Assembly: GCA_029004515.1 (NCBI GenBank)
Contig: JAQVYH010000008.1
Span: forward strand, 1-47,948
Source: Eubacteriales bacterium
Lineage (GTDB): Bacteria > Bacillota > Clostridia > Monoglobales > UMGS1388
DNA: 47,948 nt
Direction of reading: 5' to 3'
The position numbers and the translations under genes were made by a program. The first letter of the stretch is position 1; each line of letters begins with the position of its first letter. Below are positions 1-47,948 of the stretch, piece after piece. A model generated the notes under the pieces. The model saw only the letters and a program-made list of their open reading frames with translations. It was not told the origin of the DNA and did no database searches.

Positions 1-199
1 ATTCATCAGGCATTATAAAAAGCACCTTTCGTTCTGCTTCCTCATAGCCTCCCTCAAAGGTGTGGCTAACTCCAATAAGCTGTGGCTGTGCTACCGCCTG
101 CTGGCTAGGATCTAGAAACTCCGTGTGCATAGTAGTATAGTATTTTTCGCTGTGGGCAATCTTGCCCTTAATGTTTGAAATTAATATTTTATCTTCCAT
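1..199 (-). CDS. ylmH: YlmH-like RNA-binding (S4 family) protein, N-terminal part, cut by window edge
   Basis: Only the first 66 codons are present. They read from an ATG at 199 to the window edge without a stop. The segment contains FLDP followed by a GGYEEAER motif, which matches the N-terminal domain of YlmH-type proteins; these carry an S4 RNA-binding domain further on, outside this window. In Bacillus, YlmH lies in the ylm/divIVA region and is linked to ribosome rescue and cell division (family knowledge). No Shine-Dalgarno sequence is visible upstream of the ATG, and the best promoter match would start RNA only about 3 nt before it. The S4 domain itself cannot be checked. Confidence 0.72.
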   Translation of the reverse strand, partial: MEDKILISNIKGKIAHSEKYYTTMHTEFLDPSQQAVAQPQLIGVSHTFEGGYEEAERKVLFIMPDE

Positions 200-208
200 A
201 ATAAATTT

Positions 209-237
209 ATTATAACAAATTATCATCCATAGTTCAA
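209..237 (-). promoter_or_regulatory. Candidate sigma-A promoter for the ylmH-like gene
   Basis: On the minus strand, TTGAAC (237-232) and TATAAT (214-209) are separated by exactly 17 nt. The predicted start, near 202, is almost at the ATG (199), so the transcript could be leaderless. This is motif matching only. Confidence 0.45.
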
Positions 238-296
238 TGTATATTAAGCCTCTTTCTGTAAAAAATATTATAATAATATGCTTAGGAGTGATTAAT

Positions 297-1262
297 ATGC
301 AAAGAAGAACGGATTTGGCATTGGAATCAAGAGAGATGTATCGTGCGGAGAATAATCACGAGGTTCCCGGTGTTAAGGTCAAGACAGAGATGGCAGGGAA
401 CACCCAGATTACTCGTGTTAAGATTATTAATGATGAGGGTGAAAAGGAGATTGGCAAACCTGTTGGTAGCTATATCACATTGGAATTGCCCCTTGATATA
501 AGAGATAAAGGTGCGGCTTATGAGTTGGCGATTGATCTCCTTTGCACACAGCTTAAAGGCCTTATGAAGGATCGTAGCGGAACCGTCCTTATAGTTGGAC
601 TTGGTAACAGGAGTATCACTCCTGACTCCTTAGGGCCAAGGGTGGTAGGGTACTCGTTGGTTACAAGGCATCTTTTTGACCTACTCCCTGATAATAATTA
701 TAAGGGGTATGGGTCTGTTTGTGCAATTACTCCTGGCGTTCTTGGGATAACAGGCATTGAAACAGGTGAGATTATAAGAGGTGTTGTAGATAGGGTCAAG
801 CCTGACCTTGTTATAGCTATTGACGCCCTTGCATCCAGAAGAATGGATAGGGTAAATCGAACAATTCAGCTTTCAGACACAGGTATCACTCCCGGATCCG
901 GTGTCGGTAATCACCGAAACGGAATTACTGAGGAGACCCTTGGGGTGCCTGTTATTGCAATAGGTGTGCCAACTGTTGTTGATGCGGCTACAATGGCGAA
1001 TGATACTATAGATATGATTCTTGATGAGCTGATGGATGGGGCAGATCAGGGTGGCGATTTTTATAAAATGCTACAGGAGCTTGACCGTGATGAAAAGTAC
1101 TCAATGATTCAAGAGGTTCTCACACCAAAGGGAATGGGCGATTTAATTGTTACACCCAAGGATATCGATGAGGTAGTTGACACCGTTGCTCAGATTATTT
1201 CTGGGGGGATTAACCTTGCACTTCACCCATCAATGACCTTAGAGGATTTGGGAAGATATTAA
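297..1262 (+). CDS. gpr: Germination protease (spore protease GPR)
   Basis: GPR is the endoprotease that cleaves small acid-soluble spore proteins during germination. It is made as an inactive zymogen in the forespore and self-processes. The protein begins with RRTDLALE, the usual propeptide start, and shows the family segments IVGLGNRSITPDSLGP and a later AIDALASR block. I chose the ATG at 297 (321 aa) because AGGAG lies at 286-290, a good distance upstream. A longer reading from 237 would add a stretch with no ribosome site and poor family fit. spoIIP follows 48 nt later, the canonical gpr-spoIIP pairing in endospore formers. Forespore (sigma-F/G) control is expected, but I could not place a convincing -35/-10 pair. 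Confidence 0.95.
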   Translation: MQRRTDLALESREMYRAENNHEVPGVKVKTEMAGNTQITRVKIINDEGEKEIGKPVGSYITLELPLDIRDKGAAYELAIDLLCTQLKGLMKDRSGTVLIVGLGNRSITPDSLGPRVVGYSLVTRHLFDLLPDNNYKGYGSVCAITPGVLGITGIETGEIIRGVVDRVKPDLVIAIDALASRRMDRVNRTIQLSDTGITPGSGVGNHRNGITEETLGVPVIAIGVPTVVDAATMANDTIDMILDELMDGADQGGDFYKMLQELDRDEKYSMIQEVLTPKGMGDLIVTPKDIDEVVDTVAQIISGGINLALHPSMTLEDLGRY

Positions 1263-1310
1263 TATTTTTGTGTACAAGGGCATATATTTATATGAGTAGG
1301 AGGTGATGGG

Positions 1311-2405
1311 GTGAGAGTATATCGAATAAGGGTAAATAAAAGGAAGCTATATACGATCTGCCTTGCGGTAGTTGTTATGATCGGGATGTTTATCTCAAGT
1401 GGTGCTTTTTTGTCATCGGCTTATAGTGATGGCCTTGTTGGGATAATCAGCACAAAGCTTCGATATCCGCAGAGTAGGGAAAGATTAGATTTTGCAAGGG
1501 TTATAAATGCCTTGACAGGTTTTGATGTTTCAAACCCCGTTACCATTGTGCAGGATTCTTTCCCTGTTACACATTGGGTCGCCACAAAGGAGATAAAGGG
1601 CGCAGCTGTTAATGAGGATGAACCAATGGGCAAAATCACCCAGACGACAATCGAGGCTTCTGCATCATCGGGATATGCATCATATGATAATGTATTTGTG
1701 AAAAATAGCACCATCTATTCCATAGATACCAAGGACCTTTTTGAACAGCCACTAAAATATTCACCAAGTGATGATCCGACAGTCTTGATTCTTCATAGCC
1801 ACGCAACTGAATCATATAAGCCCACAGATGCAAATTATTATAAGCAATCGGACACCGACCGAACACAGGATACAAAGTACAATGTTGTCAGGGTGGGGCA
1901 GGAAATGACACAGGTTTTAAAGGAAGCGGGGATAAGCGTTATTCATGATAAAACCCTTCATGACTATCCTGATTATAACAGCTCATACCTAAATAGCCTT
2001 AAGACCATCAAGCACTACATAGATAAATATCCGTCAATCCAGGTTGTCATAGATGTGCATCGTGATGCGATGGTGCGAGGAGATAATACCCTTGTTAAGG
2101 CTGTGACTCAGGTGGAGGGGCAAAAGGTGGCACAGGTTATGACGGTGTGTGGCAGTGACCTTCTAGGCCTCGAGCATAAGGGCTGGAGGGATAATCTGTC
2201 CTTCGCTGTTAAGCTCCAAAACAAGATGAATTCTCTGTATCCTTGCCTTGCAAGACCTATTGATTTTCGTAATGAAAGGTTTAATCAGCATATGACGCCT
2301 AACTCTATAATTCTAGAAGTGGGCAGTAACGCTAATTCGTTGGAAGAGGCTATACTAGGCGGTAAATACGCCGCCTCTGCTCTTGCACGACTTTTGTCAG
2401 AGTGA
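1311..2405 (+). CDS. spoIIP: Stage II sporulation protein P (peptidoglycan amidase/endopeptidase)
   Basis: SpoIIP acts with SpoIID and SpoIIM in the engulfment complex, cutting septal peptidoglycan so that the mother-cell membrane can move round the forespore. The start is GTG 1311, preceded by TAGGAGGTGA at 1297-1306. Residues about 12-38 form one membrane segment, and the rest is extracytoplasmic. Likely amidase zinc ligands are seen in HSHATESY (H162, H164, E167) and DVHRD (H250), with a conserved LEVGSN block near residue 336. Length (364 aa) is normal. It sits directly downstream of gpr. Confidence 0.95.
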   Translation: MRVYRIRVNKRKLYTICLAVVVMIGMFISSGAFLSSAYSDGLVGIISTKLRYPQSRERLDFARVINALTGFDVSNPVTIVQDSFPVTHWVATKEIKGAAVNEDEPMGKITQTTIEASASSGYASYDNVFVKNSTIYSIDTKDLFEQPLKYSPSDDPTVLILHSHATESYKPTDANYYKQSDTDRTQDTKYNVVRVGQEMTQVLKEAGISVIHDKTLHDYPDYNSSYLNSLKTIKHYIDKYPSIQVVIDVHRDAMVRGDNTLVKAVTQVEGQKVAQVMTVCGSDLLGLEHKGWRDNLSFAVKLQNKMNSLYPCLARPIDFRNERFNQHMTPNSIILEVGSNANSLEEAILGGKYAASALARLLSE

Positions 2406-2517
2406 GGAAGTATCACCCGTTGGTGTATGAGTGATATATTTATATGGCCTTCATAGCCTTAAACTTTATATGAGCAAGGGAAATGCCTTTTAACTATTTA
2501 GATAACATGAAATTTTG

Positions 2518-2554
2518 CAACCTGTATCTTTTAATGATACAGGTTGATTTTTTG
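2518..2554 (+). terminator. Rho-independent terminator after spoIIP
   Basis: A perfect 11-bp stem (2518-2528 with 2536-2546) has a 7-nt loop and is followed by ATTTTTTG. It closes the gpr-spoIIP unit. Confidence 0.85.
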
Positions 2555-2572
2555 TTTATGCTGTGATATAAT
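2544..2572 (+). promoter_or_regulatory. Candidate sigma-A promoter for the alpha-galactosidase-like gene
   Basis: TTGATT (2544-2549) and TATAAT (2567-2572) are 17 nt apart. The -35 box overlaps the 3' arm of the preceding terminator. The predicted start, near 2579, leaves a leader of about 15 nt that contains the AAGGTGGTG ribosome site. Confidence 0.55.
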
Positions 2573-2593
2573 TTAATCAAGGTGGTGTATAAA

Positions 2594-4117
2594 ATGATTA
2601 ATATAAAATTACTTATAGAGGATAAATGGTATCCTTGTGAGAGTAAGGGTGAATTTATTTATAAAGATATCAAGGTTACATTTAATGATGGCAAGCTATG
2701 TATAACAGGGGATAAAACGCCTGTTATGCAGATTTGTGCTGAGATGGATAATATATTCTTTAACGATGCTCTTATACTTGGCGACGCATGGGAACGGGGA
2801 TATAGTGATCTAGAGTGGAAAAAGCCGGACTTTTCAAGAAAGCTCCCTTGGTACTTCTTTGCATATGAGGATAAAAAGACCTACGGTTTTGGTGTTAAGA
2901 CATTGCCGAACTCTATCTGCTATTGGAATTGTGATGGGGATAAAATCACCCTTACCGCTGATATAAAAAATGGAAATAAGGGACTTGTTTTAGATGGCAA
3001 AACCCTTGATGTGTGTCAGGTTATAACAGGTGAATATGAGGGAGATGCATTTGATAGTGCAAGGGACTTTTGCTCTAAGCTTTGTGATACCCCAAGAAAT
3101 TGCGGACCAATATTTGGTGGGAATGATTGGTACTGTAATTATGGAAATAACTCCTTTGAAAAGATTCTAACCCATGCGAGGCGAGTGGCAGAGTGCAGCA
3201 GAAATTGTGAGAACAAGCCGTATATGGTGATTGACGATGGTTGGCAGATTTGCCATAACGGAGGTGAGGGGGATGCCTATTTTAATGGCGGACCTTGGAG
3301 CTATTGCAATATGAACTTTGGAGATATGAAGGCTATGGCAGACGCAATTGCCGATGTAGGCGTGATACCTGGTATATGGATGCGTCCTTTGTGGACGGCT
3401 GAAAAGTTACCAGAGGAATGGGTGCTTAAAAACAACGGAATCAAGGTTACCCTTGACCCATCTGTGCCAGATGTTTTAGAGCAGGTGAAAAGTGATATCA
3501 GAACAATCTGCAATTGGGGTTATAAGCTTATAAAACACGACTTTTCTACCTTTGATTATTTTGGCAGATGGGGTTGGCAGATTGACGATGCCTTTTGCGT
3601 TACAGAAGGTGAGCCATTTGATAAGACCCTTACCAATGCCCAGATAATAAAAATTTTTTACTATGCTATCCGAGAGGCAGCAGGGGAAGATGTGCTTATA
3701 ATGGGGTGCAACACCATTGCTCATCTTAGCGCAGGGATCTTTGATATTCAACGAACAGGTGATGATACAAGCGGGTATGAATGGGAACGCACCAAAAAAT
3801 ATGGCACAAATACTCTCGCCTTTAGAATGCTTCATCATAACACCTTTGGATGCGTTGATGCAGATTGTGTTGGCATAACCAGAGCTATCCCTTGGGAGAA
3901 GAACAAGCTGTGGCTTGATGTGGTTTCCAAAAGTGGTACTGCCCTCTTTGTATCTATTGCGGATGATGCCTATACAGATGAGGTGCAAAAGGATATTACG
4001 TCAGCCTTTGAAAAGATTGATAAGAATACTAAGCCATCAAAACCTCTTGATTGGATGGAAACTCTTATGCCGACTAAATGGCAGAGTGTATATGGAATAG
4101 ACGAATATAATTGGTAA
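2594..4117 (+). CDS. Alpha-galactosidase-like glycoside hydrolase (GH36/GH27 clan)
   Basis: A 507-aa protein with no signal peptide, so probably cytoplasmic. The centre is a TIM barrel with family signatures: VIDDGWQ (from residue 212), KHDF with the candidate nucleophile D316, and RTGDDTS with candidate acid/base D390 or D391. The first ~150 residues look like the beta-rich N-terminal domain of clan GH-D enzymes. ATG 2594 is chosen because AAGGTGGTG lies just upstream; the GTG at 2582 is part of that ribosome site. It has its own promoter and ends just before a repeat element carrying a terminator. The substrate is not provable: alpha-galactosides are likely, but related alpha-glycosides are possible. 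Confidence 0.75.
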   Translation: MINIKLLIEDKWYPCESKGEFIYKDIKVTFNDGKLCITGDKTPVMQICAEMDNIFFNDALILGDAWERGYSDLEWKKPDFSRKLPWYFFAYEDKKTYGFGVKTLPNSICYWNCDGDKITLTADIKNGNKGLVLDGKTLDVCQVITGEYEGDAFDSARDFCSKLCDTPRNCGPIFGGNDWYCNYGNNSFEKILTHARRVAECSRNCENKPYMVIDDGWQICHNGGEGDAYFNGGPWSYCNMNFGDMKAMADAIADVGVIPGIWMRPLWTAEKLPEEWVLKNNGIKVTLDPSVPDVLEQVKSDIRTICNWGYKLIKHDFSTFDYFGRWGWQIDDAFCVTEGEPFDKTLTNAQIIKIFYYAIREAAGEDVLIMGCNTIAHLSAGIFDIQRTGDDTSGYEWERTKKYGTNTLAFRMLHHNTFGCVDADCVGITRAIPWEKNKLWLDVVSKSGTALFVSIADDAYTDEVQKDITSAFEKIDKNTKPSKPLDWMETLMPTKWQSVYGIDEYNW

Positions 4118-4204
4118 TGTAGGGATGTTAAAAATGCACAGAACGCATAAAGACAGATAAAAAATTTTGCTTGTGCTGGCTTTTAAAGTTAAGCTATTAG
4201 CGTA

Positions 4205-4242
4205 GGAAACTGTGATTAAAGCGTATCACAGTTTCCTTTTGT
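4205..4242 (+). terminator. Terminator inside repeat copy A
   Basis: A perfect 12-bp stem (4205-4216 with 4225-4236) has an 8-nt loop and is followed by TTTTGTTTTG. It would stop transcription of the alpha-galactosidase-like gene. Confidence 0.85.
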
Positions 4243-4385
4243 TTTGTCTTTATGCTATGAACAAACTTCGCCTCTCGGTGTATAAACATACACCTTCGGG
4301 TATCCAAAAACAAGACTAAAGCCTTGTTTTTGCTCAGTTTCTCCATTCTACACATTTTTACCTATCCCTAAATGCAATGTAAAGA

Positions 4386-4415
4386 GCGGTCTAAAAACAT
4401 AAGTTTTTAAACCGC
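4386..4415. terminator. Hairpin terminator between convergent genes
   Basis: A 13-bp stem with one mismatch and a 4-nt loop (4386-4398 with 4403-4415). It lies between two convergent units and could serve the minus-strand oligogalacturonate lyase-like gene. The U-tract is weak on both strands. Confidence 0.5.
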
Positions 4416-4462
4416 CCCTATTTATTATCCTTTATTCGTTCTGTGCATTTCTATAATACCTA

Positions 4463-5611
4463 TTAGAAGATGTCATCACAATCTACTATACTCAGATTCA
4501 TCTGTGAGTGCTTTGTATTTCCATACAAAATCCACTTATCTGATGGTGAGAATGTAGGATGAGGGTGTGAGTGATAGTGTCTGCCATCTTTATTTGGGAA
4601 CTTTGTTGCAGGCGGAACTGTTAGGGAGATATATCCCTCTTTGCCTGTGGCTTTGTTAAAATACGCAAGACTGCTTGTCACGCCATCAACCCACGCATAG
4701 GTGTTGATATCCGATACAAATCTTGTGCCTGTCCCGTCACTATGACAATGAGCGTGTCTGCCACTCCATACACATTCCCACTTGTCAGGAGTCTGTGGGT
4801 CATGACGCATAACTCCATGGGGAATATCGCAAAGGTATATGCAGGAGCCATCCTTTTGCCAATACTCATGGAAAGGTGTATGCTCAACGCCCATCTCATG
4901 TTCGTGGAAATAGATTGGAAAGACAGGCTCTGACTTTGATGGGTCATACATCCAAAGTCTGTGGTCCCAAGAGTGCTTTTCCCCTGTTTCCTCTGATGTC
5001 CACCAATCGTGGCAGAAGAGGATTCTGTCGCTCATATCAGGAGCATATTGTACATGAGTGGCCTTGGGGATTGATTTATGTATAATATTGTGTGATTTTT
5101 CATCAAGGTCATAGTAGCCGACATACCAATATTTTCCCACACCGCCACTGTATGCTATACGATTGTTTTTGCCGTTGAGGGAAAGATGGTTACTAAAGGA
5201 TTTAACAGTCTGTCCCTTTGCAATTTCCTGTGGAAATTCAAAGAGATATTCTTCTCTGTCGGGGGTGGTGTCCTCAATATTTACGCCATAGCAAACACCA
5301 TCTCTTGCATACCAAATCTTACCTCTCTTTTCATCAAGAACGCAAGACTCCACATCAAAGCCCCTTGTGATAAGCGGTCGGACTTCTTCTTTTTCAAAAT
5401 CCGTAATCCACAGATTCTGCTTTTTATCCTCAGGTGTTGAGGAGAGATATACAAGGAATCTATCATCTAGTGACATGCTGATTGATGTGAAATAAAAATT
5501 CTGCTGAATACGATTCTGTGGATTAAATAATTTGTATGAAATTACACCTGTTACTTCGTCCTTTTCAGGTGTTAGAAGCTTACCACCAAGACGGGATTTG
5601 ATAATACTCAT
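4463..5611 (-). CDS. ogl: Oligogalacturonate lyase-like beta-propeller protein (PL22 type)
   Basis: This family cleaves short unsaturated or saturated galacturonides in the cytoplasm, releasing the 4-deoxy-5-keto sugar acid used by KduI. The 382-aa protein has no signal peptide and shows repeated propeller blades. A His-rich block near the C-terminus (RHYHSHPHPTFSP) followed by DKWILYGN resembles the metal-binding region of PL22 lyases, and an EHTPFHEYW segment is also present. The ATG at 5611 is used because AAGGAAG lies 8 nt upstream; a GTG at 5620 overlaps that site. It lies about 70 nt downstream of the aro operon on the same strand. Its pathway partners kduI, kduD and KDPG aldolase are at 30.5-34.6 kb. 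Confidence 0.75.
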   Translation of the reverse strand: MSIIKSRLGGKLLTPEKDEVTGVISYKLFNPQNRIQQNFYFTSISMSLDDRFLVYLSSTPEDKKQNLWITDFEKEEVRPLITRGFDVESCVLDEKRGKIWYARDGVCYGVNIEDTTPDREEYLFEFPQEIAKGQTVKSFSNHLSLNGKNNRIAYSGGVGKYWYVGYYDLDEKSHNIIHKSIPKATHVQYAPDMSDRILFCHDWWTSEETGEKHSWDHRLWMYDPSKSEPVFPIYFHEHEMGVEHTPFHEYWQKDGSCIYLCDIPHGVMRHDPQTPDKWECVWSGRHAHCHSDGTGTRFVSDINTYAWVDGVTSSLAYFNKATGKEGYISLTVPPATKFPNKDGRHYHSHPHPTFSPSDKWILYGNTKHSQMNLSIVDCDDIF

Positions 5612-5682
5612 TAATACCACTTCCTTAAATCGATTATTCTTATATTCCTATGTGGTCTACGCTTTTTTAGCATCCCTACACT

Positions 5683-6444
5683 CTAAAAGTCCATTGTTTG
5701 CAGTATATTAATTATCTCCCCTGCTGTTGTATTGGGGAATGCATTCTTCTCTATAATATAATCTGCATAGCCTTTGTACAGGTGGATACGCTGATCATAT
5801 ATTTCATATAACTTTTCAGGTCCGTCCTTAAGAAGGGGTCTCTTTTCTGTATTAATATGCCTTATGATTTCGTCAGGGGTACGATGGATAAAGAACACTA
5901 TTCCATTTTCTTTGAGGTTTTTCATATTCTCAGCATTAAGAACAACTCCGCCACCAGTTGAAATAATAGTCGGAGCTTCGTTTTGTGCAAGGCGTAGTAT
6001 CTCTTCCTTTTCAATCTGTCTAAAATACTTCTCGCTCTTTCCCTCAAATATCTGGGCGATTGTCATATTCTCTCTCTTTTCGATCTCGTTATCTACATCC
6101 TTTAATGGGATATCAAGAGCGTTGGAGACAATCTTTCCAGCTGTGGACTTTCCGCAGCCAAGCATACCGATCAGGACAATGTGTTTATCCAGCATAACCT
6201 TGGTTTGAAGATTTCTGCTAAGGGTCATAAGATTCATAAAGAACTTGCGCTTAAATGGGTTGTTTTTTGCCCATTTGTCAAGAATCTCGTTTTCCCTTTC
6301 TACATTTAGGATAGGTGAGCTTGTGCCTTTTTTGCACTTTGATACCTGTCTTGTAAGCTCTTCTCTCCTGTCATAAAGCTGGGATAATTCTTTATCAACC
6401 TGGTCGATTTCTTTTCGTACCTGTTTTAAATCCATTATCTGCAT
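5683..6444 (-). CDS. aroK: Fused chorismate mutase (AroQ type) and shikimate kinase
   Basis: Residues 1 to about 85 form an AroQ-type helical chorismate mutase domain (LKQVRKEIDQVDKELSQLYDRR start). Residues about 86-253 form shikimate kinase, with Walker A GMLGCGKST, a DNEIEKR segment, STGGGVV and the lid region EKRPLLKDG. The fusion gives two steps of the chorismate route in one protein: phosphorylation of shikimate, and conversion of chorismate to prephenate. Its start overlaps the end of aroC by 10 nt; an internal ATG at 6435 is an alternative start with better spacing from GGAAGG. It is the last gene of the overlapping aro series. No prephenate dehydratase is in the window. Confidence 0.9.
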   Translation of the reverse strand: MQIMDLKQVRKEIDQVDKELSQLYDRREELTRQVSKCKKGTSSPILNVERENEILDKWAKNNPFKRKFFMNLMTLSRNLQTKVMLDKHIVLIGMLGCGKSTAGKIVSNALDIPLKDVDNEIEKRENMTIAQIFEGKSEKYFRQIEKEEILRLAQNEAPTIISTGGGVVLNAENMKNLKENGIVFFIHRTPDEIIRHINTEKRPLLKDGPEKLYEIYDQRIHLYKGYADYIIEKNAFPNTTAGEIINILQTMDF

Positions 6445-7499
6445 TTTCCTTCCATATATAAGTCCAAAAGCGCCAATGCAGTCACCGATTCAACTACCGG
6501 TACTGCCCTTTTTACTATGCAAGGGTCGTGACGACCTTTAACTTCAAGGGTTATGTTTTCTTTAGTTTCCAGATTAACGGACTGTTGCTTTTGGGCAATA
6601 GATGAAGTAGGCTTGAATGTAAGTATCGCCTTGATTGGCATACCATTTGTTATGCCGCCGCATATGCCGCCACAGTTATTTGTCTTGGTGAGCACCTTGT
6701 CGCCCTCATAATACATACTGTCGCTGACTTCGCTTCCAAGGCTCTCGGCAAATTCCATTCCAAGTCCAAATTCCACTGCCTTAACCGCAGGGATTGAAAA
6801 ATACCAATGTGAAAGGATACTCTCTACACTATCAAAGAATGGCTCTCCGATGCCTACAGGTACGCCTGTAACGGCTACTTCAACACTACCGCCAACAGAG
6901 CCTAAATTCATTCTGGCATGGTTTATTTCTTCTTTCATCTGCTCCCCTGCATCGGTATTCAAAACAGGGAAATCCTTATTAATAAGGCTAAAGTCAGGGT
7001 TAAGTGGAAATGGATCGTCATATGCCTCGCCTATATTGAAGATATGCCCTCCGACTTTAATCCCCTGCTCACTAAGATACTGTATAGCAAGTGCGCCACC
7101 TGCCACAAGGGCGGTTGTGAGTCTGCCCGAAAAATGTCCGCCACCACGATAGTCGTTGTATCCGTGATATTTTGCCTGCGCTGTATAGTCCGAATGATTA
7201 GGTCTCATTCTGCTTTTAAGCTGTGCATAATCTCCCGAACGAGTGTTCTCATTGGGGATAAGAATGCATATTGGAGCTCCTGTTGTATATCCTTCAAAAA
7301 TTCCACTTACAAAACGGATATCATCTGATTCCTTTCTTGGAGTTGAGAAGAGATCATTACCGCCTGCTCGTCTAGCTAGGTTGCTGCGGATAAGGTCATG
7401 GTCAACCTTTATACCAGCAGGAAAACCCTCCAGTATAAGACCCACTCCTTCTCCGTGAGATTCACCGAATATTGATATTTTAAGAAGCTTTCCCATCAT
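6435..7499 (-). CDS. aroC: Chorismate synthase
   Basis: It converts 5-enolpyruvylshikimate-3-phosphate to chorismate using reduced FMN. The N-terminus shows ISIFGESHGEGVG, the family signature, and GGGHFSGRLTT and NNCGGICGGITNGMPI follow as expected. Length (354 aa) is typical. The start codon overlaps the aroA stop (ATGA type), indicating translational coupling. A second ATG immediately follows the first. Confidence 0.97.
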   Translation of the reverse strand: MMGKLLKISIFGESHGEGVGLILEGFPAGIKVDHDLIRSNLARRAGGNDLFSTPRKESDDIRFVSGIFEGYTTGAPICILIPNENTRSGDYAQLKSRMRPNHSDYTAQAKYHGYNDYRGGGHFSGRLTTALVAGGALAIQYLSEQGIKVGGHIFNIGEAYDDPFPLNPDFSLINKDFPVLNTDAGEQMKEEINHARMNLGSVGGSVEVAVTGVPVGIGEPFFDSVESILSHWYFSIPAVKAVEFGLGMEFAESLGSEVSDSMYYEGDKVLTKTNNCGGICGGITNGMPIKAILTFKPTSSIAQKQQSVNLETKENITLEVKGRHDPCIVKRAVPVVESVTALALLDLYMEGKCR

Positions 7500-8758
7500 A
7501 GTATTTTACCTCCCAGCTTTTTATAATCCTCCCAGAAGTGAGGGTAGGATTTCTTCACGCTACCGCTATCTTTGATTTCTACATCACCTGTTGTTTTTGT
7601 CGCCGCCATTCCAAGAGTCATGGCAATCCTGTGGTCATTACAACTGTCTGCTATGCCACCTCTTAATGCACCTGTACCGTGTATTATCAGTCCATCCTCA
7701 AGCTCCTCAATGTCTGCACCGAGGGCGTTAAGCTGTGATGCGGTGGTGTTTAGTCTGTCACTTTCCTTTATTCGCAGGCGTGAGCCATTGATTATGCGAG
7801 TATCGCCCTTTGAGAAAACTCCCAGAAGGGAGATGATTGGTACAAGGTCAGGGATTTGCGATGCATCAATAGTTACTCCGCAGGTGTCTGATGGATAAGC
7901 TTTTAATAGTCCATCTTTGTATTCTATCTTGCCACCTGCCATACGGATAATATTTACTATCTCCTTGTCACCTTGCATACTCTGCATATCAAGACCATTG
8001 CAGGAGATGTCGTTGCCAATTGCACCTGCCACAAGGAAAAATGCCGCCTGTGAAAAGTCTCCCTCGCAAATATAATCGCAAGGGGTGTATTTTTGATTGC
8101 CCTTTATATAAAAGCTTTGATAATTGTTGTTTATAATTTCAATACCGAATCTTTTTAGCATCTGTATTGTCAGGTCAATATATCCTTTTGACTCCATAGG
8201 TGATGTGATGTGGATGGTATATTCACCATCACATAGTGGCAGAGAGTACAAAAGCCCTGTTATGTATTGGGAGCTGACATTTCCCTCAATGAAGATATCA
8301 CTCTTTGCAGTGCCACCTGTCATTGTAAGTGGGAGCTTGCCATTATCATTTGTATATTCTATGCCCCACTCATCAAAAAGGCGATAGTACGCATCAAGAG
8401 GTCTTTGTCCAAGACGCTCTGAGCCTATATATGTTACATTTTTGCAGCGGATTCCAAGAGGAACAAGAAACCGAAGCGTGGAGCCACTCTCTCTGCAATC
8501 GATGATGATATCCTCTGCGTTTTTAAAGATATCCTCGCCATTTATAACAAGTGTTGTGCCATCCTTAGTTATCTTGGCACCAAGGCTTCTCATAGCCTCG
8601 ATGGTTGCCTCGATATCCTCTGAATAGCCGATATTTGTAATAGTAGATGTTCCCCCAGCAAGAGCCGCACCGATAATTGCTCTGTGTCCTGCGGACTTGG
8701 ATGGAGGAGGTGTGACTGTGCCTGAAAGTCTAGCACCAGACTTAATCGTTGTGTCCAT
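7496..8758 (-). CDS. aroA: 3-phosphoshikimate 1-carboxyvinyltransferase (EPSP synthase)
   Basis: It joins shikimate-3-phosphate and phosphoenolpyruvate. Signatures are PPSKSAGHRAIIGAALA near residue 17 (phosphate-binding Lys, Ser and Arg), ESGSTLRFLVPL near 90, RLRIKESDR near 330 and DHRIAMTLGMAA near 380. At 420 aa it is full length. AAGGAC upstream of the ATG gives a usable ribosome site. It follows aroB by 13 nt. Confidence 0.97.
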   Translation of the reverse strand: MDTTIKSGARLSGTVTPPPSKSAGHRAIIGAALAGGTSTITNIGYSEDIEATIEAMRSLGAKITKDGTTLVINGEDIFKNAEDIIIDCRESGSTLRFLVPLGIRCKNVTYIGSERLGQRPLDAYYRLFDEWGIEYTNDNGKLPLTMTGGTAKSDIFIEGNVSSQYITGLLYSLPLCDGEYTIHITSPMESKGYIDLTIQMLKRFGIEIINNNYQSFYIKGNQKYTPCDYICEGDFSQAAFFLVAGAIGNDISCNGLDMQSMQGDKEIVNIIRMAGGKIEYKDGLLKAYPSDTCGVTIDASQIPDLVPIISLLGVFSKGDTRIINGSRLRIKESDRLNTTASQLNALGADIEELEDGLIIHGTGALRGGIADSCNDHRIAMTLGMAATKTTGDVEIKDSGSVKKSYPHFWEDYKKLGGKIL

Positions 8759-8771
8759 AGCATCAAGTCCT

Positions 8772-9797
8772 TTATAAATTTTTAAGATATTGGAAAAGGG
8801 CTATTTTGTTAACCTTCATAATAGTAGATTGTCCAATAGCCTTAGGAATAATTATATTTATCATATCTCCCTGTGATTTTTTATCAAGAGAGAATATATT
8901 TAGTGCAATGTTTGGGTTTATGGTAAAATGATGAGGTAGTTTATATTTGGAAAGCATAGCTTTGATTAATTCAGGTGTGCCGGGTGATGTTATCCCCATC
9001 TGGACACCAATCTTTGCCATAGTGTACATTCCAATTGCTACAGCCTCACCGTGGGTGTAGCGTTTGTAGTTGTAGAATTGCTCAACCACATGACCAAGAG
9101 TATGACCAAAGTTAAGGAGCATTCTCTCCCCTGTGTCAAACTGGTCACGCTCGACGATCAGCCTTTTTATATCACAGCAACGATAGACGATTTCCTCATG
9201 GTCAAGGTCTTTTTGCCCAAGCATGTTGAATAACTCTATGTCACGGATAACTCCGTATTTAATAACCTCTGCCATACCGTCGTTGTATACTCTTTTTGGC
9301 AGGGTTGCAAGCAGGTTTGTATTGATAAATACTGCCTTTGGCTGATAGAATGCACCGACTATGTTCTTTGCCTGTGGCATATCAATTGCTGTCTTACCAC
9401 CAACAGATGAATCCACCTGCGCAAGAAGCGTGGTTGGCACCTGAATATATGGTACACCTCTCATAAAGGTTGCAGAAGCGTAGCCTGTAAGGTCACCGAT
9501 TACCCCACCGCCAAAAGCCACAATAAGGTCATCACGAGTTACACCAAGGTTTATAAACTGGTCATAAAGCCAGAAAAGTGATTCCTGTGACTTTGTGCTC
9601 TCGCCACTTGGGAGAACAAGCTTTGCTGTTATAGCGCTTGTAAAGAGCTGACCATAATGCTTGTCAACATTTTGGTCAGTAACAAGGACTACCTTCTTGT
9701 AGTTTGACATAAATTTTCTGAGTTCATCCAGTGTGTTATCAAAAATAATGTCATAGCTGTTTTTATCAAGATTTACCCTTATTGTTCTCACTTTCAA
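8772..9797 (-). CDS. aroB: 3-dehydroquinate synthase
   Basis: It cyclises DAHP to 3-dehydroquinate using NAD and a divalent metal. Recognised blocks include FGGGVIGDLTGYASATFMRG, VPTTLLAQVDSSVGGKTAID, and the metal-site histidines in LNFGHTLGHVVE and YTHGEAVAIGM. The 341-aa reading starts at TTG 9797, 5 nt after AAGGAG. GTG 9791 is an equally plausible start with wider spacing. Either way it overlaps tyrA by 26-32 nt. Confidence 0.96.
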   Translation of the reverse strand: MKVRTIRVNLDKNSYDIIFDNTLDELRKFMSNYKKVVLVTDQNVDKHYGQLFTSAITAKLVLPSGESTKSQESLFWLYDQFINLGVTRDDLIVAFGGGVIGDLTGYASATFMRGVPYIQVPTTLLAQVDSSVGGKTAIDMPQAKNIVGAFYQPKAVFINTNLLATLPKRVYNDGMAEVIKYGVIRDIELFNMLGQKDLDHEEIVYRCCDIKRLIVERDQFDTGERMLLNFGHTLGHVVEQFYNYKRYTHGEAVAIGMYTMAKIGVQMGITSPGTPELIKAMLSKYKLPHHFTINPNIALNIFSLDKKSQGDMINIIIPKAIGQSTIMKVNKIALFQYLKNL

Positions 9798-10623
9798 CCA
9801 ACTCCTTATCCTTTTTTACCTTTGTAAAAATCTCTTTAAGGGTCTGTGTATCGCTATTTTTTAGTGCCTCTTTTATTTTGCTGATGCTTTTTTCAAAATC
9901 CTCTGTAACGGCAAGTAACTTGTCCTTATTATCCATAAACAGCTGTGCCCAAAGCTCTGCATTTACCTTTGCAACACGAGTTACATCCTCAAAGCTGCCA
10001 CCTGTGAAGTGATTGTGCCTTATAAGGAGCGGTGTATCGCACATTGATACCGCAATAACATGGGGAAGCTGACTTGTATAGGCGATTATCTCATCGTGCT
10101 GCTGGGGTGTTGTACGGGTAATTGTCCCTGCACCAAGGATGCGCACCATATCTTCTATAATTAAAATCTGGCTTTCGCTTGCCTTGGATGATGGGATAAC
10201 AATATAGTTTGCACCATTAAAGAGATATTCACTTGCATTGTCAAATCCGCATACCTCTTTGCCTGCCATTGGGTGGCCGCCCACATATACAAAATTTGCT
10301 TCTATACTGTCACAAAGGGTTGCAATGGGGGTTTTGATACCTACAACATCTGTGAGGATACTGCCTTTTTTGAAATAATCTTTATAATTATTAATAAAAT
10401 CTATTGCTCCCTGTGGGTACATGGAGAGGATGGTGACATCTGCCTTTGCGACTGCCTCTTGAGGTGGGAGAATTTCCCCTATAGCACCTGATTCAAGCGC
10501 ATTTTTTGCAGTCTGCTCATCTATATCATAGCCGATTACACTTATTCCCTCGTAGGAGAGCCTTTTGGCAACCGAGCCACCAATAAGACCAAGACCCATT
10601 ATGGCAACTGTTAAATTTCTCAT
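9766..10623 (-). CDS. tyrA: Prephenate dehydrogenase
   Basis: It oxidises and decarboxylates prephenate to 4-hydroxyphenylpyruvate on the tyrosine branch. The N-terminal Rossmann motif is GLGLIGGSVAKRL, followed by GGHPMAGKE, where the histidine and nearby residues belong to the active site. The protein is 285 aa, with no ACT domain visible, so direct tyrosine feedback through such a domain is not expected. It overlaps aroF by 4 nt. Confidence 0.94.
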   Translation of the reverse strand: MRNLTVAIMGLGLIGGSVAKRLSYEGISVIGYDIDEQTAKNALESGAIGEILPPQEAVAKADVTILSMYPQGAIDFINNYKDYFKKGSILTDVVGIKTPIATLCDSIEANFVYVGGHPMAGKEVCGFDNASEYLFNGANYIVIPSSKASESQILIIEDMVRILGAGTITRTTPQQHDEIIAYTSQLPHVIAVSMCDTPLLIRHNHFTGGSFEDVTRVAKVNAELWAQLFMDNKDKLLAVTEDFEKSISKIKEALKNSDTQTLKEIFTKVKKDKELVESENNKGKS

Positions 10624-11633
10624 ATTGTTCGACCTTCTACCTGCGCAATTATTTGAAGCTGTGCCATAAGAGTCTGGAAATCTGCAGGAGTGAGGGATTG
10701 CTGACCATCACATTTTGCACATTCTGGACAGTTATGCACCTCGATTATAAGTCCGTCTGCACCTGCTGCCACCGCTGCCTTTGCAAGGGATGGCACCATC
10801 CATGCCTTACCGCAGGCGTGGGATGGGTCAATCACTACAGGAAGATGTGAAAGACGTTTGAGGGCAGGCACAGCACCTATATCAAGAGTGTTTCTTGTGT
10901 AGGTTTCAAATGTTCTGATGCCTCTCTCACAAAGGATAACATTTGGGTTGCCCTCTGCCATAATATATTCAGCCGACATAAGAAGCTCTTCAATAGTGCT
11001 AGATAGCCCCCTCTTAAGAAGGATTGGCTTGTCTGTTCGTCCGCATGCACGAAGCAGGTCAAAGTTCTGCATATTTCGTGCGCCGACCTGTATTATATCA
11101 ACTCTGTCTGCGTACTTTTCAACCATATTTGCAGATAAAAGCTCTGTTACAATTGGCATGCCTGTCTTGTCCTTGGCATATTCCAAAAGCTCGATGCCCT
11201 CTTCCTCAAGTCCCTGGAAGGAATAAGGTGATGAACGAGGCTTGAATGCTCCGCCACGAAGGATCCTCGCTCCTGCATTTTTAACGCCGTTTGCAGTTTC
11301 TTCCATCTGCTCCTTGCTTTCAACAGAGCAAGGTCCTGCCATTACAACAACCTGCTCACCGCCGATTTTAACACCACCAACATCAATAACTGTGTTGTCA
11401 GGGTGGAATTTACGGTTGCTCTTTTTGAATGGTTCACTAACCTTCATAACCTTGTCTATATAATCGATAGTTGAGATTCGGTCAATGTCAACAGCAGATG
11501 TGTCACCTACAAGACCGATAAGAGTGCATTCAACACCCTCTGAAATATTCAGATCAACAGGATACTGCTTAAGAATGGAAATAACCTTATCTTTTTGCTC
11601 CTGTGTTGAGTTTGGTTTTAAAATAACTATCAT
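10620..11633 (-). CDS. aroF: 3-deoxy-7-phosphoheptulonate (DAHP) synthase, AroF/AroA(G) type
   Basis: First enzyme of the shikimate pathway: it condenses phosphoenolpyruvate with erythrose-4-phosphate. The first ~75 residues resemble the ferredoxin-like regulatory domain of Thermotoga/Clostridia-type enzymes. The barrel carries VMAGPCSVES, LRGGAFKPRSSPYSFQG and DPSHACGKAWMV. Length is 337 aa. The ATG is preceded by AAGGGAG. It is the first gene of the operon behind a good promoter at 11666-11694, and the short leader leaves no room for a T-box or attenuator. Confidence 0.96.
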   Translation of the reverse strand: MIVILKPNSTQEQKDKVISILKQYPVDLNISEGVECTLIGLVGDTSAVDIDRISTIDYIDKVMKVSEPFKKSNRKFHPDNTVIDVGGVKIGGEQVVVMAGPCSVESKEQMEETANGVKNAGARILRGGAFKPRSSPYSFQGLEEEGIELLEYAKDKTGMPIVTELLSANMVEKYADRVDIIQVGARNMQNFDLLRACGRTDKPILLKRGLSSTIEELLMSAEYIMAEGNPNVILCERGIRTFETYTRNTLDIGAVPALKRLSHLPVVIDPSHACGKAWMVPSLAKAAVAAGADGLIIEVHNCPECAKCDGQQSLTPADFQTLMAQLQIIAQVEGRTI

Positions 11634-11665
11634 ATTTATGCACTCCCTTTAAAGTAAATTACAGT

Positions 11666-11694
11666 ATTATACCATATTTTATCAGTTTGTGCAA
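11666..11694 (-). promoter_or_regulatory. Sigma-A-like promoter of the aro operon
   Basis: On the minus strand, TTGCAC (11694-11689) and TATAAT (11671-11666) are exactly 17 nt apart. The predicted start is about 25 nt upstream of the aroF ATG. Confidence 0.7.
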
Positions 11695-11814
11695 TTAATA
11701 TGTGAAAAAATGTTGTTTTTTATATTCGTTGACTTTTGTTCTAACTGGGAATATAATGCATTTAAGAAGTGGCAATTGTTCGGTGGGAAAGGAAGTAGAA
11801 TAGGAGGAAGTGAA

Positions 11815-12471
11815 TTGAAAACTCGTGGCGTTATTATGCTTGTTATTTCTATTGTATTTACAATTACTATTGGGGCTGCAAACACACCTGATGTAGTGAA
11901 GGCTTTGATGGATGAGTCATCCAGTAATATCGTTTACAATGATAATGAAATTAACTTTTTTGACGATAATGATAATCAGCTTTCGGTATACACTCACAAC
12001 GGACTTACCTATGTGCCTCTTAGATCATTTGAGTAGCAAACAGGCAAGGTGGTTGAATGGGACGAGGCTTCTAATGAAATAAGCATAAATACTAAACAGA
12101 ATGCAAGTGCAAATAAAGTTTTTGGGAGCTATGTTTATGGCGGAGATTCCCTTCCGAGAGTGTCTATGATTCAGTTGTTGGCAAACCCTGAAAAATATAA
12201 TAATAAAAATGTAAATGTACAAGGTATTATTTCTGTGGAATTTGAATGTGAAAGATTGTTTTTAACTCGTGAGGATATGATTTATCTTAATATGCCCAAC
12301 AGCCTTAGTCTTAATCTTCGAACAAGGAATTCCTTAGATACCCCTATAGAAGAGCTTGAAAAGATATCAGGATCGTTTGTAGAGATGGAAGGTACATTTG
12401 TATATGAAAATGACTCTGCATACTTGTATGATGTTTCTTATATTTTCTGCAAGCCTGAATATTTATATTAA
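11815..12471 (+). pseudogene. Secreted stalk-domain (copper amine oxidase N-terminal-like) protein, interrupted by in-frame TAG
   Basis: The frame opens at TTG 11815 after GGAGGA and encodes a signal-like hydrophobic segment (MLVISIVFTITIG). It then enters the typical domain text YVPLRSFE and meets TAG at 12034-12036. The same frame continues without a break: QTGKVVEWDEASNEISI is the expected continuation of the domain, and reading runs to 12471. Without the stop the product would be about 218 aa. One substitution (for example GAG or CAG to TAG) explains it. The downstream half could also start at GTG 12049. Pseudogene, sequencing error or readthrough cannot be told apart here. Other genes in the window use TAG as a normal stop. 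Confidence 0.65.
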
Positions 12472-12595
12472 TATACACAAAGAAATGATTACATAATGAG
12501 GGTAAGAAATGGCAATTATATTTGCAAATAAGTGACAGTAAACAAAATAGTGTTGTTTTTATTGTTCTATTGCGGTTTGAAGTGGAGGGTGACTA

Positions 12596-13102
12596 ATGAA
12601 AAAAGTTATTAAAATTGGATTAATTATACTTGGTGTAATCCTGTTGAGCTTTTTACTGCTGTATTTTTCAGGATTTAATGATACGCCTAAGTATGATAAT
12701 AAAACTGTACTTGATATCAGAAATAAGACAAATCAACCTATTTCGGGAATGTACTTATCTGTAGTTGTTCCAAGCACATTTACAATGCCAGAAGGGGGCA
12801 CATATTCTGATGAAGATATCGGTATTCCTGATATAAAACCTCATGAACGTGTCATAGTTGCTTTAGATCAGAAAAAAATCGCAGTTGGGGGTATGAAGTT
12901 ACAGCTTACTTATAATGATTACAGCGAGATAATTGTGGATGAATTGCACACGGATGAAAGATACGGAGATATTAGCTCTATTCATATAGTTGACATTGGT
13001 GATAATGATAATATTAGAACAAAAGAGATTAGGAATTACTTACAACAAAAGCAGGAAGTGTTTTATTATAAACATTATAGCAGAGTAATAGAAATAAACT
13101 AA
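12596..13102 (+). CDS. Hypothetical protein with N-terminal membrane anchor
   Basis: A 168-aa protein that I do not recognise. The start is supported by GGAGGG upstream of the ATG. Residues about 5-25 are one hydrophobic segment (IGLIILGVILLSFLLLYFSG). The rest is soluble and beta-rich in appearance and would lie outside the cytoplasm. It follows the broken stalk-domain gene on the same strand and precedes the 13.1-kb repeat cluster. No catalytic motif is seen. Confidence 0.6.
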   Translation: MKKVIKIGLIILGVILLSFLLLYFSGFNDTPKYDNKTVLDIRNKTNQPISGMYLSVVVPSTFTMPEGGTYSDEDIGIPDIKPHERVIVALDQKKIAVGGMKLQLTYNDYSEIIVDELHTDERYGDISSIHIVDIGDNDNIRTKEIRNYLQQKQEVFYYKHYSRVIEIN

Positions 13103-13120
13103 CCTTATAAAGCAAAATCA

Positions 13121-13217
13121 AACACAAGGGTACGGTTCTGTGTGAACACAAGGGGACGGTTCTATGAACACAAGGGGACGGTTCTGTTGGAACACAAAGG
13201 GACGGTTCTGTTGTGTT
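13121..13217. repeat. Four degenerate tandem copies of a REP-like GGGACGGTTCTG repeat
   Basis: Units begin at 13121, 13145, 13167 and 13191, each starting AACACAA and containing GGGACGGTTCTG or a close variant, with periods of 24, 22 and 24 nt. The last unit is bounded by AACACAA (13191-13197) and TTGTGTT (13211-13217), a 7-bp inverted repeat. Similar sequences are known to me from Firmicutes and resemble REP elements mobilised by IS200-like (RAYT) transposases. No transposase is nearby. Confidence 0.75.
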
Positions 13218-13239
13218 GACGGAAAAGCAGCAAATTGAC

Positions 13240-13272
13240 AAAGGGAACTACGATTATTCGCAGTTCCCTTTT
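13240..13272. terminator. Bidirectional hairpin terminator between convergent genes
   Basis: AAAGGGAACT pairs with AGTTCCCTTT around a short imperfect loop region, with A-runs and T-runs outside the arms. It serves the hypothetical gene on the left and the lipoprotein gene on the right. Confidence 0.75.
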
Positions 13273-13287
13273 GATTTATAAAAATAT

Positions 13288-13863
13288 TTAGCTGTTAGTT
13301 TTGGATAATTCAAAGGTATCTGCTATTTGTGAGAGCCTTGCGCCAAAGCCCTCGGCAGCCTCTTTTGGATATTCCCAAGCTACAATATATGTGTTGCCTT
13401 CGTTTTCGTAGGCTTTATACATTATATAGTCACCGTCGGATTCCTTTCCCATAGCAGGAGAGGCGTTAATATCCTCAAAGATATAGTCATCATTTTCTTT
13501 TAAAAATTCACTCTGTGCATCGGATAGGGCTTTGTTTTTGTAGGTGTAGATTTCAAGGCTTACATCATCGTTTAACTCGCTGTCCCATTCTTCAACCAGC
13601 GCACCGTCAGAATTCTCCTTTTCGTAACGGTAGCCCTCAGCAGGGATATATATGGAGTATCCATCGCCCTTGTGCAGCACGGTGCTGACGATTTCTTCCT
13701 GTCCCTCAACTAAAAAAGTTATATCCTTCTTGACCTCTTGATTGGTTACTGTATTATTAGGTTCACCATCGACCTTTTGCGATTCGGGGGTGGGTGGTAA
13801 TAGTTTATTGCAGGCAGTAAGAAGCAAGGTGCAGATAATCATTGCTACAATTGTTTTTTTCAT
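13288..13863 (-). CDS. Putative lipoprotein of unknown function
   Basis: A 191-aa protein with an N-terminal signal ending in the lipobox LTAC (cysteine near residue 18), so it should be lipidated and held on the outer face of the membrane. A Pro/Glu/Asn-rich linker follows, then a domain with alternating beta-type segments ending in SQIADTFELS. I cannot assign a function. It has its own promoter-like boxes (13900-13927), a TTGGAGGAA ribosome site and a shared terminator downstream. Confidence 0.75.
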   Translation of the reverse strand: MKKTIVAMIICTLLLTACNKLLPPTPESQKVDGEPNNTVTNQEVKKDITFLVEGQEEIVSTVLHKGDGYSIYIPAEGYRYEKENSDGALVEEWDSELNDDVSLEIYTYKNKALSDAQSEFLKENDDYIFEDINASPAMGKESDGDYIMYKAYENEGNTYIVAWEYPKEAAEGFGARLSQIADTFELSKTNS

Positions 13864-13899
13864 TTTTCATTCCTCCAATTAAAAGTGGTTTATATAATA

Positions 13900-13927
13900 A
13901 GTATACCATATTTTCGCCGTTGTACAA
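13900..13927 (-). promoter_or_regulatory. Candidate promoter for the lipoprotein gene
   Basis: On the minus strand, TTGTAC (13927-13922) and TATACT (13905-13900) are separated by 16 nt. Confidence 0.5.
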
Positions 13928-13983
13928 TTATTTATAGAAAAAAATTTAAAGTTAGTGTGTCAGCACCTATTCGCCACTAACAC

Positions 13984-14015
13984 CAATAATGAACATTATT
14001 GCAAATAATTATTTG
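13984..14015 (+). promoter_or_regulatory. Adjacent palindromes, candidate operator or activator sites
   Basis: CAATAATG/CATTATTG arms around AA (13984-14001) are followed at once by the perfect palindrome CAAATAATTATTTG (14002-14015). They lie just upstream of the -35 box of the next operon, a position typical of an activator site. No regulator gene is adjacent. Confidence 0.5.
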
Positions 14016-14032
14016 AATTTTACGCTGGATTC

Positions 14033-14061
14033 TTGACAAATCGGATAGCCTGCTTTACAAT
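14033..14061 (+). promoter_or_regulatory. Strong sigma-A promoter of the oxidoreductase/isomerase operon
   Basis: TTGACA (14033-14038) and TACAAT (14056-14061) are exactly 17 nt apart. The predicted start, near 14068, leaves a leader of about 30 nt with a GAGAGGA ribosome site. Confidence 0.8.
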
Positions 14062-14097
14062 TGAGAAGCGATTATACCTTGAGAGGAAATTGATTTT

Positions 14098-15093
14098 ATG
14101 ATTAAAGTTGGAATTATCGGTTGCGGTGCAATTTATTCTGTACATGCCGATGCTATTAAAACTCTTACAAATGCTTGTCTTGCGGGTGTTTGTGATATGG
14201 ATTTGGACAGAGCGCAGGCTGCTGCCGAGAAGTATGAATGTGCTTATTACACCGATTATAAAGAGATGATCAAAGAGGTTGATGCGGTGCATCTTTGCTT
14301 GCCTCATTATCTGCATGCACCTATTGCTATTGATTGTCTTAAAAGTGGCAAGGCAGTTATTACTGAAAAGCCGATGGCGATTAAGTATAGTGATGCGGTG
14401 GAAATGGTAGATGTTTCTAAGCAGACAGGCTCACCTCTCCATGTTATATTTCAGAATAGATTTAATGATGGCTCACTCCTTGTTAAAGGGAGTCTTGATG
14501 ATGGTCGACTTGGCAAGGTAATATCCGCTCGTGCATTTGTTACATGGCACAGAGAGGCTGACTATTACTCAAGCAATGATTGGAAGGGCACTTGGGATAG
14601 AGAAGGCGGCGGCGTTATTATTAATCAGTCAATACATACACTTGACCTTATGCGTTGGTTTGTTGGCAGTGAGATTAAAGATATTGATGCAACTATGAAG
14701 AATCGCACAATTCCTGAGATTGAGGTTGAGGACACAGCCGAGGGTATGATCACCTTTGAATGTGGTGCAAAAGCATTTTTCTACGCTACAAATGGCTATG
14801 GAAATGATGCTCCTATATGGCTTGAAATTCTTTGCGAAAAAGGCACAGCCCTTCTTACTGCGTCAGACGCTGTTATAACCTTTAATGATGGAAGCTCTAT
14901 TACAAGCAGTCACAATGCTGATGAAAATGGTGTTGAGGGAAAAGGTTATTGGGGTAATTCTCATAAAATTCAGATTGAGAATTTCTATAACAATCTTGAA
15001 TCAGGTGAGGAAATATTCATCCCTGTTGAAGAGGCACTTAAAACACAAAAAATGATATGTGATATATATGAGAAAGGAAGAAAAACACTATGA
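14098..15093 (+). CDS. Gfo/Idh/MocA family NAD(P)-dependent oxidoreductase
   Basis: The first ~120 residues are a Rossmann domain (KVGIIGCGAIYSVHADAI start) with the family EKPMA motif (TEKPMAIKYSDAV), whose lysine is catalytic. The C-terminal half shows GGGVIINQSIHTLDLMRWF, the usual substrate-domain helix. At 331 aa it is full length. These enzymes act on sugars, inositols or sugar acids; the substrate cannot be read from sequence. It overlaps the following isomerase gene by 4 nt, so the two probably act in one pathway. Confidence 0.9.
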   Translation: MIKVGIIGCGAIYSVHADAIKTLTNACLAGVCDMDLDRAQAAAEKYECAYYTDYKEMIKEVDAVHLCLPHYLHAPIAIDCLKSGKAVITEKPMAIKYSDAVEMVDVSKQTGSPLHVIFQNRFNDGSLLVKGSLDDGRLGKVISARAFVTWHREADYYSSNDWKGTWDREGGGVIINQSIHTLDLMRWFVGSEIKDIDATMKNRTIPEIEVEDTAEGMITFECGAKAFFYATNGYGNDAPIWLEILCEKGTALLTASDAVITFNDGSSITSSHNADENGVEGKGYWGNSHKIQIENFYNNLESGEEIFIPVEEALKTQKMICDIYEKGRKTL

Positions 15094-15941
15094 GTAAGTT
15101 TATTTTATCGGGTTTTGCAGATGAAATTGATAATGACCTTTCATTACAGATTTCTGAAATGAATCGTCACGGCATTGGCTATATCGAAGCGAGAGGTATC
15201 AACGGTAAGAACATCGGTGACTATACTGTTGAAGAAATACTCGAGGTTAAAAAACAGCTTGACGAAGGTGGCATCAAGGTTTCAGCGCTTGGTTCACCAT
15301 TTGGTAAGATTAACATCAAGGACGATTTTGAACCACATTTTGAAAAGTTCAAGAACGGTGTTGAGCTTGCAAAGGCTCTTGGTACAAAATACATAAGAGC
15401 ATTCAGCTTCTTCTTTACAGATGACACAAGCCTTGAAGAATACAGAGATGAAGTTATCGCAAGGGTTAAGAAGATGGTTGACTATGCCACAGAGCATGGG
15501 ATCATTTATCTTCATGAAAACGAAAAGGGTATCTATGGTGATACAGCCGAGAGATGTCTTGATATCTTAAAGACAATTGACTCACCTAACCTTCGTGCAA
15601 CATTTGACCCTGCTAACTTTGTACAGTGTAAGGAAGATACACTTGAGGCTTATGATATGCTTAAGGATTACATCGAATATATGCACATTAAGGATGCAAG
15701 ATACTCAGATGATGCTGTTGTCCCTGCAGGTATGGGTGATGGTAATGTAAAGGCTCTCCTTACAAAGCTTAAGGAAGATGGATACGAGGGCTTTGTTTCG
15801 CTCGAGCCACATCTTGGTCACTTTGACGGTCTTGATGATCTTGAGCTTGAAGCGGACTTCTCTGATATGGAGCAAGCAGGTCCAAAGACTTTTGCTATTG
15901 CAGTTGCAGCTCTTAAGGGGATAATAGAAGAGTTAAAATAA
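15090..15941 (+). CDS. Sugar phosphate isomerase/epimerase (xylose isomerase-like TIM barrel)
   Basis: A 283-aa protein of the AP-endonuclease 2/xylose isomerase-like fold. Likely metal ligands are the glutamate in LHENEKGIYGD, the aspartate in ATFDPANF, the histidine in YMHIKDAR and the glutamate in SLEPHLGHF. Enzymes of this fold isomerise or epimerise sugars or inositol intermediates. It is translationally coupled to the Gfo/Idh/MocA gene (4-nt overlap) and is followed by a terminator, so the operon is two genes long. Confidence 0.88.
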   Translation: MSKFILSGFADEIDNDLSLQISEMNRHGIGYIEARGINGKNIGDYTVEEILEVKKQLDEGGIKVSALGSPFGKINIKDDFEPHFEKFKNGVELAKALGTKYIRAFSFFFTDDTSLEEYRDEVIARVKKMVDYATEHGIIYLHENEKGIYGDTAERCLDILKTIDSPNLRATFDPANFVQCKEDTLEAYDMLKDYIEYMHIKDARYSDDAVVPAGMGDGNVKALLTKLKEDGYEGFVSLEPHLGHFDGLDDLELEADFSDMEQAGPKTFAIAVAALKGIIEELK

Positions 15942-15949
15942 ATAATTTG

Positions 15950-15983
15950 AAGGTGCAAAGCAGATTTGTTTTGCACCTTTTTC
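15950..15983 (+). terminator. Rho-independent terminator of the two-gene sugar operon
   Basis: AAGGTGCAAA pairs with TTTGCACCTT across a short loop and is followed by a T-run. Confidence 0.88.
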
Positions 15984-16008
15984 CGCAAATTGAAGGGAGA
16001 AATGAATT

Positions 16009-18474
16009 ATGAAAAAGTTAGTAGCAGTATTACTTGTTGTTATGATGCTCTTTACACAGGCTTATGCACATGTGGTGGGATATGATCCTTTTTTGTATCC
16101 TGAAATGGAAGGGCTAATGCCAATAACTTCTATAAAAATCCTTGCTATTGGTAATAGCTTCAGCGTTGACTCTATGCAGTGGCTTCTTGATATTTTAAAC
16201 GACCTTGGTGTGAAAGATATTGTTCTTGGTAATCTCTATATCGGTGGTTGTTCACTCCAGACTCATTCACAGAATGCACAGGAAAATGCAGAGAAATATA
16301 CATACTACAAATGCTCACAGGACACCGATGGTGAGTGGAAAACAGTCGAGGGCAAAAAGTCTATCATGTACGGACTTCAGGACGAAGATTGGGATTATAT
16401 CTCACTCCAGCAGGCAAGTGGATATTCAGGTATCTCATCATCTTATGAACCATATCTTTCAGAAATTATTAATTATGTTAGGGCTAATTCCCGTGCAAAG
16501 CTTATGTGGAATATGACATGGGCATATCAAGGCGACAGCAATCACGGTGACTTTGCCAGATATGGCAAAAGTCAAGATTTGATGTATCGTTCAATCGTAA
16601 ACGCTGTAGAGGAGCACATTATAGGCAATGGTAATATTGATTACATTATTCCATGCGGCACAGCAGTACAGAATATGCGTACAAGCCTGATGGGTGATAC
16701 ACTCACTCGTGATGGATATCATATGGATATGATTTTTGGCAGATACCTATTAGGTGTTACATGGGCGAAGGTTTTAACAGGTTCTGACCTTATGGGTCTT
16801 AAGACAATCCCTGGTGATAATGCTGAAATCTCACCTATTGTCCTTGATATCATCCGCGAGTCCGTAACAAATGCTTATAAAAAACCATTTGAGGTTACAA
16901 ACTCATTTTATATGGATACAAAGAATAAAACAGACCACGCTAATCGTATTGCAAATTGCTATGTTGATGTAACAGAGCAGGGTGTATATGATGATAAGAC
17001 AGGTATCTTCGCATTTAACCATAATGGCGCTGTTGCAAGACATGGCATGGATATCGCATACCTTGGTACAAAGGCGGTATCTCTTGATGGTGAGATTTGT
17101 GCAAATATCGATGGTAGATTCTTTGTTCCGCAAAGCTTTATTGACTATATGAATGGCAAGTCAGCAACTGCTCTTGAATCTGAAGCATTTGATGTTGATA
17201 TGGAGATTGAAAATGTCGCAGATGAATGGCAGGGCAAAATCAATCTTACCAACTATCTCACAAGTCTTGATACTAATGGCAAGATTAAGTTCACAAAACC
17301 TGAATCCCTTAAGGGAGTAGAGCTTGATATTGAAAACTCAAAGGATAGCATGACATCATCTGTTAGCTTCGATATTCCCAAAATCGCAACCAACGAGAAT
17401 TATTACAATTTTGCCTTTGATTATACAACTAATGGCAAGAAATATTCCTATGATATAACAAAGGAAATCGCCTTTGCAAACAAGGTTGAAGGTATCAAAA
17501 TTGACGGTTTGATTGGTGAGGGTGAGTGGGATAGTGCTTATGTAATCACCTGTGATAAGGATAGTCAGGCAACTAATCTTAAGGATTGGGATGGCATAAG
17601 TGATATTTCTGCCAAGACATATGTAGCCTGGGATGAGGAAAATTTCTATTTATGCGGGGTTGCACAGGACAATATCTTCACTCCTCCTACAAAGGAGAAC
17701 TCTCCATGGGATGGTGACAGCATCCAGTTTGCTGTTTTCCATGATAATGGTAATTTCACTTTCACTCCGGGTCGTGCAAGGAGCGACTTCAACGAGCTTG
17801 CTATCTCATCGATTGGGGGCAAGGCAAGCGTATATAAGTCAAAAGCACAGACAAAGGAAGCACAGACAGGTGTTATGGAAAATGTAGAAGCAGCAGTTGT
17901 TAATAATGCTTCGCAGACCGCTTATGAAGTGGCAATTGCATGGAAAGACCTTTTGGGATATGACTTTGCTCCAAAGGATAATGATGTTTTAGGCTTCTCT
18001 CTTCTTTATAATGACAACGATGGTGCAGGCAGAAAAGGTTGGATAGAATATGCCAGCGGTATCGGAGGCGAGAAAAATGCTAATGAGTTTTCACAGCTCT
18101 ATCTTGCATCTGCAAAGGAAGAATCCGATGAAATCAGCGTGTTTGTTAATGGCAAAAGGCTTACCTTTGATCAGCCACCGGTTCTTGAAAACGACAGAAC
18201 CCTCGTGCCGTTAAGAGCGATATTTGAAGAGCTTGGTGCGGTAGTTGTGTGGAGCGACCAGTCACAGACTGCTCTTGCAGTTAAGGGTGATATGCAGATA
18301 ACAGTTAAAATCGGTGCTGATGTTATGACGGCTAATGATAAGGAAATCAATCTCGATGTTCCACCTCAGCTTATAAATGACAGAACCCTCGTTCCGCTTC
18401 GTGCCATTGCGCAGGCGTTTGGAAACAATGTTGAGTGGTTGGAAGCAACGCAAACAGTGGTAATTACGGATTGA
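16009..18474 (+). CDS. Large secreted protein: DUF4886/SGNH-like domain, CBM9-like domain, C-terminal stalk domain
   Basis: The 821-aa product has a signal peptide (about residues 1-20). Residues about 40-300 look like DUF4886, an SGNH-hydrolase relative: AIGNSFS carries the candidate nucleophile S50, and RDGYHMD the candidate D235 and H238. After a spacer, residues about 495-690 resemble the CBM9-like sugar-binding domain (IDGLIGEGEWD; AWDEENFYLCGVAQD). Residues about 705-821 are a copper amine oxidase N-terminal-like stalk domain, with VPLRAIFEELGAVVVW and VPLRAIAQAFGNNVEW. A role in deacylating or binding plant polysaccharide at the cell surface is inference. It may have its own promoter or read through from the upstream operon. 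Confidence 0.82.
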   Translation: MKKLVAVLLVVMMLFTQAYAHVVGYDPFLYPEMEGLMPITSIKILAIGNSFSVDSMQWLLDILNDLGVKDIVLGNLYIGGCSLQTHSQNAQENAEKYTYYKCSQDTDGEWKTVEGKKSIMYGLQDEDWDYISLQQASGYSGISSSYEPYLSEIINYVRANSRAKLMWNMTWAYQGDSNHGDFARYGKSQDLMYRSIVNAVEEHIIGNGNIDYIIPCGTAVQNMRTSLMGDTLTRDGYHMDMIFGRYLLGVTWAKVLTGSDLMGLKTIPGDNAEISPIVLDIIRESVTNAYKKPFEVTNSFYMDTKNKTDHANRIANCYVDVTEQGVYDDKTGIFAFNHNGAVARHGMDIAYLGTKAVSLDGEICANIDGRFFVPQSFIDYMNGKSATALESEAFDVDMEIENVADEWQGKINLTNYLTSLDTNGKIKFTKPESLKGVELDIENSKDSMTSSVSFDIPKIATNENYYNFAFDYTTNGKKYSYDITKEIAFANKVEGIKIDGLIGEGEWDSAYVITCDKDSQATNLKDWDGISDISAKTYVAWDEENFYLCGVAQDNIFTPPTKENSPWDGDSIQFAVFHDNGNFTFTPGRARSDFNELAISSIGGKASVYKSKAQTKEAQTGVMENVEAAVVNNASQTAYEVAIAWKDLLGYDFAPKDNDVLGFSLLYNDNDGAGRKGWIEYASGIGGEKNANEFSQLYLASAKEESDEISVFVNGKRLTFDQPPVLENDRTLVPLRAIFEELGAVVVWSDQSQTALAVKGDMQITVKIGADVMTANDKEINLDVPPQLINDRTLVPLRAIAQAFGNNVEWLEATQTVVITD

Positions 18475-18490
18475 GATATAATTAAATCTA

Positions 18491-18519
18491 TTGACATTTT
18501 TTTTATTGCGTGTTATAAT
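18491..18519 (+). promoter_or_regulatory. Consensus sigma-A promoter of the SCIFF gene
   Basis: TTGACA (18491-18496) and TATAAT (18514-18519), both perfect consensus, are separated by exactly 17 nt. This predicts strong constitutive transcription starting near 18526. Confidence 0.9.
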
Positions 18520-18551
18520 ATGAAAAACATATTTTTCGGAGGTTATAAGTT

Positions 18552-18698
18552 ATGAAACACATTCATACATTAGAAACAAAAAATCTTTGCGAAAGCACTA
18601 AAAAGGGCGGTTGCGGTGAGTGCCAGACATCATGTCAGTCAGCATGTAAGACAAGCTGTGGTATCGCTAACCAGAAGTGCGAAAACTCAAAAAACTAA
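18552..18698 (+). CDS. scfA: SCIFF ranthipeptide precursor (six cysteines in forty-five residues)
   Basis: A 48-aa peptide that starts MKHIHTLETKNL and carries the family core CGECQTSCQSACKTSC. SCIFF peptides are ribosomally made and receive Cys thioether cross-links from a dedicated radical SAM maturase, encoded next here. Cysteines are at 21, 24, 28, 32, 36 and 43, the usual six, plus an extra one at 13 in the leader-like N-terminal part. CGGAGG gives a strong ribosome site 9 nt before the ATG. A hairpin terminator lies between it and the maturase, so the precursor is probably made in excess. The biological role of SCIFF peptides is unknown to me. Confidence 0.95.
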   Translation: MKHIHTLETKNLCESTKKGGCGECQTSCQSACKTSCGIANQKCENSKN

Positions 18699-18740
18699 TA
18701 AGGTTGACTGTTTAATACTATTTATTCATACGCTTTTTAC

Positions 18741-18769
18741 AAAAAAGTCTCCTAACGGAGGCTTTTTTT
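18741..18769 (+). terminator. Intra-operon terminator between scfA and its maturase
   Basis: A roughly 10-bp stem (one G-T pair) with loop TAAC is flanked by A-run and T-run (GGAGGCTTTTTTT end). It would release most transcripts after scfA and let a fraction reach scfB. Confidence 0.85.
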
Positions 18770-18812
18770 ATCTGTTATACATTGGAAAAACATCTATGAA
18801 AGGATTATCTAT

Positions 18813-20192
18813 ATGATTCATTGTTATAAACTTGGCGGATATAATATAGTTCTTGATTCCTGCTCCGGCTCTGTTCATGTTGTTGATGAACCTGCTTATG
18901 ATATGATTGAGCAGTTTGAAAGCGTGGAAAAGGAGGAGCTTATCCAAAGCCTCTGCATTAAATATGCCCACCGTGACGATGTTACCTATGAGGAGCTTGT
19001 AGAGTGCTATGAGCAGATAATTCAGCTTAAAAATTCAGGAAAACTGTTCTCACCCGATACATTTGAGTCTATGGCAGGTGAACTTAAACAGCGTAGCGTT
19101 GGTGTTGTAAAAGCACTTTGCCTGCACATCGCCCATACATGTAACCTTAATTGTTCCTACTGTTTTGCAAGTCAGGGTAAGTATCACGGGGAACGGGCTC
19201 TTATGAGTTTTGAGGTTGGTAAGAAAGCCCTTGAGTTCCTGATTGAAAACTCAGGTACACGCCACAATCTTGAGGTTGACTTTTTCGGTGGTGAACCTCT
19301 TATGAACTTTGATGTTGTAAAACAGCTTGTCGCATATGCACGCACAAGAGAGAGGGAGTGCAACAAAAACTTTCGCTTTACCCTTACAACAAACGGGATG
19401 CTGATTGATGATGATGTAATTGACTTTGCAAATAAAGAGTGCGTTAATGTTGTTTTAAGCCTTGACGGACGAAAGGAAATACACGACCGCTTCCGTGTTG
19501 ATTATTCAGGCAACGGAAGTTGGGAAAAGATTGTTCCCAAATTCCAGAAACTGGTCAGTGAGCGTAGTAACAAGAATTACTATATGCGAGGCACATTTAC
19601 TCATGCAAACCCTGATTTTCTTAATGATATAAAGGCTATGCTTAATCTGGGCTTTACGGAGCTGAGTATGGAGCCTGTTGTATGTAGTGATGATGACCCA
19701 TCGGCACTCACTCCCGACGATATAAAAACTGTAAAGAAGCAATATGAACAGTTGGCTCAGCTTATGCTTGAAAAGGAAAAAGAAGGAAAACCCTTTACTT
19801 TCTATCATTATATGCTTGATTTAAAAGATGGTCCGTGTGTATACAAGCGAATTTCAGGTTGTGGTTCAGGCACGGAATATATGGCAGTAACTCCTACAGG
19901 GGAGCTTTATCCCTGTCATCAGTTTGTTGGCAAGGAGCAGTTCAGACTTGGAACTCTTGCTGAGGGAATTACTAACCCCTCAGCTCAAAAGCAGTTTGCC
20001 GATTGTAATGTATACGCAAAGCCTGAATGCCGTGATTGTTGGGCAAAGCTGTATTGCTCAGGGGGTTGTGCTGCAAATTCATTTAATGCAACCGGCAGTG
20101 TAAACGGAATCTATGAAACAGGCTGTGAGTTGTTCCGTAAGAGAATGGAATGTGCAATTATGCTTGAAGTGGCAAAGGCAGAGGTTATATGA
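18813..20192 (+). CDS. scfB: SCIFF peptide maturase (radical SAM/SPASM thioether-forming enzyme)
   Basis: A 459-aa radical SAM enzyme. The [4Fe-4S]/SAM motif CNLNCSYC is at C110, C114 and C117, followed by FFGGEPLMNF. The C-terminal SPASM region has the expected cysteine pattern, including ECRDCWAKLYCSGGC, for two more clusters. The first ~100 residues form the peptide-recognition-like N-terminal region. It installs thioether links in ScfA (family knowledge). AAAGGA sits 8 nt before the ATG. It overlaps the next gene by 4 nt. Confidence 0.95.
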   Translation: MIHCYKLGGYNIVLDSCSGSVHVVDEPAYDMIEQFESVEKEELIQSLCIKYAHRDDVTYEELVECYEQIIQLKNSGKLFSPDTFESMAGELKQRSVGVVKALCLHIAHTCNLNCSYCFASQGKYHGERALMSFEVGKKALEFLIENSGTRHNLEVDFFGGEPLMNFDVVKQLVAYARTRERECNKNFRFTLTTNGMLIDDDVIDFANKECVNVVLSLDGRKEIHDRFRVDYSGNGSWEKIVPKFQKLVSERSNKNYYMRGTFTHANPDFLNDIKAMLNLGFTELSMEPVVCSDDDPSALTPDDIKTVKKQYEQLAQLMLEKEKEGKPFTFYHYMLDLKDGPCVYKRISGCGSGTEYMAVTPTGELYPCHQFVGKEQFRLGTLAEGITNPSAQKQFADCNVYAKPECRDCWAKLYCSGGCAANSFNATGSVNGIYETGCELFRKRMECAIMLEVAKAEVI

Positions 20193-21547
20193 AAACTCCC
20201 ATATGTGATTTTATAAAAGAATATTCAAAGCGTGGTGGGTTGCGGTTGCATATGCCCGGACATAAAGGGATATCAGAGGTTGGCGGTTTTGCTGCGCACT
20301 CATTTGATATAACTGAAATCGAGGGTGCGGATGTTTTGTATCAATCGGAGGGCATTATCCGTGATAGTGAAAAAAACGCCGAGCTTCTCTTTGACAGTGA
20401 AAGAACTATATATTCAACTGAGGGCTCATCTCTTGCAATAAGAGCTATGCTGCATCTTGTTTTGCTTTATGCACATCATCAAGGGAAAAAACCTGTTGTA
20501 GCTACCGGCAGAAATGTTCACAAAACTTTTTTGTCTGCCGCTGCACTGCTTGATTTTGACATCGACTGGTTGTGTGGTGAGGGCGCAGACAGTATTTTGT
20601 CTTGCAATATAACTCCTGCATATCTTAAGCAATATTTCAACCGTTGTGAGATGTCACCTGTCGCAGTTTATATAACAAGCCCTGATTATCTGGGTAATAT
20701 GGTGGACATCGGCGAAATATCAAAGGTTTGCAAAGATCATGGAGCTTTGCTTTTGGTTGATAACGCACACGGGGCATATCTTCGTTTTTTGCCAAAGTCT
20801 ATTCACCCCATAAACAATGGGGCGGATATGTGCTGTGACTCAGCTCACAAAACCCTTAATGTACTTACGGGAGGCGCATACCTGCATATTTCTCATAATG
20901 CACCTTGTCAACTTGTAGATTGGGCAGAGGATTCAATGGCTCTGTTTGCATCAACAAGCCCGTCATATTTGATTTTACAATCACTTGATATGGCTAACCG
21001 CACTATGGCGGAGAACTATAAAGAATCACTTGAACATTTTATAAAAAGTGTGGAGTGCATTAAGAATAAGCTTGTGAATACGGGTTATGATTTTGTGGGA
21101 GATGAGCAGTTAAAGTTGACACTTGACGCGAAAAAATACGGATATAGCGGAAGAGAATTGTCTGATATACTTAGACGGGCAAACATCGAGTGTGAATTTG
21201 CCGATAATGACTATCTAGTTCTTATGCTTACACCAAATATCGGTGAGGTGGGGCTTGAACAGTTATATACTGCGCTTGCGCAAATTCCTAAAAGGCAGAG
21301 TATAATGAAAAAATCTCCACTCTTAAATAATCTCCCTCGAAGAGTGATGTCACCACGACAGGCTATGATGTTACCTCGTGAGCGACAGCCCATTGACAGG
21401 TGCAAGGGGAAAATTCTTGCAGATGCCTCTGTAAGCTGTCCGCCGGCAGTTCCTGTTGTTATTTGCGGTGAGCTTATTACAGACGATGCTTTGCTATGTA
21501 TGAAATACTATGGCATTAATGAACTGAGCGTTGTAAAAGATATATAA
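20189..21547 (+). CDS. Orn/Lys/Arg decarboxylase-like PLP enzyme
   Basis: A 452-aa fold-type I PLP protein. RLHMPGHKG near the start, DNAHGAY (PLP nitrogen-binding Asp) and CDSAHKTLNVLTGGAYL (Schiff-base lysine) are the signatures of this family. The C-terminal domain contains PPAVPVVICGELI. It lacks the N-terminal wing domain of the large inducible decarboxylases, so it resembles the short Bacillus SpeA/YaaO type. Arginine or lysine decarboxylation for polyamine synthesis is the usual role, but the substrate is not certain. The 4-nt overlap with scfB shows co-translation, although a functional link to SCIFF is unproven. Confidence 0.85.
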   Translation: MKTPICDFIKEYSKRGGLRLHMPGHKGISEVGGFAAHSFDITEIEGADVLYQSEGIIRDSEKNAELLFDSERTIYSTEGSSLAIRAMLHLVLLYAHHQGKKPVVATGRNVHKTFLSAAALLDFDIDWLCGEGADSILSCNITPAYLKQYFNRCEMSPVAVYITSPDYLGNMVDIGEISKVCKDHGALLLVDNAHGAYLRFLPKSIHPINNGADMCCDSAHKTLNVLTGGAYLHISHNAPCQLVDWAEDSMALFASTSPSYLILQSLDMANRTMAENYKESLEHFIKSVECIKNKLVNTGYDFVGDEQLKLTLDAKKYGYSGRELSDILRRANIECEFADNDYLVLMLTPNIGEVGLEQLYTALAQIPKRQSIMKKSPLLNNLPRRVMSPRQAMMLPRERQPIDRCKGKILADASVSCPPAVPVVICGELITDDALLCMKYYGINELSVVKDI

Positions 21548-21569
21548 ATAATATTTGAGGTTGTAGTGC

Positions 21570-21590
21570 AATGCTTTTTAAAAAAGCATT
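21570..21590. terminator. Bidirectional terminator between convergent genes
   Basis: AATGCTTTT and AAAAGCATT form a 9-bp inverted repeat with T-runs and A-runs. It overlaps the last codons of the minus-strand ylbJ gene. Confidence 0.65.
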
Positions 21591-22630
21591 TTGCTGCAGC
21601 TTTTTTTATTTTGCCTGTTTGCAAACAGTTTTTCTATCATTATTGCGAATAGAACCACTATAGCAGAGCCTATAAAAACCATTCCGATTGGTGTAGTGTT
21701 TAATGGAATATTCATATGGCGTAGAAGCAGAGTGGTGAAAAGGTATGCTATTACGCCTTGAATTAATTTAGTGATGGCAAAAGTGATGGTGCTAAGGCCT
21801 GTGGTGGAGATTATCGCATTAACCTGCATTATTATACTTATCCCTGACCATGCAAGAAGAAAGCCAATAAGCGGTAGACTAATTATGGAAAGCTGTGATA
21901 CCCCTGAGGTGATTTCCACTGCTCCGCATATTAGTCCGTTGGCAGTTGGAGATAGGCGGAAAAGCCCCAGAATAGGAGTTATGGCGGAGATTATCACCGA
22001 GAAGAATACTATATTTCCACACACGCTAGCCATTGACTTAATAGAGCTTATAATAGCTGTATGAAATGTAGCTATAGGTGTGCAGGCTCGAAGTGTGACA
22101 TGGGCTTTACTCTTCTCGGTGGGAATGATCAGCCTTGATATTATGCCTACTCCTATTGCAGACAGGATATGAGCAAGGTAGAGGATAAACCCTGCCCTTT
22201 GTGAGCCTAAGAAGCCAACACCTACTGTCCCAAGGATAAAAAGCGGACCTGAGTTGTTGCAAAAGCCAAGCATTCGCTGCGCCTCACCCTTGGTGCATAT
22301 GCCTTCTGCGTACATATCTGCTACTACCTTGCCACCTATGGGATACCCACATAGCAGACCTGTTATAAAGGCAAAGGAGCAGTTCCTATTCACTCCAAAG
22401 AGCCACTCAAAGGGTCTTCCAATAGCCTTTCCTACAAGTTCAGGCAAACCAGAACCCATAAGAATTCTGGAGCACACAAAGAAGGGGAATAGCGCAGGGA
22501 TAACCCTTCTTATGCAAAGGTCAATCCCCTCATATGCCCCCGATAGGCTTTGGCTTGGCATAAAAATCATTGCAACAACACATATAAAAGCAAGAATAAT
22601 CAACCGTCCATCTCCGTTCATAAAATCCAT
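21578..22630 (-). CDS. ylbJ: Sporulation integral membrane protein YlbJ
   Basis: A 350-aa membrane protein with about eight hydrophobic segments and two nucleoside-recognition (Gate)-type halves, typical of YlbJ. Typical text includes IPALFPFFVCSRIL near residue 45, GLLCGYPIGGKV near 90 and RMLGFCNNSGPLFILGTVG near 120. In Bacillus, YlbJ is a mother-cell sporulation protein needed for heat-resistant spores. It is divergent from yqfC with only 39 bp between them. The ribosome site before the ATG is weak (GTGGGA). Confidence 0.9.
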   Translation of the reverse strand: MDFMNGDGRLIILAFICVVAMIFMPSQSLSGAYEGIDLCIRRVIPALFPFFVCSRILMGSGLPELVGKAIGRPFEWLFGVNRNCSFAFITGLLCGYPIGGKVVADMYAEGICTKGEAQRMLGFCNNSGPLFILGTVGVGFLGSQRAGFILYLAHILSAIGVGIISRLIIPTEKSKAHVTLRACTPIATFHTAIISSIKSMASVCGNIVFFSVIISAITPILGLFRLSPTANGLICGAVEITSGVSQLSIISLPLIGFLLAWSGISIIMQVNAIISTTGLSTITFAITKLIQGVIAYLFTTLLLRHMNIPLNTTPIGMVFIGSAIVVLFAIMIEKLFANRQNKKSCSKMLF

Positions 22631-22669
22631 TTTCCCACAGTATAATAATATTAAAGTGAGGACGATATT

Positions 22670-22933
22670 ATGAAGTGGAAAATAAAAGAAAAAATAGCTG
22701 TTGCAACTTCGATTCCTGATGAGCTGATACTTGATACCTTTCGCGTAGTTATGACAGGGCGAGAGTTAACTGTGGAAAATTTTAAGGGGATTATTGAATA
22801 CTCTCCTACCCTTATACGCCTTAGGGTAAAAGGGGGTAGGCTTACCCTTGAGGGAAGCGGTATGGAGATAAAGACTGCCTATGATGACGAAATACAGATA
22901 GGTGGTAGAATTGCTGGAATAAAGATAGACTAG
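22670..22933 (+). CDS. yqfC: Sporulation protein YqfC (YabP family)
   Basis: An 87-aa protein with the YabP/YqfC pattern IPDELILDTFRVVMTGRELTVENFKGI and later LRVKGGRLTLEGSGM. It is conserved in endospore formers, expressed in the mother cell and genetically paired with yqfD, which follows 14 nt downstream. Ribosome site GAGGAC. Confidence 0.93.
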   Translation: MKWKIKEKIAVATSIPDELILDTFRVVMTGRELTVENFKGIIEYSPTLIRLRVKGGRLTLEGSGMEIKTAYDDEIQIGGRIAGIKID

Positions 22934-22947
22934 GGGAGGATATTTCA

Positions 22948-24186
22948 ATGCTTTTTGTAAGACTGCTTGGCTTTTTGCGTGGATATATCACCGTTGAGAT
23001 AATAGGTCGCTCCCCTCAAAGGCTTATTAATATCTGTGTTGCGAGGGGGATATTTCTGTGGAATATCCGCTGTGTGGGTGAAGGACGGGTTCAAGGTTGT
23101 ATGAGCATAAACGCCTTTAAGAATATGCCCTCTGCCACTCGAAAGTCTGCCTGTCGTGTTAGGGTTGTTTCTCGTCACGGTCTGCCATTCCTGATCCATC
23201 GTCACCGCAGAAGGTATGTTTTCGCCAGTGGGATAATCGCCCTTATTATAATCTGCCATATTTTATCTCTTTTTGTGTGGAAGATTGAGGTTACTGGCAG
23301 TGAGGAGATTGACCGAGCTGTGCTTATGGATACTTTATCAAAGAACGGACTTAAGGTAGGGACTCTTGCCTCTAGTGTGGATAATAATGCAATCCGCCGT
23401 GGAGTTATGCGTGATATGGAGGAGCTTTCGTGGGTCAGCGTGATGGTTAATGGATCAGGCGCAGAGGTGGAGGTAAGAAAGCGAGTGCCTAAGCCTGATA
23501 TTATTGAAAAGGGCAAGGCGTACAACCTTGTAGCATCGAGAAATGGCGTTATCACCTCGCTTAATATCTCCCAAGGGGTTACATATGTTGATGTGGGGAA
23601 TGTTGTTTATAAGGGGCAGATATTGGTTTCAGGTGTTATAGAAACCACTCAGGCAGGGATTCTTACTGTACCGTCATTTGGCACAGTAACAGCTACCACA
23701 TGGTATGAGGAGACAACTCCTGTTCCTGATAAACAGGAAATCCGCACAAGGACAGGGGATACCAAATCAAAGCACACTCTTGAAATTTTTGGATGGAACA
23801 TTCCACTTTTTCTCAGCGATAAGATAAGTTTTGAGAACTTTGACAGGGTAAGCAGAGTTAACAAATTATGGAGAAATAGTAAAATTGACTTGCCTTTTTC
23901 CTTTCATTATGATAAATTTTATGATATAGAGATAAACTATAAGAAGCTGCCTTTAAAAGAGGGGATTAAGATTGCAAAAAACAATCTCAAAGACAAGATT
24001 ACTTCAGAGCTTGGCCCCGAGGCAATTGTAAATAATATTACCTATGAGCAATGGGTTGACCAAAAAGGTAAACTCAATCTCACAGCTGTATACGAATGCA
24101 GTGAAAACATTGGACAAAAGAAGGAGGCACTTTATGAGCCGTATGGAGAAGACTATGGAAGTGGAGAGGATGGAGGAGATAATTAA
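22948..24186 (+). CDS. yqfD: Sporulation protein YqfD (stage IV)
   Basis: A 412-aa protein. The N-terminal ~90 residues are the cytoplasmic YqfD region, one transmembrane segment follows (about residues 91-110, IIALIIICHILSLFVW), and the long C-terminal part lies outside. GGGGAGGATAT gives a strong ribosome site. The 3' end overlaps phoH by 53 nt in another frame, where the phoH ribosome site is embedded. YqfD is needed for spore development in Bacillus. Confidence 0.92.
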   Translation: MLFVRLLGFLRGYITVEIIGRSPQRLINICVARGIFLWNIRCVGEGRVQGCMSINAFKNMPSATRKSACRVRVVSRHGLPFLIHRHRRRYVFASGIIALIIICHILSLFVWKIEVTGSEEIDRAVLMDTLSKNGLKVGTLASSVDNNAIRRGVMRDMEELSWVSVMVNGSGAEVEVRKRVPKPDIIEKGKAYNLVASRNGVITSLNISQGVTYVDVGNVVYKGQILVSGVIETTQAGILTVPSFGTVTATTWYEETTPVPDKQEIRTRTGDTKSKHTLEIFGWNIPLFLSDKISFENFDRVSRVNKLWRNSKIDLPFSFHYDKFYDIEINYKKLPLKEGIKIAKNNLKDKITSELGPEAIVNNITYEQWVDQKGKLNLTAVYECSENIGQKKEALYEPYGEDYGSGEDGGDN

Positions 24187-25147
24187 TATCTTCGGGAACT
24201 TTGACGAAAATATTAAGATGCTCGAAAACCACTACTCCGTTGATATTATCCACCGTGGCACGATGCTTAAGGTGGAGGGCGAGGATGTTAATGTTGACAG
24301 AACCCTCCGTGTTATCCAGAGCCTTATAGATATTAGTATGCGAGGAGAGGCAATTAACGAGCAGAATCTTCGTTATGTAATCTCCCTTATAGACGAGGGC
24401 AAGGACGAAAAACTTGCATCACTTGGTAAGGACTGCATATGCGTTACTGCCAAGGGCAAGCCAATCAAGGCAAAGACCATCGGACAGAAAGCTTATATTG
24501 AGATGATTGAGAAGAATACTATCTCCTTTGGTATCGGCCCTGCTGGTACGGGTAAGACATATCTTGCTGTTGCAATGGCTGTTACTGCCTTTCGTAACAA
24601 AGAGGTGAATCGTATTATCATCACTCGTCCTGCTGTTGAGGCTGGAGAAAAGCTTGGTTTCCTCCCCGGTGATTTGCAGACCAAGGTTGACCCATATTTA
24701 AGACCACTCTACGATGCTCTCTATGATATGCTTGGGGTTGAAACATACCAAAAGTATTTAGAGCGTGGGAATATAGAGGTTGCACCTCTTGCCTATATGA
24801 GAGGTCGTACCCTTGATGATTCATTTATTATCCTTGACGAAGCACAGAATACAACCCCTGAACAGATGAAAATGTTCTTAACTCGTATTGGCTTTGGCTC
24901 AAGGGCTATTATCACAGGTGATATAACTCAGGTTGACCTGCCATTTGGTAAAAAATCAGGTCTGCGTGAGGTTACCCACGTGCTTAAAAATATCGATGGC
25001 ATCGCCTTTAACTACTTTGATGAAAAGGATGTTGTAAGACACCCACTTGTGCAGAAGATTGTTAAGGCGTACGAAAAACATCAGAAAGTCAATGACGAAA
25101 AGCGTTCTCAAAGGGAAAAGGAAAAAAGCTTTAGATTGAAGATGTGA
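24134..25147 (+). CDS. phoH: PhoH family ATPase
   Basis: A 337-aa PhoH-like P-loop ATPase with Walker A GPAGTGKT (residues 135-142), a RPAVEAGEKLGFLPGD segment, Walker B FIILDEAQN and the sensor segment ITGDITQVDLP. Its N-terminal ~100 residues resemble the KH-like region of the family, and a role in RNA metabolism is inferred for the family. ATG 24134 is chosen because AAGGAGG lies 7 nt upstream. A longer frame from 24044 would run deeper into yqfD with no ribosome site. The yqfC-yqfD-phoH order is conserved in Clostridia and Bacillus. Confidence 0.93.
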   Translation: MSRMEKTMEVERMEEIINIFGNFDENIKMLENHYSVDIIHRGTMLKVEGEDVNVDRTLRVIQSLIDISMRGEAINEQNLRYVISLIDEGKDEKLASLGKDCICVTAKGKPIKAKTIGQKAYIEMIEKNTISFGIGPAGTGKTYLAVAMAVTAFRNKEVNRIIITRPAVEAGEKLGFLPGDLQTKVDPYLRPLYDALYDMLGVETYQKYLERGNIEVAPLAYMRGRTLDDSFIILDEAQNTTPEQMKMFLTRIGFGSRAIITGDITQVDLPFGKKSGLREVTHVLKNIDGIAFNYFDEKDVVRHPLVQKIVKAYEKHQKVNDEKRSQREKEKSFRLKM

Positions 25148-25216
25148 TAAAAAATCATTATTCTATCCCCTGTTTCATAGACTATACAAAAAACATGGAC
25201 AGGAGGGCAATGTATT

Positions 25217-25477
25217 ATGGAGGCAACAACAACGCTTGCGTATCTCTTTGGTGGGGTAATGATTTATGCGATTATCTGGATTTTCTACAAACCATTAAAA
25301 GGGCTTATGCATCTTGCGGTAAGGAGCGCCATTGGTTGTGGCGTGCTTGTGGTATTTAATCTATTTACAGGCATAACCCATATAAGCCTTGGTGTAAATC
25401 TAATCACAGCATTTATAACAGGTGTGCTAGGCGTTCCGGGTCTTGCAATGATGATTATACTAAAACAAATGATATGA
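25217..25477 (+). CDS. bofA: BofA-like protein (pro-sigma-K processing inhibitor family)
   Basis: An 86-aa membrane protein with two or three hydrophobic segments and the C-terminal block VNLITAFITGVLGVPGLAMMI, diagnostic of the BofA family. In Bacillus, BofA holds the SpoIVFB protease inactive so that sigma-K is released late. It lies between phoH and the YhaO-like gene, where ybeY/dgk/era genes are more usual. GGAGGCAATGT precedes the start region. The partner SpoIVFA/FB is not in the window. Confidence 0.85.
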   Translation: MEATTTLAYLFGGVMIYAIIWIFYKPLKGLMHLAVRSAIGCGVLVVFNLFTGITHISLGVNLITAFITGVLGVPGLAMMIILKQMI

Positions 25478-25487
25478 GGTTATTAAA

Positions 25488-26525
25488 ATGGAAAGCATCA
25501 AAATTTTACACACAGGTGATTTGCACCTGACAGATAAAAAGGGCGATGTTCAGGCAAAGGTCTTTTCAAAGATTATATCCATCGCAAAGAGGGAAGCGGT
25601 AGATGCCCTTCTTATTGCAGGGGACCTTTTTGACTATGCCTTTGGTGATATGTCCGAAAAGAGCTATATGGCATCTATGCTTTCGCAGATTCCTGATATT
25701 CCTGTATTTATGGTAACAGGCAATCATGATAATCTTTCTTTTTATAAGGATATTCAGCTTCCTGAAAACGTACACCTTTTTGGCAACGAGATAGACAAGG
25801 TTTCCCTTGGCAAGTGCGATATATATGGTGTTAGCTTCAAGGATAGCAAAAGTGATGAGAGCCTTATTAAAGACTTCCATGTGGAGGACGATAGCAGAAT
25901 CAATATTCTTCTTATGCATGGTGATTTGGACTCCGTATCAAGTTATAACCCAATCACGCCAAAGGAGCTTGCACAGACAGGGGCAGACTATGTTGCCCTT
26001 GGGCATATCCACACAAGCAAGGGCGTTGGCAAGGTGGGTAGCACCTTTTATGCATACTGTGGTACACCACAGGGAAGAGGCTTTGACGAGCTTGGGACAA
26101 AGGGTGTGCTACTTGGACAGGTGCATAAAGGCTTTGTGGAGCTTGAGATGGTGCCAACAAGTGAATACACATATGAAGAGATTGAGCTTGACATTTCAGG
26201 CCTTGAGGATTATAACCAAATAGCAAAGAGAATAAGGGATAATACAAGTAGCAATAATTATTATAAAATACATCTTATAGGCAATTTTGCAGGTGGATTT
26301 AATCTTAATTGTGACCGTATTATAAATCTTCTTGAGGAATATCCTGTAGTTAAGCTTTATGACGAAACAGGCACAGATTATGATATTAATTCCATCAGAC
26401 AGGAGCAGACATTAAGAGGATTTTTTGTTAATGCTCTTGCAGATGACCCAGAGGCTACAGAGGCGATAAAGCTTGGTCTTATGGCACTTGATGGCAAGGA
26501 TATAAGTTTAGGTGATGACAAATGA
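25488..26525 (+). CDS. SbcD/YhaO-like DNA repair exonuclease (metallophosphoesterase)
   Basis: A 345-aa protein with all five metallophosphoesterase motifs in order: GDLHL, GDLFD, GNHD, LLMHGD and GHIHTS. It resembles the nuclease subunit of SbcCD or the Bacillus YhaO. The next gene, an SMC-like ATPase, overlaps it by 4 nt, so the two should form a nuclease-ATPase complex on DNA ends. It follows the bofA-like gene by 10 nt. Confidence 0.88.
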   Translation: MESIKILHTGDLHLTDKKGDVQAKVFSKIISIAKREAVDALLIAGDLFDYAFGDMSEKSYMASMLSQIPDIPVFMVTGNHDNLSFYKDIQLPENVHLFGNEIDKVSLGKCDIYGVSFKDSKSDESLIKDFHVEDDSRINILLMHGDLDSVSSYNPITPKELAQTGADYVALGHIHTSKGVGKVGSTFYAYCGTPQGRGFDELGTKGVLLGQVHKGFVELEMVPTSEYTYEEIELDISGLEDYNQIAKRIRDNTSSNNYYKIHLIGNFAGGFNLNCDRIINLLEEYPVVKLYDETGTDYDINSIRQEQTLRGFFVNALADDPEATEAIKLGLMALDGKDISLGDDK

Positions 26526-28219
26526 TAATTAAAAACATACATATAGACGGTTTTGGCGCCTTAAAGGATAAGGATTATTCCTTTGAGGACGGACTTAATA
26601 TTATCAGTAGTGATAATGAAACAGGCAAGACTACCATTGCAGAATTTATCCGTGCAATGCTCTATGGTTTTGATGGACGTGCAAGGGATATAAGGGAGAA
26701 TCCACGCAAACGATACCTCCCCGCCGATGGCGGAGTAATGGGCGGACGAATGGAAGTTAAAGACAGGGAAAGAATATATATTATTCAGCGTAGCTTTGGA
26801 AAAACCGCCGCATCGGACAAGCTTTCTGTGACTGATAGTGTTACAGGAAAACAGCTTGATGTTGACCCATCTGCTTTAACAGGACTTGATAGTGAGGAGT
26901 TTAGCAAAACTCTTTATATAAAACAGCTTAGCACCAAGGTTGAGGATAGCAAGGACGACCAGATTAGACAGCGCCTTATTAACCTTTGTCAGACAGGTGA
27001 TGAGGAGCTTTCATATCAGTCCGCTATGGCACGACTTGATGATGCAAACAAACAGCTTATAAGCAGAGGTAAGGGACTTATCCCACAGCTTAACTCACAG
27101 CTTGATAAGCTACATCGTGAAAGAGCACTCTCTTTAGGTGCTGATGATGAAAGATTACGCCTTGAAAGACAGCTTGCTGAAGCAAAGGAGCTTCGTGATA
27201 AGACAGTAGATGCTCCTGCTCAGGAAAGCCGCGAGGCGCAGTTCTATGAGATGTACGAGAAGTGGCGTAGCGCAAGACAGCAAGAAGAAGAGGAATGCAA
27301 GGCAGAACATGACGAGCTTTATGAGAAGGTAAAGAAGGAGCTTTCTGCATCAGTTCGTTGGGCGACTATAAATGCTGTTATTGCGTCCTTATCATTAGCT
27401 GGGCTTATATACTTTATGATTAAGGGTTACAGCTTGTATCTTCCAATCCTTTTAACACTTGCCTTTGGTGGTATGTGCCTAAAAAGAATCACAGAACAGA
27501 AGGATTTACGAAGCTATCTAACTGAAAATCAACAATACTCTTGCAAAAAGTTTGAAAATGATGTAAAATATAGTGAATGGTTCTGTCAGGAACTGGGAAC
27601 TGATGATTTTGACATGGTTCTTCCAATGATAAAGGAGTATGGCGACAACCTTCGCTCAAGGGAGAAGTCCTCTCGTGACAAGGCTGTGTCCTCTGCAGAA
27701 AGAGTAAAGGAGCTTGAGGGCAAGATTGCCTCTATCAATACTCGCCCTGTTGGTGTGATTGATGACGAGATTGCAAATCTTGAAGAAAAGCTTGGTCTTT
27801 ATGAAAAGAGAACAGCTCACCTTATCAAGGCAAAGAACGCCCTTGAAAAAGCATTCCACCAGACCGAACAGAACTTTGCTCCATTGATTACAAATTCGGC
27901 TTCTCCTATTCTTGAAGGGGTGACCGACGGAGCATATACAAAGCTTTTATCAGATAATATCTACACATTATCAGCTGTTAAAGGTGATGGAAGTGTAGTA
28001 AGCGGTGACTATCTCAGCACAGGTTGTTATGACCAGATATATTTTGCGCTGCGAATTGGCATAATAAAGCTTATGGCACCTGATATGCCTATTATCCTTG
28101 ATGATGCTTTTGCGTACTATGATGACAAAAGGCTAGAAAAGACAATGGCAGTTCTTAAGTCATTGCAAAATCAGATAATTCTATTTTCCTGTCATGGACG
28201 GGAGCTAAACTTTAAATAA
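26522..28219 (+). CDS. SbcC/YhaN-like ATPase, short and with membrane segments
   Basis: A 565-aa SMC/Rad50-like ATPase. Residues 1-60 hold IDGFGALKD and the Walker A-like DNETGKTT. The C-terminus has LSTGCYDQIYFALR (ABC signature-like) and MPIILDDAFAYYDD (Walker B and D-loop). Coiled-coil regions lie near residues 190-270 and 380-450. Between them, residues about 287-325 contain two hydrophobic segments, as in YhaN, suggesting membrane attachment. Bacillus YhaN is much longer (about 960 aa), so the coiled coil here is strongly shortened. Confidence 0.83.
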   Translation: MIIKNIHIDGFGALKDKDYSFEDGLNIISSDNETGKTTIAEFIRAMLYGFDGRARDIRENPRKRYLPADGGVMGGRMEVKDRERIYIIQRSFGKTAASDKLSVTDSVTGKQLDVDPSALTGLDSEEFSKTLYIKQLSTKVEDSKDDQIRQRLINLCQTGDEELSYQSAMARLDDANKQLISRGKGLIPQLNSQLDKLHRERALSLGADDERLRLERQLAEAKELRDKTVDAPAQESREAQFYEMYEKWRSARQQEEEECKAEHDELYEKVKKELSASVRWATINAVIASLSLAGLIYFMIKGYSLYLPILLTLAFGGMCLKRITEQKDLRSYLTENQQYSCKKFENDVKYSEWFCQELGTDDFDMVLPMIKEYGDNLRSREKSSRDKAVSSAERVKELEGKIASINTRPVGVIDDEIANLEEKLGLYEKRTAHLIKAKNALEKAFHQTEQNFAPLITNSASPILEGVTDGAYTKLLSDNIYTLSAVKGDGSVVSGDYLSTGCYDQIYFALRIGIIKLMAPDMPIILDDAFAYYDDKRLEKTMAVLKSLQNQIILFSCHGRELNFK

Positions 28220-28234
28220 GGAGTGAAGCGTAAT

Positions 28235-28615
28235 ATGAAACCTACATTAGAGAACAGTATTGGTACAATTTCTATCTCCAACGGTGTTATTGCAGGTATC
28301 TGCGAGGTAGCACTCAAGGATTGCTATGGCGTTGTGGGTGTTGCTACTTCAAATATTAAAGACAGCATCAAGACATATATGTCAGGTGGTGGCAAAAAGA
28401 AGGGTGTTAATATCTCCACAGAAGCTGATGGTATGATTATCGAGATGTATATTGTGGTTAAATATGGTGTTAATCTTCATACCGTTGCCCAGTCTGTTAT
28501 GAGCACAGTTAAGTATAAGGTTGAAGAATTTACAGACTATAAAGTGAAAAAAGTTTCTGTAAATATCGTAGGCATACTGCTTGATGAGGGAGGTAGTGTC
28601 GTTGAAACTGATTGA
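28235..28615 (+). CDS. yloU: Asp23/Gls24 family envelope stress-type protein (YloU-like)
   Basis: A 126-aa protein with the family segments GTISISNGVIAGICEVAL, DGMIIEMYIVVKYGVNL and VKKVSVNIVGI. Its position directly before a DAK2/YloV gene is the conserved yloU-yloV pairing of Firmicutes. The ATG at 28235 is used, with AAGGAG about 12 nt upstream; a GTG at 28223 touches that site and is less likely. It overlaps yloV by 14 nt. Confidence 0.88.
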   Translation: MKPTLENSIGTISISNGVIAGICEVALKDCYGVVGVATSNIKDSIKTYMSGGGKKKGVNISTEADGMIIEMYIVVKYGVNLHTVAQSVMSTVKYKVEEFTDYKVKKVSVNIVGILLDEGGSVVETD

Positions 28616-30236
28616 TAGCGCTCTCTTTCGCAGTATGGTCATTTCAGGTGCGGCTAATCTTTCCAACCAGCGAAAGCTTGTTGATGATTTAAACGTTTTT
28701 CCTGTTCCTGATGGTGATACAGGTACTAATATGAATATGACATTTTCTGCAGCAGCAGATGCCCTTAATAAGAGTGATGCAGCTACTGTTACAGAGATTG
28801 CAGATATAATAGCTAATGCTACAATCCGAGGCGCAAGAGGTAACTCCGGTGTTATACTTTCACAGCTTTTCAGAGGTATTTCCCGTTCGGTTAAGGATAA
28901 GGCTGAGATTAATGCAGAGGACCTTGCAAATGCTTTTGCCCTTGGTTCAGCAACTGCATATAAGGCGGTTATGAAGCCTACCGAAGGTACAATACTTACT
29001 GTTTCTCGTGAGAGTGCCGAGGATGCAATTAATGTGGCAAAGGAAACAGACGATGTTATCGCTGTTATGGACGCACTTGTTAAGGGAGCAAAAGTTTCCC
29101 TTGATAATACCCCTGAGGTTCTCCCTGTCCTTAAGCAGGCGGGCGTTGTAGACTCTGGCGGTATGGGTCTTTATATAATTATTGAGGGATTTCTTCTTGC
29201 TATGCAGGGTAGTCCTGTAGTAAAGCTCGAACAGGAAGCTCCTCAGCAGTCCACATCTTCTGCTGCTTCTGCACAGGCAGTTATAAGCACAGAGGATATT
29301 CAGTTTGCTTATTGTACAGAGTTCCTTATTAATAATCCTAAAAAAAAGGCAAAGAAGTGCAAGGAGGCATTGAGCCGCCTTGGCGATAGCCTTGTTTTTG
29401 TAGAGGATGAAGATATTATTAAGGTTCATGTTCATACAAATAATCCTGGTTTTGCCCTTCAAGAGGCACTTAAGATTGGTGAAATTTCTAATATTAAGAT
29501 TGAGAATATGAAGCTTCAACATAGTGCAATCCTTTTTGAACAGGAGGGTGCACCTGCTAAAGAAGATATTCCACACAAACAATTTGGTATTGTCTCTGTT
29601 GCCACAGGTGAGGGTATTGAAAACCTCTTTACCGAGCTTGGCGTTGACCAGCTTGTTGCAGGTGGACAGAGTATGAATCCCGGTACAGATGATATCTTGG
29701 CAGCTTGTGAGAAAATCAATGCTGATGTTATTTTTGTGCTTCCAAATAATAAGAATATTATTATGGCAGCGCAGCAGGCGGCGGAGATTTCACAAACCGA
29801 GATTATTGTTATCCCAACCAAGAGTATTCCACAAGGAATAACCGCTGTATTAGGCTTCAGCCCTGATATCTCAAAGGAAGACAACGAGGCATCAATGCTT
29901 GAGATGGTTGCAAGCGTTAAGACCTGCTCTGTAACCTTTGCCTCAAGAACAACTAAATTTGACGATCAGGACATCAATGAAGGTGATATCCTTGGTCTTA
30001 CTGAGGGTAAACTCACCATTGTTGGTAGTGATATCAACGTTGTTGCAAAGGACCTTGTTGCCGAGAACACTCCAGAGGATGGACAGGTGATTACGGTTTA
30101 TTATGGCGAAGATGTAACAAAAGAAGATGCACAAGCTCTTTCAGATGAGCTTGAAGAAATATATGGCGACTGTGATGTAGTTTGTCAGTATGGCGGACAG
30201 CCACTTTACTATTACTTCATTGCTATTGAAGGATGA
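28602..30236 (+). CDS. yloV: DAK2 domain protein YloV (FakA-like kinase)
   Basis: A 544-aa protein. The N-terminal DhaL (kinase nucleotide-binding) domain carries FPVPDGDTGTNM and RGARGNSGVILSQLFRG; a middle domain and a C-terminal DegV-related region (SVATGEGIENLF onward) follow. In Staphylococcus the homologue FakA phosphorylates FakB-bound fatty acids; the DegV/FakB partner is not here. TTG 28602 is chosen (MKLIDSALFRSMVISGA, a normal family start) because GGGAGGT lies upstream. Confidence 0.9.
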   Translation: MKLIDSALFRSMVISGAANLSNQRKLVDDLNVFPVPDGDTGTNMNMTFSAAADALNKSDAATVTEIADIIANATIRGARGNSGVILSQLFRGISRSVKDKAEINAEDLANAFALGSATAYKAVMKPTEGTILTVSRESAEDAINVAKETDDVIAVMDALVKGAKVSLDNTPEVLPVLKQAGVVDSGGMGLYIIIEGFLLAMQGSPVVKLEQEAPQQSTSSAASAQAVISTEDIQFAYCTEFLINNPKKKAKKCKEALSRLGDSLVFVEDEDIIKVHVHTNNPGFALQEALKIGEISNIKIENMKLQHSAILFEQEGAPAKEDIPHKQFGIVSVATGEGIENLFTELGVDQLVAGGQSMNPGTDDILAACEKINADVIFVLPNNKNIIMAAQQAAEISQTEIIVIPTKSIPQGITAVLGFSPDISKEDNEASMLEMVASVKTCSVTFASRTTKFDDQDINEGDILGLTEGKLTIVGSDINVVAKDLVAENTPEDGQVITVYYGEDVTKEDAQALSDELEEIYGDCDVVCQYGGQPLYYYFIAIEG

Positions 30237-30242
30237 TATAGA

Positions 30243-30447
30243 GCTAAATTCGCATTCTGCGAGCTAAATGTTCTCAAAGAACGCTAAATTACTTCGTAGC
30301 TAAATGTGCTATGCACGCTAAAAAGGCGAATTTAATTTAGCTTTACAAAGTGAAATTTAGCTATGAAGCACAAGCGGAATAATTTAGCTTTGTGTTTACA
30401 CAAAATTTAGCTAAAGCCAATTCATGACAACGAAGTTGTCAATTAAT
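30243..30447. repeat. Palindrome-spaced repeat array 1 (GCTAAAT / ATTTAGC)
   Basis: GCTAAAT occurs at 30243, 30263, 30283 and 30299, with GCTAAAA at 30317. Between successive copies lie perfect palindromes of different sequence, all with 3-nt loops: TCGCA-TTC-TGCGA, GTTCT-CAA-AGAAC, TAC-TTC-GTA and GTGC-TAT-GCAC. The second half has the inverted repeat ATTTAGC at 30335, 30355, 30382 and 30405, again separated by palindromes or degenerate ones (TTTGTG-TTTA-CACAAA is perfect). The array ends AATTCAT, GACAAC-GAA-GTTGTC, AATTAAT. It fills the yloV-kduI gap and contains no gene. Confidence 0.9.
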
Positions 30448-30473
30448 TATTTATTATAAAGGAGAAAATTATA

Positions 30474-31304
30474 ATGGATGTTAGAAACCCATCAAGTCCA
30501 TTGGACGCAAAACATTATGATACGGAAAGACTCGCAAAAGAGTATCTTATTACAGACCTCTTCGCACCGGGCGAAGTAAGAATGACATACAGCCACTTTG
30601 ATAGAATCATTGCTGGTAGTATCGTTCCAACAGACAAAGCTCTTACAATCGAAGCTGCTGATGCACTTCGTGCAGATTTCTTCCTTCAGAGAAGAGAAAT
30701 GGGCATTATCAATATTGGTGGTGCAGGTAAGATTACAGTTGACGGTACAGTTTATGACCTTAATCCTCGTGATGGTCTTTATATCGGTATGGGCAACAAG
30801 GATATTGTCTTTGAATCACTTGATCCAAAGGACCCAGCAAAGTTCTATATGAACTCTTGCCCGGCTCACAAGACATACCCAACAGTGCATATTGACATTA
30901 CAAAGGCAAAGAAGGTTCCATGTGGCACAGTTGAAGAATGTAACAAGAGAGTTATCAACCAGTACATTCATCCTGAGGTTATGGATTCTTGTCAGCTTTC
31001 AATGGGTCTTACCCAGCTTGAGGTTGGTAGCGTTTGGAACACAATGCCTTGTCATACTCACGAAAGAAGAATGGAAGTATATCTTTACTTCAACATGGAC
31101 CCAGACACATGCGTATTCCATATGATGGGGGAACCAACACAGACAAGACATATTATCATGAGAAATGAGCAGGCAGTTATCTCTCCAAGCTGGTCAATCC
31201 ACAGCGGTTGCGGTACAAAGAACTATACATTTATCTGGGGTATGTGTGGTGAAAACCAGACATTTACAGATATGGATGGTATTAAGATGACTGACCTTAG
31301 ATAA
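30474..31304 (+). CDS. kduI: 5-dehydro-4-deoxy-D-glucuronate isomerase
   Basis: It converts 5-keto-4-deoxyuronate, from unsaturated galacturonide or glucuronide, to 2,5-diketo-3-deoxygluconate. The 276-aa cupin has the zinc-site block MPCHTHERRMEVYLYF and a later SIHSGCG histidine, as in the E. coli enzyme. GGAGAAAATTATA precedes the ATG. It starts the pectin/uronate group: kduI, kduD, then two accessory genes and KDPG aldolase. Confidence 0.96.
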   Translation: MDVRNPSSPLDAKHYDTERLAKEYLITDLFAPGEVRMTYSHFDRIIAGSIVPTDKALTIEAADALRADFFLQRREMGIINIGGAGKITVDGTVYDLNPRDGLYIGMGNKDIVFESLDPKDPAKFYMNSCPAHKTYPTVHIDITKAKKVPCGTVEECNKRVINQYIHPEVMDSCQLSMGLTQLEVGSVWNTMPCHTHERRMEVYLYFNMDPDTCVFHMMGEPTQTRHIIMRNEQAVISPSWSIHSGCGTKNYTFIWGMCGENQTFTDMDGIKMTDLR

Positions 31305-31349
31305 GTACATATACAAAGGTAGCGACAATAAGAGAGGAAGATGTTAATT

Positions 31350-32147
31350 ATGTTAAAGAATTTCAGCCTTGAAGGCAAAATTGCGCTTATAACAGGCGCA
31401 TCATACGGTATCGGCTTTGCAATTGCACAGGCATATGCACAGGCAGGTGCGACAATTGTATTCAACGATATCAAGCAGGAATTTGTTGATAAGGGCATTG
31501 AAGCATACAAAGCAGAAGGTATCGACGCTCATGGTTATGTTTGCGATGTAACTGATGAGGATGCTGTTAACGAACTTGTTAAGAAGGTAGAAGAAGAAGT
31601 TGGCGTTATTGATATCCTTGTTAACAACGCTGGCATCATTAAGAGAATCCCAATGCATGAAATGACAGCAGCTGAATTCCGTCAGGTTATCGATGTTGAC
31701 CTTAACGCTCCATTTATCGTATCAAAGGCTGTTATCCCTTCAATGATTAAGAAGGGTCACGGTAAGATTATTAACATCTGCTCAATGATGAGTGAACTTG
31801 GTCGTGAAACAGTTTCAGCTTATGCTGCAGCTAAGGGCGGTCTTAAAATGCTCACAAAGAACATTGCTTCTGAATATGGTGAATTCAACATTCAGTGTAA
31901 CGGTATCGGACCTGGATATATTGCAACTCCACAGACAGCTCCTCTTCGTGAGACGCAGGCTGATGGCTCAAGACATCCATTCGATAGCTTTATTATTGCA
32001 AAGACTCCTGCTGCTCGTTGGGGTGAACCTGAGGACCTTGCAGGCCCTGCAATCTTCCTTGCATCAGATGCATCTGACTTTGTAAATGGTCATGTACTCT
32101 ATGTTGATGGTGGTATCCTTGCTTATATTGGCAAGCAGCCTAAATAA
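31350..32147 (+). CDS. kduD: 2-dehydro-3-deoxy-D-gluconate 5-dehydrogenase (SDR family)
   Basis: It reduces 2,5-diketo-3-deoxygluconate to 2-keto-3-deoxygluconate with NAD(P)H. SDR signatures are TGASYGIG near residue 16, NNAG near 90, and the Ser-Tyr-Lys triad in SMMSELGRETVSAYAAAKGG. ATG 31350 (265 aa) is preferred because GAGGAAG lies 9 nt upstream; the ATG at 31341 touches that site. It follows kduI closely and ends at a terminator. Confidence 0.94.
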   Translation: MLKNFSLEGKIALITGASYGIGFAIAQAYAQAGATIVFNDIKQEFVDKGIEAYKAEGIDAHGYVCDVTDEDAVNELVKKVEEEVGVIDILVNNAGIIKRIPMHEMTAAEFRQVIDVDLNAPFIVSKAVIPSMIKKGHGKIINICSMMSELGRETVSAYAAAKGGLKMLTKNIASEYGEFNIQCNGIGPGYIATPQTAPLRETQADGSRHPFDSFIIAKTPAARWGEPEDLAGPAIFLASDASDFVNGHVLYVDGGILAYIGKQPK

Positions 32148-32161
32148 TTAATATCTAATTA

Positions 32162-32187
32162 GAAAAAACGCTCTAGGGCGTTTTTTC
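32162..32187 (+). terminator. Rho-independent terminator after kduD
   Basis: GAAAAAACGC and GCGTTTTTTC form the stem, closing the kduI-kduD unit. Confidence 0.9.
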
Positions 32188-32220
32188 TGGTATTTACTAT
32201 TTGAGAGGAAAAGTAATATT

Positions 32221-33012
32221 ATGAATAGTCTTACACTTAAAGTGTGCTCTGCTGACGGAACAGTAAAGGCAGAAAATACACAGCCTGACAGAGTAATGCT
32301 TGTTTTTAATGATGAGTATCAGGATGGCGACTACATAACTTTTGAAGTGGAAAAACCAGATGTTTTCGTTGTTCTTATGTTTGACGATGCTATTGGTGAA
32401 TCATTCGTTTATATGAAGGGTAACATGGCATCCTTTGAAGTTCCATTTGATGAAAAGAAGGTTTGTTATCAGCCAAAATGCTTTACTGGCAATATGCATC
32501 TTATGTCAGCTCGTATTGCGGAGCAGTATGAAGTTGATGTATATAAAAACCTTGCGCTTAATAAATATGACCAACACGGTGAAAGAGACATGTTTCCCCA
32601 CGCTTCAGCTAATGTTGAAACAAGAGGTGAATCAGTTTTTGCTGCAAAGAATGCTATTAATGGCAACTGTGAAAACCACAGCCACGGCTTCTGGCCATAT
32701 GAATCTTGGGGAATCAATCGTGACCCTGACGCTGAAATGAAGGTTGAATTTGGCAGAAAGGTAAAGACTGACAAAATCGTTATTTACACTCGTGCAGACT
32801 TCCCTCATGATGCTTGGTGGGAGCAGATTACCCTTACATTCTCTGATGGCAGCGCCCTTACCTGTGATCTTGAAAAGAGTGATAAAGGTCATGTCATCAC
32901 ATTTGAGCCTAAAACAATAGAGTGGCTCACATTTGGTAAGCTTATTAAGGCTGATGATCCATCGCCATTCCCTGCACTTAGTCAGCTCGAAGTATATGGC
33001 TACGAAGCTTGA
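32221..33012 (+). CDS. Uncharacterised protein with C-terminal discoidin-like carbohydrate-binding fold
   Basis: A 263-aa protein without signal peptide or membrane segment. Residues about 125-260 resemble an F5/8 type C (discoidin-like) beta-sandwich: NLALNKYDQHGERD, then AAKNAINGN, FGRKVKTDKIVIYTRADFPHDAWW and a terminal LSQLEVYGYEA. The N-terminal half is not recognised. Its place between kduD and a LUD-domain gene suggests a part in uronate metabolism or sensing. Absence of a secretion signal is unusual for a binding domain of this type. Confidence 0.65.
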   Translation: MNSLTLKVCSADGTVKAENTQPDRVMLVFNDEYQDGDYITFEVEKPDVFVVLMFDDAIGESFVYMKGNMASFEVPFDEKKVCYQPKCFTGNMHLMSARIAEQYEVDVYKNLALNKYDQHGERDMFPHASANVETRGESVFAAKNAINGNCENHSHGFWPYESWGINRDPDAEMKVEFGRKVKTDKIVIYTRADFPHDAWWEQITLTFSDGSALTCDLEKSDKGHVITFEPKTIEWLTFGKLIKADDPSPFPALSQLEVYGYEA

Positions 33013-33014
33013 TT

Positions 33015-33091
33015 GCGAGGAACAATAAACCGCACTTAACGAACGAACCTCACCTCTCGTAGTATATATAAGTGTATGGATGCGAGGCGTA
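33015..33091 (+). repeat. Short repeat element, copy E (partial relative of copy D)
   Basis: GCGAGGAACAATAAA at 33015-33029 is identical to the left end of copy D (43993-44007). It is followed by GCAC, CGAAC and CCTCACCTCTCG in the same order, but the CCTTCGGG tail and right inverted end are replaced by GTATGGATGCGAGG. It begins 3 nt after the upstream stop and leads directly into palindrome array 2, as D leads into array 3. Confidence 0.6.
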
Positions 33092-33092
33092 A

Positions 33093-33295
33093 ATGAATTG
33101 CATTTGCAATGCATGAATTGAACCCTGCGGTTTCATGAATTGTGTCTGGCGACACATGAATTGCACCCAGTGCATTAATGGAGAAAATCCTGTGGATTTT
33201 CAACCATAATGAATTCCAACGGAATTCAATTCATGGAGCGATAGCGAGAATTCACGGTGATAGCCAATTCATGACAATAATGATTGTCAATTCAT
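33093..33295. repeat. Palindrome-spaced repeat array 2 (ATGAATT / AATTCAT)
   Basis: ATGAATT occurs at 33093, 33113, 33135, 33156 and 33209, and the inverse AATTCAT at 33228, 33266 and 33289. Between them lie GCATT-TGC-AATGC, a bulged GAACC-CTGC-GGTTTC, GTGTC-TGGC-GACAC, GCAC-CCA-GTGC, GAAAATCC-TGT-GGATTTTC, GAATTCC-AAC-GGAATTC and GACAAT-AATG-ATTGTC. A 24-nt stretch at 33231-33254 recurs in array 3 with one difference. The right end runs into the GGAG used as ribosome site by the next gene. Confidence 0.9.
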
Positions 33296-33312
33296 TAATG
33301 GAGTGAATACAT

Positions 33313-33945
33313 ATGTACAAAAGACAACAAAGAGAAATGCTCGCCAAGGATTTGGTGGAGAATCTTAATAGGAATAATTTTGAGGCGTATTATGCCGAGG
33401 ATAGTGAAAAGGCAAAGGCTCTTGTGTTATCTCTTATTCCAAAGGGTGCTACCATTGGTGTAGGAGGCAGTGCAACGCTTAATGAAACAGGTATTATGTC
33501 CGCTATTCAGGATGGAGAGTATCAGTTCATTGATCGCTTCAATCCACCTGAGGGCACGACCATTACAGATGCCCTTAAGGCAGGGCTTACCGCGGATGTG
33601 TTCCTATCATCAACTAATGCTGTCACTCGTGATGGTCAGCTTGTAAATGTTGATGGGACAGGCAATCGCGTGGGGGCTATGCTCTATGGACCGGGCAAGG
33701 TAATCATAGTCCTTGGTACAAATAAGATCGTTGATAATATTGATGATGCTATAAAGCGTATTAAAAATATCGCGGCGCCTATTAATGCGATGCGACTTCA
33801 TAGAAACACTCCTTGTACAAAGACGGGCAGATGTATGGATTGCTCATCACCTGAACGTATTTGTAATATGACTACTATCTATTCCAAGTGCCGAAACAAA
33901 GGTGATGCAGTAGTTGTAGTTATCCCTGAAGAATTGGGATTCTAA
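33313..33945 (+). CDS. LUD domain protein (LutC/YkgG-like)
   Basis: A 210-aa protein of the LUD (lactate utilisation, formerly DUF162) family, recognised by GATIGVGGSATLNETGI, a later FLSSTNAVTRDGQLVNVDGTGNRVGAMLYGP block and KVIIVLGTNKIV. The C-terminus has a cysteine group (TPCTKTGRCMDCSSPERIC) that could bind a metal or Fe-S centre. LUD proteins usually occur with LutA/LutB iron-sulphur subunits, which are absent here. Its place before KDPG aldolase suggests a role in sugar-acid breakdown, but the function is unknown. The GGAG ribosome site lies at the edge of repeat array 2. Confidence 0.85.
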   Translation: MYKRQQREMLAKDLVENLNRNNFEAYYAEDSEKAKALVLSLIPKGATIGVGGSATLNETGIMSAIQDGEYQFIDRFNPPEGTTITDALKAGLTADVFLSSTNAVTRDGQLVNVDGTGNRVGAMLYGPGKVIIVLGTNKIVDNIDDAIKRIKNIAAPINAMRLHRNTPCTKTGRCMDCSSPERICNMTTIYSKCRNKGDAVVVVIPEELGF

Positions 33946-33979
33946 TTCAGTTAATATTTTTGAAAGGAAGTTATATATA

Positions 33980-34627
33980 ATGGATAAAGAAAAAGTAATC
34001 ACCAGAATTACCGATGCAGGTATCGTTGCTGTTGTTCGTGCAACAAGTGGCGAAGATGCAATCAGAATAGCTGAAGCTTGTATCGAAGGCGGAGTTCCTG
34101 CTATCGAGCTTACATTCACAGTCCCAATGGCTCATAAGGTTATAGAACAGCTTGCAGCTCGCTATACAAATGGAGAAATCATCCTTGGCGCTGGTACAGT
34201 TATGGACCCTGAGACAGCTCGTATTGCGATTCTTTCAGGTGCTGAATATATCGTAAGCCCATACTTCAAGGCTGAAACAGTTAAGCTTTGCAATCGCTAT
34301 CGTGTTCCTTGTATGCCGGGTGCTATGACAATCAAAGAGGTTGTTGAAGCAATGGAAGCCGGAGCAGATATAGTTAAGATATTCCCAGGTGAAGCATTCG
34401 GTCCAAAGATCCTCAAGGCTATCAAAGGCCCAATTCCATATGCAAAGATGATGCCTACAGGTGGCGTTGATGTAAACAATGTTGACGAATGGATCAAAGC
34501 CGGCGCAGTAGCAGTAGGTGCAGGTGGTGCCCTTACAGCTGGTGCAAAGACAGGCGATTATGCTGATATTACAGCGAAGGGTAGAGAGTTTGTACAGAAG
34601 ATTAAAGAAGCCCGCGCTGCTTTATAA
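33980..34627 (+). CDS. eda: 2-keto-3-deoxy-6-phosphogluconate (KDPG) aldolase
   Basis: It cleaves KDPG to pyruvate and glyceraldehyde-3-phosphate, the last step of the uronate route started by KduI and KduD. The 215-aa protein has GIVAVVRATSGEDA, the glutamate in AIELTFTVP, LGAGTVMD, and the Schiff-base lysine in ADIVKIFPGE, with PTGGVD near the C-terminus. AAAGGAAG precedes the start. KDG kinase, which would supply KDPG, is not in the window. Confidence 0.94.
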   Translation: MDKEKVITRITDAGIVAVVRATSGEDAIRIAEACIEGGVPAIELTFTVPMAHKVIEQLAARYTNGEIILGAGTVMDPETARIAILSGAEYIVSPYFKAETVKLCNRYRVPCMPGAMTIKEVVEAMEAGADIVKIFPGEAFGPKILKAIKGPIPYAKMMPTGGVDVNNVDEWIKAGAVAVGAGGALTAGAKTGDYADITAKGREFVQKIKEARAAL

Positions 34628-34630
34628 TTT

Positions 34631-34918
34631 GGCGGCTAATAAAAATGCACAGACCGCATAAATAATGAATGAGAATTTTAGTTTGTGCTGACTGAAAGTT
34701 TATTGAGTCAATGTAGGAAGTTGCGAGATTTCGCAACTTCCTTTTTGGTTCTATATTCTTTATGCTATGAACAAACCTCACCTCTCGGTGTACCCTCGTA
34801 CACCTTCGGGTCACTCGCTTTGCTCTCTTTCGGTTTGTCCATTCTGCACTATTTTTATGTTGCCTTTAATGGTGCGTAGCCCATTCCATTCGTTCATTCT
34901 GCACTATTTTCTCGCAAC
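34631..34918 (+). repeat. Composite terminator-bearing repeat element, copy B
   Basis: It begins 4 nt after the eda stop with GGCGGCTAATAAAAATGCAC. The outer stem is short (GCATAAA 34656-34662 with TTTATGC 34759-34765) and encloses a 12-bp terminator hairpin. The tail CCTCTCGG, hairpin 34787-34804 and CCTTCGGG match copy A. The right end CACTATTTTCTCGCAAC (34902-34918) is identical to that of copy C (37549-37565). A further AAATGCACAGAATGC motif lies beyond it, near 34983. This element takes up the first half of the 650-bp gap before 35280. Confidence 0.7.
34715..34747 (+). terminator. Terminator inside repeat copy B, after eda
   Basis: A perfect 12-bp stem (34715-34726 with 34731-34742), loop GATT, followed by TTTTT. 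Confidence 0.88.
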
Positions 34919-34937
34919 ATTAAGAGTGTTAATGTTA

Positions 34938-34967
34938 GAAGGAATTGCAAAGGCAATTCCTTTTTTG
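34938..34967 (+). terminator. Second hairpin terminator beyond copy B
   Basis: AAGGAATTGC pairs with GCAATTCCTT around AAAG and is followed by a T-run. An 8-bp palindrome (AACATTAA/TTAATGTT) lies just upstream. Confidence 0.8.
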
Positions 34968-35059
34968 TTTTCAGTCGTGATAAAATGCACAGAATGCTTA
35001 AAGAGATACCGGTTTATTGTTTATCTAAGGAATATATAATAGAAGATTAAGATATTTTA

Positions 35060-35089
35060 GAAGAGTTGACTATGGTCAGCTCTTTTTTC
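35060..35089 (+). terminator. Third hairpin terminator in the 34.6-35.3 kb gap
   Basis: AAGAGTTGAC pairs with GTCAGCTCTT (one G-T pair) around TATG and is followed by TTTT. No gene lies between this and the previous terminator. Confidence 0.7.
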
Positions 35090-35098
35090 TTTTAGCGG

Positions 35099-35163
35099 AT
35101 TACGTAAAACTTGAGTGCGATTTGCAATCGCAAATTACGTTAAAGAATAATTCTACAAGTTTT
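35099..35163. repeat. Palindrome-spaced repeat array 4 (ATTACGT), short
   Basis: ATTACGT occurs at 35099 and 35134, with a perfect 7-bp palindrome TGCGATT-TGC-AATCGCA (35116-35132) between them. AAAACTTG (35106-35113) and CAAGTTTT (35156-35163) enclose the unit. A further hairpin with T-run follows at about 35172-35205. It has the same design as arrays 1-3 with a different repeat word. Confidence 0.65.
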
Positions 35164-35279
35164 ACTTTAAAAATTCCTCGACTTCGCTCGGAAAACCTTT
35201 TTTTGATGTGAAATGATGTGTTGGGTAATTATACAATTTGTTCATAAGATAAATCTTTTAATAAAGGAGAAATAATATT

Positions 35280-36041
35280 ATGAGTGAAAGCATGGTTTTT
35301 TATCAAAGCTTTTATAAAAGCATAAAAAGTTTACCAAGGTCAAGACAGCTTGAGCTTTTTGAGGCGATCATGGATTATGCCTTTGAGGGGGAGATAAATA
35401 ACGTTAGCAAAACTGTGGAATCTCCCTTGTTTTCTATTATTCCGCAGATTGATGCCAATATCAGAAAGAGAGCAAAAGCATCAATCGCAGGTCAGGCTAG
35501 TGCTCAAAAACGCTCTCTTGAAAGAGGGCATAATCCAACAGTAGTTGAAAAAAGTATTAACAATAGTGCTACCAAAGTCCAACCTAATGCAAATAATAAT
35601 GAGAATGCAAATGCAAATGCAAATGCCGATGTAGATGTTAATGTCAGCGTATCAGAAACGCCTTCAAAAGAAACAACAGCAACGACTAATAGCTATGCAG
35701 TTAAATATTATATAAGAACCATTAATCAAAGCCCATCGGATAAGATTATTGAGGCGATTGATGATTTCACAAAGAGGGGTATGTCCCCCCAATGCGTAAC
35801 ATCAATTATGGATTATTGCCGGGATAACAAAAAGACCAATTGGAGCTATATAAAAGCTACTCTTGAAAATTGCTTTGACAAAGGCATCCGCACGCCTGAA
35901 GAATACATTAATCATGAAATCAAACGAAGGAAGAAGTCCCAAAGCGGTCAGGGTAATAAGAAGAACAAGAACTTTGAGGAGAGGGAATACAGTCCCACCG
36001 AGTTTGATGACTTGTATTTTGAGGAGATGCTCCTTGTATAG
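35280..36041 (+). CDS. DnaD-like phage-type replication protein with N-terminal DUF6291-like domain
   Basis: A 253-aa protein. Residues 1-70 (SMVFYQSFYKSIKSLPRSRQ onward) resemble DUF6291. Residues about 165-215 resemble the DnaD/DnaB2 C-terminal domain of phage replisome organisers, with NWSYIKATLENCFDKGI near its end. A low-complexity Asn/Ala/Asp/Val linker (about residues 100-125) is encoded by AATGCA-type microsatellite repeats. The C-terminus is rich in Lys and Arg, then acidic. No other phage gene is near, so it may be a remnant or a domesticated gene. AAAGGAG precedes the start. Function in the host is unknown. Confidence 0.72.
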   Translation: MSESMVFYQSFYKSIKSLPRSRQLELFEAIMDYAFEGEINNVSKTVESPLFSIIPQIDANIRKRAKASIAGQASAQKRSLERGHNPTVVEKSINNSATKVQPNANNNENANANANADVDVNVSVSETPSKETTATTNSYAVKYYIRTINQSPSDKIIEAIDDFTKRGMSPQCVTSIMDYCRDNKKTNWSYIKATLENCFDKGIRTPEEYINHEIKRRKKSQSGQGNKKNKNFEEREYSPTEFDDLYFEEMLLV

Positions 36042-36134
36042 GAATAATTTGTCACTTGTGGGAAAATGTCGATTTGCATTGATAAAAAAACTATGGTATA
36101 CTATACTCGCAAATCCAATAGAGGGTGATAAAGA

Positions 36135-37328
36135 ATGAAAAAGACTATAGCTTTTATGACTATGATTATGATTGTGTTATCGCTATTTAGCGTAAATGCT
36201 ACTGCACAGGGCAGTGAGATTGTAATGCTTGTTGGCAATCAGCAAATGCTTGTTAATGGTGAGGTAAAGCCTATCAGTACATCAAGTCCTGTTTTGTATC
36301 CTTACATATTCGGTGATCGTGTACTTGTGCCACTTCGTGCAGTGAGTGAGGCGTTTGGTGCGCAGGTTGGCTGGGATGGTGCAAACAAGACTGCATCAAT
36401 CAGTTATAATGGGAATAGCGCATCTATTATTAAGGGTGAAGGACAAATTACCATTAATGGTCAATCGCTTCCTCTTGATGTTAATAGTGAGATTATTTAC
36501 GGTAGCTTTTTCTTGCCGCTTCGTGTTGTTGCTGAGAATATTCTAGGCAAGCATATTGAATATGTAGTTAATGAGACAGGTGACAGGGTAGTTATTATTA
36601 CAGACGAGCCACTATCCCAATCGGCTCTTGATACCCTTGCAATCGATGGTGCAAAAAGACTTAACAACGCAGTCGATTCTGATAAAAATGGCCTCTATGA
36701 TGGCTACTATTATATAAATGGTAGAGCATACAATGTGAAAGAGCATGCTAAAAAACAAGGTGGATTATGCACTGTGGATGGTTGTCCCCTTAAGGATACC
36801 GAGGTTGATATTCCAATTATCTCCTTTAATTATAAGCTTACAGGTGACCCTATTATAAAAAGCACAATTGAAGCGGATTTAATGTCCCTTATGGAGCCAA
36901 TTGAGATAAACGGTCAGACAATTTTAGTACGCAGAGAAGCGGCAGCAGAGGCAAAGCTAATCCTTGATGAAATATCAAAAGGTGGATATAAAATCAATGA
37001 TGTTCATTCCTTCCGTCTTGCTGAAAAGGACTTTGTATCATCCCTTATGGCAAAGGCTCGTGATCTTGAGGAGGGCATTATGCACACAGCATTCCATCCA
37101 AACGGACTTGCCATAGATATTAACCCTGCTCAGAACCCCCTTGTCTATTCCGGTAGTAATGAATATGCCAAAGAGCGTCAGCTTCGCTATTCCCTCACCG
37201 ACCCACTATCTCCAGAGATTCACTTCAACGGACACATCGTTGCAGAAACATTTAAGAAGCATGGATGGGAATGGGGACTTTGGACAAGCTCATCAGACTA
37301 TATGCACTTTAGTCTTGGTGAATATTGA
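36135..37328 (+). CDS. Secreted protein: stalk (copper amine oxidase N-terminal-like) domain plus M15 (VanY-like) peptidase
   Basis: A 397-aa protein. A signal peptide covers about residues 1-25. The stalk domain (residues ~30-155) shows VPLRAVSEAFGAQVGW and LPLRVVAENILGKHIEY. Residues ~240-397 form an M15-type D,D- or L,D-peptidase: HPNGLAIDINPAQNPL supplies a His and an Asp, and DYMHFSLG the third ligand, the usual Zn set. It probably trims peptidoglycan cross-link peptides at the wall. GAGGGTGATAAAGA precedes the ATG. Repeat copy C begins 2 nt after the stop. Confidence 0.85.
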   Translation: MKKTIAFMTMIMIVLSLFSVNATAQGSEIVMLVGNQQMLVNGEVKPISTSSPVLYPYIFGDRVLVPLRAVSEAFGAQVGWDGANKTASISYNGNSASIIKGEGQITINGQSLPLDVNSEIIYGSFFLPLRVVAENILGKHIEYVVNETGDRVVIITDEPLSQSALDTLAIDGAKRLNNAVDSDKNGLYDGYYYINGRAYNVKEHAKKQGGLCTVDGCPLKDTEVDIPIISFNYKLTGDPIIKSTIEADLMSLMEPIEINGQTILVRREAAAEAKLILDEISKGGYKINDVHSFRLAEKDFVSSLMAKARDLEEGIMHTAFHPNGLAIDINPAQNPLVYSGSNEYAKERQLRYSLTDPLSPEIHFNGHIVAETFKKHGWEWGLWTSSSDYMHFSLGEY

Positions 37329-37329
37329 T

Positions 37330-37565
37330 GGCGGCTAGTAAAATAGCGCAGACCGCATAATGGGAAATGAATTTATATTTAATTAGTGAAAGGATTTGCT
37401 AAAGGCAAATCCTTTTTTACTTTTATTCCCATTATGCTACAAACGAACTTCACCTCTCGGAGTACCTTTGTACACCTTCGGGGCGGTTCACTTCGTTCCC
37501 TTTCAGTTCGTTTGTTCTGCACCATTTTCCGTTGCCTTAGTTTGTGCTCACTATTTTCTCGCAAC
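37330..37565 (+). repeat. Composite terminator-bearing repeat element, copy C
   Basis: It begins 2 nt after the M15 peptidase stop with GGCGGCTAGTAAAATAGCGC, close to copy B. The outer stem GCATAATGGGAA (37355-37366) with TTCCCATTATGC (37426-37437) is a perfect 12 bp and differs in sequence from that of copy A, with both arms changed together. Inside is an 11-bp terminator hairpin. The tail has CCTCTCGG and CCTTCGGG. The right end CACTATTTTCTCGCAAC is shared with copy B. Confidence 0.7.
37389..37420 (+). terminator. Terminator inside repeat copy C
   Basis: AAAGGATTTGC pairs with GCAAATCCTTT around a 5-nt loop, followed by a T-run. Confidence 0.88.
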
Positions 37566-37644
37566 CTTGGGCTAGCAAAAATATCGAGCAAGCAAAGCTT
37601 TCATATCGACAAAAAGAATAAAAAATCGTTTTAGTTTAAATTTA

Positions 37645-37677
37645 AAAGAACCTTGCTCGTATCGGGCAAGGTTCTTT
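37645..37677 (-). terminator. Terminator for the GH13 gene
   Basis: AAAGAACCTTGC pairs with GCAAGGTTCTTT, and the stem extends to a 3-nt loop (TAT). On the minus strand it is followed by TTTTAAATTT. It ends the glycosidase transcript. Confidence 0.8.
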
Positions 37678-37697
37678 CCGTAATTATTCATTATTCA

Positions 37698-39452
37698 CTA
37701 TTCATTATTCATTAATTCTATTCTCGAATAGCCATTCGAGAATAGAATTTTATTTTCTGTGTGTGGTAATTCGCCATATATGGACAAGGTAAATATGGTA
37801 TTATTTCTTTTGTATTGCAAAAAGCCATGATGGGTATTGATAAACTCAATTCCGCCGATAAATTCCTCTTTATTATCTGCACGAACATAGGAGAGTGCTC
37901 TGAAAAAGTCCAAAAGAGTCACATCCTCCCTGCCATAGGGGAAGCACATTCTGCAGTATGGGTCCTTAAAGCCTGTGAGGCCGACTTCGTCACCATAATA
38001 TATACAAGGGATTCCCGGCAAAGTGAATTGAAGAAAAGCTCCAAGCATAAAAAGATACCTGCCCCTGACGTATTCTTCAGTTGTGAGGGTATAGCTTGCA
38101 TAATCCTCAGGTTTAACATTGCGCTGCACACCAAGTTCATTTATGATTCGTGGTGTATCGTGGGTTGAAAGGCTATTCATAAGGCAATCCAGCACTTGTG
38201 GAGGATAATTCTCCGTGATGGACATAATTTCTCTTACAAATGACCTATCATCACCTGTTTTAACAAAATTAATTATAGCTGTGCGCCATGGGTAGTTCAT
38301 AACGCTGTCAAGCTGTTTGCCAATAAGGTATCTGCGCCTTTCGCCATAGGAAAACTTGTTTGTAGCGTCCTCCCAGACCTCACCTATAATAAAAGCATCC
38401 TTGTCATATGACTTGACACTCTCCCTTAATTTATCTATAAACAAATCAGGCAATTCGTCCGCCACATCAAGACGCCATCCGTCAACACCCTTTGCCTGCC
38501 AGAAGTTAAGCACACCGGTATCCTTGCCTGTGATATATTCGAGATAATCAGGTGCGGTTTCGTTCACATTAGGGAGATTATCAAAGCCCCACCAACAATC
38601 ATATCCTTTCTTGTTAAAGGAATACCAATGATAATAAGGTGATTTTTTGCTGTTATATGCGCCAACAGAGTCATAGTGTCCAAACTTATTAAAGTAAATA
38701 CTATCAGCCCCCGTGTGGCTGAAAACACCATCTAATATAACCTTGATGCCAATATCGTGACACAGCTTCGTAAGAGATTCAAACTCCTCGTTTGTGCCAA
38801 AATAGGGGTCAACCATACGATAGTTTCCTGTGCTGTAGCGGTGATTTTCAGGGCTTTCAAAGATTGGGTTGAAGTAAATCATAGTTACCCCAAGCTCTTT
38901 GAGGTAACTGAGCTTTTCCATAACGCCTTGTATATTGCCGCCAAAGAAGTCGTCTGCCTTATAGTCGGGTGTGTCGTATATAAACTCGGGTGCTTCATAC
39001 CAATTGTCGTGAATGTGCCTTTTGTTAACTGTCTTGCCCGGAGTATAGTTCATACTTCTGCGGAAACGGTCAGGGAAAATCTGGTACATCAGTCCGCCTT
39101 TTGCCCAATTGGGTGTTGTAAAATCCTCGTCATATACAGTAAGCTGCCAATAGGGGTAACATATGCCCTCCTCGCCATATCCATCGCATACACCTGTGGG
39201 AATTTGTTTATTATCATACTTTAAGATAAAGCGGTAAAAGTACAAACCGCTTTGTTCAAATGCGATCTTAATGCGGTAAAAATCTCCATTTTCGTACTGC
39301 ATTGGCAAAATAGTGGGCACATCATCAGCGTCCAGACGATACTCAATCAGAACCTGTGTATCCGCCTGCGCGCGAAAAATTACCTCATCGCCCCTTTTAA
39401 TTGCACCAAATGGGGATTTATATTCTGTTTTTGTGGAATCATAATTAAACAT
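37698..39452 (-). CDS. GH13 alpha-amylase family glycosidase (neopullulanase/maltodextrinase-like)
   Basis: A 584-aa protein without signal peptide, so intracellular. Residues about 1-115 form an N-terminal beta-domain; the barrel follows (GGLMYQIFPDRF, conserved GVFSHTG). Catalytic residues are visible: nucleophile D329 in GWRLDVADE, acid/base E358 in IIGEVWED, and the stabilising Asp in LSTHDTPRI. It probably trims maltodextrins or limit dextrins from glycogen, in keeping with its position divergent from the glg operon. The last ~12 codons run through a perfect 15-bp palindrome, suggesting the natural C-terminus was altered by a repeat. Confidence 0.9.
   Translation of the reverse strand: MFNYDSTKTEYKSPFGAIKRGDEVIFRAQADTQVLIEYRLDADDVPTILPMQYENGDFYRIKIAFEQSGLYFYRFILKYDNKQIPTGVCDGYGEEGICYPYWQLTVYDEDFTTPNWAKGGLMYQIFPDRFRRSMNYTPGKTVNKRHIHDNWYEAPEFIYDTPDYKADDFFGGNIQGVMEKLSYLKELGVTMIYFNPIFESPENHRYSTGNYRMVDPYFGTNEEFESLTKLCHDIGIKVILDGVFSHTGADSIYFNKFGHYDSVGAYNSKKSPYYHWYSFNKKGYDCWWGFDNLPNVNETAPDYLEYITGKDTGVLNFWQAKGVDGWRLDVADELPDLFIDKLRESVKSYDKDAFIIGEVWEDATNKFSYGERRRYLIGKQLDSVMNYPWRTAIINFVKTGDDRSFVREIMSITENYPPQVLDCLMNSLSTHDTPRIINELGVQRNVKPEDYASYTLTTEEYVRGRYLFMLGAFLQFTLPGIPCIYYGDEVGLTGFKDPYCRMCFPYGREDVTLLDFFRALSYVRADNKEEFIGGIEFINTHHGFLQYKRNNTIFTLSIYGELPHTENKILFSNGYSRIELMNNE
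37715..37748. repeat. Perfect 15-bp palindrome in the 3' end of the GH13 gene, flanked by ATTCATT repeats
   Basis: ATTCTATTCTCGAAT (37715-37729) and its exact inverse (37734-37748) are separated by AGCC. To the left, ATTCATT and ATTCACT recur several times between about 37685 and 37713. The layout resembles the intergenic palindrome arrays. The GH13 stop codon (37698-37700) falls within the ATTCATT repeats. Confidence 0.8.
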
Positions 39453-39551
39453 AGATAACTCTCCAACAAATAAATAGCTGCACTTTTGTTATTATCTCAT
39501 ATTATATTATCAATTGTAACAGAAAAAACGAACAAAATATCACAAAAAAAC

Positions 39552-39580
39552 TGTACAAATCAGGAAATTTATGGTACAAT
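39552..39580 (+). promoter_or_regulatory. Candidate promoter of the glg operon
   Basis: TGTACA (39552-39557) and TACAAT (39575-39580) are 17 nt apart. The transcript would have a leader of about 95 nt. Confidence 0.55.
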
Positions 39581-39608
39581 ATTTACAAATACATAAAATT
39601 AGGGGTAG

Positions 39609-39638
39609 TATGCACTAAAGTAGTATTTTTAGTGCATA
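39609..39638 (+). promoter_or_regulatory. Perfect 11-bp hairpin in the glgB leader
   Basis: TATGCACTAAA (39609-39619) and TTTAGTGCATA (39628-39638) are exact inverses around an 8-nt loop. It lies just downstream of the predicted start. It has no T-run, so it is more likely an operator or mRNA structure than a terminator. Confidence 0.6.
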
Positions 39639-39684
39639 AAATTCACACTGCAATATGTTAAGTTAGAAAGGAATGGGAGCAAAG

Positions 39685-41586
39685 ATGGAATTTAAAGAGA
39701 GAAAAGATGATAATCTTGCTGAATACCTTTTCCATGAGGGTACAAATTATTGCGCATATGAATATCTCGGTGCACATATATACAGTTATGGATGTGTTTT
39801 TAGAACTTGGGCTCCTAATGCATCCAGGGTCTTTGTTACTGGTAGCTTTTGTGATTGGGACTATGGCAAGCATGAGGCTTATCGAATTACTGATGGTGGC
39901 ATCTATGAATGTATAGTTCCCGAAGTAAAGGAGTTTGACTCGTACAAGTTTGTTATAGAAACCAAGGAGGGTGAGCAGCTACTAAAGTCTGACCCATATG
40001 CATTTCATAATGAAACTCGCTCTGGAACAGCATCAAAGGTTTATGACATTGATGGATACAAATGGAATGATAAGAAATGGGTTGACTCCTGTCGTGGTCA
40101 ATATAACAGACCTGTTAATATTTATGAACTGCATTTTGGCTCATGGAGACTCTATGAGGACGCAAATCCATTCAGCTATGAAAAGATGGCTAAGGAGCTT
40201 ATCCCTTATATTAAGGAGATGGGCTATACACATATTGAGCTTATGCCAATGAGTGAATATCCATATGATAAATCATGGGGATATCAGGTTACGGGCTATT
40301 ATGCTGTGACCTCAAGGTACGGCACACCGAAGGAGTTTATGTCATTTGTTGACCAGTGCCATCAGGCAGGCATTGGTGTTATATTAGACTGGGTACCTGC
40401 TCACTTTCCAAAAGATGCACAAGGTCTTTATGAATATGATGGTGAGTGTTGTTATGAATACAGCGATCCAATGAAGAGGGAGCATCCTGATTGGGGCACG
40501 AGGATTTTTGACTATGGCAAAAATGAGGTTAAGTGCTTTTTAATCTCCAATGCCTGCTATTGGCTTGAAAAATATCATATAGACGGTCTTCGCGTTGATG
40601 CAGTTGCATCCATGCTCTATCTTGATTATGGAAGAAGAAGCGGACAATGGAGACCTAATAAATTTGGAGGCAATGGGAATCTTGAGGCAGTTGAGTTTTT
40701 TAAACAGCTTAACACTCGTATCTTCTCGGTTTATCCAAATGCGATGATGATAGCAGAGGAATCTACCGCTTGGCCCCTTATCACATATCCTGTGGATCAG
40801 GGAGGACTTGGGTTTAACTTTAAGTGGAATATGGGATGGATGAATGACACTCTCAAATATATGGAGCAGGACCCATTATTTAGAAAGGGATTTCATAACA
40901 ATCTTACATTTTCGCTGACATATGCTTTTTCAGAGAACTATGTGCTTCCTCTGTCTCACGATGAGGTAGTGCATGGGAAGAGGTCGCTCCTCTCTAAAAT
41001 GCCCGGTGAATATACTGACAGATTTGCTAACCTTCGTGCATATCTTGGGTATATGTTCGCACATCCCGGCAAAAAGCTTACATTTATGGGAACAGAGTTA
41101 GGTCAGCTCATTGAGTGGAACGAGGAACAGGAACTTGATTGGGACCTGCTTGAATTTGAGTCTCACCGCAGACATAAGGACTTTGTGGCTGGGCTTAATC
41201 ATTTTTATAGGGACAATCCTTGCCTTTGGGAACTTGATACTAATTGGGATGGTTTTGAGTGGGCAGCGATGGATGATGAGTATAACAACATTATTTCATT
41301 CTTCAGACTAGACTCGAAGGGCAACAAGATTCTTGCGGTTAGCAACTTCTCGTCGGTACTACAGAAGGGCTATATGATAGGTGTTGCTGATGCTGGCACA
41401 TACACACAGGTATTCTCCACCGACGCCAAGAAATATGGTGGTCTGGGAATTGACAATGGCAAGGTAAAGACAGTCCAAGGGGATATTCATGGACAAAAGC
41501 AATGCTTAAAGCTTACATTACCTCCACTTTCAACAATCTTTCTTTATAAAAGGAAACGCACATCATCAGCAAATAAAAAGGATTAA
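39685..41586 (+). CDS. glgB: 1,4-alpha-glucan branching enzyme
   Basis: It introduces alpha-1,6 branches into glycogen. The 633-aa protein has the N-terminal branching-enzyme beta-domain (CVFRTWAPNASRVFVTGSF) and a GH13 barrel: candidate nucleophile D305 in GLRVDAVASMLYLDY, acid/base E358 in AEEST, and LSHDEVVHGKRSLL. ATG 39685 is preferred because GGGAG lies 5 nt upstream; ATG 39673 directly abuts AAAGGA. It is the first gene of glgB-glgC-glgD. Confidence 0.95.
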   Translation: MEFKERKDDNLAEYLFHEGTNYCAYEYLGAHIYSYGCVFRTWAPNASRVFVTGSFCDWDYGKHEAYRITDGGIYECIVPEVKEFDSYKFVIETKEGEQLLKSDPYAFHNETRSGTASKVYDIDGYKWNDKKWVDSCRGQYNRPVNIYELHFGSWRLYEDANPFSYEKMAKELIPYIKEMGYTHIELMPMSEYPYDKSWGYQVTGYYAVTSRYGTPKEFMSFVDQCHQAGIGVILDWVPAHFPKDAQGLYEYDGECCYEYSDPMKREHPDWGTRIFDYGKNEVKCFLISNACYWLEKYHIDGLRVDAVASMLYLDYGRRSGQWRPNKFGGNGNLEAVEFFKQLNTRIFSVYPNAMMIAEESTAWPLITYPVDQGGLGFNFKWNMGWMNDTLKYMEQDPLFRKGFHNNLTFSLTYAFSENYVLPLSHDEVVHGKRSLLSKMPGEYTDRFANLRAYLGYMFAHPGKKLTFMGTELGQLIEWNEEQELDWDLLEFESHRRHKDFVAGLNHFYRDNPCLWELDTNWDGFEWAAMDDEYNNIISFFRLDSKGNKILAVSNFSSVLQKGYMIGVADAGTYTQVFSTDAKKYGGLGIDNGKVKTVQGDIHGQKQCLKLTLPPLSTIFLYKRKRTSSANKKD

Positions 41587-41641
41587 GTATTATTAGTTCT
41601 TTTTTTAGAAATAATATAGTATACGAAAGGAACGGTTAATT

Positions 41642-42844
41642 ATGGCAGATAATAAAGAAATGGTTGCTATGCTCCTTGCCGGCGGACAGGGAAGCAGATT
41701 GTATGTTCTCACATCCGAGAGGGCAAAGCCTGCCGTACCATTTGGTGGTAAATATAGAATTATTGATTTTACACTTTCTAATTGTGCCAATTCAGGCATA
41801 GATACAGTAGGCGTTCTTACACAGTACCGGCCTCTTGAACTTAATACCTATATTGGAAATGGACAGCCGTGGGATTTTGACCGTATGAGTGGTGGTGTGC
41901 ATGTACTCCCTCCTTATCACACAGGCTCAACCGGTACTTGGTATAAGGGTACTGCCAATGCTATTTATCAGAATATTAACTTTATTCAGCAATACAACCC
42001 GGAATATGTTCTTGTCCTTTCCGGTGACCATGTTTACAAGATGGATTATGACCGTATGCTCACCTATCATAAGGAGAAAAACGCTGATGCAACCATAGCG
42101 GTTATGAACGTGCCGATTCATGAGGCATCAAGCTATGGTATTATGAATGTCAATGATGATATGTCCATCTATGAGTTTGAAGAAAAACCAGCTAATCCAA
42201 GGTCCAATAAGGCCTCTATGGGTGTGTATATCTTCAATTGGGATAAGCTCAGAGCTTATCTTGAACAGGACGAGGAAAATACCGAATCCGCCAACGACTT
42301 TGGCAAAAACATTATCCCTAATATGCTTAATAATGGGGAGAGGATGTTTGCCTATGGTTTTGATGGCTACTGGAAGGATGTTGGTACTATCGACAACCTG
42401 TGGGAAGCTAATATGGACCTTCTTAATCCGACAATCCCGCTTAACCTAAGCGACCCGCTATGGAGAATATATTCAAGACACGGTGCTACTACTCCCCACT
42501 ATATTGGTGAGCAGGCAAGCATTAAAAACTCAATGATTACAGAGGGCTGTGAGGTTAATGGCAATCTTAACTACTCTGTTCTGTTTTCCAATGTTGAGGT
42601 TAGGGAAGGTGCAAATCTTGACTTCGCTGTTGTTATGAAGAATGTACAGATCGGCAAGAATGCAACAGTAAAATATGCAATTGTCGCAGATGACGCTATC
42701 ATAGAGGATGGCGCTATTATTGGTGCTGCTCCTGAAGAGTATGATGGAGACTGGGGTATAGCGGTTGTAGGTCAGGGCGCAATAGTCCGTGCAGGACAGG
42801 TAGTCATGCCAAAGGAAATGATCGCTCCTAAAGAAGTAAAGTAA
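41642..42844 (+). CDS. glgC: Glucose-1-phosphate adenylyltransferase, catalytic subunit
   Basis: It makes ADP-glucose from ATP and glucose-1-phosphate, the committed step of bacterial glycogen synthesis. The 400-aa protein has the nucleotide loop [12 protein letters not shown] near residue 13, followed by [35 protein letters not shown] and the glucose-1-phosphate-binding [10 protein letters not shown] region. The C-terminal third is a left-handed beta-helix. The GlgD partner follows 38 nt downstream. Confidence 0.96.
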
Positions 42845-42882
42845 TATAACATCTATTATCAATGAAAGGGTCTGTTCAGAAA

Positions 42883-43989
42883 ATGAATGCTTTTTGTATA
42901 TTATTTGCAAATGCTTATGAAAATAACTCAATATCTGAGATTACAAAGATGAGAACTCCTGCGTCTATCCCCTACGGTGGCAGGTATAGGCTTATTGACT
43001 TTATTCTTTCATCACTTGTTAAGGCGAATGTACGAGATGTAGGTATTATCACAAACAATAAATTCGCATCACTTGTTGACCATGTGGGTATGGGTAAGGA
43101 TTGGGATTTAGCCCGTAAAAACGGTGGCCTTAAGGTTCTTCCACCATATCGTGATGGTGTTGTATCATCCCATGATGATGTTTTTCATTCACTCTATGAT
43201 GTGCATGGGTATATTAAGGATATGCTTCAGGAATATTGCATCCTTGGCAATACAAACGGTGTATTTAATATTGATTTTCTAGATGTCCTTGACTTTCATA
43301 GGACAAAGGGTGCTGATATAACCGTTGTTTATAGAACTGCTCCTGTTCTTAAGGGCGATATGGAGATTCAGTGTGACGATGAGGGCAGAGTCAACGATGC
43401 TATGCTTATGACATCAGATAGTGATCAGCCAAGGTCTGTTACAATGAAGCTTTATCTTATGAAAAAGGAGGTCATCCTTTCTCTTATCGAAAAGGGTGCA
43501 ACCTATGGTTGGGGTGATTTTGACCTTGATGTAATCGCCAAGCACAATGATTCTATTAAAATTTATGGATATGAACACAAGGGCTACAGTGCAATTATCA
43601 ATTCTCTTGAGTCTTTCTATCAGTCCAATATGGACCTTTTAAACCCCGCCATCCAGAAGGAGCTCTTCCGCTCTGAATATAGCATTCACACTCGTATTAA
43701 GGACAGTGTTCCTACAATCTATGGCGAGAACAACTCTGTCAAAAACAGCTTTGTTGCAGATGGTTGCTATATCGGTGGAAGTGTTGAAAACAGCGTCATT
43801 TTCCGTGATGTTAAAATCGATGAGGGTGCAGTAGTAAAGAACTCTATCATAATGCAAGGTGCTCACATTCACGCCGGGGCGCAGCTAAGCTCCGTTATAG
43901 CCGATAAGAATGTTTCGATTAGCGAGGATATTGTACTCACAGGAAATCCTAAGGTGCCATTTGTAATTAATAAAGGCAAAGTTGTATAG
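42883..43989 (+). CDS. glgD: GlgD, regulatory subunit of ADP-glucose pyrophosphorylase
   Basis: A 368-aa GlgC paralogue. It keeps the overall fold (IPYGGRYRLIDFILSSLVKANV, C-terminal beta-helix) but lacks the GG.GSRL nucleotide loop: the N-terminus reads MNAFCILFANAYEN. It is therefore probably non-catalytic, as in other Firmicutes, where GlgC and GlgD form a heterotetramer. ATG 42883 is preferred because GAAAGGG lies 12 nt upstream and the family starts MNAF; the in-frame ATG at 42862 has no ribosome site. Repeat copy D begins just after the stop. Confidence 0.93.
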   Translation: MNAFCILFANAYENNSISEITKMRTPASIPYGGRYRLIDFILSSLVKANVRDVGIITNNKFASLVDHVGMGKDWDLARKNGGLKVLPPYRDGVVSSHDDVFHSLYDVHGYIKDMLQEYCILGNTNGVFNIDFLDVLDFHRTKGADITVVYRTAPVLKGDMEIQCDDEGRVNDAMLMTSDSDQPRSVTMKLYLMKKEVILSLIEKGATYGWGDFDLDVIAKHNDSIKIYGYEHKGYSAIINSLESFYQSNMDLLNPAIQKELFRSEYSIHTRIKDSVPTIYGENNSVKNSFVADGCYIGGSVENSVIFRDVKIDEGAVVKNSIIMQGAHIHAGAQLSSVIADKNVSISEDIVLTGNPKVPFVINKGKVV

Positions 43990-43992
43990 AGG

Positions 43993-44112
43993 GCGAGGAA
44001 CAATAAAATGCACCTAGCGAACAATCCTCACCCCTCGGAGTATATTAATACACCTTCGGGACGGGCGTTGCCCTTTCGGTTTGTCCACTATGCACAATTT
44101 CTTGTCCCTCGC
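43993..44112 (+). repeat. Short MITE-like repeat element, copy D
   Basis: A 120-bp unit starting 3 nt after the glgD stop. Its left end GCGAGGAACAATAAAATGCA is an imperfect inverse of its right end (44091-44112; inverse begins GCGAGGGACAAGAAATTG). It shares the CCTCACCCCTCGG and CCTTCGGG core with copies A-C but has no nested terminator. It leads into array 3. Confidence 0.7.
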
Positions 44113-44153
44113 AGAGGTGGGAAACAATAAAATGCGCATACAAATTATGTTTA

Positions 44154-44258
44154 ATGAATTGCCTATGGCATGAATTGAAATATGCAATTTCATGGAGTGA
44201 TAGCGAGAATTCATGGGGATTTATCCCCAATTAATGACAACCATTGTTGTCGATTCAT
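44154..44258. repeat. Palindrome-spaced repeat array 3 (ATGAATT / AATTCAT)
   Basis: ATGAATT at 44154 and 44170, AATTCAT at 44208, AATTAAT at 44229 and GATTCAT at 44252 are separated by GCC-TAT-GGC, GAAAT-ATGCA-ATTTC, GGGGA-TTTA-TCCCC and GACAAC-CATT-GTTGTC. Positions 44190-44213 repeat a 24-nt stretch of array 2 with one difference. The gap 43990-44413 holds copy D, this array and the glgA promoter, and no gene. Confidence 0.88.
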
Positions 44259-44300
44259 TTATTGTATATAAGCAACAATAAAAATTGTATAAGATACGGG

Positions 44301-44327
44301 GGTTAACCATTGTAATTTCGGTTAACC
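44301..44327 (+). promoter_or_regulatory. Paired GGTTAACC palindromes upstream of glgA, candidate operator
   Basis: Two identical 8-bp palindromes, GGTTAACC at 44301-44308 and 44320-44327, lie 19 bp apart centre to centre (about two helical turns), ending 6 nt before the -35 box. This suits a dimeric activator or repressor. They could also pair with each other in RNA, but transcription should start downstream. Confidence 0.55.
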
Positions 44328-44333
44328 TTTATA

Positions 44334-44362
44334 TTGACATAAAACTACGATTATTCTAAAAT
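44334..44362 (+). promoter_or_regulatory. Sigma-A promoter of glgA
   Basis: TTGACA (44334-44339) and TAAAAT (44357-44362) are separated by 17 nt. glgA (and probably glgP) can be transcribed separately from glgB-glgC-glgD. Confidence 0.75.
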
Positions 44363-44413
44363 ATATAGTGAATTATTAGTTCGTTATATTTTAATGATAA
44401 AGGAGGAATACTT

Positions 44414-45835
44414 ATGAAGATATTATTTGCCGCATCAGAGGCTATGCCTTTTATAAAGATTGGTGGGCTTGGTGATGTTATGGGCGCTTTGCCCAAGACC
44501 CTAGTGAAAAAGGGTATAGATGCAAGAGTTATCCTCCCGTTATATTCCATAATTGACGGTGAAAAGCGTAATAACATTAAGTTCCTCGAAAGCTTTGGTG
44601 TAAAGAACAGCTGGCGTGAAAACCATTGCGGTCTTTTTAGGGCAGAGTCAGAGGGCGTGATATATTATTTTATAGATAATGAGCAGTATTTTGGTAGGGA
44701 AAATGTCTATGGTGAGTATGATGATCCAGAGAGATTTGCATTTTTTAGCAGAGCGGTGCTTGACTCACTCCCACACATTGACTTCTTCCCTGATGTTCTT
44801 CATGCGAACGATTGGCACACTGCACTTGTGCCTGTTTATCTTAATGTGCTATATCGTGGTGACGAAAGATATAAGCACATTAAAACTGTTCTTTCAATCC
44901 ACAATATCGAGTTTCAGGGTAAGTATGATCCGATTATTCTTGGTAGCATATTTGGTATGGATGTAACAGTCCGTTCACTCCTTATGTATGACGGATGCCT
45001 AAACCTATTAAAGGGAGGTATCGAATGTGCAGATATGGTTACAACAGTAAGCCGCACATACGCTGAGGAGATTCTCTATCCGGGACATTCCCACGGACTT
45101 CACAATATTTTAAATCAGCGTCGTGGTAAGATTCGAGGCATTATCAATGGTATTGATACTGACCTCTTTAATCCTGAAGGGGACAAGTTCACTGCAGGGC
45201 AGTATAATGCAGATAACATTCGTGGTAAGGCAACAGCTAAAAAGGATCTTCAAAGGTCAATGGCGCTTGATATGCGAAACGATGTGCCGATTATCGGTAT
45301 GGTAACACGACTTACCCCACAAAAGGGTCTCGACCTTATTGGTGAGGTAATGGAAAAGATTGTTGATATGGATGTGCAGTTTGTACTCCTCGGCACAGGT
45401 TATAGCGAGTATGAAGCCCTCATGTATGGATGGGAACAGGCTCGTCATGATAAAGTAAGAAGTATAATCGCCTTTTCTAATGAAATGGCATCCAAAATAT
45501 ATGCAGGTGCGGATATTTTCCTTATGCCATCTCTTTCAGAGCCATGTGGCCTGTCACAGATGATTGCTATGCGCTATGGTGCAATTCCAGTAGTACATAC
45601 GGTCGGCGGTCTTAAGGACACTGTTCAGCCTTTCAATCCTGAAACTAAGGAGGGTACAGGCATTACCTTCCAGAGCTATAATGCATATGATATGCTTGAC
45701 GCAATCTATCGTGCTGTTGATCTTTATCATAATAAGAACTTGTGGCGCAGGCTTATTAAAAATGCGATGACTCAGGATTTCGGATGGGACAAATCAGCTG
45801 ATGAATATATAAAGTTGTATAATACAATAATATAG
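44414..45835 (+). CDS. glgA: Glycogen synthase (ADP-glucose type, GT5)
   Basis: It transfers glucose from ADP-glucose to the growing alpha-1,4-glucan. The 473-aa protein shows the ADP-glucose-binding KIGGLGDVMGALPKTL near residue 15, HANDWHTALVPVYL, and the C-terminal Rossmann features VTRLTPQKGLDLI and PSLSEPCGLSQMIAMRYGAIP with catalytic Glu and nucleotide contacts. GGAGGAATACTT gives a strong ribosome site. glgP follows after 51 nt. Confidence 0.96.
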   Translation: MKILFAASEAMPFIKIGGLGDVMGALPKTLVKKGIDARVILPLYSIIDGEKRNNIKFLESFGVKNSWRENHCGLFRAESEGVIYYFIDNEQYFGRENVYGEYDDPERFAFFSRAVLDSLPHIDFFPDVLHANDWHTALVPVYLNVLYRGDERYKHIKTVLSIHNIEFQGKYDPIILGSIFGMDVTVRSLLMYDGCLNLLKGGIECADMVTTVSRTYAEEILYPGHSHGLHNILNQRRGKIRGIINGIDTDLFNPEGDKFTAGQYNADNIRGKATAKKDLQRSMALDMRNDVPIIGMVTRLTPQKGLDLIGEVMEKIVDMDVQFVLLGTGYSEYEALMYGWEQARHDKVRSIIAFSNEMASKIYAGADIFLMPSLSEPCGLSQMIAMRYGAIPVVHTVGGLKDTVQPFNPETKEGTGITFQSYNAYDMLDAIYRAVDLYHNKNLWRRLIKNAMTQDFGWDKSADEYIKLYNTII

Positions 45836-45886
45836 AGTAGATTTTGGAAGTTTCTTGCGTAATTAATATTGAAAGGAATTCACCAT

Positions 45887-47948
45887 ATGGAAAATATAAA
45901 AAAGACGATGGAGCATAAGCTAAATTCTATCCTGACAACTACTTTTAATACTGACCTTGCAAACAGTAATAAAAGACAGGTGTATGAAGCTGTGATCCTT
46001 GCAACAAATCAACTTCTTGCAGAGAAGAAGTATGAGTATAACAAGAAGGTAAGTGCCCAGCAGGCAAAGCAGGTTTACTATATGTCAATGGAATTCCTTG
46101 TTGGTACATCGCTTCGTAACAACCTCTGGAATATGGGCATTGAAGATGTCATGAGGGATACCCTCGCTAAATATAAATATGATATTGAGGAGCTTTATGA
46201 GATGGAACCGGATGCCGGTCTTGGTAATGGCGGTCTTGGTAGACTTGCATCTTGTTATATGGATGCACTAACATCTACAAACTATCCTGTGACTGGCTTC
46301 TCTATCAGATATGAATTTGGTATATTCAAGCAGGTTATCAAGGATGGTTGGCAGGTAGAATTCCCTGACAACTGGATTGATATGGGTGGATATTGGCTTA
46401 TACCAAGAAATGACGAAGCTGTTGAAGTTAAGTTCTTCGGTGATATTCACGAGAATTGGTCAGAAAAGGGACTTGTCACAACCCATGAAAACTATGTAAC
46501 AGTTGTTGCAACACCTTATGATATGCTTATTTCAGGTTATGACACAGAGGCTGTAAATACCCTTCGTCTTTGGGGTGCAAAAAGCTCAAGTGGTTTTGAT
46601 ATGCAGCTCTTCTCACGTGGCGAGCATGTAAGATCAACTGAAAAGGAAGCTATCGCAAGCTCAATCTCAAAGGTCTTATATCCTGCTGATGATAATATGC
46701 AGGGTAAGTCCCTTCGTGTTAAGCAGCAGTACTTCTTTGTAAGTGCCTCACTTCAGCAGATTACACAAAATCACTATGCAAAGTACAACACATTTGACAA
46801 TCTTGCAGATAAGGTTGTAATTCATATTAACGATACACATCCTGCTCTTTGCGTTCCGGAACTTATGAGAATCCTTATGGATGACTATGAATATACTTGG
46901 GACAATGCATGGGCAATTTCAAAGAAGACTCTTGCTTATACTAACCATACAGTTATGGCAGAAGCTCTTGAAAAGTGGCCTGTTGACCTTATTAAGTCAC
47001 ATCTCCCACGAATCTATACTATTATTGAAGAAATCGACAGACGCTTCTGTCGTATGATTTTTGATAAGTACCCACAGTTTGCGGATAAGATTAAGCAGAT
47101 GGCTATCATTGCTGATGGTATGGTTAGAATGGCTAACCTTTGCGTTGCCAGCTGTTATAGTGTAAATGGTGTTTCAAAGCTCCATTCAGATATCCTCAAG
47201 GCTGATACTTTTAAGGAGTTCAACGCTGTATTTCCTGATAAGCTTACAAATGTCACTAATGGTATTGCTCACAGAAGATGGCTTTGCCAGGCTAATCCAC
47301 AGCTCAATGCCCTTCTTACAGAGAAGATTGGCACATCCTTTGAAAAGAACCTTTGGGACCTTGAAAAGTTTAACGCCTTTGCTGATGATGAAGAGGTTTT
47401 AGAGCGTCTTCGTCAGATTAAAAAGGGCAATAAGGAACGCCTTGCAAAATATATCGCAACTGCAAATGGTATTATTGTTGATACCGATTCTATCTTTGAT
47501 ATTCAGGTTAAAAGGCTTCATGAATATAAGCGTCAGATGCTTAATGCACTTCATATTCTCTATCTTTATAGAAAAATTAAGTTTGACGGATGGCGTCCAC
47601 AGCCAAAGACATTCATCTTTGCTGCAAAGGCATCCGCTGGCTACTATATGGCAAAGGAAATTATTCGCTTCATCTGTGCTCTTTCAGATATGATTGAGAA
47701 GGACCCTGTTGTATGCAACTATATTAAGGTTGTATTTATCGCTGACTACCGTGTTTCTCTTGCAGAAATCATCATTCCTGCCGCGGACATCAGTGAGCAA
47801 ATCTCACAGGCTGGTAAGGAAGCTTCAGGTACAGGCAATATGAAGCTTATGATTAACGGTGCTGTAACCTGCGGTACAATGGACGGTGCCAATGTTGAAA
47901 TATACGAGGCTGTTGGTGATGAAAACATCTTCATTTTTGGTCTTACAA
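45887..47948 (+). CDS. glgP: Glycogen/starch/alpha-glucan phosphorylase, 3' end outside the window
   Basis: The frame is open from ATG 45887 (after AAAGGAA) to the window edge, 687 codons; complete enzymes are about 750-830 aa. It releases glucose-1-phosphate from alpha-glucan chain ends. Seen are the substrate-site block EPDAGLGNGGLGRLASCYMD near residue 107, HINDTHPALCVPELMR, VTNGIAHRRWL, VKRLHEYKRQ, and the PLP-binding lysine K653 in ASGTGNMKLMINGA. The C-terminal end cannot be described. Confidence 0.95.
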   Translation, partial: MENIKKTMEHKLNSILTTTFNTDLANSNKRQVYEAVILATNQLLAEKKYEYNKKVSAQQAKQVYYMSMEFLVGTSLRNNLWNMGIEDVMRDTLAKYKYDIEELYEMEPDAGLGNGGLGRLASCYMDALTSTNYPVTGFSIRYEFGIFKQVIKDGWQVEFPDNWIDMGGYWLIPRNDEAVEVKFFGDIHENWSEKGLVTTHENYVTVVATPYDMLISGYDTEAVNTLRLWGAKSSSGFDMQLFSRGEHVRSTEKEAIASSISKVLYPADDNMQGKSLRVKQQYFFVSASLQQITQNHYAKYNTFDNLADKVVIHINDTHPALCVPELMRILMDDYEYTWDNAWAISKKTLAYTNHTVMAEALEKWPVDLIKSHLPRIYTIIEEIDRRFCRMIFDKYPQFADKIKQMAIIADGMVRMANLCVASCYSVNGVSKLHSDILKADTFKEFNAVFPDKLTNVTNGIAHRRWLCQANPQLNALLTEKIGTSFEKNLWDLEKFNAFADDEEVLERLRQIKKGNKERLAKYIATANGIIVDTDSIFDIQVKRLHEYKRQMLNALHILYLYRKIKFDGWRPQPKTFIFAAKASAGYYMAKEIIRFICALSDMIEKDPVVCNYIKVVFIADYRVSLAEIIIPAADISEQISQAGKEASGTGNMKLMINGAVTCGTMDGANVEIYEAVGDENIFIFGLT

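Follow-up and report, generated by a model that had tools for sequence, protein, structure and literature searches.

Hairpin-spaced arrays of a 7-nt word in Clostridia form a dispersed repeat family with S23/IVP proteins as probable partners

We analysed a 47,948-nt stretch of DNA from an Eubacteriales bacterium (contig JAQVYH010000008.1; hereafter the window), in which an array of the word GCTAAAT proved to be one copy of a dispersed family. The family is marked by an architecture of four forward and four inverted words, palindromic hairpins that change from copy to copy, a link to S23/IVP genes, a correspondence between residues of the S23 protein and letters of the word, and insertion sites behind tRNA genes. 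Judged from these sequence features, the array is probably a copy, itself non-autonomous, of a small repeat element with a 7-nt word that a cognate S23/IVP four-helix-bundle protein recognises. The protein would bind the word as a ring, on a DNA form of the array, and the element may spread selfishly.

The array lies between a YloV-like gene (28581-30236) and kduI (30474-31304) and is laid out as W1-A-W2-B-W3-C-W4-D-centre-W'1-E-W'2-F-W'3-G-W'4, where W is GCTAAAT, W' is ATTTAGC and hairpins stand between the words (Table 1). The fourth GCTAAAT word is followed by a hairpin and the centre (GCTAAAAAGGCGAATTTA), then by four ATTTAGC words with hairpins E, F and G. The initial annotation, made from the letters alone, had reported GCTAAAT words that invert to ATTTAGC in the second half, 3-nt loops throughout the first half, and forward and inverted words able to pair into a branched tree, all of which hold. 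It had also called every interval a perfect palindrome, which is true of A, B, C, D and G, whereas E contains one G.T pair and F is imperfect. The span of 30243-30447 given there was right for the array itself, at 30242-30412, and too long by the segment 30415-30447, which is the last unit of an array of a second family (word ATGAATT). The window copy carries no S23/IVP ORF; the S23 gene cognate to GCTAAAT in the same genome is found at C18:8334. A single ATGAATT-family unit was also observed at 44154-44176 of the window.

Table 1 Features of the hairpin arrays in the window (W, forward word; W', inverted word)
Feature	Position	Strand	Basis
Whole GCTAAAT-family hairpin-array element, S23-less copy	30242..30412	+	75-85% identical copies elsewhere; canonical architecture in 66 loci
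Word W1, GCTAAAT	30243..30249	+	Sequence, pattern search
Hairpin A, TCGCATTCTGCGA (TCGCA-TTC-TGCGA; perfect, 3-nt loop)	30250..30262	+	5' arm recurs inverted in centre
Word W2, GCTAAAT	30263..30269	+	Sequence, pattern search
Hairpin B, GTTCTCAAAGAAC (GTTCT-CAA-AGAAC; perfect, 3-nt loop)	30270..30282	+	Sequence, alignment with canonical copies
Word W3, GCTAAAT	30283..30289	+	Sequence, pattern search
Hairpin C, TACTTCGTA (TAC-TTC-GTA; perfect, 3-nt loop)	30290..30298	+	Sequence, alignment with canonical copies
Word W4, GCTAAAT	30299..30305	+	Sequence, pattern search
Hairpin D, GTGCTATGCAC (GTGC-TAT-GCAC; perfect, 3-nt loop)	30306..30316	+	Sequence, alignment with canonical copies
Centre: degenerate fifth word (GCTAAAA, start 30317) and conserved GGCGAATTTA	30317..30334	+	Comparison of copies
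Inverted word W'1 (ATTTAGC on +)	30335..30341	-	Sequence
Hairpin E, TTTACAAAGTGAA (one G.T pair)	30342..30354	+	Sequence
Inverted word W'2 (ATTTAGC on +)	30355..30361	-	Sequence
Hairpin F, TATGAAGCACAAGCGGAATA (imperfect as in most copies)	30362..30381	+	Sequence and copies
Inverted word W'3 (ATTTAGC on +)	30382..30388	-	Sequence
Hairpin G, TTTGTGTTTACACAAA (TTTGTG-TTTA-CACAAA; perfect, 4-nt loop)	30389..30404	+	Sequence and copies
Inverted word W'4 (ATTTAGC on +)	30405..30411	-	Sequence
Left-over last unit of ATGAATT-family array, CAATTCATGACAACGAAGTTGTCAATTAATT	30415..30447	+	Same 32 nt at C6:9278, C13:25213, C71:12272, C8:33262
Second window array, word ATGAATT, same architecture	33093..33295	+	Directly before ORF 33313-33945

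The pattern GCTAAATN{9,13}GCTAAAT occurred 19 times in this genome, against 0 for the reversed control. About six full copies of the family are present in this genome, those on C43, C15, C38, C18 and C35 being 75-85% identical to the window array, and 66 canonical copies in Clostridia loci share the common order from W1 A W2 through the centre to G W'4. Arrays were found in several families of the same bacterial order, in other orders and in numerous Clostridia MAGs from rumen and hindgut, and they occur in G057, a MAG that is 85% complete, with no S23 gene detected there. Matches to the word pattern also came from Psychrobacter, Paludibacteraceae and others, while matching viral contigs were rejected as unrelated simple repeats. 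On one 186-kb contig of a single MAG (JAGASR010000034.1; L096, L104, L109, L174, L195), GCTAAAT arrays of up to 10 units occupy many intergenic gaps, which shows that array length and number can explode; in L144 and L164 a longer unrelated palindromic insert splits the arrays, which looks like the insertion of one hairpin repeat into another.

Across related loci, 336 of 546 intervals between same-direction words were perfect palindromes (202 of them distinct), compared with a mean of 8.2 in shuffled sequence, and since this set still included unrelated loci the true fraction is higher. A single hairpin slot compared across copies held 50 distinct sequences among 59, of which 54 were perfect. 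The proposal that palindromy, loop size and word are kept while the hairpin sequence varies is thus borne out, and neither of the outcomes named initially as refuting it, a lack of palindromy in relatives or an equal density in shuffled sequence, was obtained. The hairpin-spaced form would be a rare case in which selection or copying maintains palindromy and a word, not sequence. In 53 of 58 copies the centre holds a tetramer (GCGA, CCGA or GCAA) that is reverse-complementary to the 5' arm of hairpin A and tracks that arm even in copies whose 3' arm differs; the 5' arm therefore has a second pairing partner, and two mutually exclusive folds are possible.

Clustering of the genes that flank the 66 copies returned one recurrent family, PF05635 (23S_rRNA_IVP; E = 1e-13, 51.8 bits against a curated cut-off of 33.8), whose gene follows 7 of them; no other recurrent gene was seen among these neighbours. 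A structured leader specific to kduI, one of the functions suggested initially, is unsupported because the same element adjoins dozens of unrelated genes, with the S23/IVP gene as the only recurrent neighbour. The suggestion of a hairpin-copying element was right in that the array belongs to a dispersed family; a copying enzyme was not found. Cassette-array and flanking-transposon explanations were also considered and rejected, the genes between neighbouring arrays being ordinary core genes.

In one clade, S23 genes stand behind arrays that share this architecture and differ in the word, which may be GCTAAAT, ATGAATT, A/GTGAAAT, TCGATAT, GCGATAT, ATGATAT, GTGATAT or others. When intervals were called de novo in 134 S23 genes, almost all of them clostridial, 46 had three or more palindromic intervals upstream, compared with 8 of 124 downstream regions, and none of 393 shuffled upstream regions held more than one. 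The proteins with arrays belong to a single starred clade (98), on whose tree the word labels change 20 times against a shuffled mean of 59.9 (0 of 200 shuffles as low); these labels came from a list compiled after looking, with which a blind caller agreed in 54 of 63 cases. The word, as read from sequence, follows the phylogeny of the S23 protein. A viral contig found by protein search (L473) encodes a true S23 behind a GTGAAAT array and fits the residue-word correspondence described below. The S23 protein is known as a homopentamer of four-helix bundles with no known function (PMC4990558), and the family was still functionally uncharacterised in 2024 (PMC11270868). Among the open-access papers searched, none links S23 to heptamer repeats.

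Four residues of the S23 protein vary with four letters of the word. Ser at residue 4 goes with G at word position 1 and Asn/Asp with A; Lys at residue 52 goes with C at position 2 and Gln/Asn with T; Lys/Arg at residue 57 goes with G at position 3 and Thr with T; and Gln at residue 65 goes with A at position 5 and Glu with T. No alignment column predicted positions 1, 3 and 5 more accurately than residues 4, 57 and 65 (97.6-98.8%), and residue 52 ranked second for position 2. When the tree was computed with these four columns left out, none of the 3 to 5 independent pairs was discordant; no single position reached p < 0.05 because each had only 1 to 5 supported independent pairs. Shared ancestry explains the association in part. 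Among 43 further genes, about half of them with a testable word and most from known clades, the held-out predictions were correct for position 1 in 8/13, position 2 in 17/21, position 3 in 19/19 and position 5 in 21/21 cases. In L443, the most informative case and a sister of the GCGATAT proteins, N52, T57 and E65 predict xTTxT and GTTATAT was observed, and the distant lineage L387 is also among the correct predictions. The position 1 prediction fails in the TCGATAT clade, and the position 2 prediction in a sub-clade with Arg49-Glu-Ala-Lys52.

The AlphaFold model of S23 (mean pLDDT 93) contains helices at residues 2-28, 32-51, 57-83 and 89-118. Residue 4 starts helix 1, residue 52 ends helix 2, and residues 57 and 65 lie near the start of helix 3, so the topology of the helices, read from the model, would place all four at one end of the antiparallel bundle. 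The closest structure was 2RLD (BT_0352; 0.7 Å, TM 0.92, five chains), with 2GSC also among the closest, followed by matches to Avd at 1.8-1.9 Å (4DWL and 8UB7). The S23 partner thus scores above the PF05635 cut-off and has the pentameric four-helix-bundle fold, with the oligomeric state taken from the solved relatives.

S23 genes outside the array clade often stand behind another kind of array. Hairpin-free tandem arrays, always of period 7, were found upstream of 29 of 62 such genes, mostly from Clostridia, against 0/310 shuffles and 0/236 windows elsewhere in the same loci; the hairpin-array S23 group had none (0/86). Period-7 arrays also preceded 15 of 15 S23 genes from plasmids of Nostoc, Aulosira, Planktothrix, Euhalothece, Bernardetia and Treponema (Cyanobacteria, Bacteroidota and Spirochaetes) and from two viral contigs, some of these genes being close relatives, compared with 2 of 79 control genes, a small sample made up of the other genes on two of those plasmids. 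The tandem words include GATTAGT, TAATTCG, CAATTCG, GGTCGGA, CAGTTAC and CCCCAATC-type repeats, the last of which we take to be the classic cyanobacterial heptamer. No hairpin-word array went with IVS-type S23 proteins (..VWQKAHEL..), of which 3 of 27 had a period-7 array. In a Paludibacteraceae contig (L140, JAKSKU010000009.1), an S23 gene lies directly behind tandem GCTAAAT, the word of the window in another phylum and without hairpins. On two Nostoc plasmids (L482, L485), S23 genes with heptamer arrays adjoin XisH/XisI genes. XisH/XisI share their distribution with TAACTGA heptamers, and for heptamer repeats no transfer mechanism is evident and S1, Csp or CsrA have been suggested as binders (PMC4679880).

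The copies tend to gather behind tRNA terminators. For ten of the 66 elements the start lies 34-42 nt past a tRNA gene on the same strand, directly behind its terminator (expected 0.4%). In 36 of 66 copies the start of the element is no more than 9 nt away from the end of a hairpin of 7 bp or longer, against 10 of 192 shuffles. Orthologous tRNA-Lys and tRNA-Ser flanks lack the element in sister species (L455, L457, L461, L463, L464, L467, L470), and in two more they carry an element of a different word family (L454, TGAAAT; L459, GCGATAT). No target duplication was seen at the element ends, and neither a transposase nor movement was seen, no transposase recurring among the genes that flank the 66 copies. 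Cognate S23 genes of the ATGAATT family were located at C6:9336 and, broken, at C71:12453. Elements of different word families pile up at one site (L085; G026:C9), where three tandem arrays with three words (TGAAAT, GCTAAAT, ATGAATT) are followed by a TGAAAT array and its cognate S23 gene. In L115, a tandem duplication behind a tRNA gene consists of an array, a broken S23 gene, an array and an intact S23 gene.

That the array works as a structured RNA is possible, if doubtful. It would then be an mRNA leader or 3' UTR bound by S23, in the manner of TRAP or as an autoregulator, and the dispersed copies would be captured leaders that place genes under S23 control. The S23-linked arrays are 5' leaders that lie downstream of the promoter and ahead of the S23 start codon, with the first word typically 160-230 nt upstream of the ATG; a strict test found a sigma70-type -10 box in 18 of 62 (8% in shuffles), and in 48 of 62 copies the gene before the array runs in the same direction (48:14). 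A promoter in every S23-linked copy was considered and rejected on the same 18/62. The single strand of the window array folds better than shuffled sequence as RNA (z = -4.2) and also as DNA (z = -4.6). The structural relative Avd belongs to a ribonucleoprotein of diversity-generating retroelements (8UB7), and rRNA intervening sequences are the classical location of S23 genes (PMC4990558). Against an RNA stands the way in which the hairpins change, which is Watson-Crick on both strands: among 399 distinct hairpins the other pairs on the + strand were 17 G.T and 21 A.C, so that the transcribed strand has no RNA-like excess of G.U, and strand-specific RNA covariation with G.U on that strand was not found. 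Moreover, left-half loops were T(N)1-2C in 136 of 232 hairpins with one exception (136:1) and right-half loops G(N)1-2A in 86 of 167, again with one exception (86:1); loop type flips with word orientation though both halves share one transcript, and loop polarity therefore follows the word. On the strand reading ATTTAGC, the loops are of the GNA/GNNA type, most of them with a closing C-G pair, and loops of this kind give very stable DNA mini-hairpins; G.T exceeds A.C on this strand by 26 to 12 (p 0.03). Many copies also stand behind tRNA terminators without an obvious promoter, and in 29500-31000 Rfam yielded nothing close to the gathering score. On balance we slightly favour a DNA-level form over an RNA leader.

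It is unlikely that the array is a MITE- or REP-like transposon remnant moved by an unrelated transposase with S23 as a passenger. The dispersed intergenic hairpin repeats, inverted halves, empty sites in sister species and preference for tRNA terminators would all suit such an origin, but S23 is the only recurrent gene beside the 66 elements, word and S23 sequence change together, and terminal target duplications are not seen. Very improbable is a purely mutational origin, in which quasi-palindrome template switching, a process that restores perfect palindromes, and 7-nt slippage sustain the array without a binder and S23 genes merely tolerate such upstream DNA, as it leaves the S23 link (46/134; 15/15 against 2/79), the 4+4 architecture and the held-out residue predictions unexplained. 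Heptamers are described as the commonest long simple repeats, with slippage proposed, in the work of Mrazek 2007 as cited in PMC4679880.

The evidence thus favours the protein-binding array among the options listed initially. In the recognition of the word by S23, a ring like the pentamers 2RLD and 2GSC would grip several words together through one end of each bundle. The hairpins would loop out the spacers and bring the words into a 7-nt register, as in plain tandem arrays. Forward and inverted words could instead pair with each other, which would compete with binding and could switch it on or off. The repeats might spread selfishly through S23 and host replication or repair, which is the least supported step. 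As a tentative generalisation, S23/IVP proteins may be dedicated partners of heptanucleotide repeats across bacteria, acting as rings with a residue-to-base code; hairpin spacers might then be an invention of Clostridia that keeps the 7-nt register, and the pair a minimal selfish system without a catalytic gene. A likely partner is offered here both for the poorly understood S23 family and for scattered bacterial 7-letter repeats. If S23 reads the word, two puzzles become testable together, an uncharacterised family with solved structures (PMC11270868) and heptamers without a known binder or transfer (PMC4679880), and the residue code would make this helical scaffold of 115 residues a new programmable fold for reading sequence.

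The array shares features with several known systems. Like the 23S rRNA intervening sequences of Leptospira and Coxiella, it involves the PF05635 family and is a small element that contains complementary sequences, is distributed sporadically and horizontally, and has no known function (PMC4990558, PMC11270868); the arrays here are intergenic and often follow tRNA terminators, whereas intervening sequences lie inside rRNA, and the window element sits between two protein genes and not in rRNA helix 9, 25 or 45. Heptanucleotide tandem repeats (cyanobacterial STRR such as CCCCAAT; TAACTGA in Beggiatoaceae) have the same 7-nt word length, intergenic position and horizontal scatter, and period-7 arrays, CCCCAATC-type included, lie directly upstream of S23 genes, but the units in the window are spaced by hairpins of 9-20 nt and are not contiguous. 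Avd is likewise a pentameric four-helix bundle, whose homology to PF05635 has been discussed (PMC10053308), but it acts with a reverse transcriptase and a template repeat. REP/BIME elements with RAYT are similar in their dispersed intergenic hairpins, paired orientations and linked protein for a short sequence; the probable partner here is S23, where RAYT is a Y1 transposase, and the words separate many different hairpins. CRISPR, which had been excluded from the start and rightly so, also combines a short constant word with variable intervals, and some cas loci are reported to contain IVP genes (PMC3936711); its repeats are of about 20-50 nt with non-palindromic spacers, whereas the array in the window has a 7-nt word, palindromic intervals and an inversion of the word midway.
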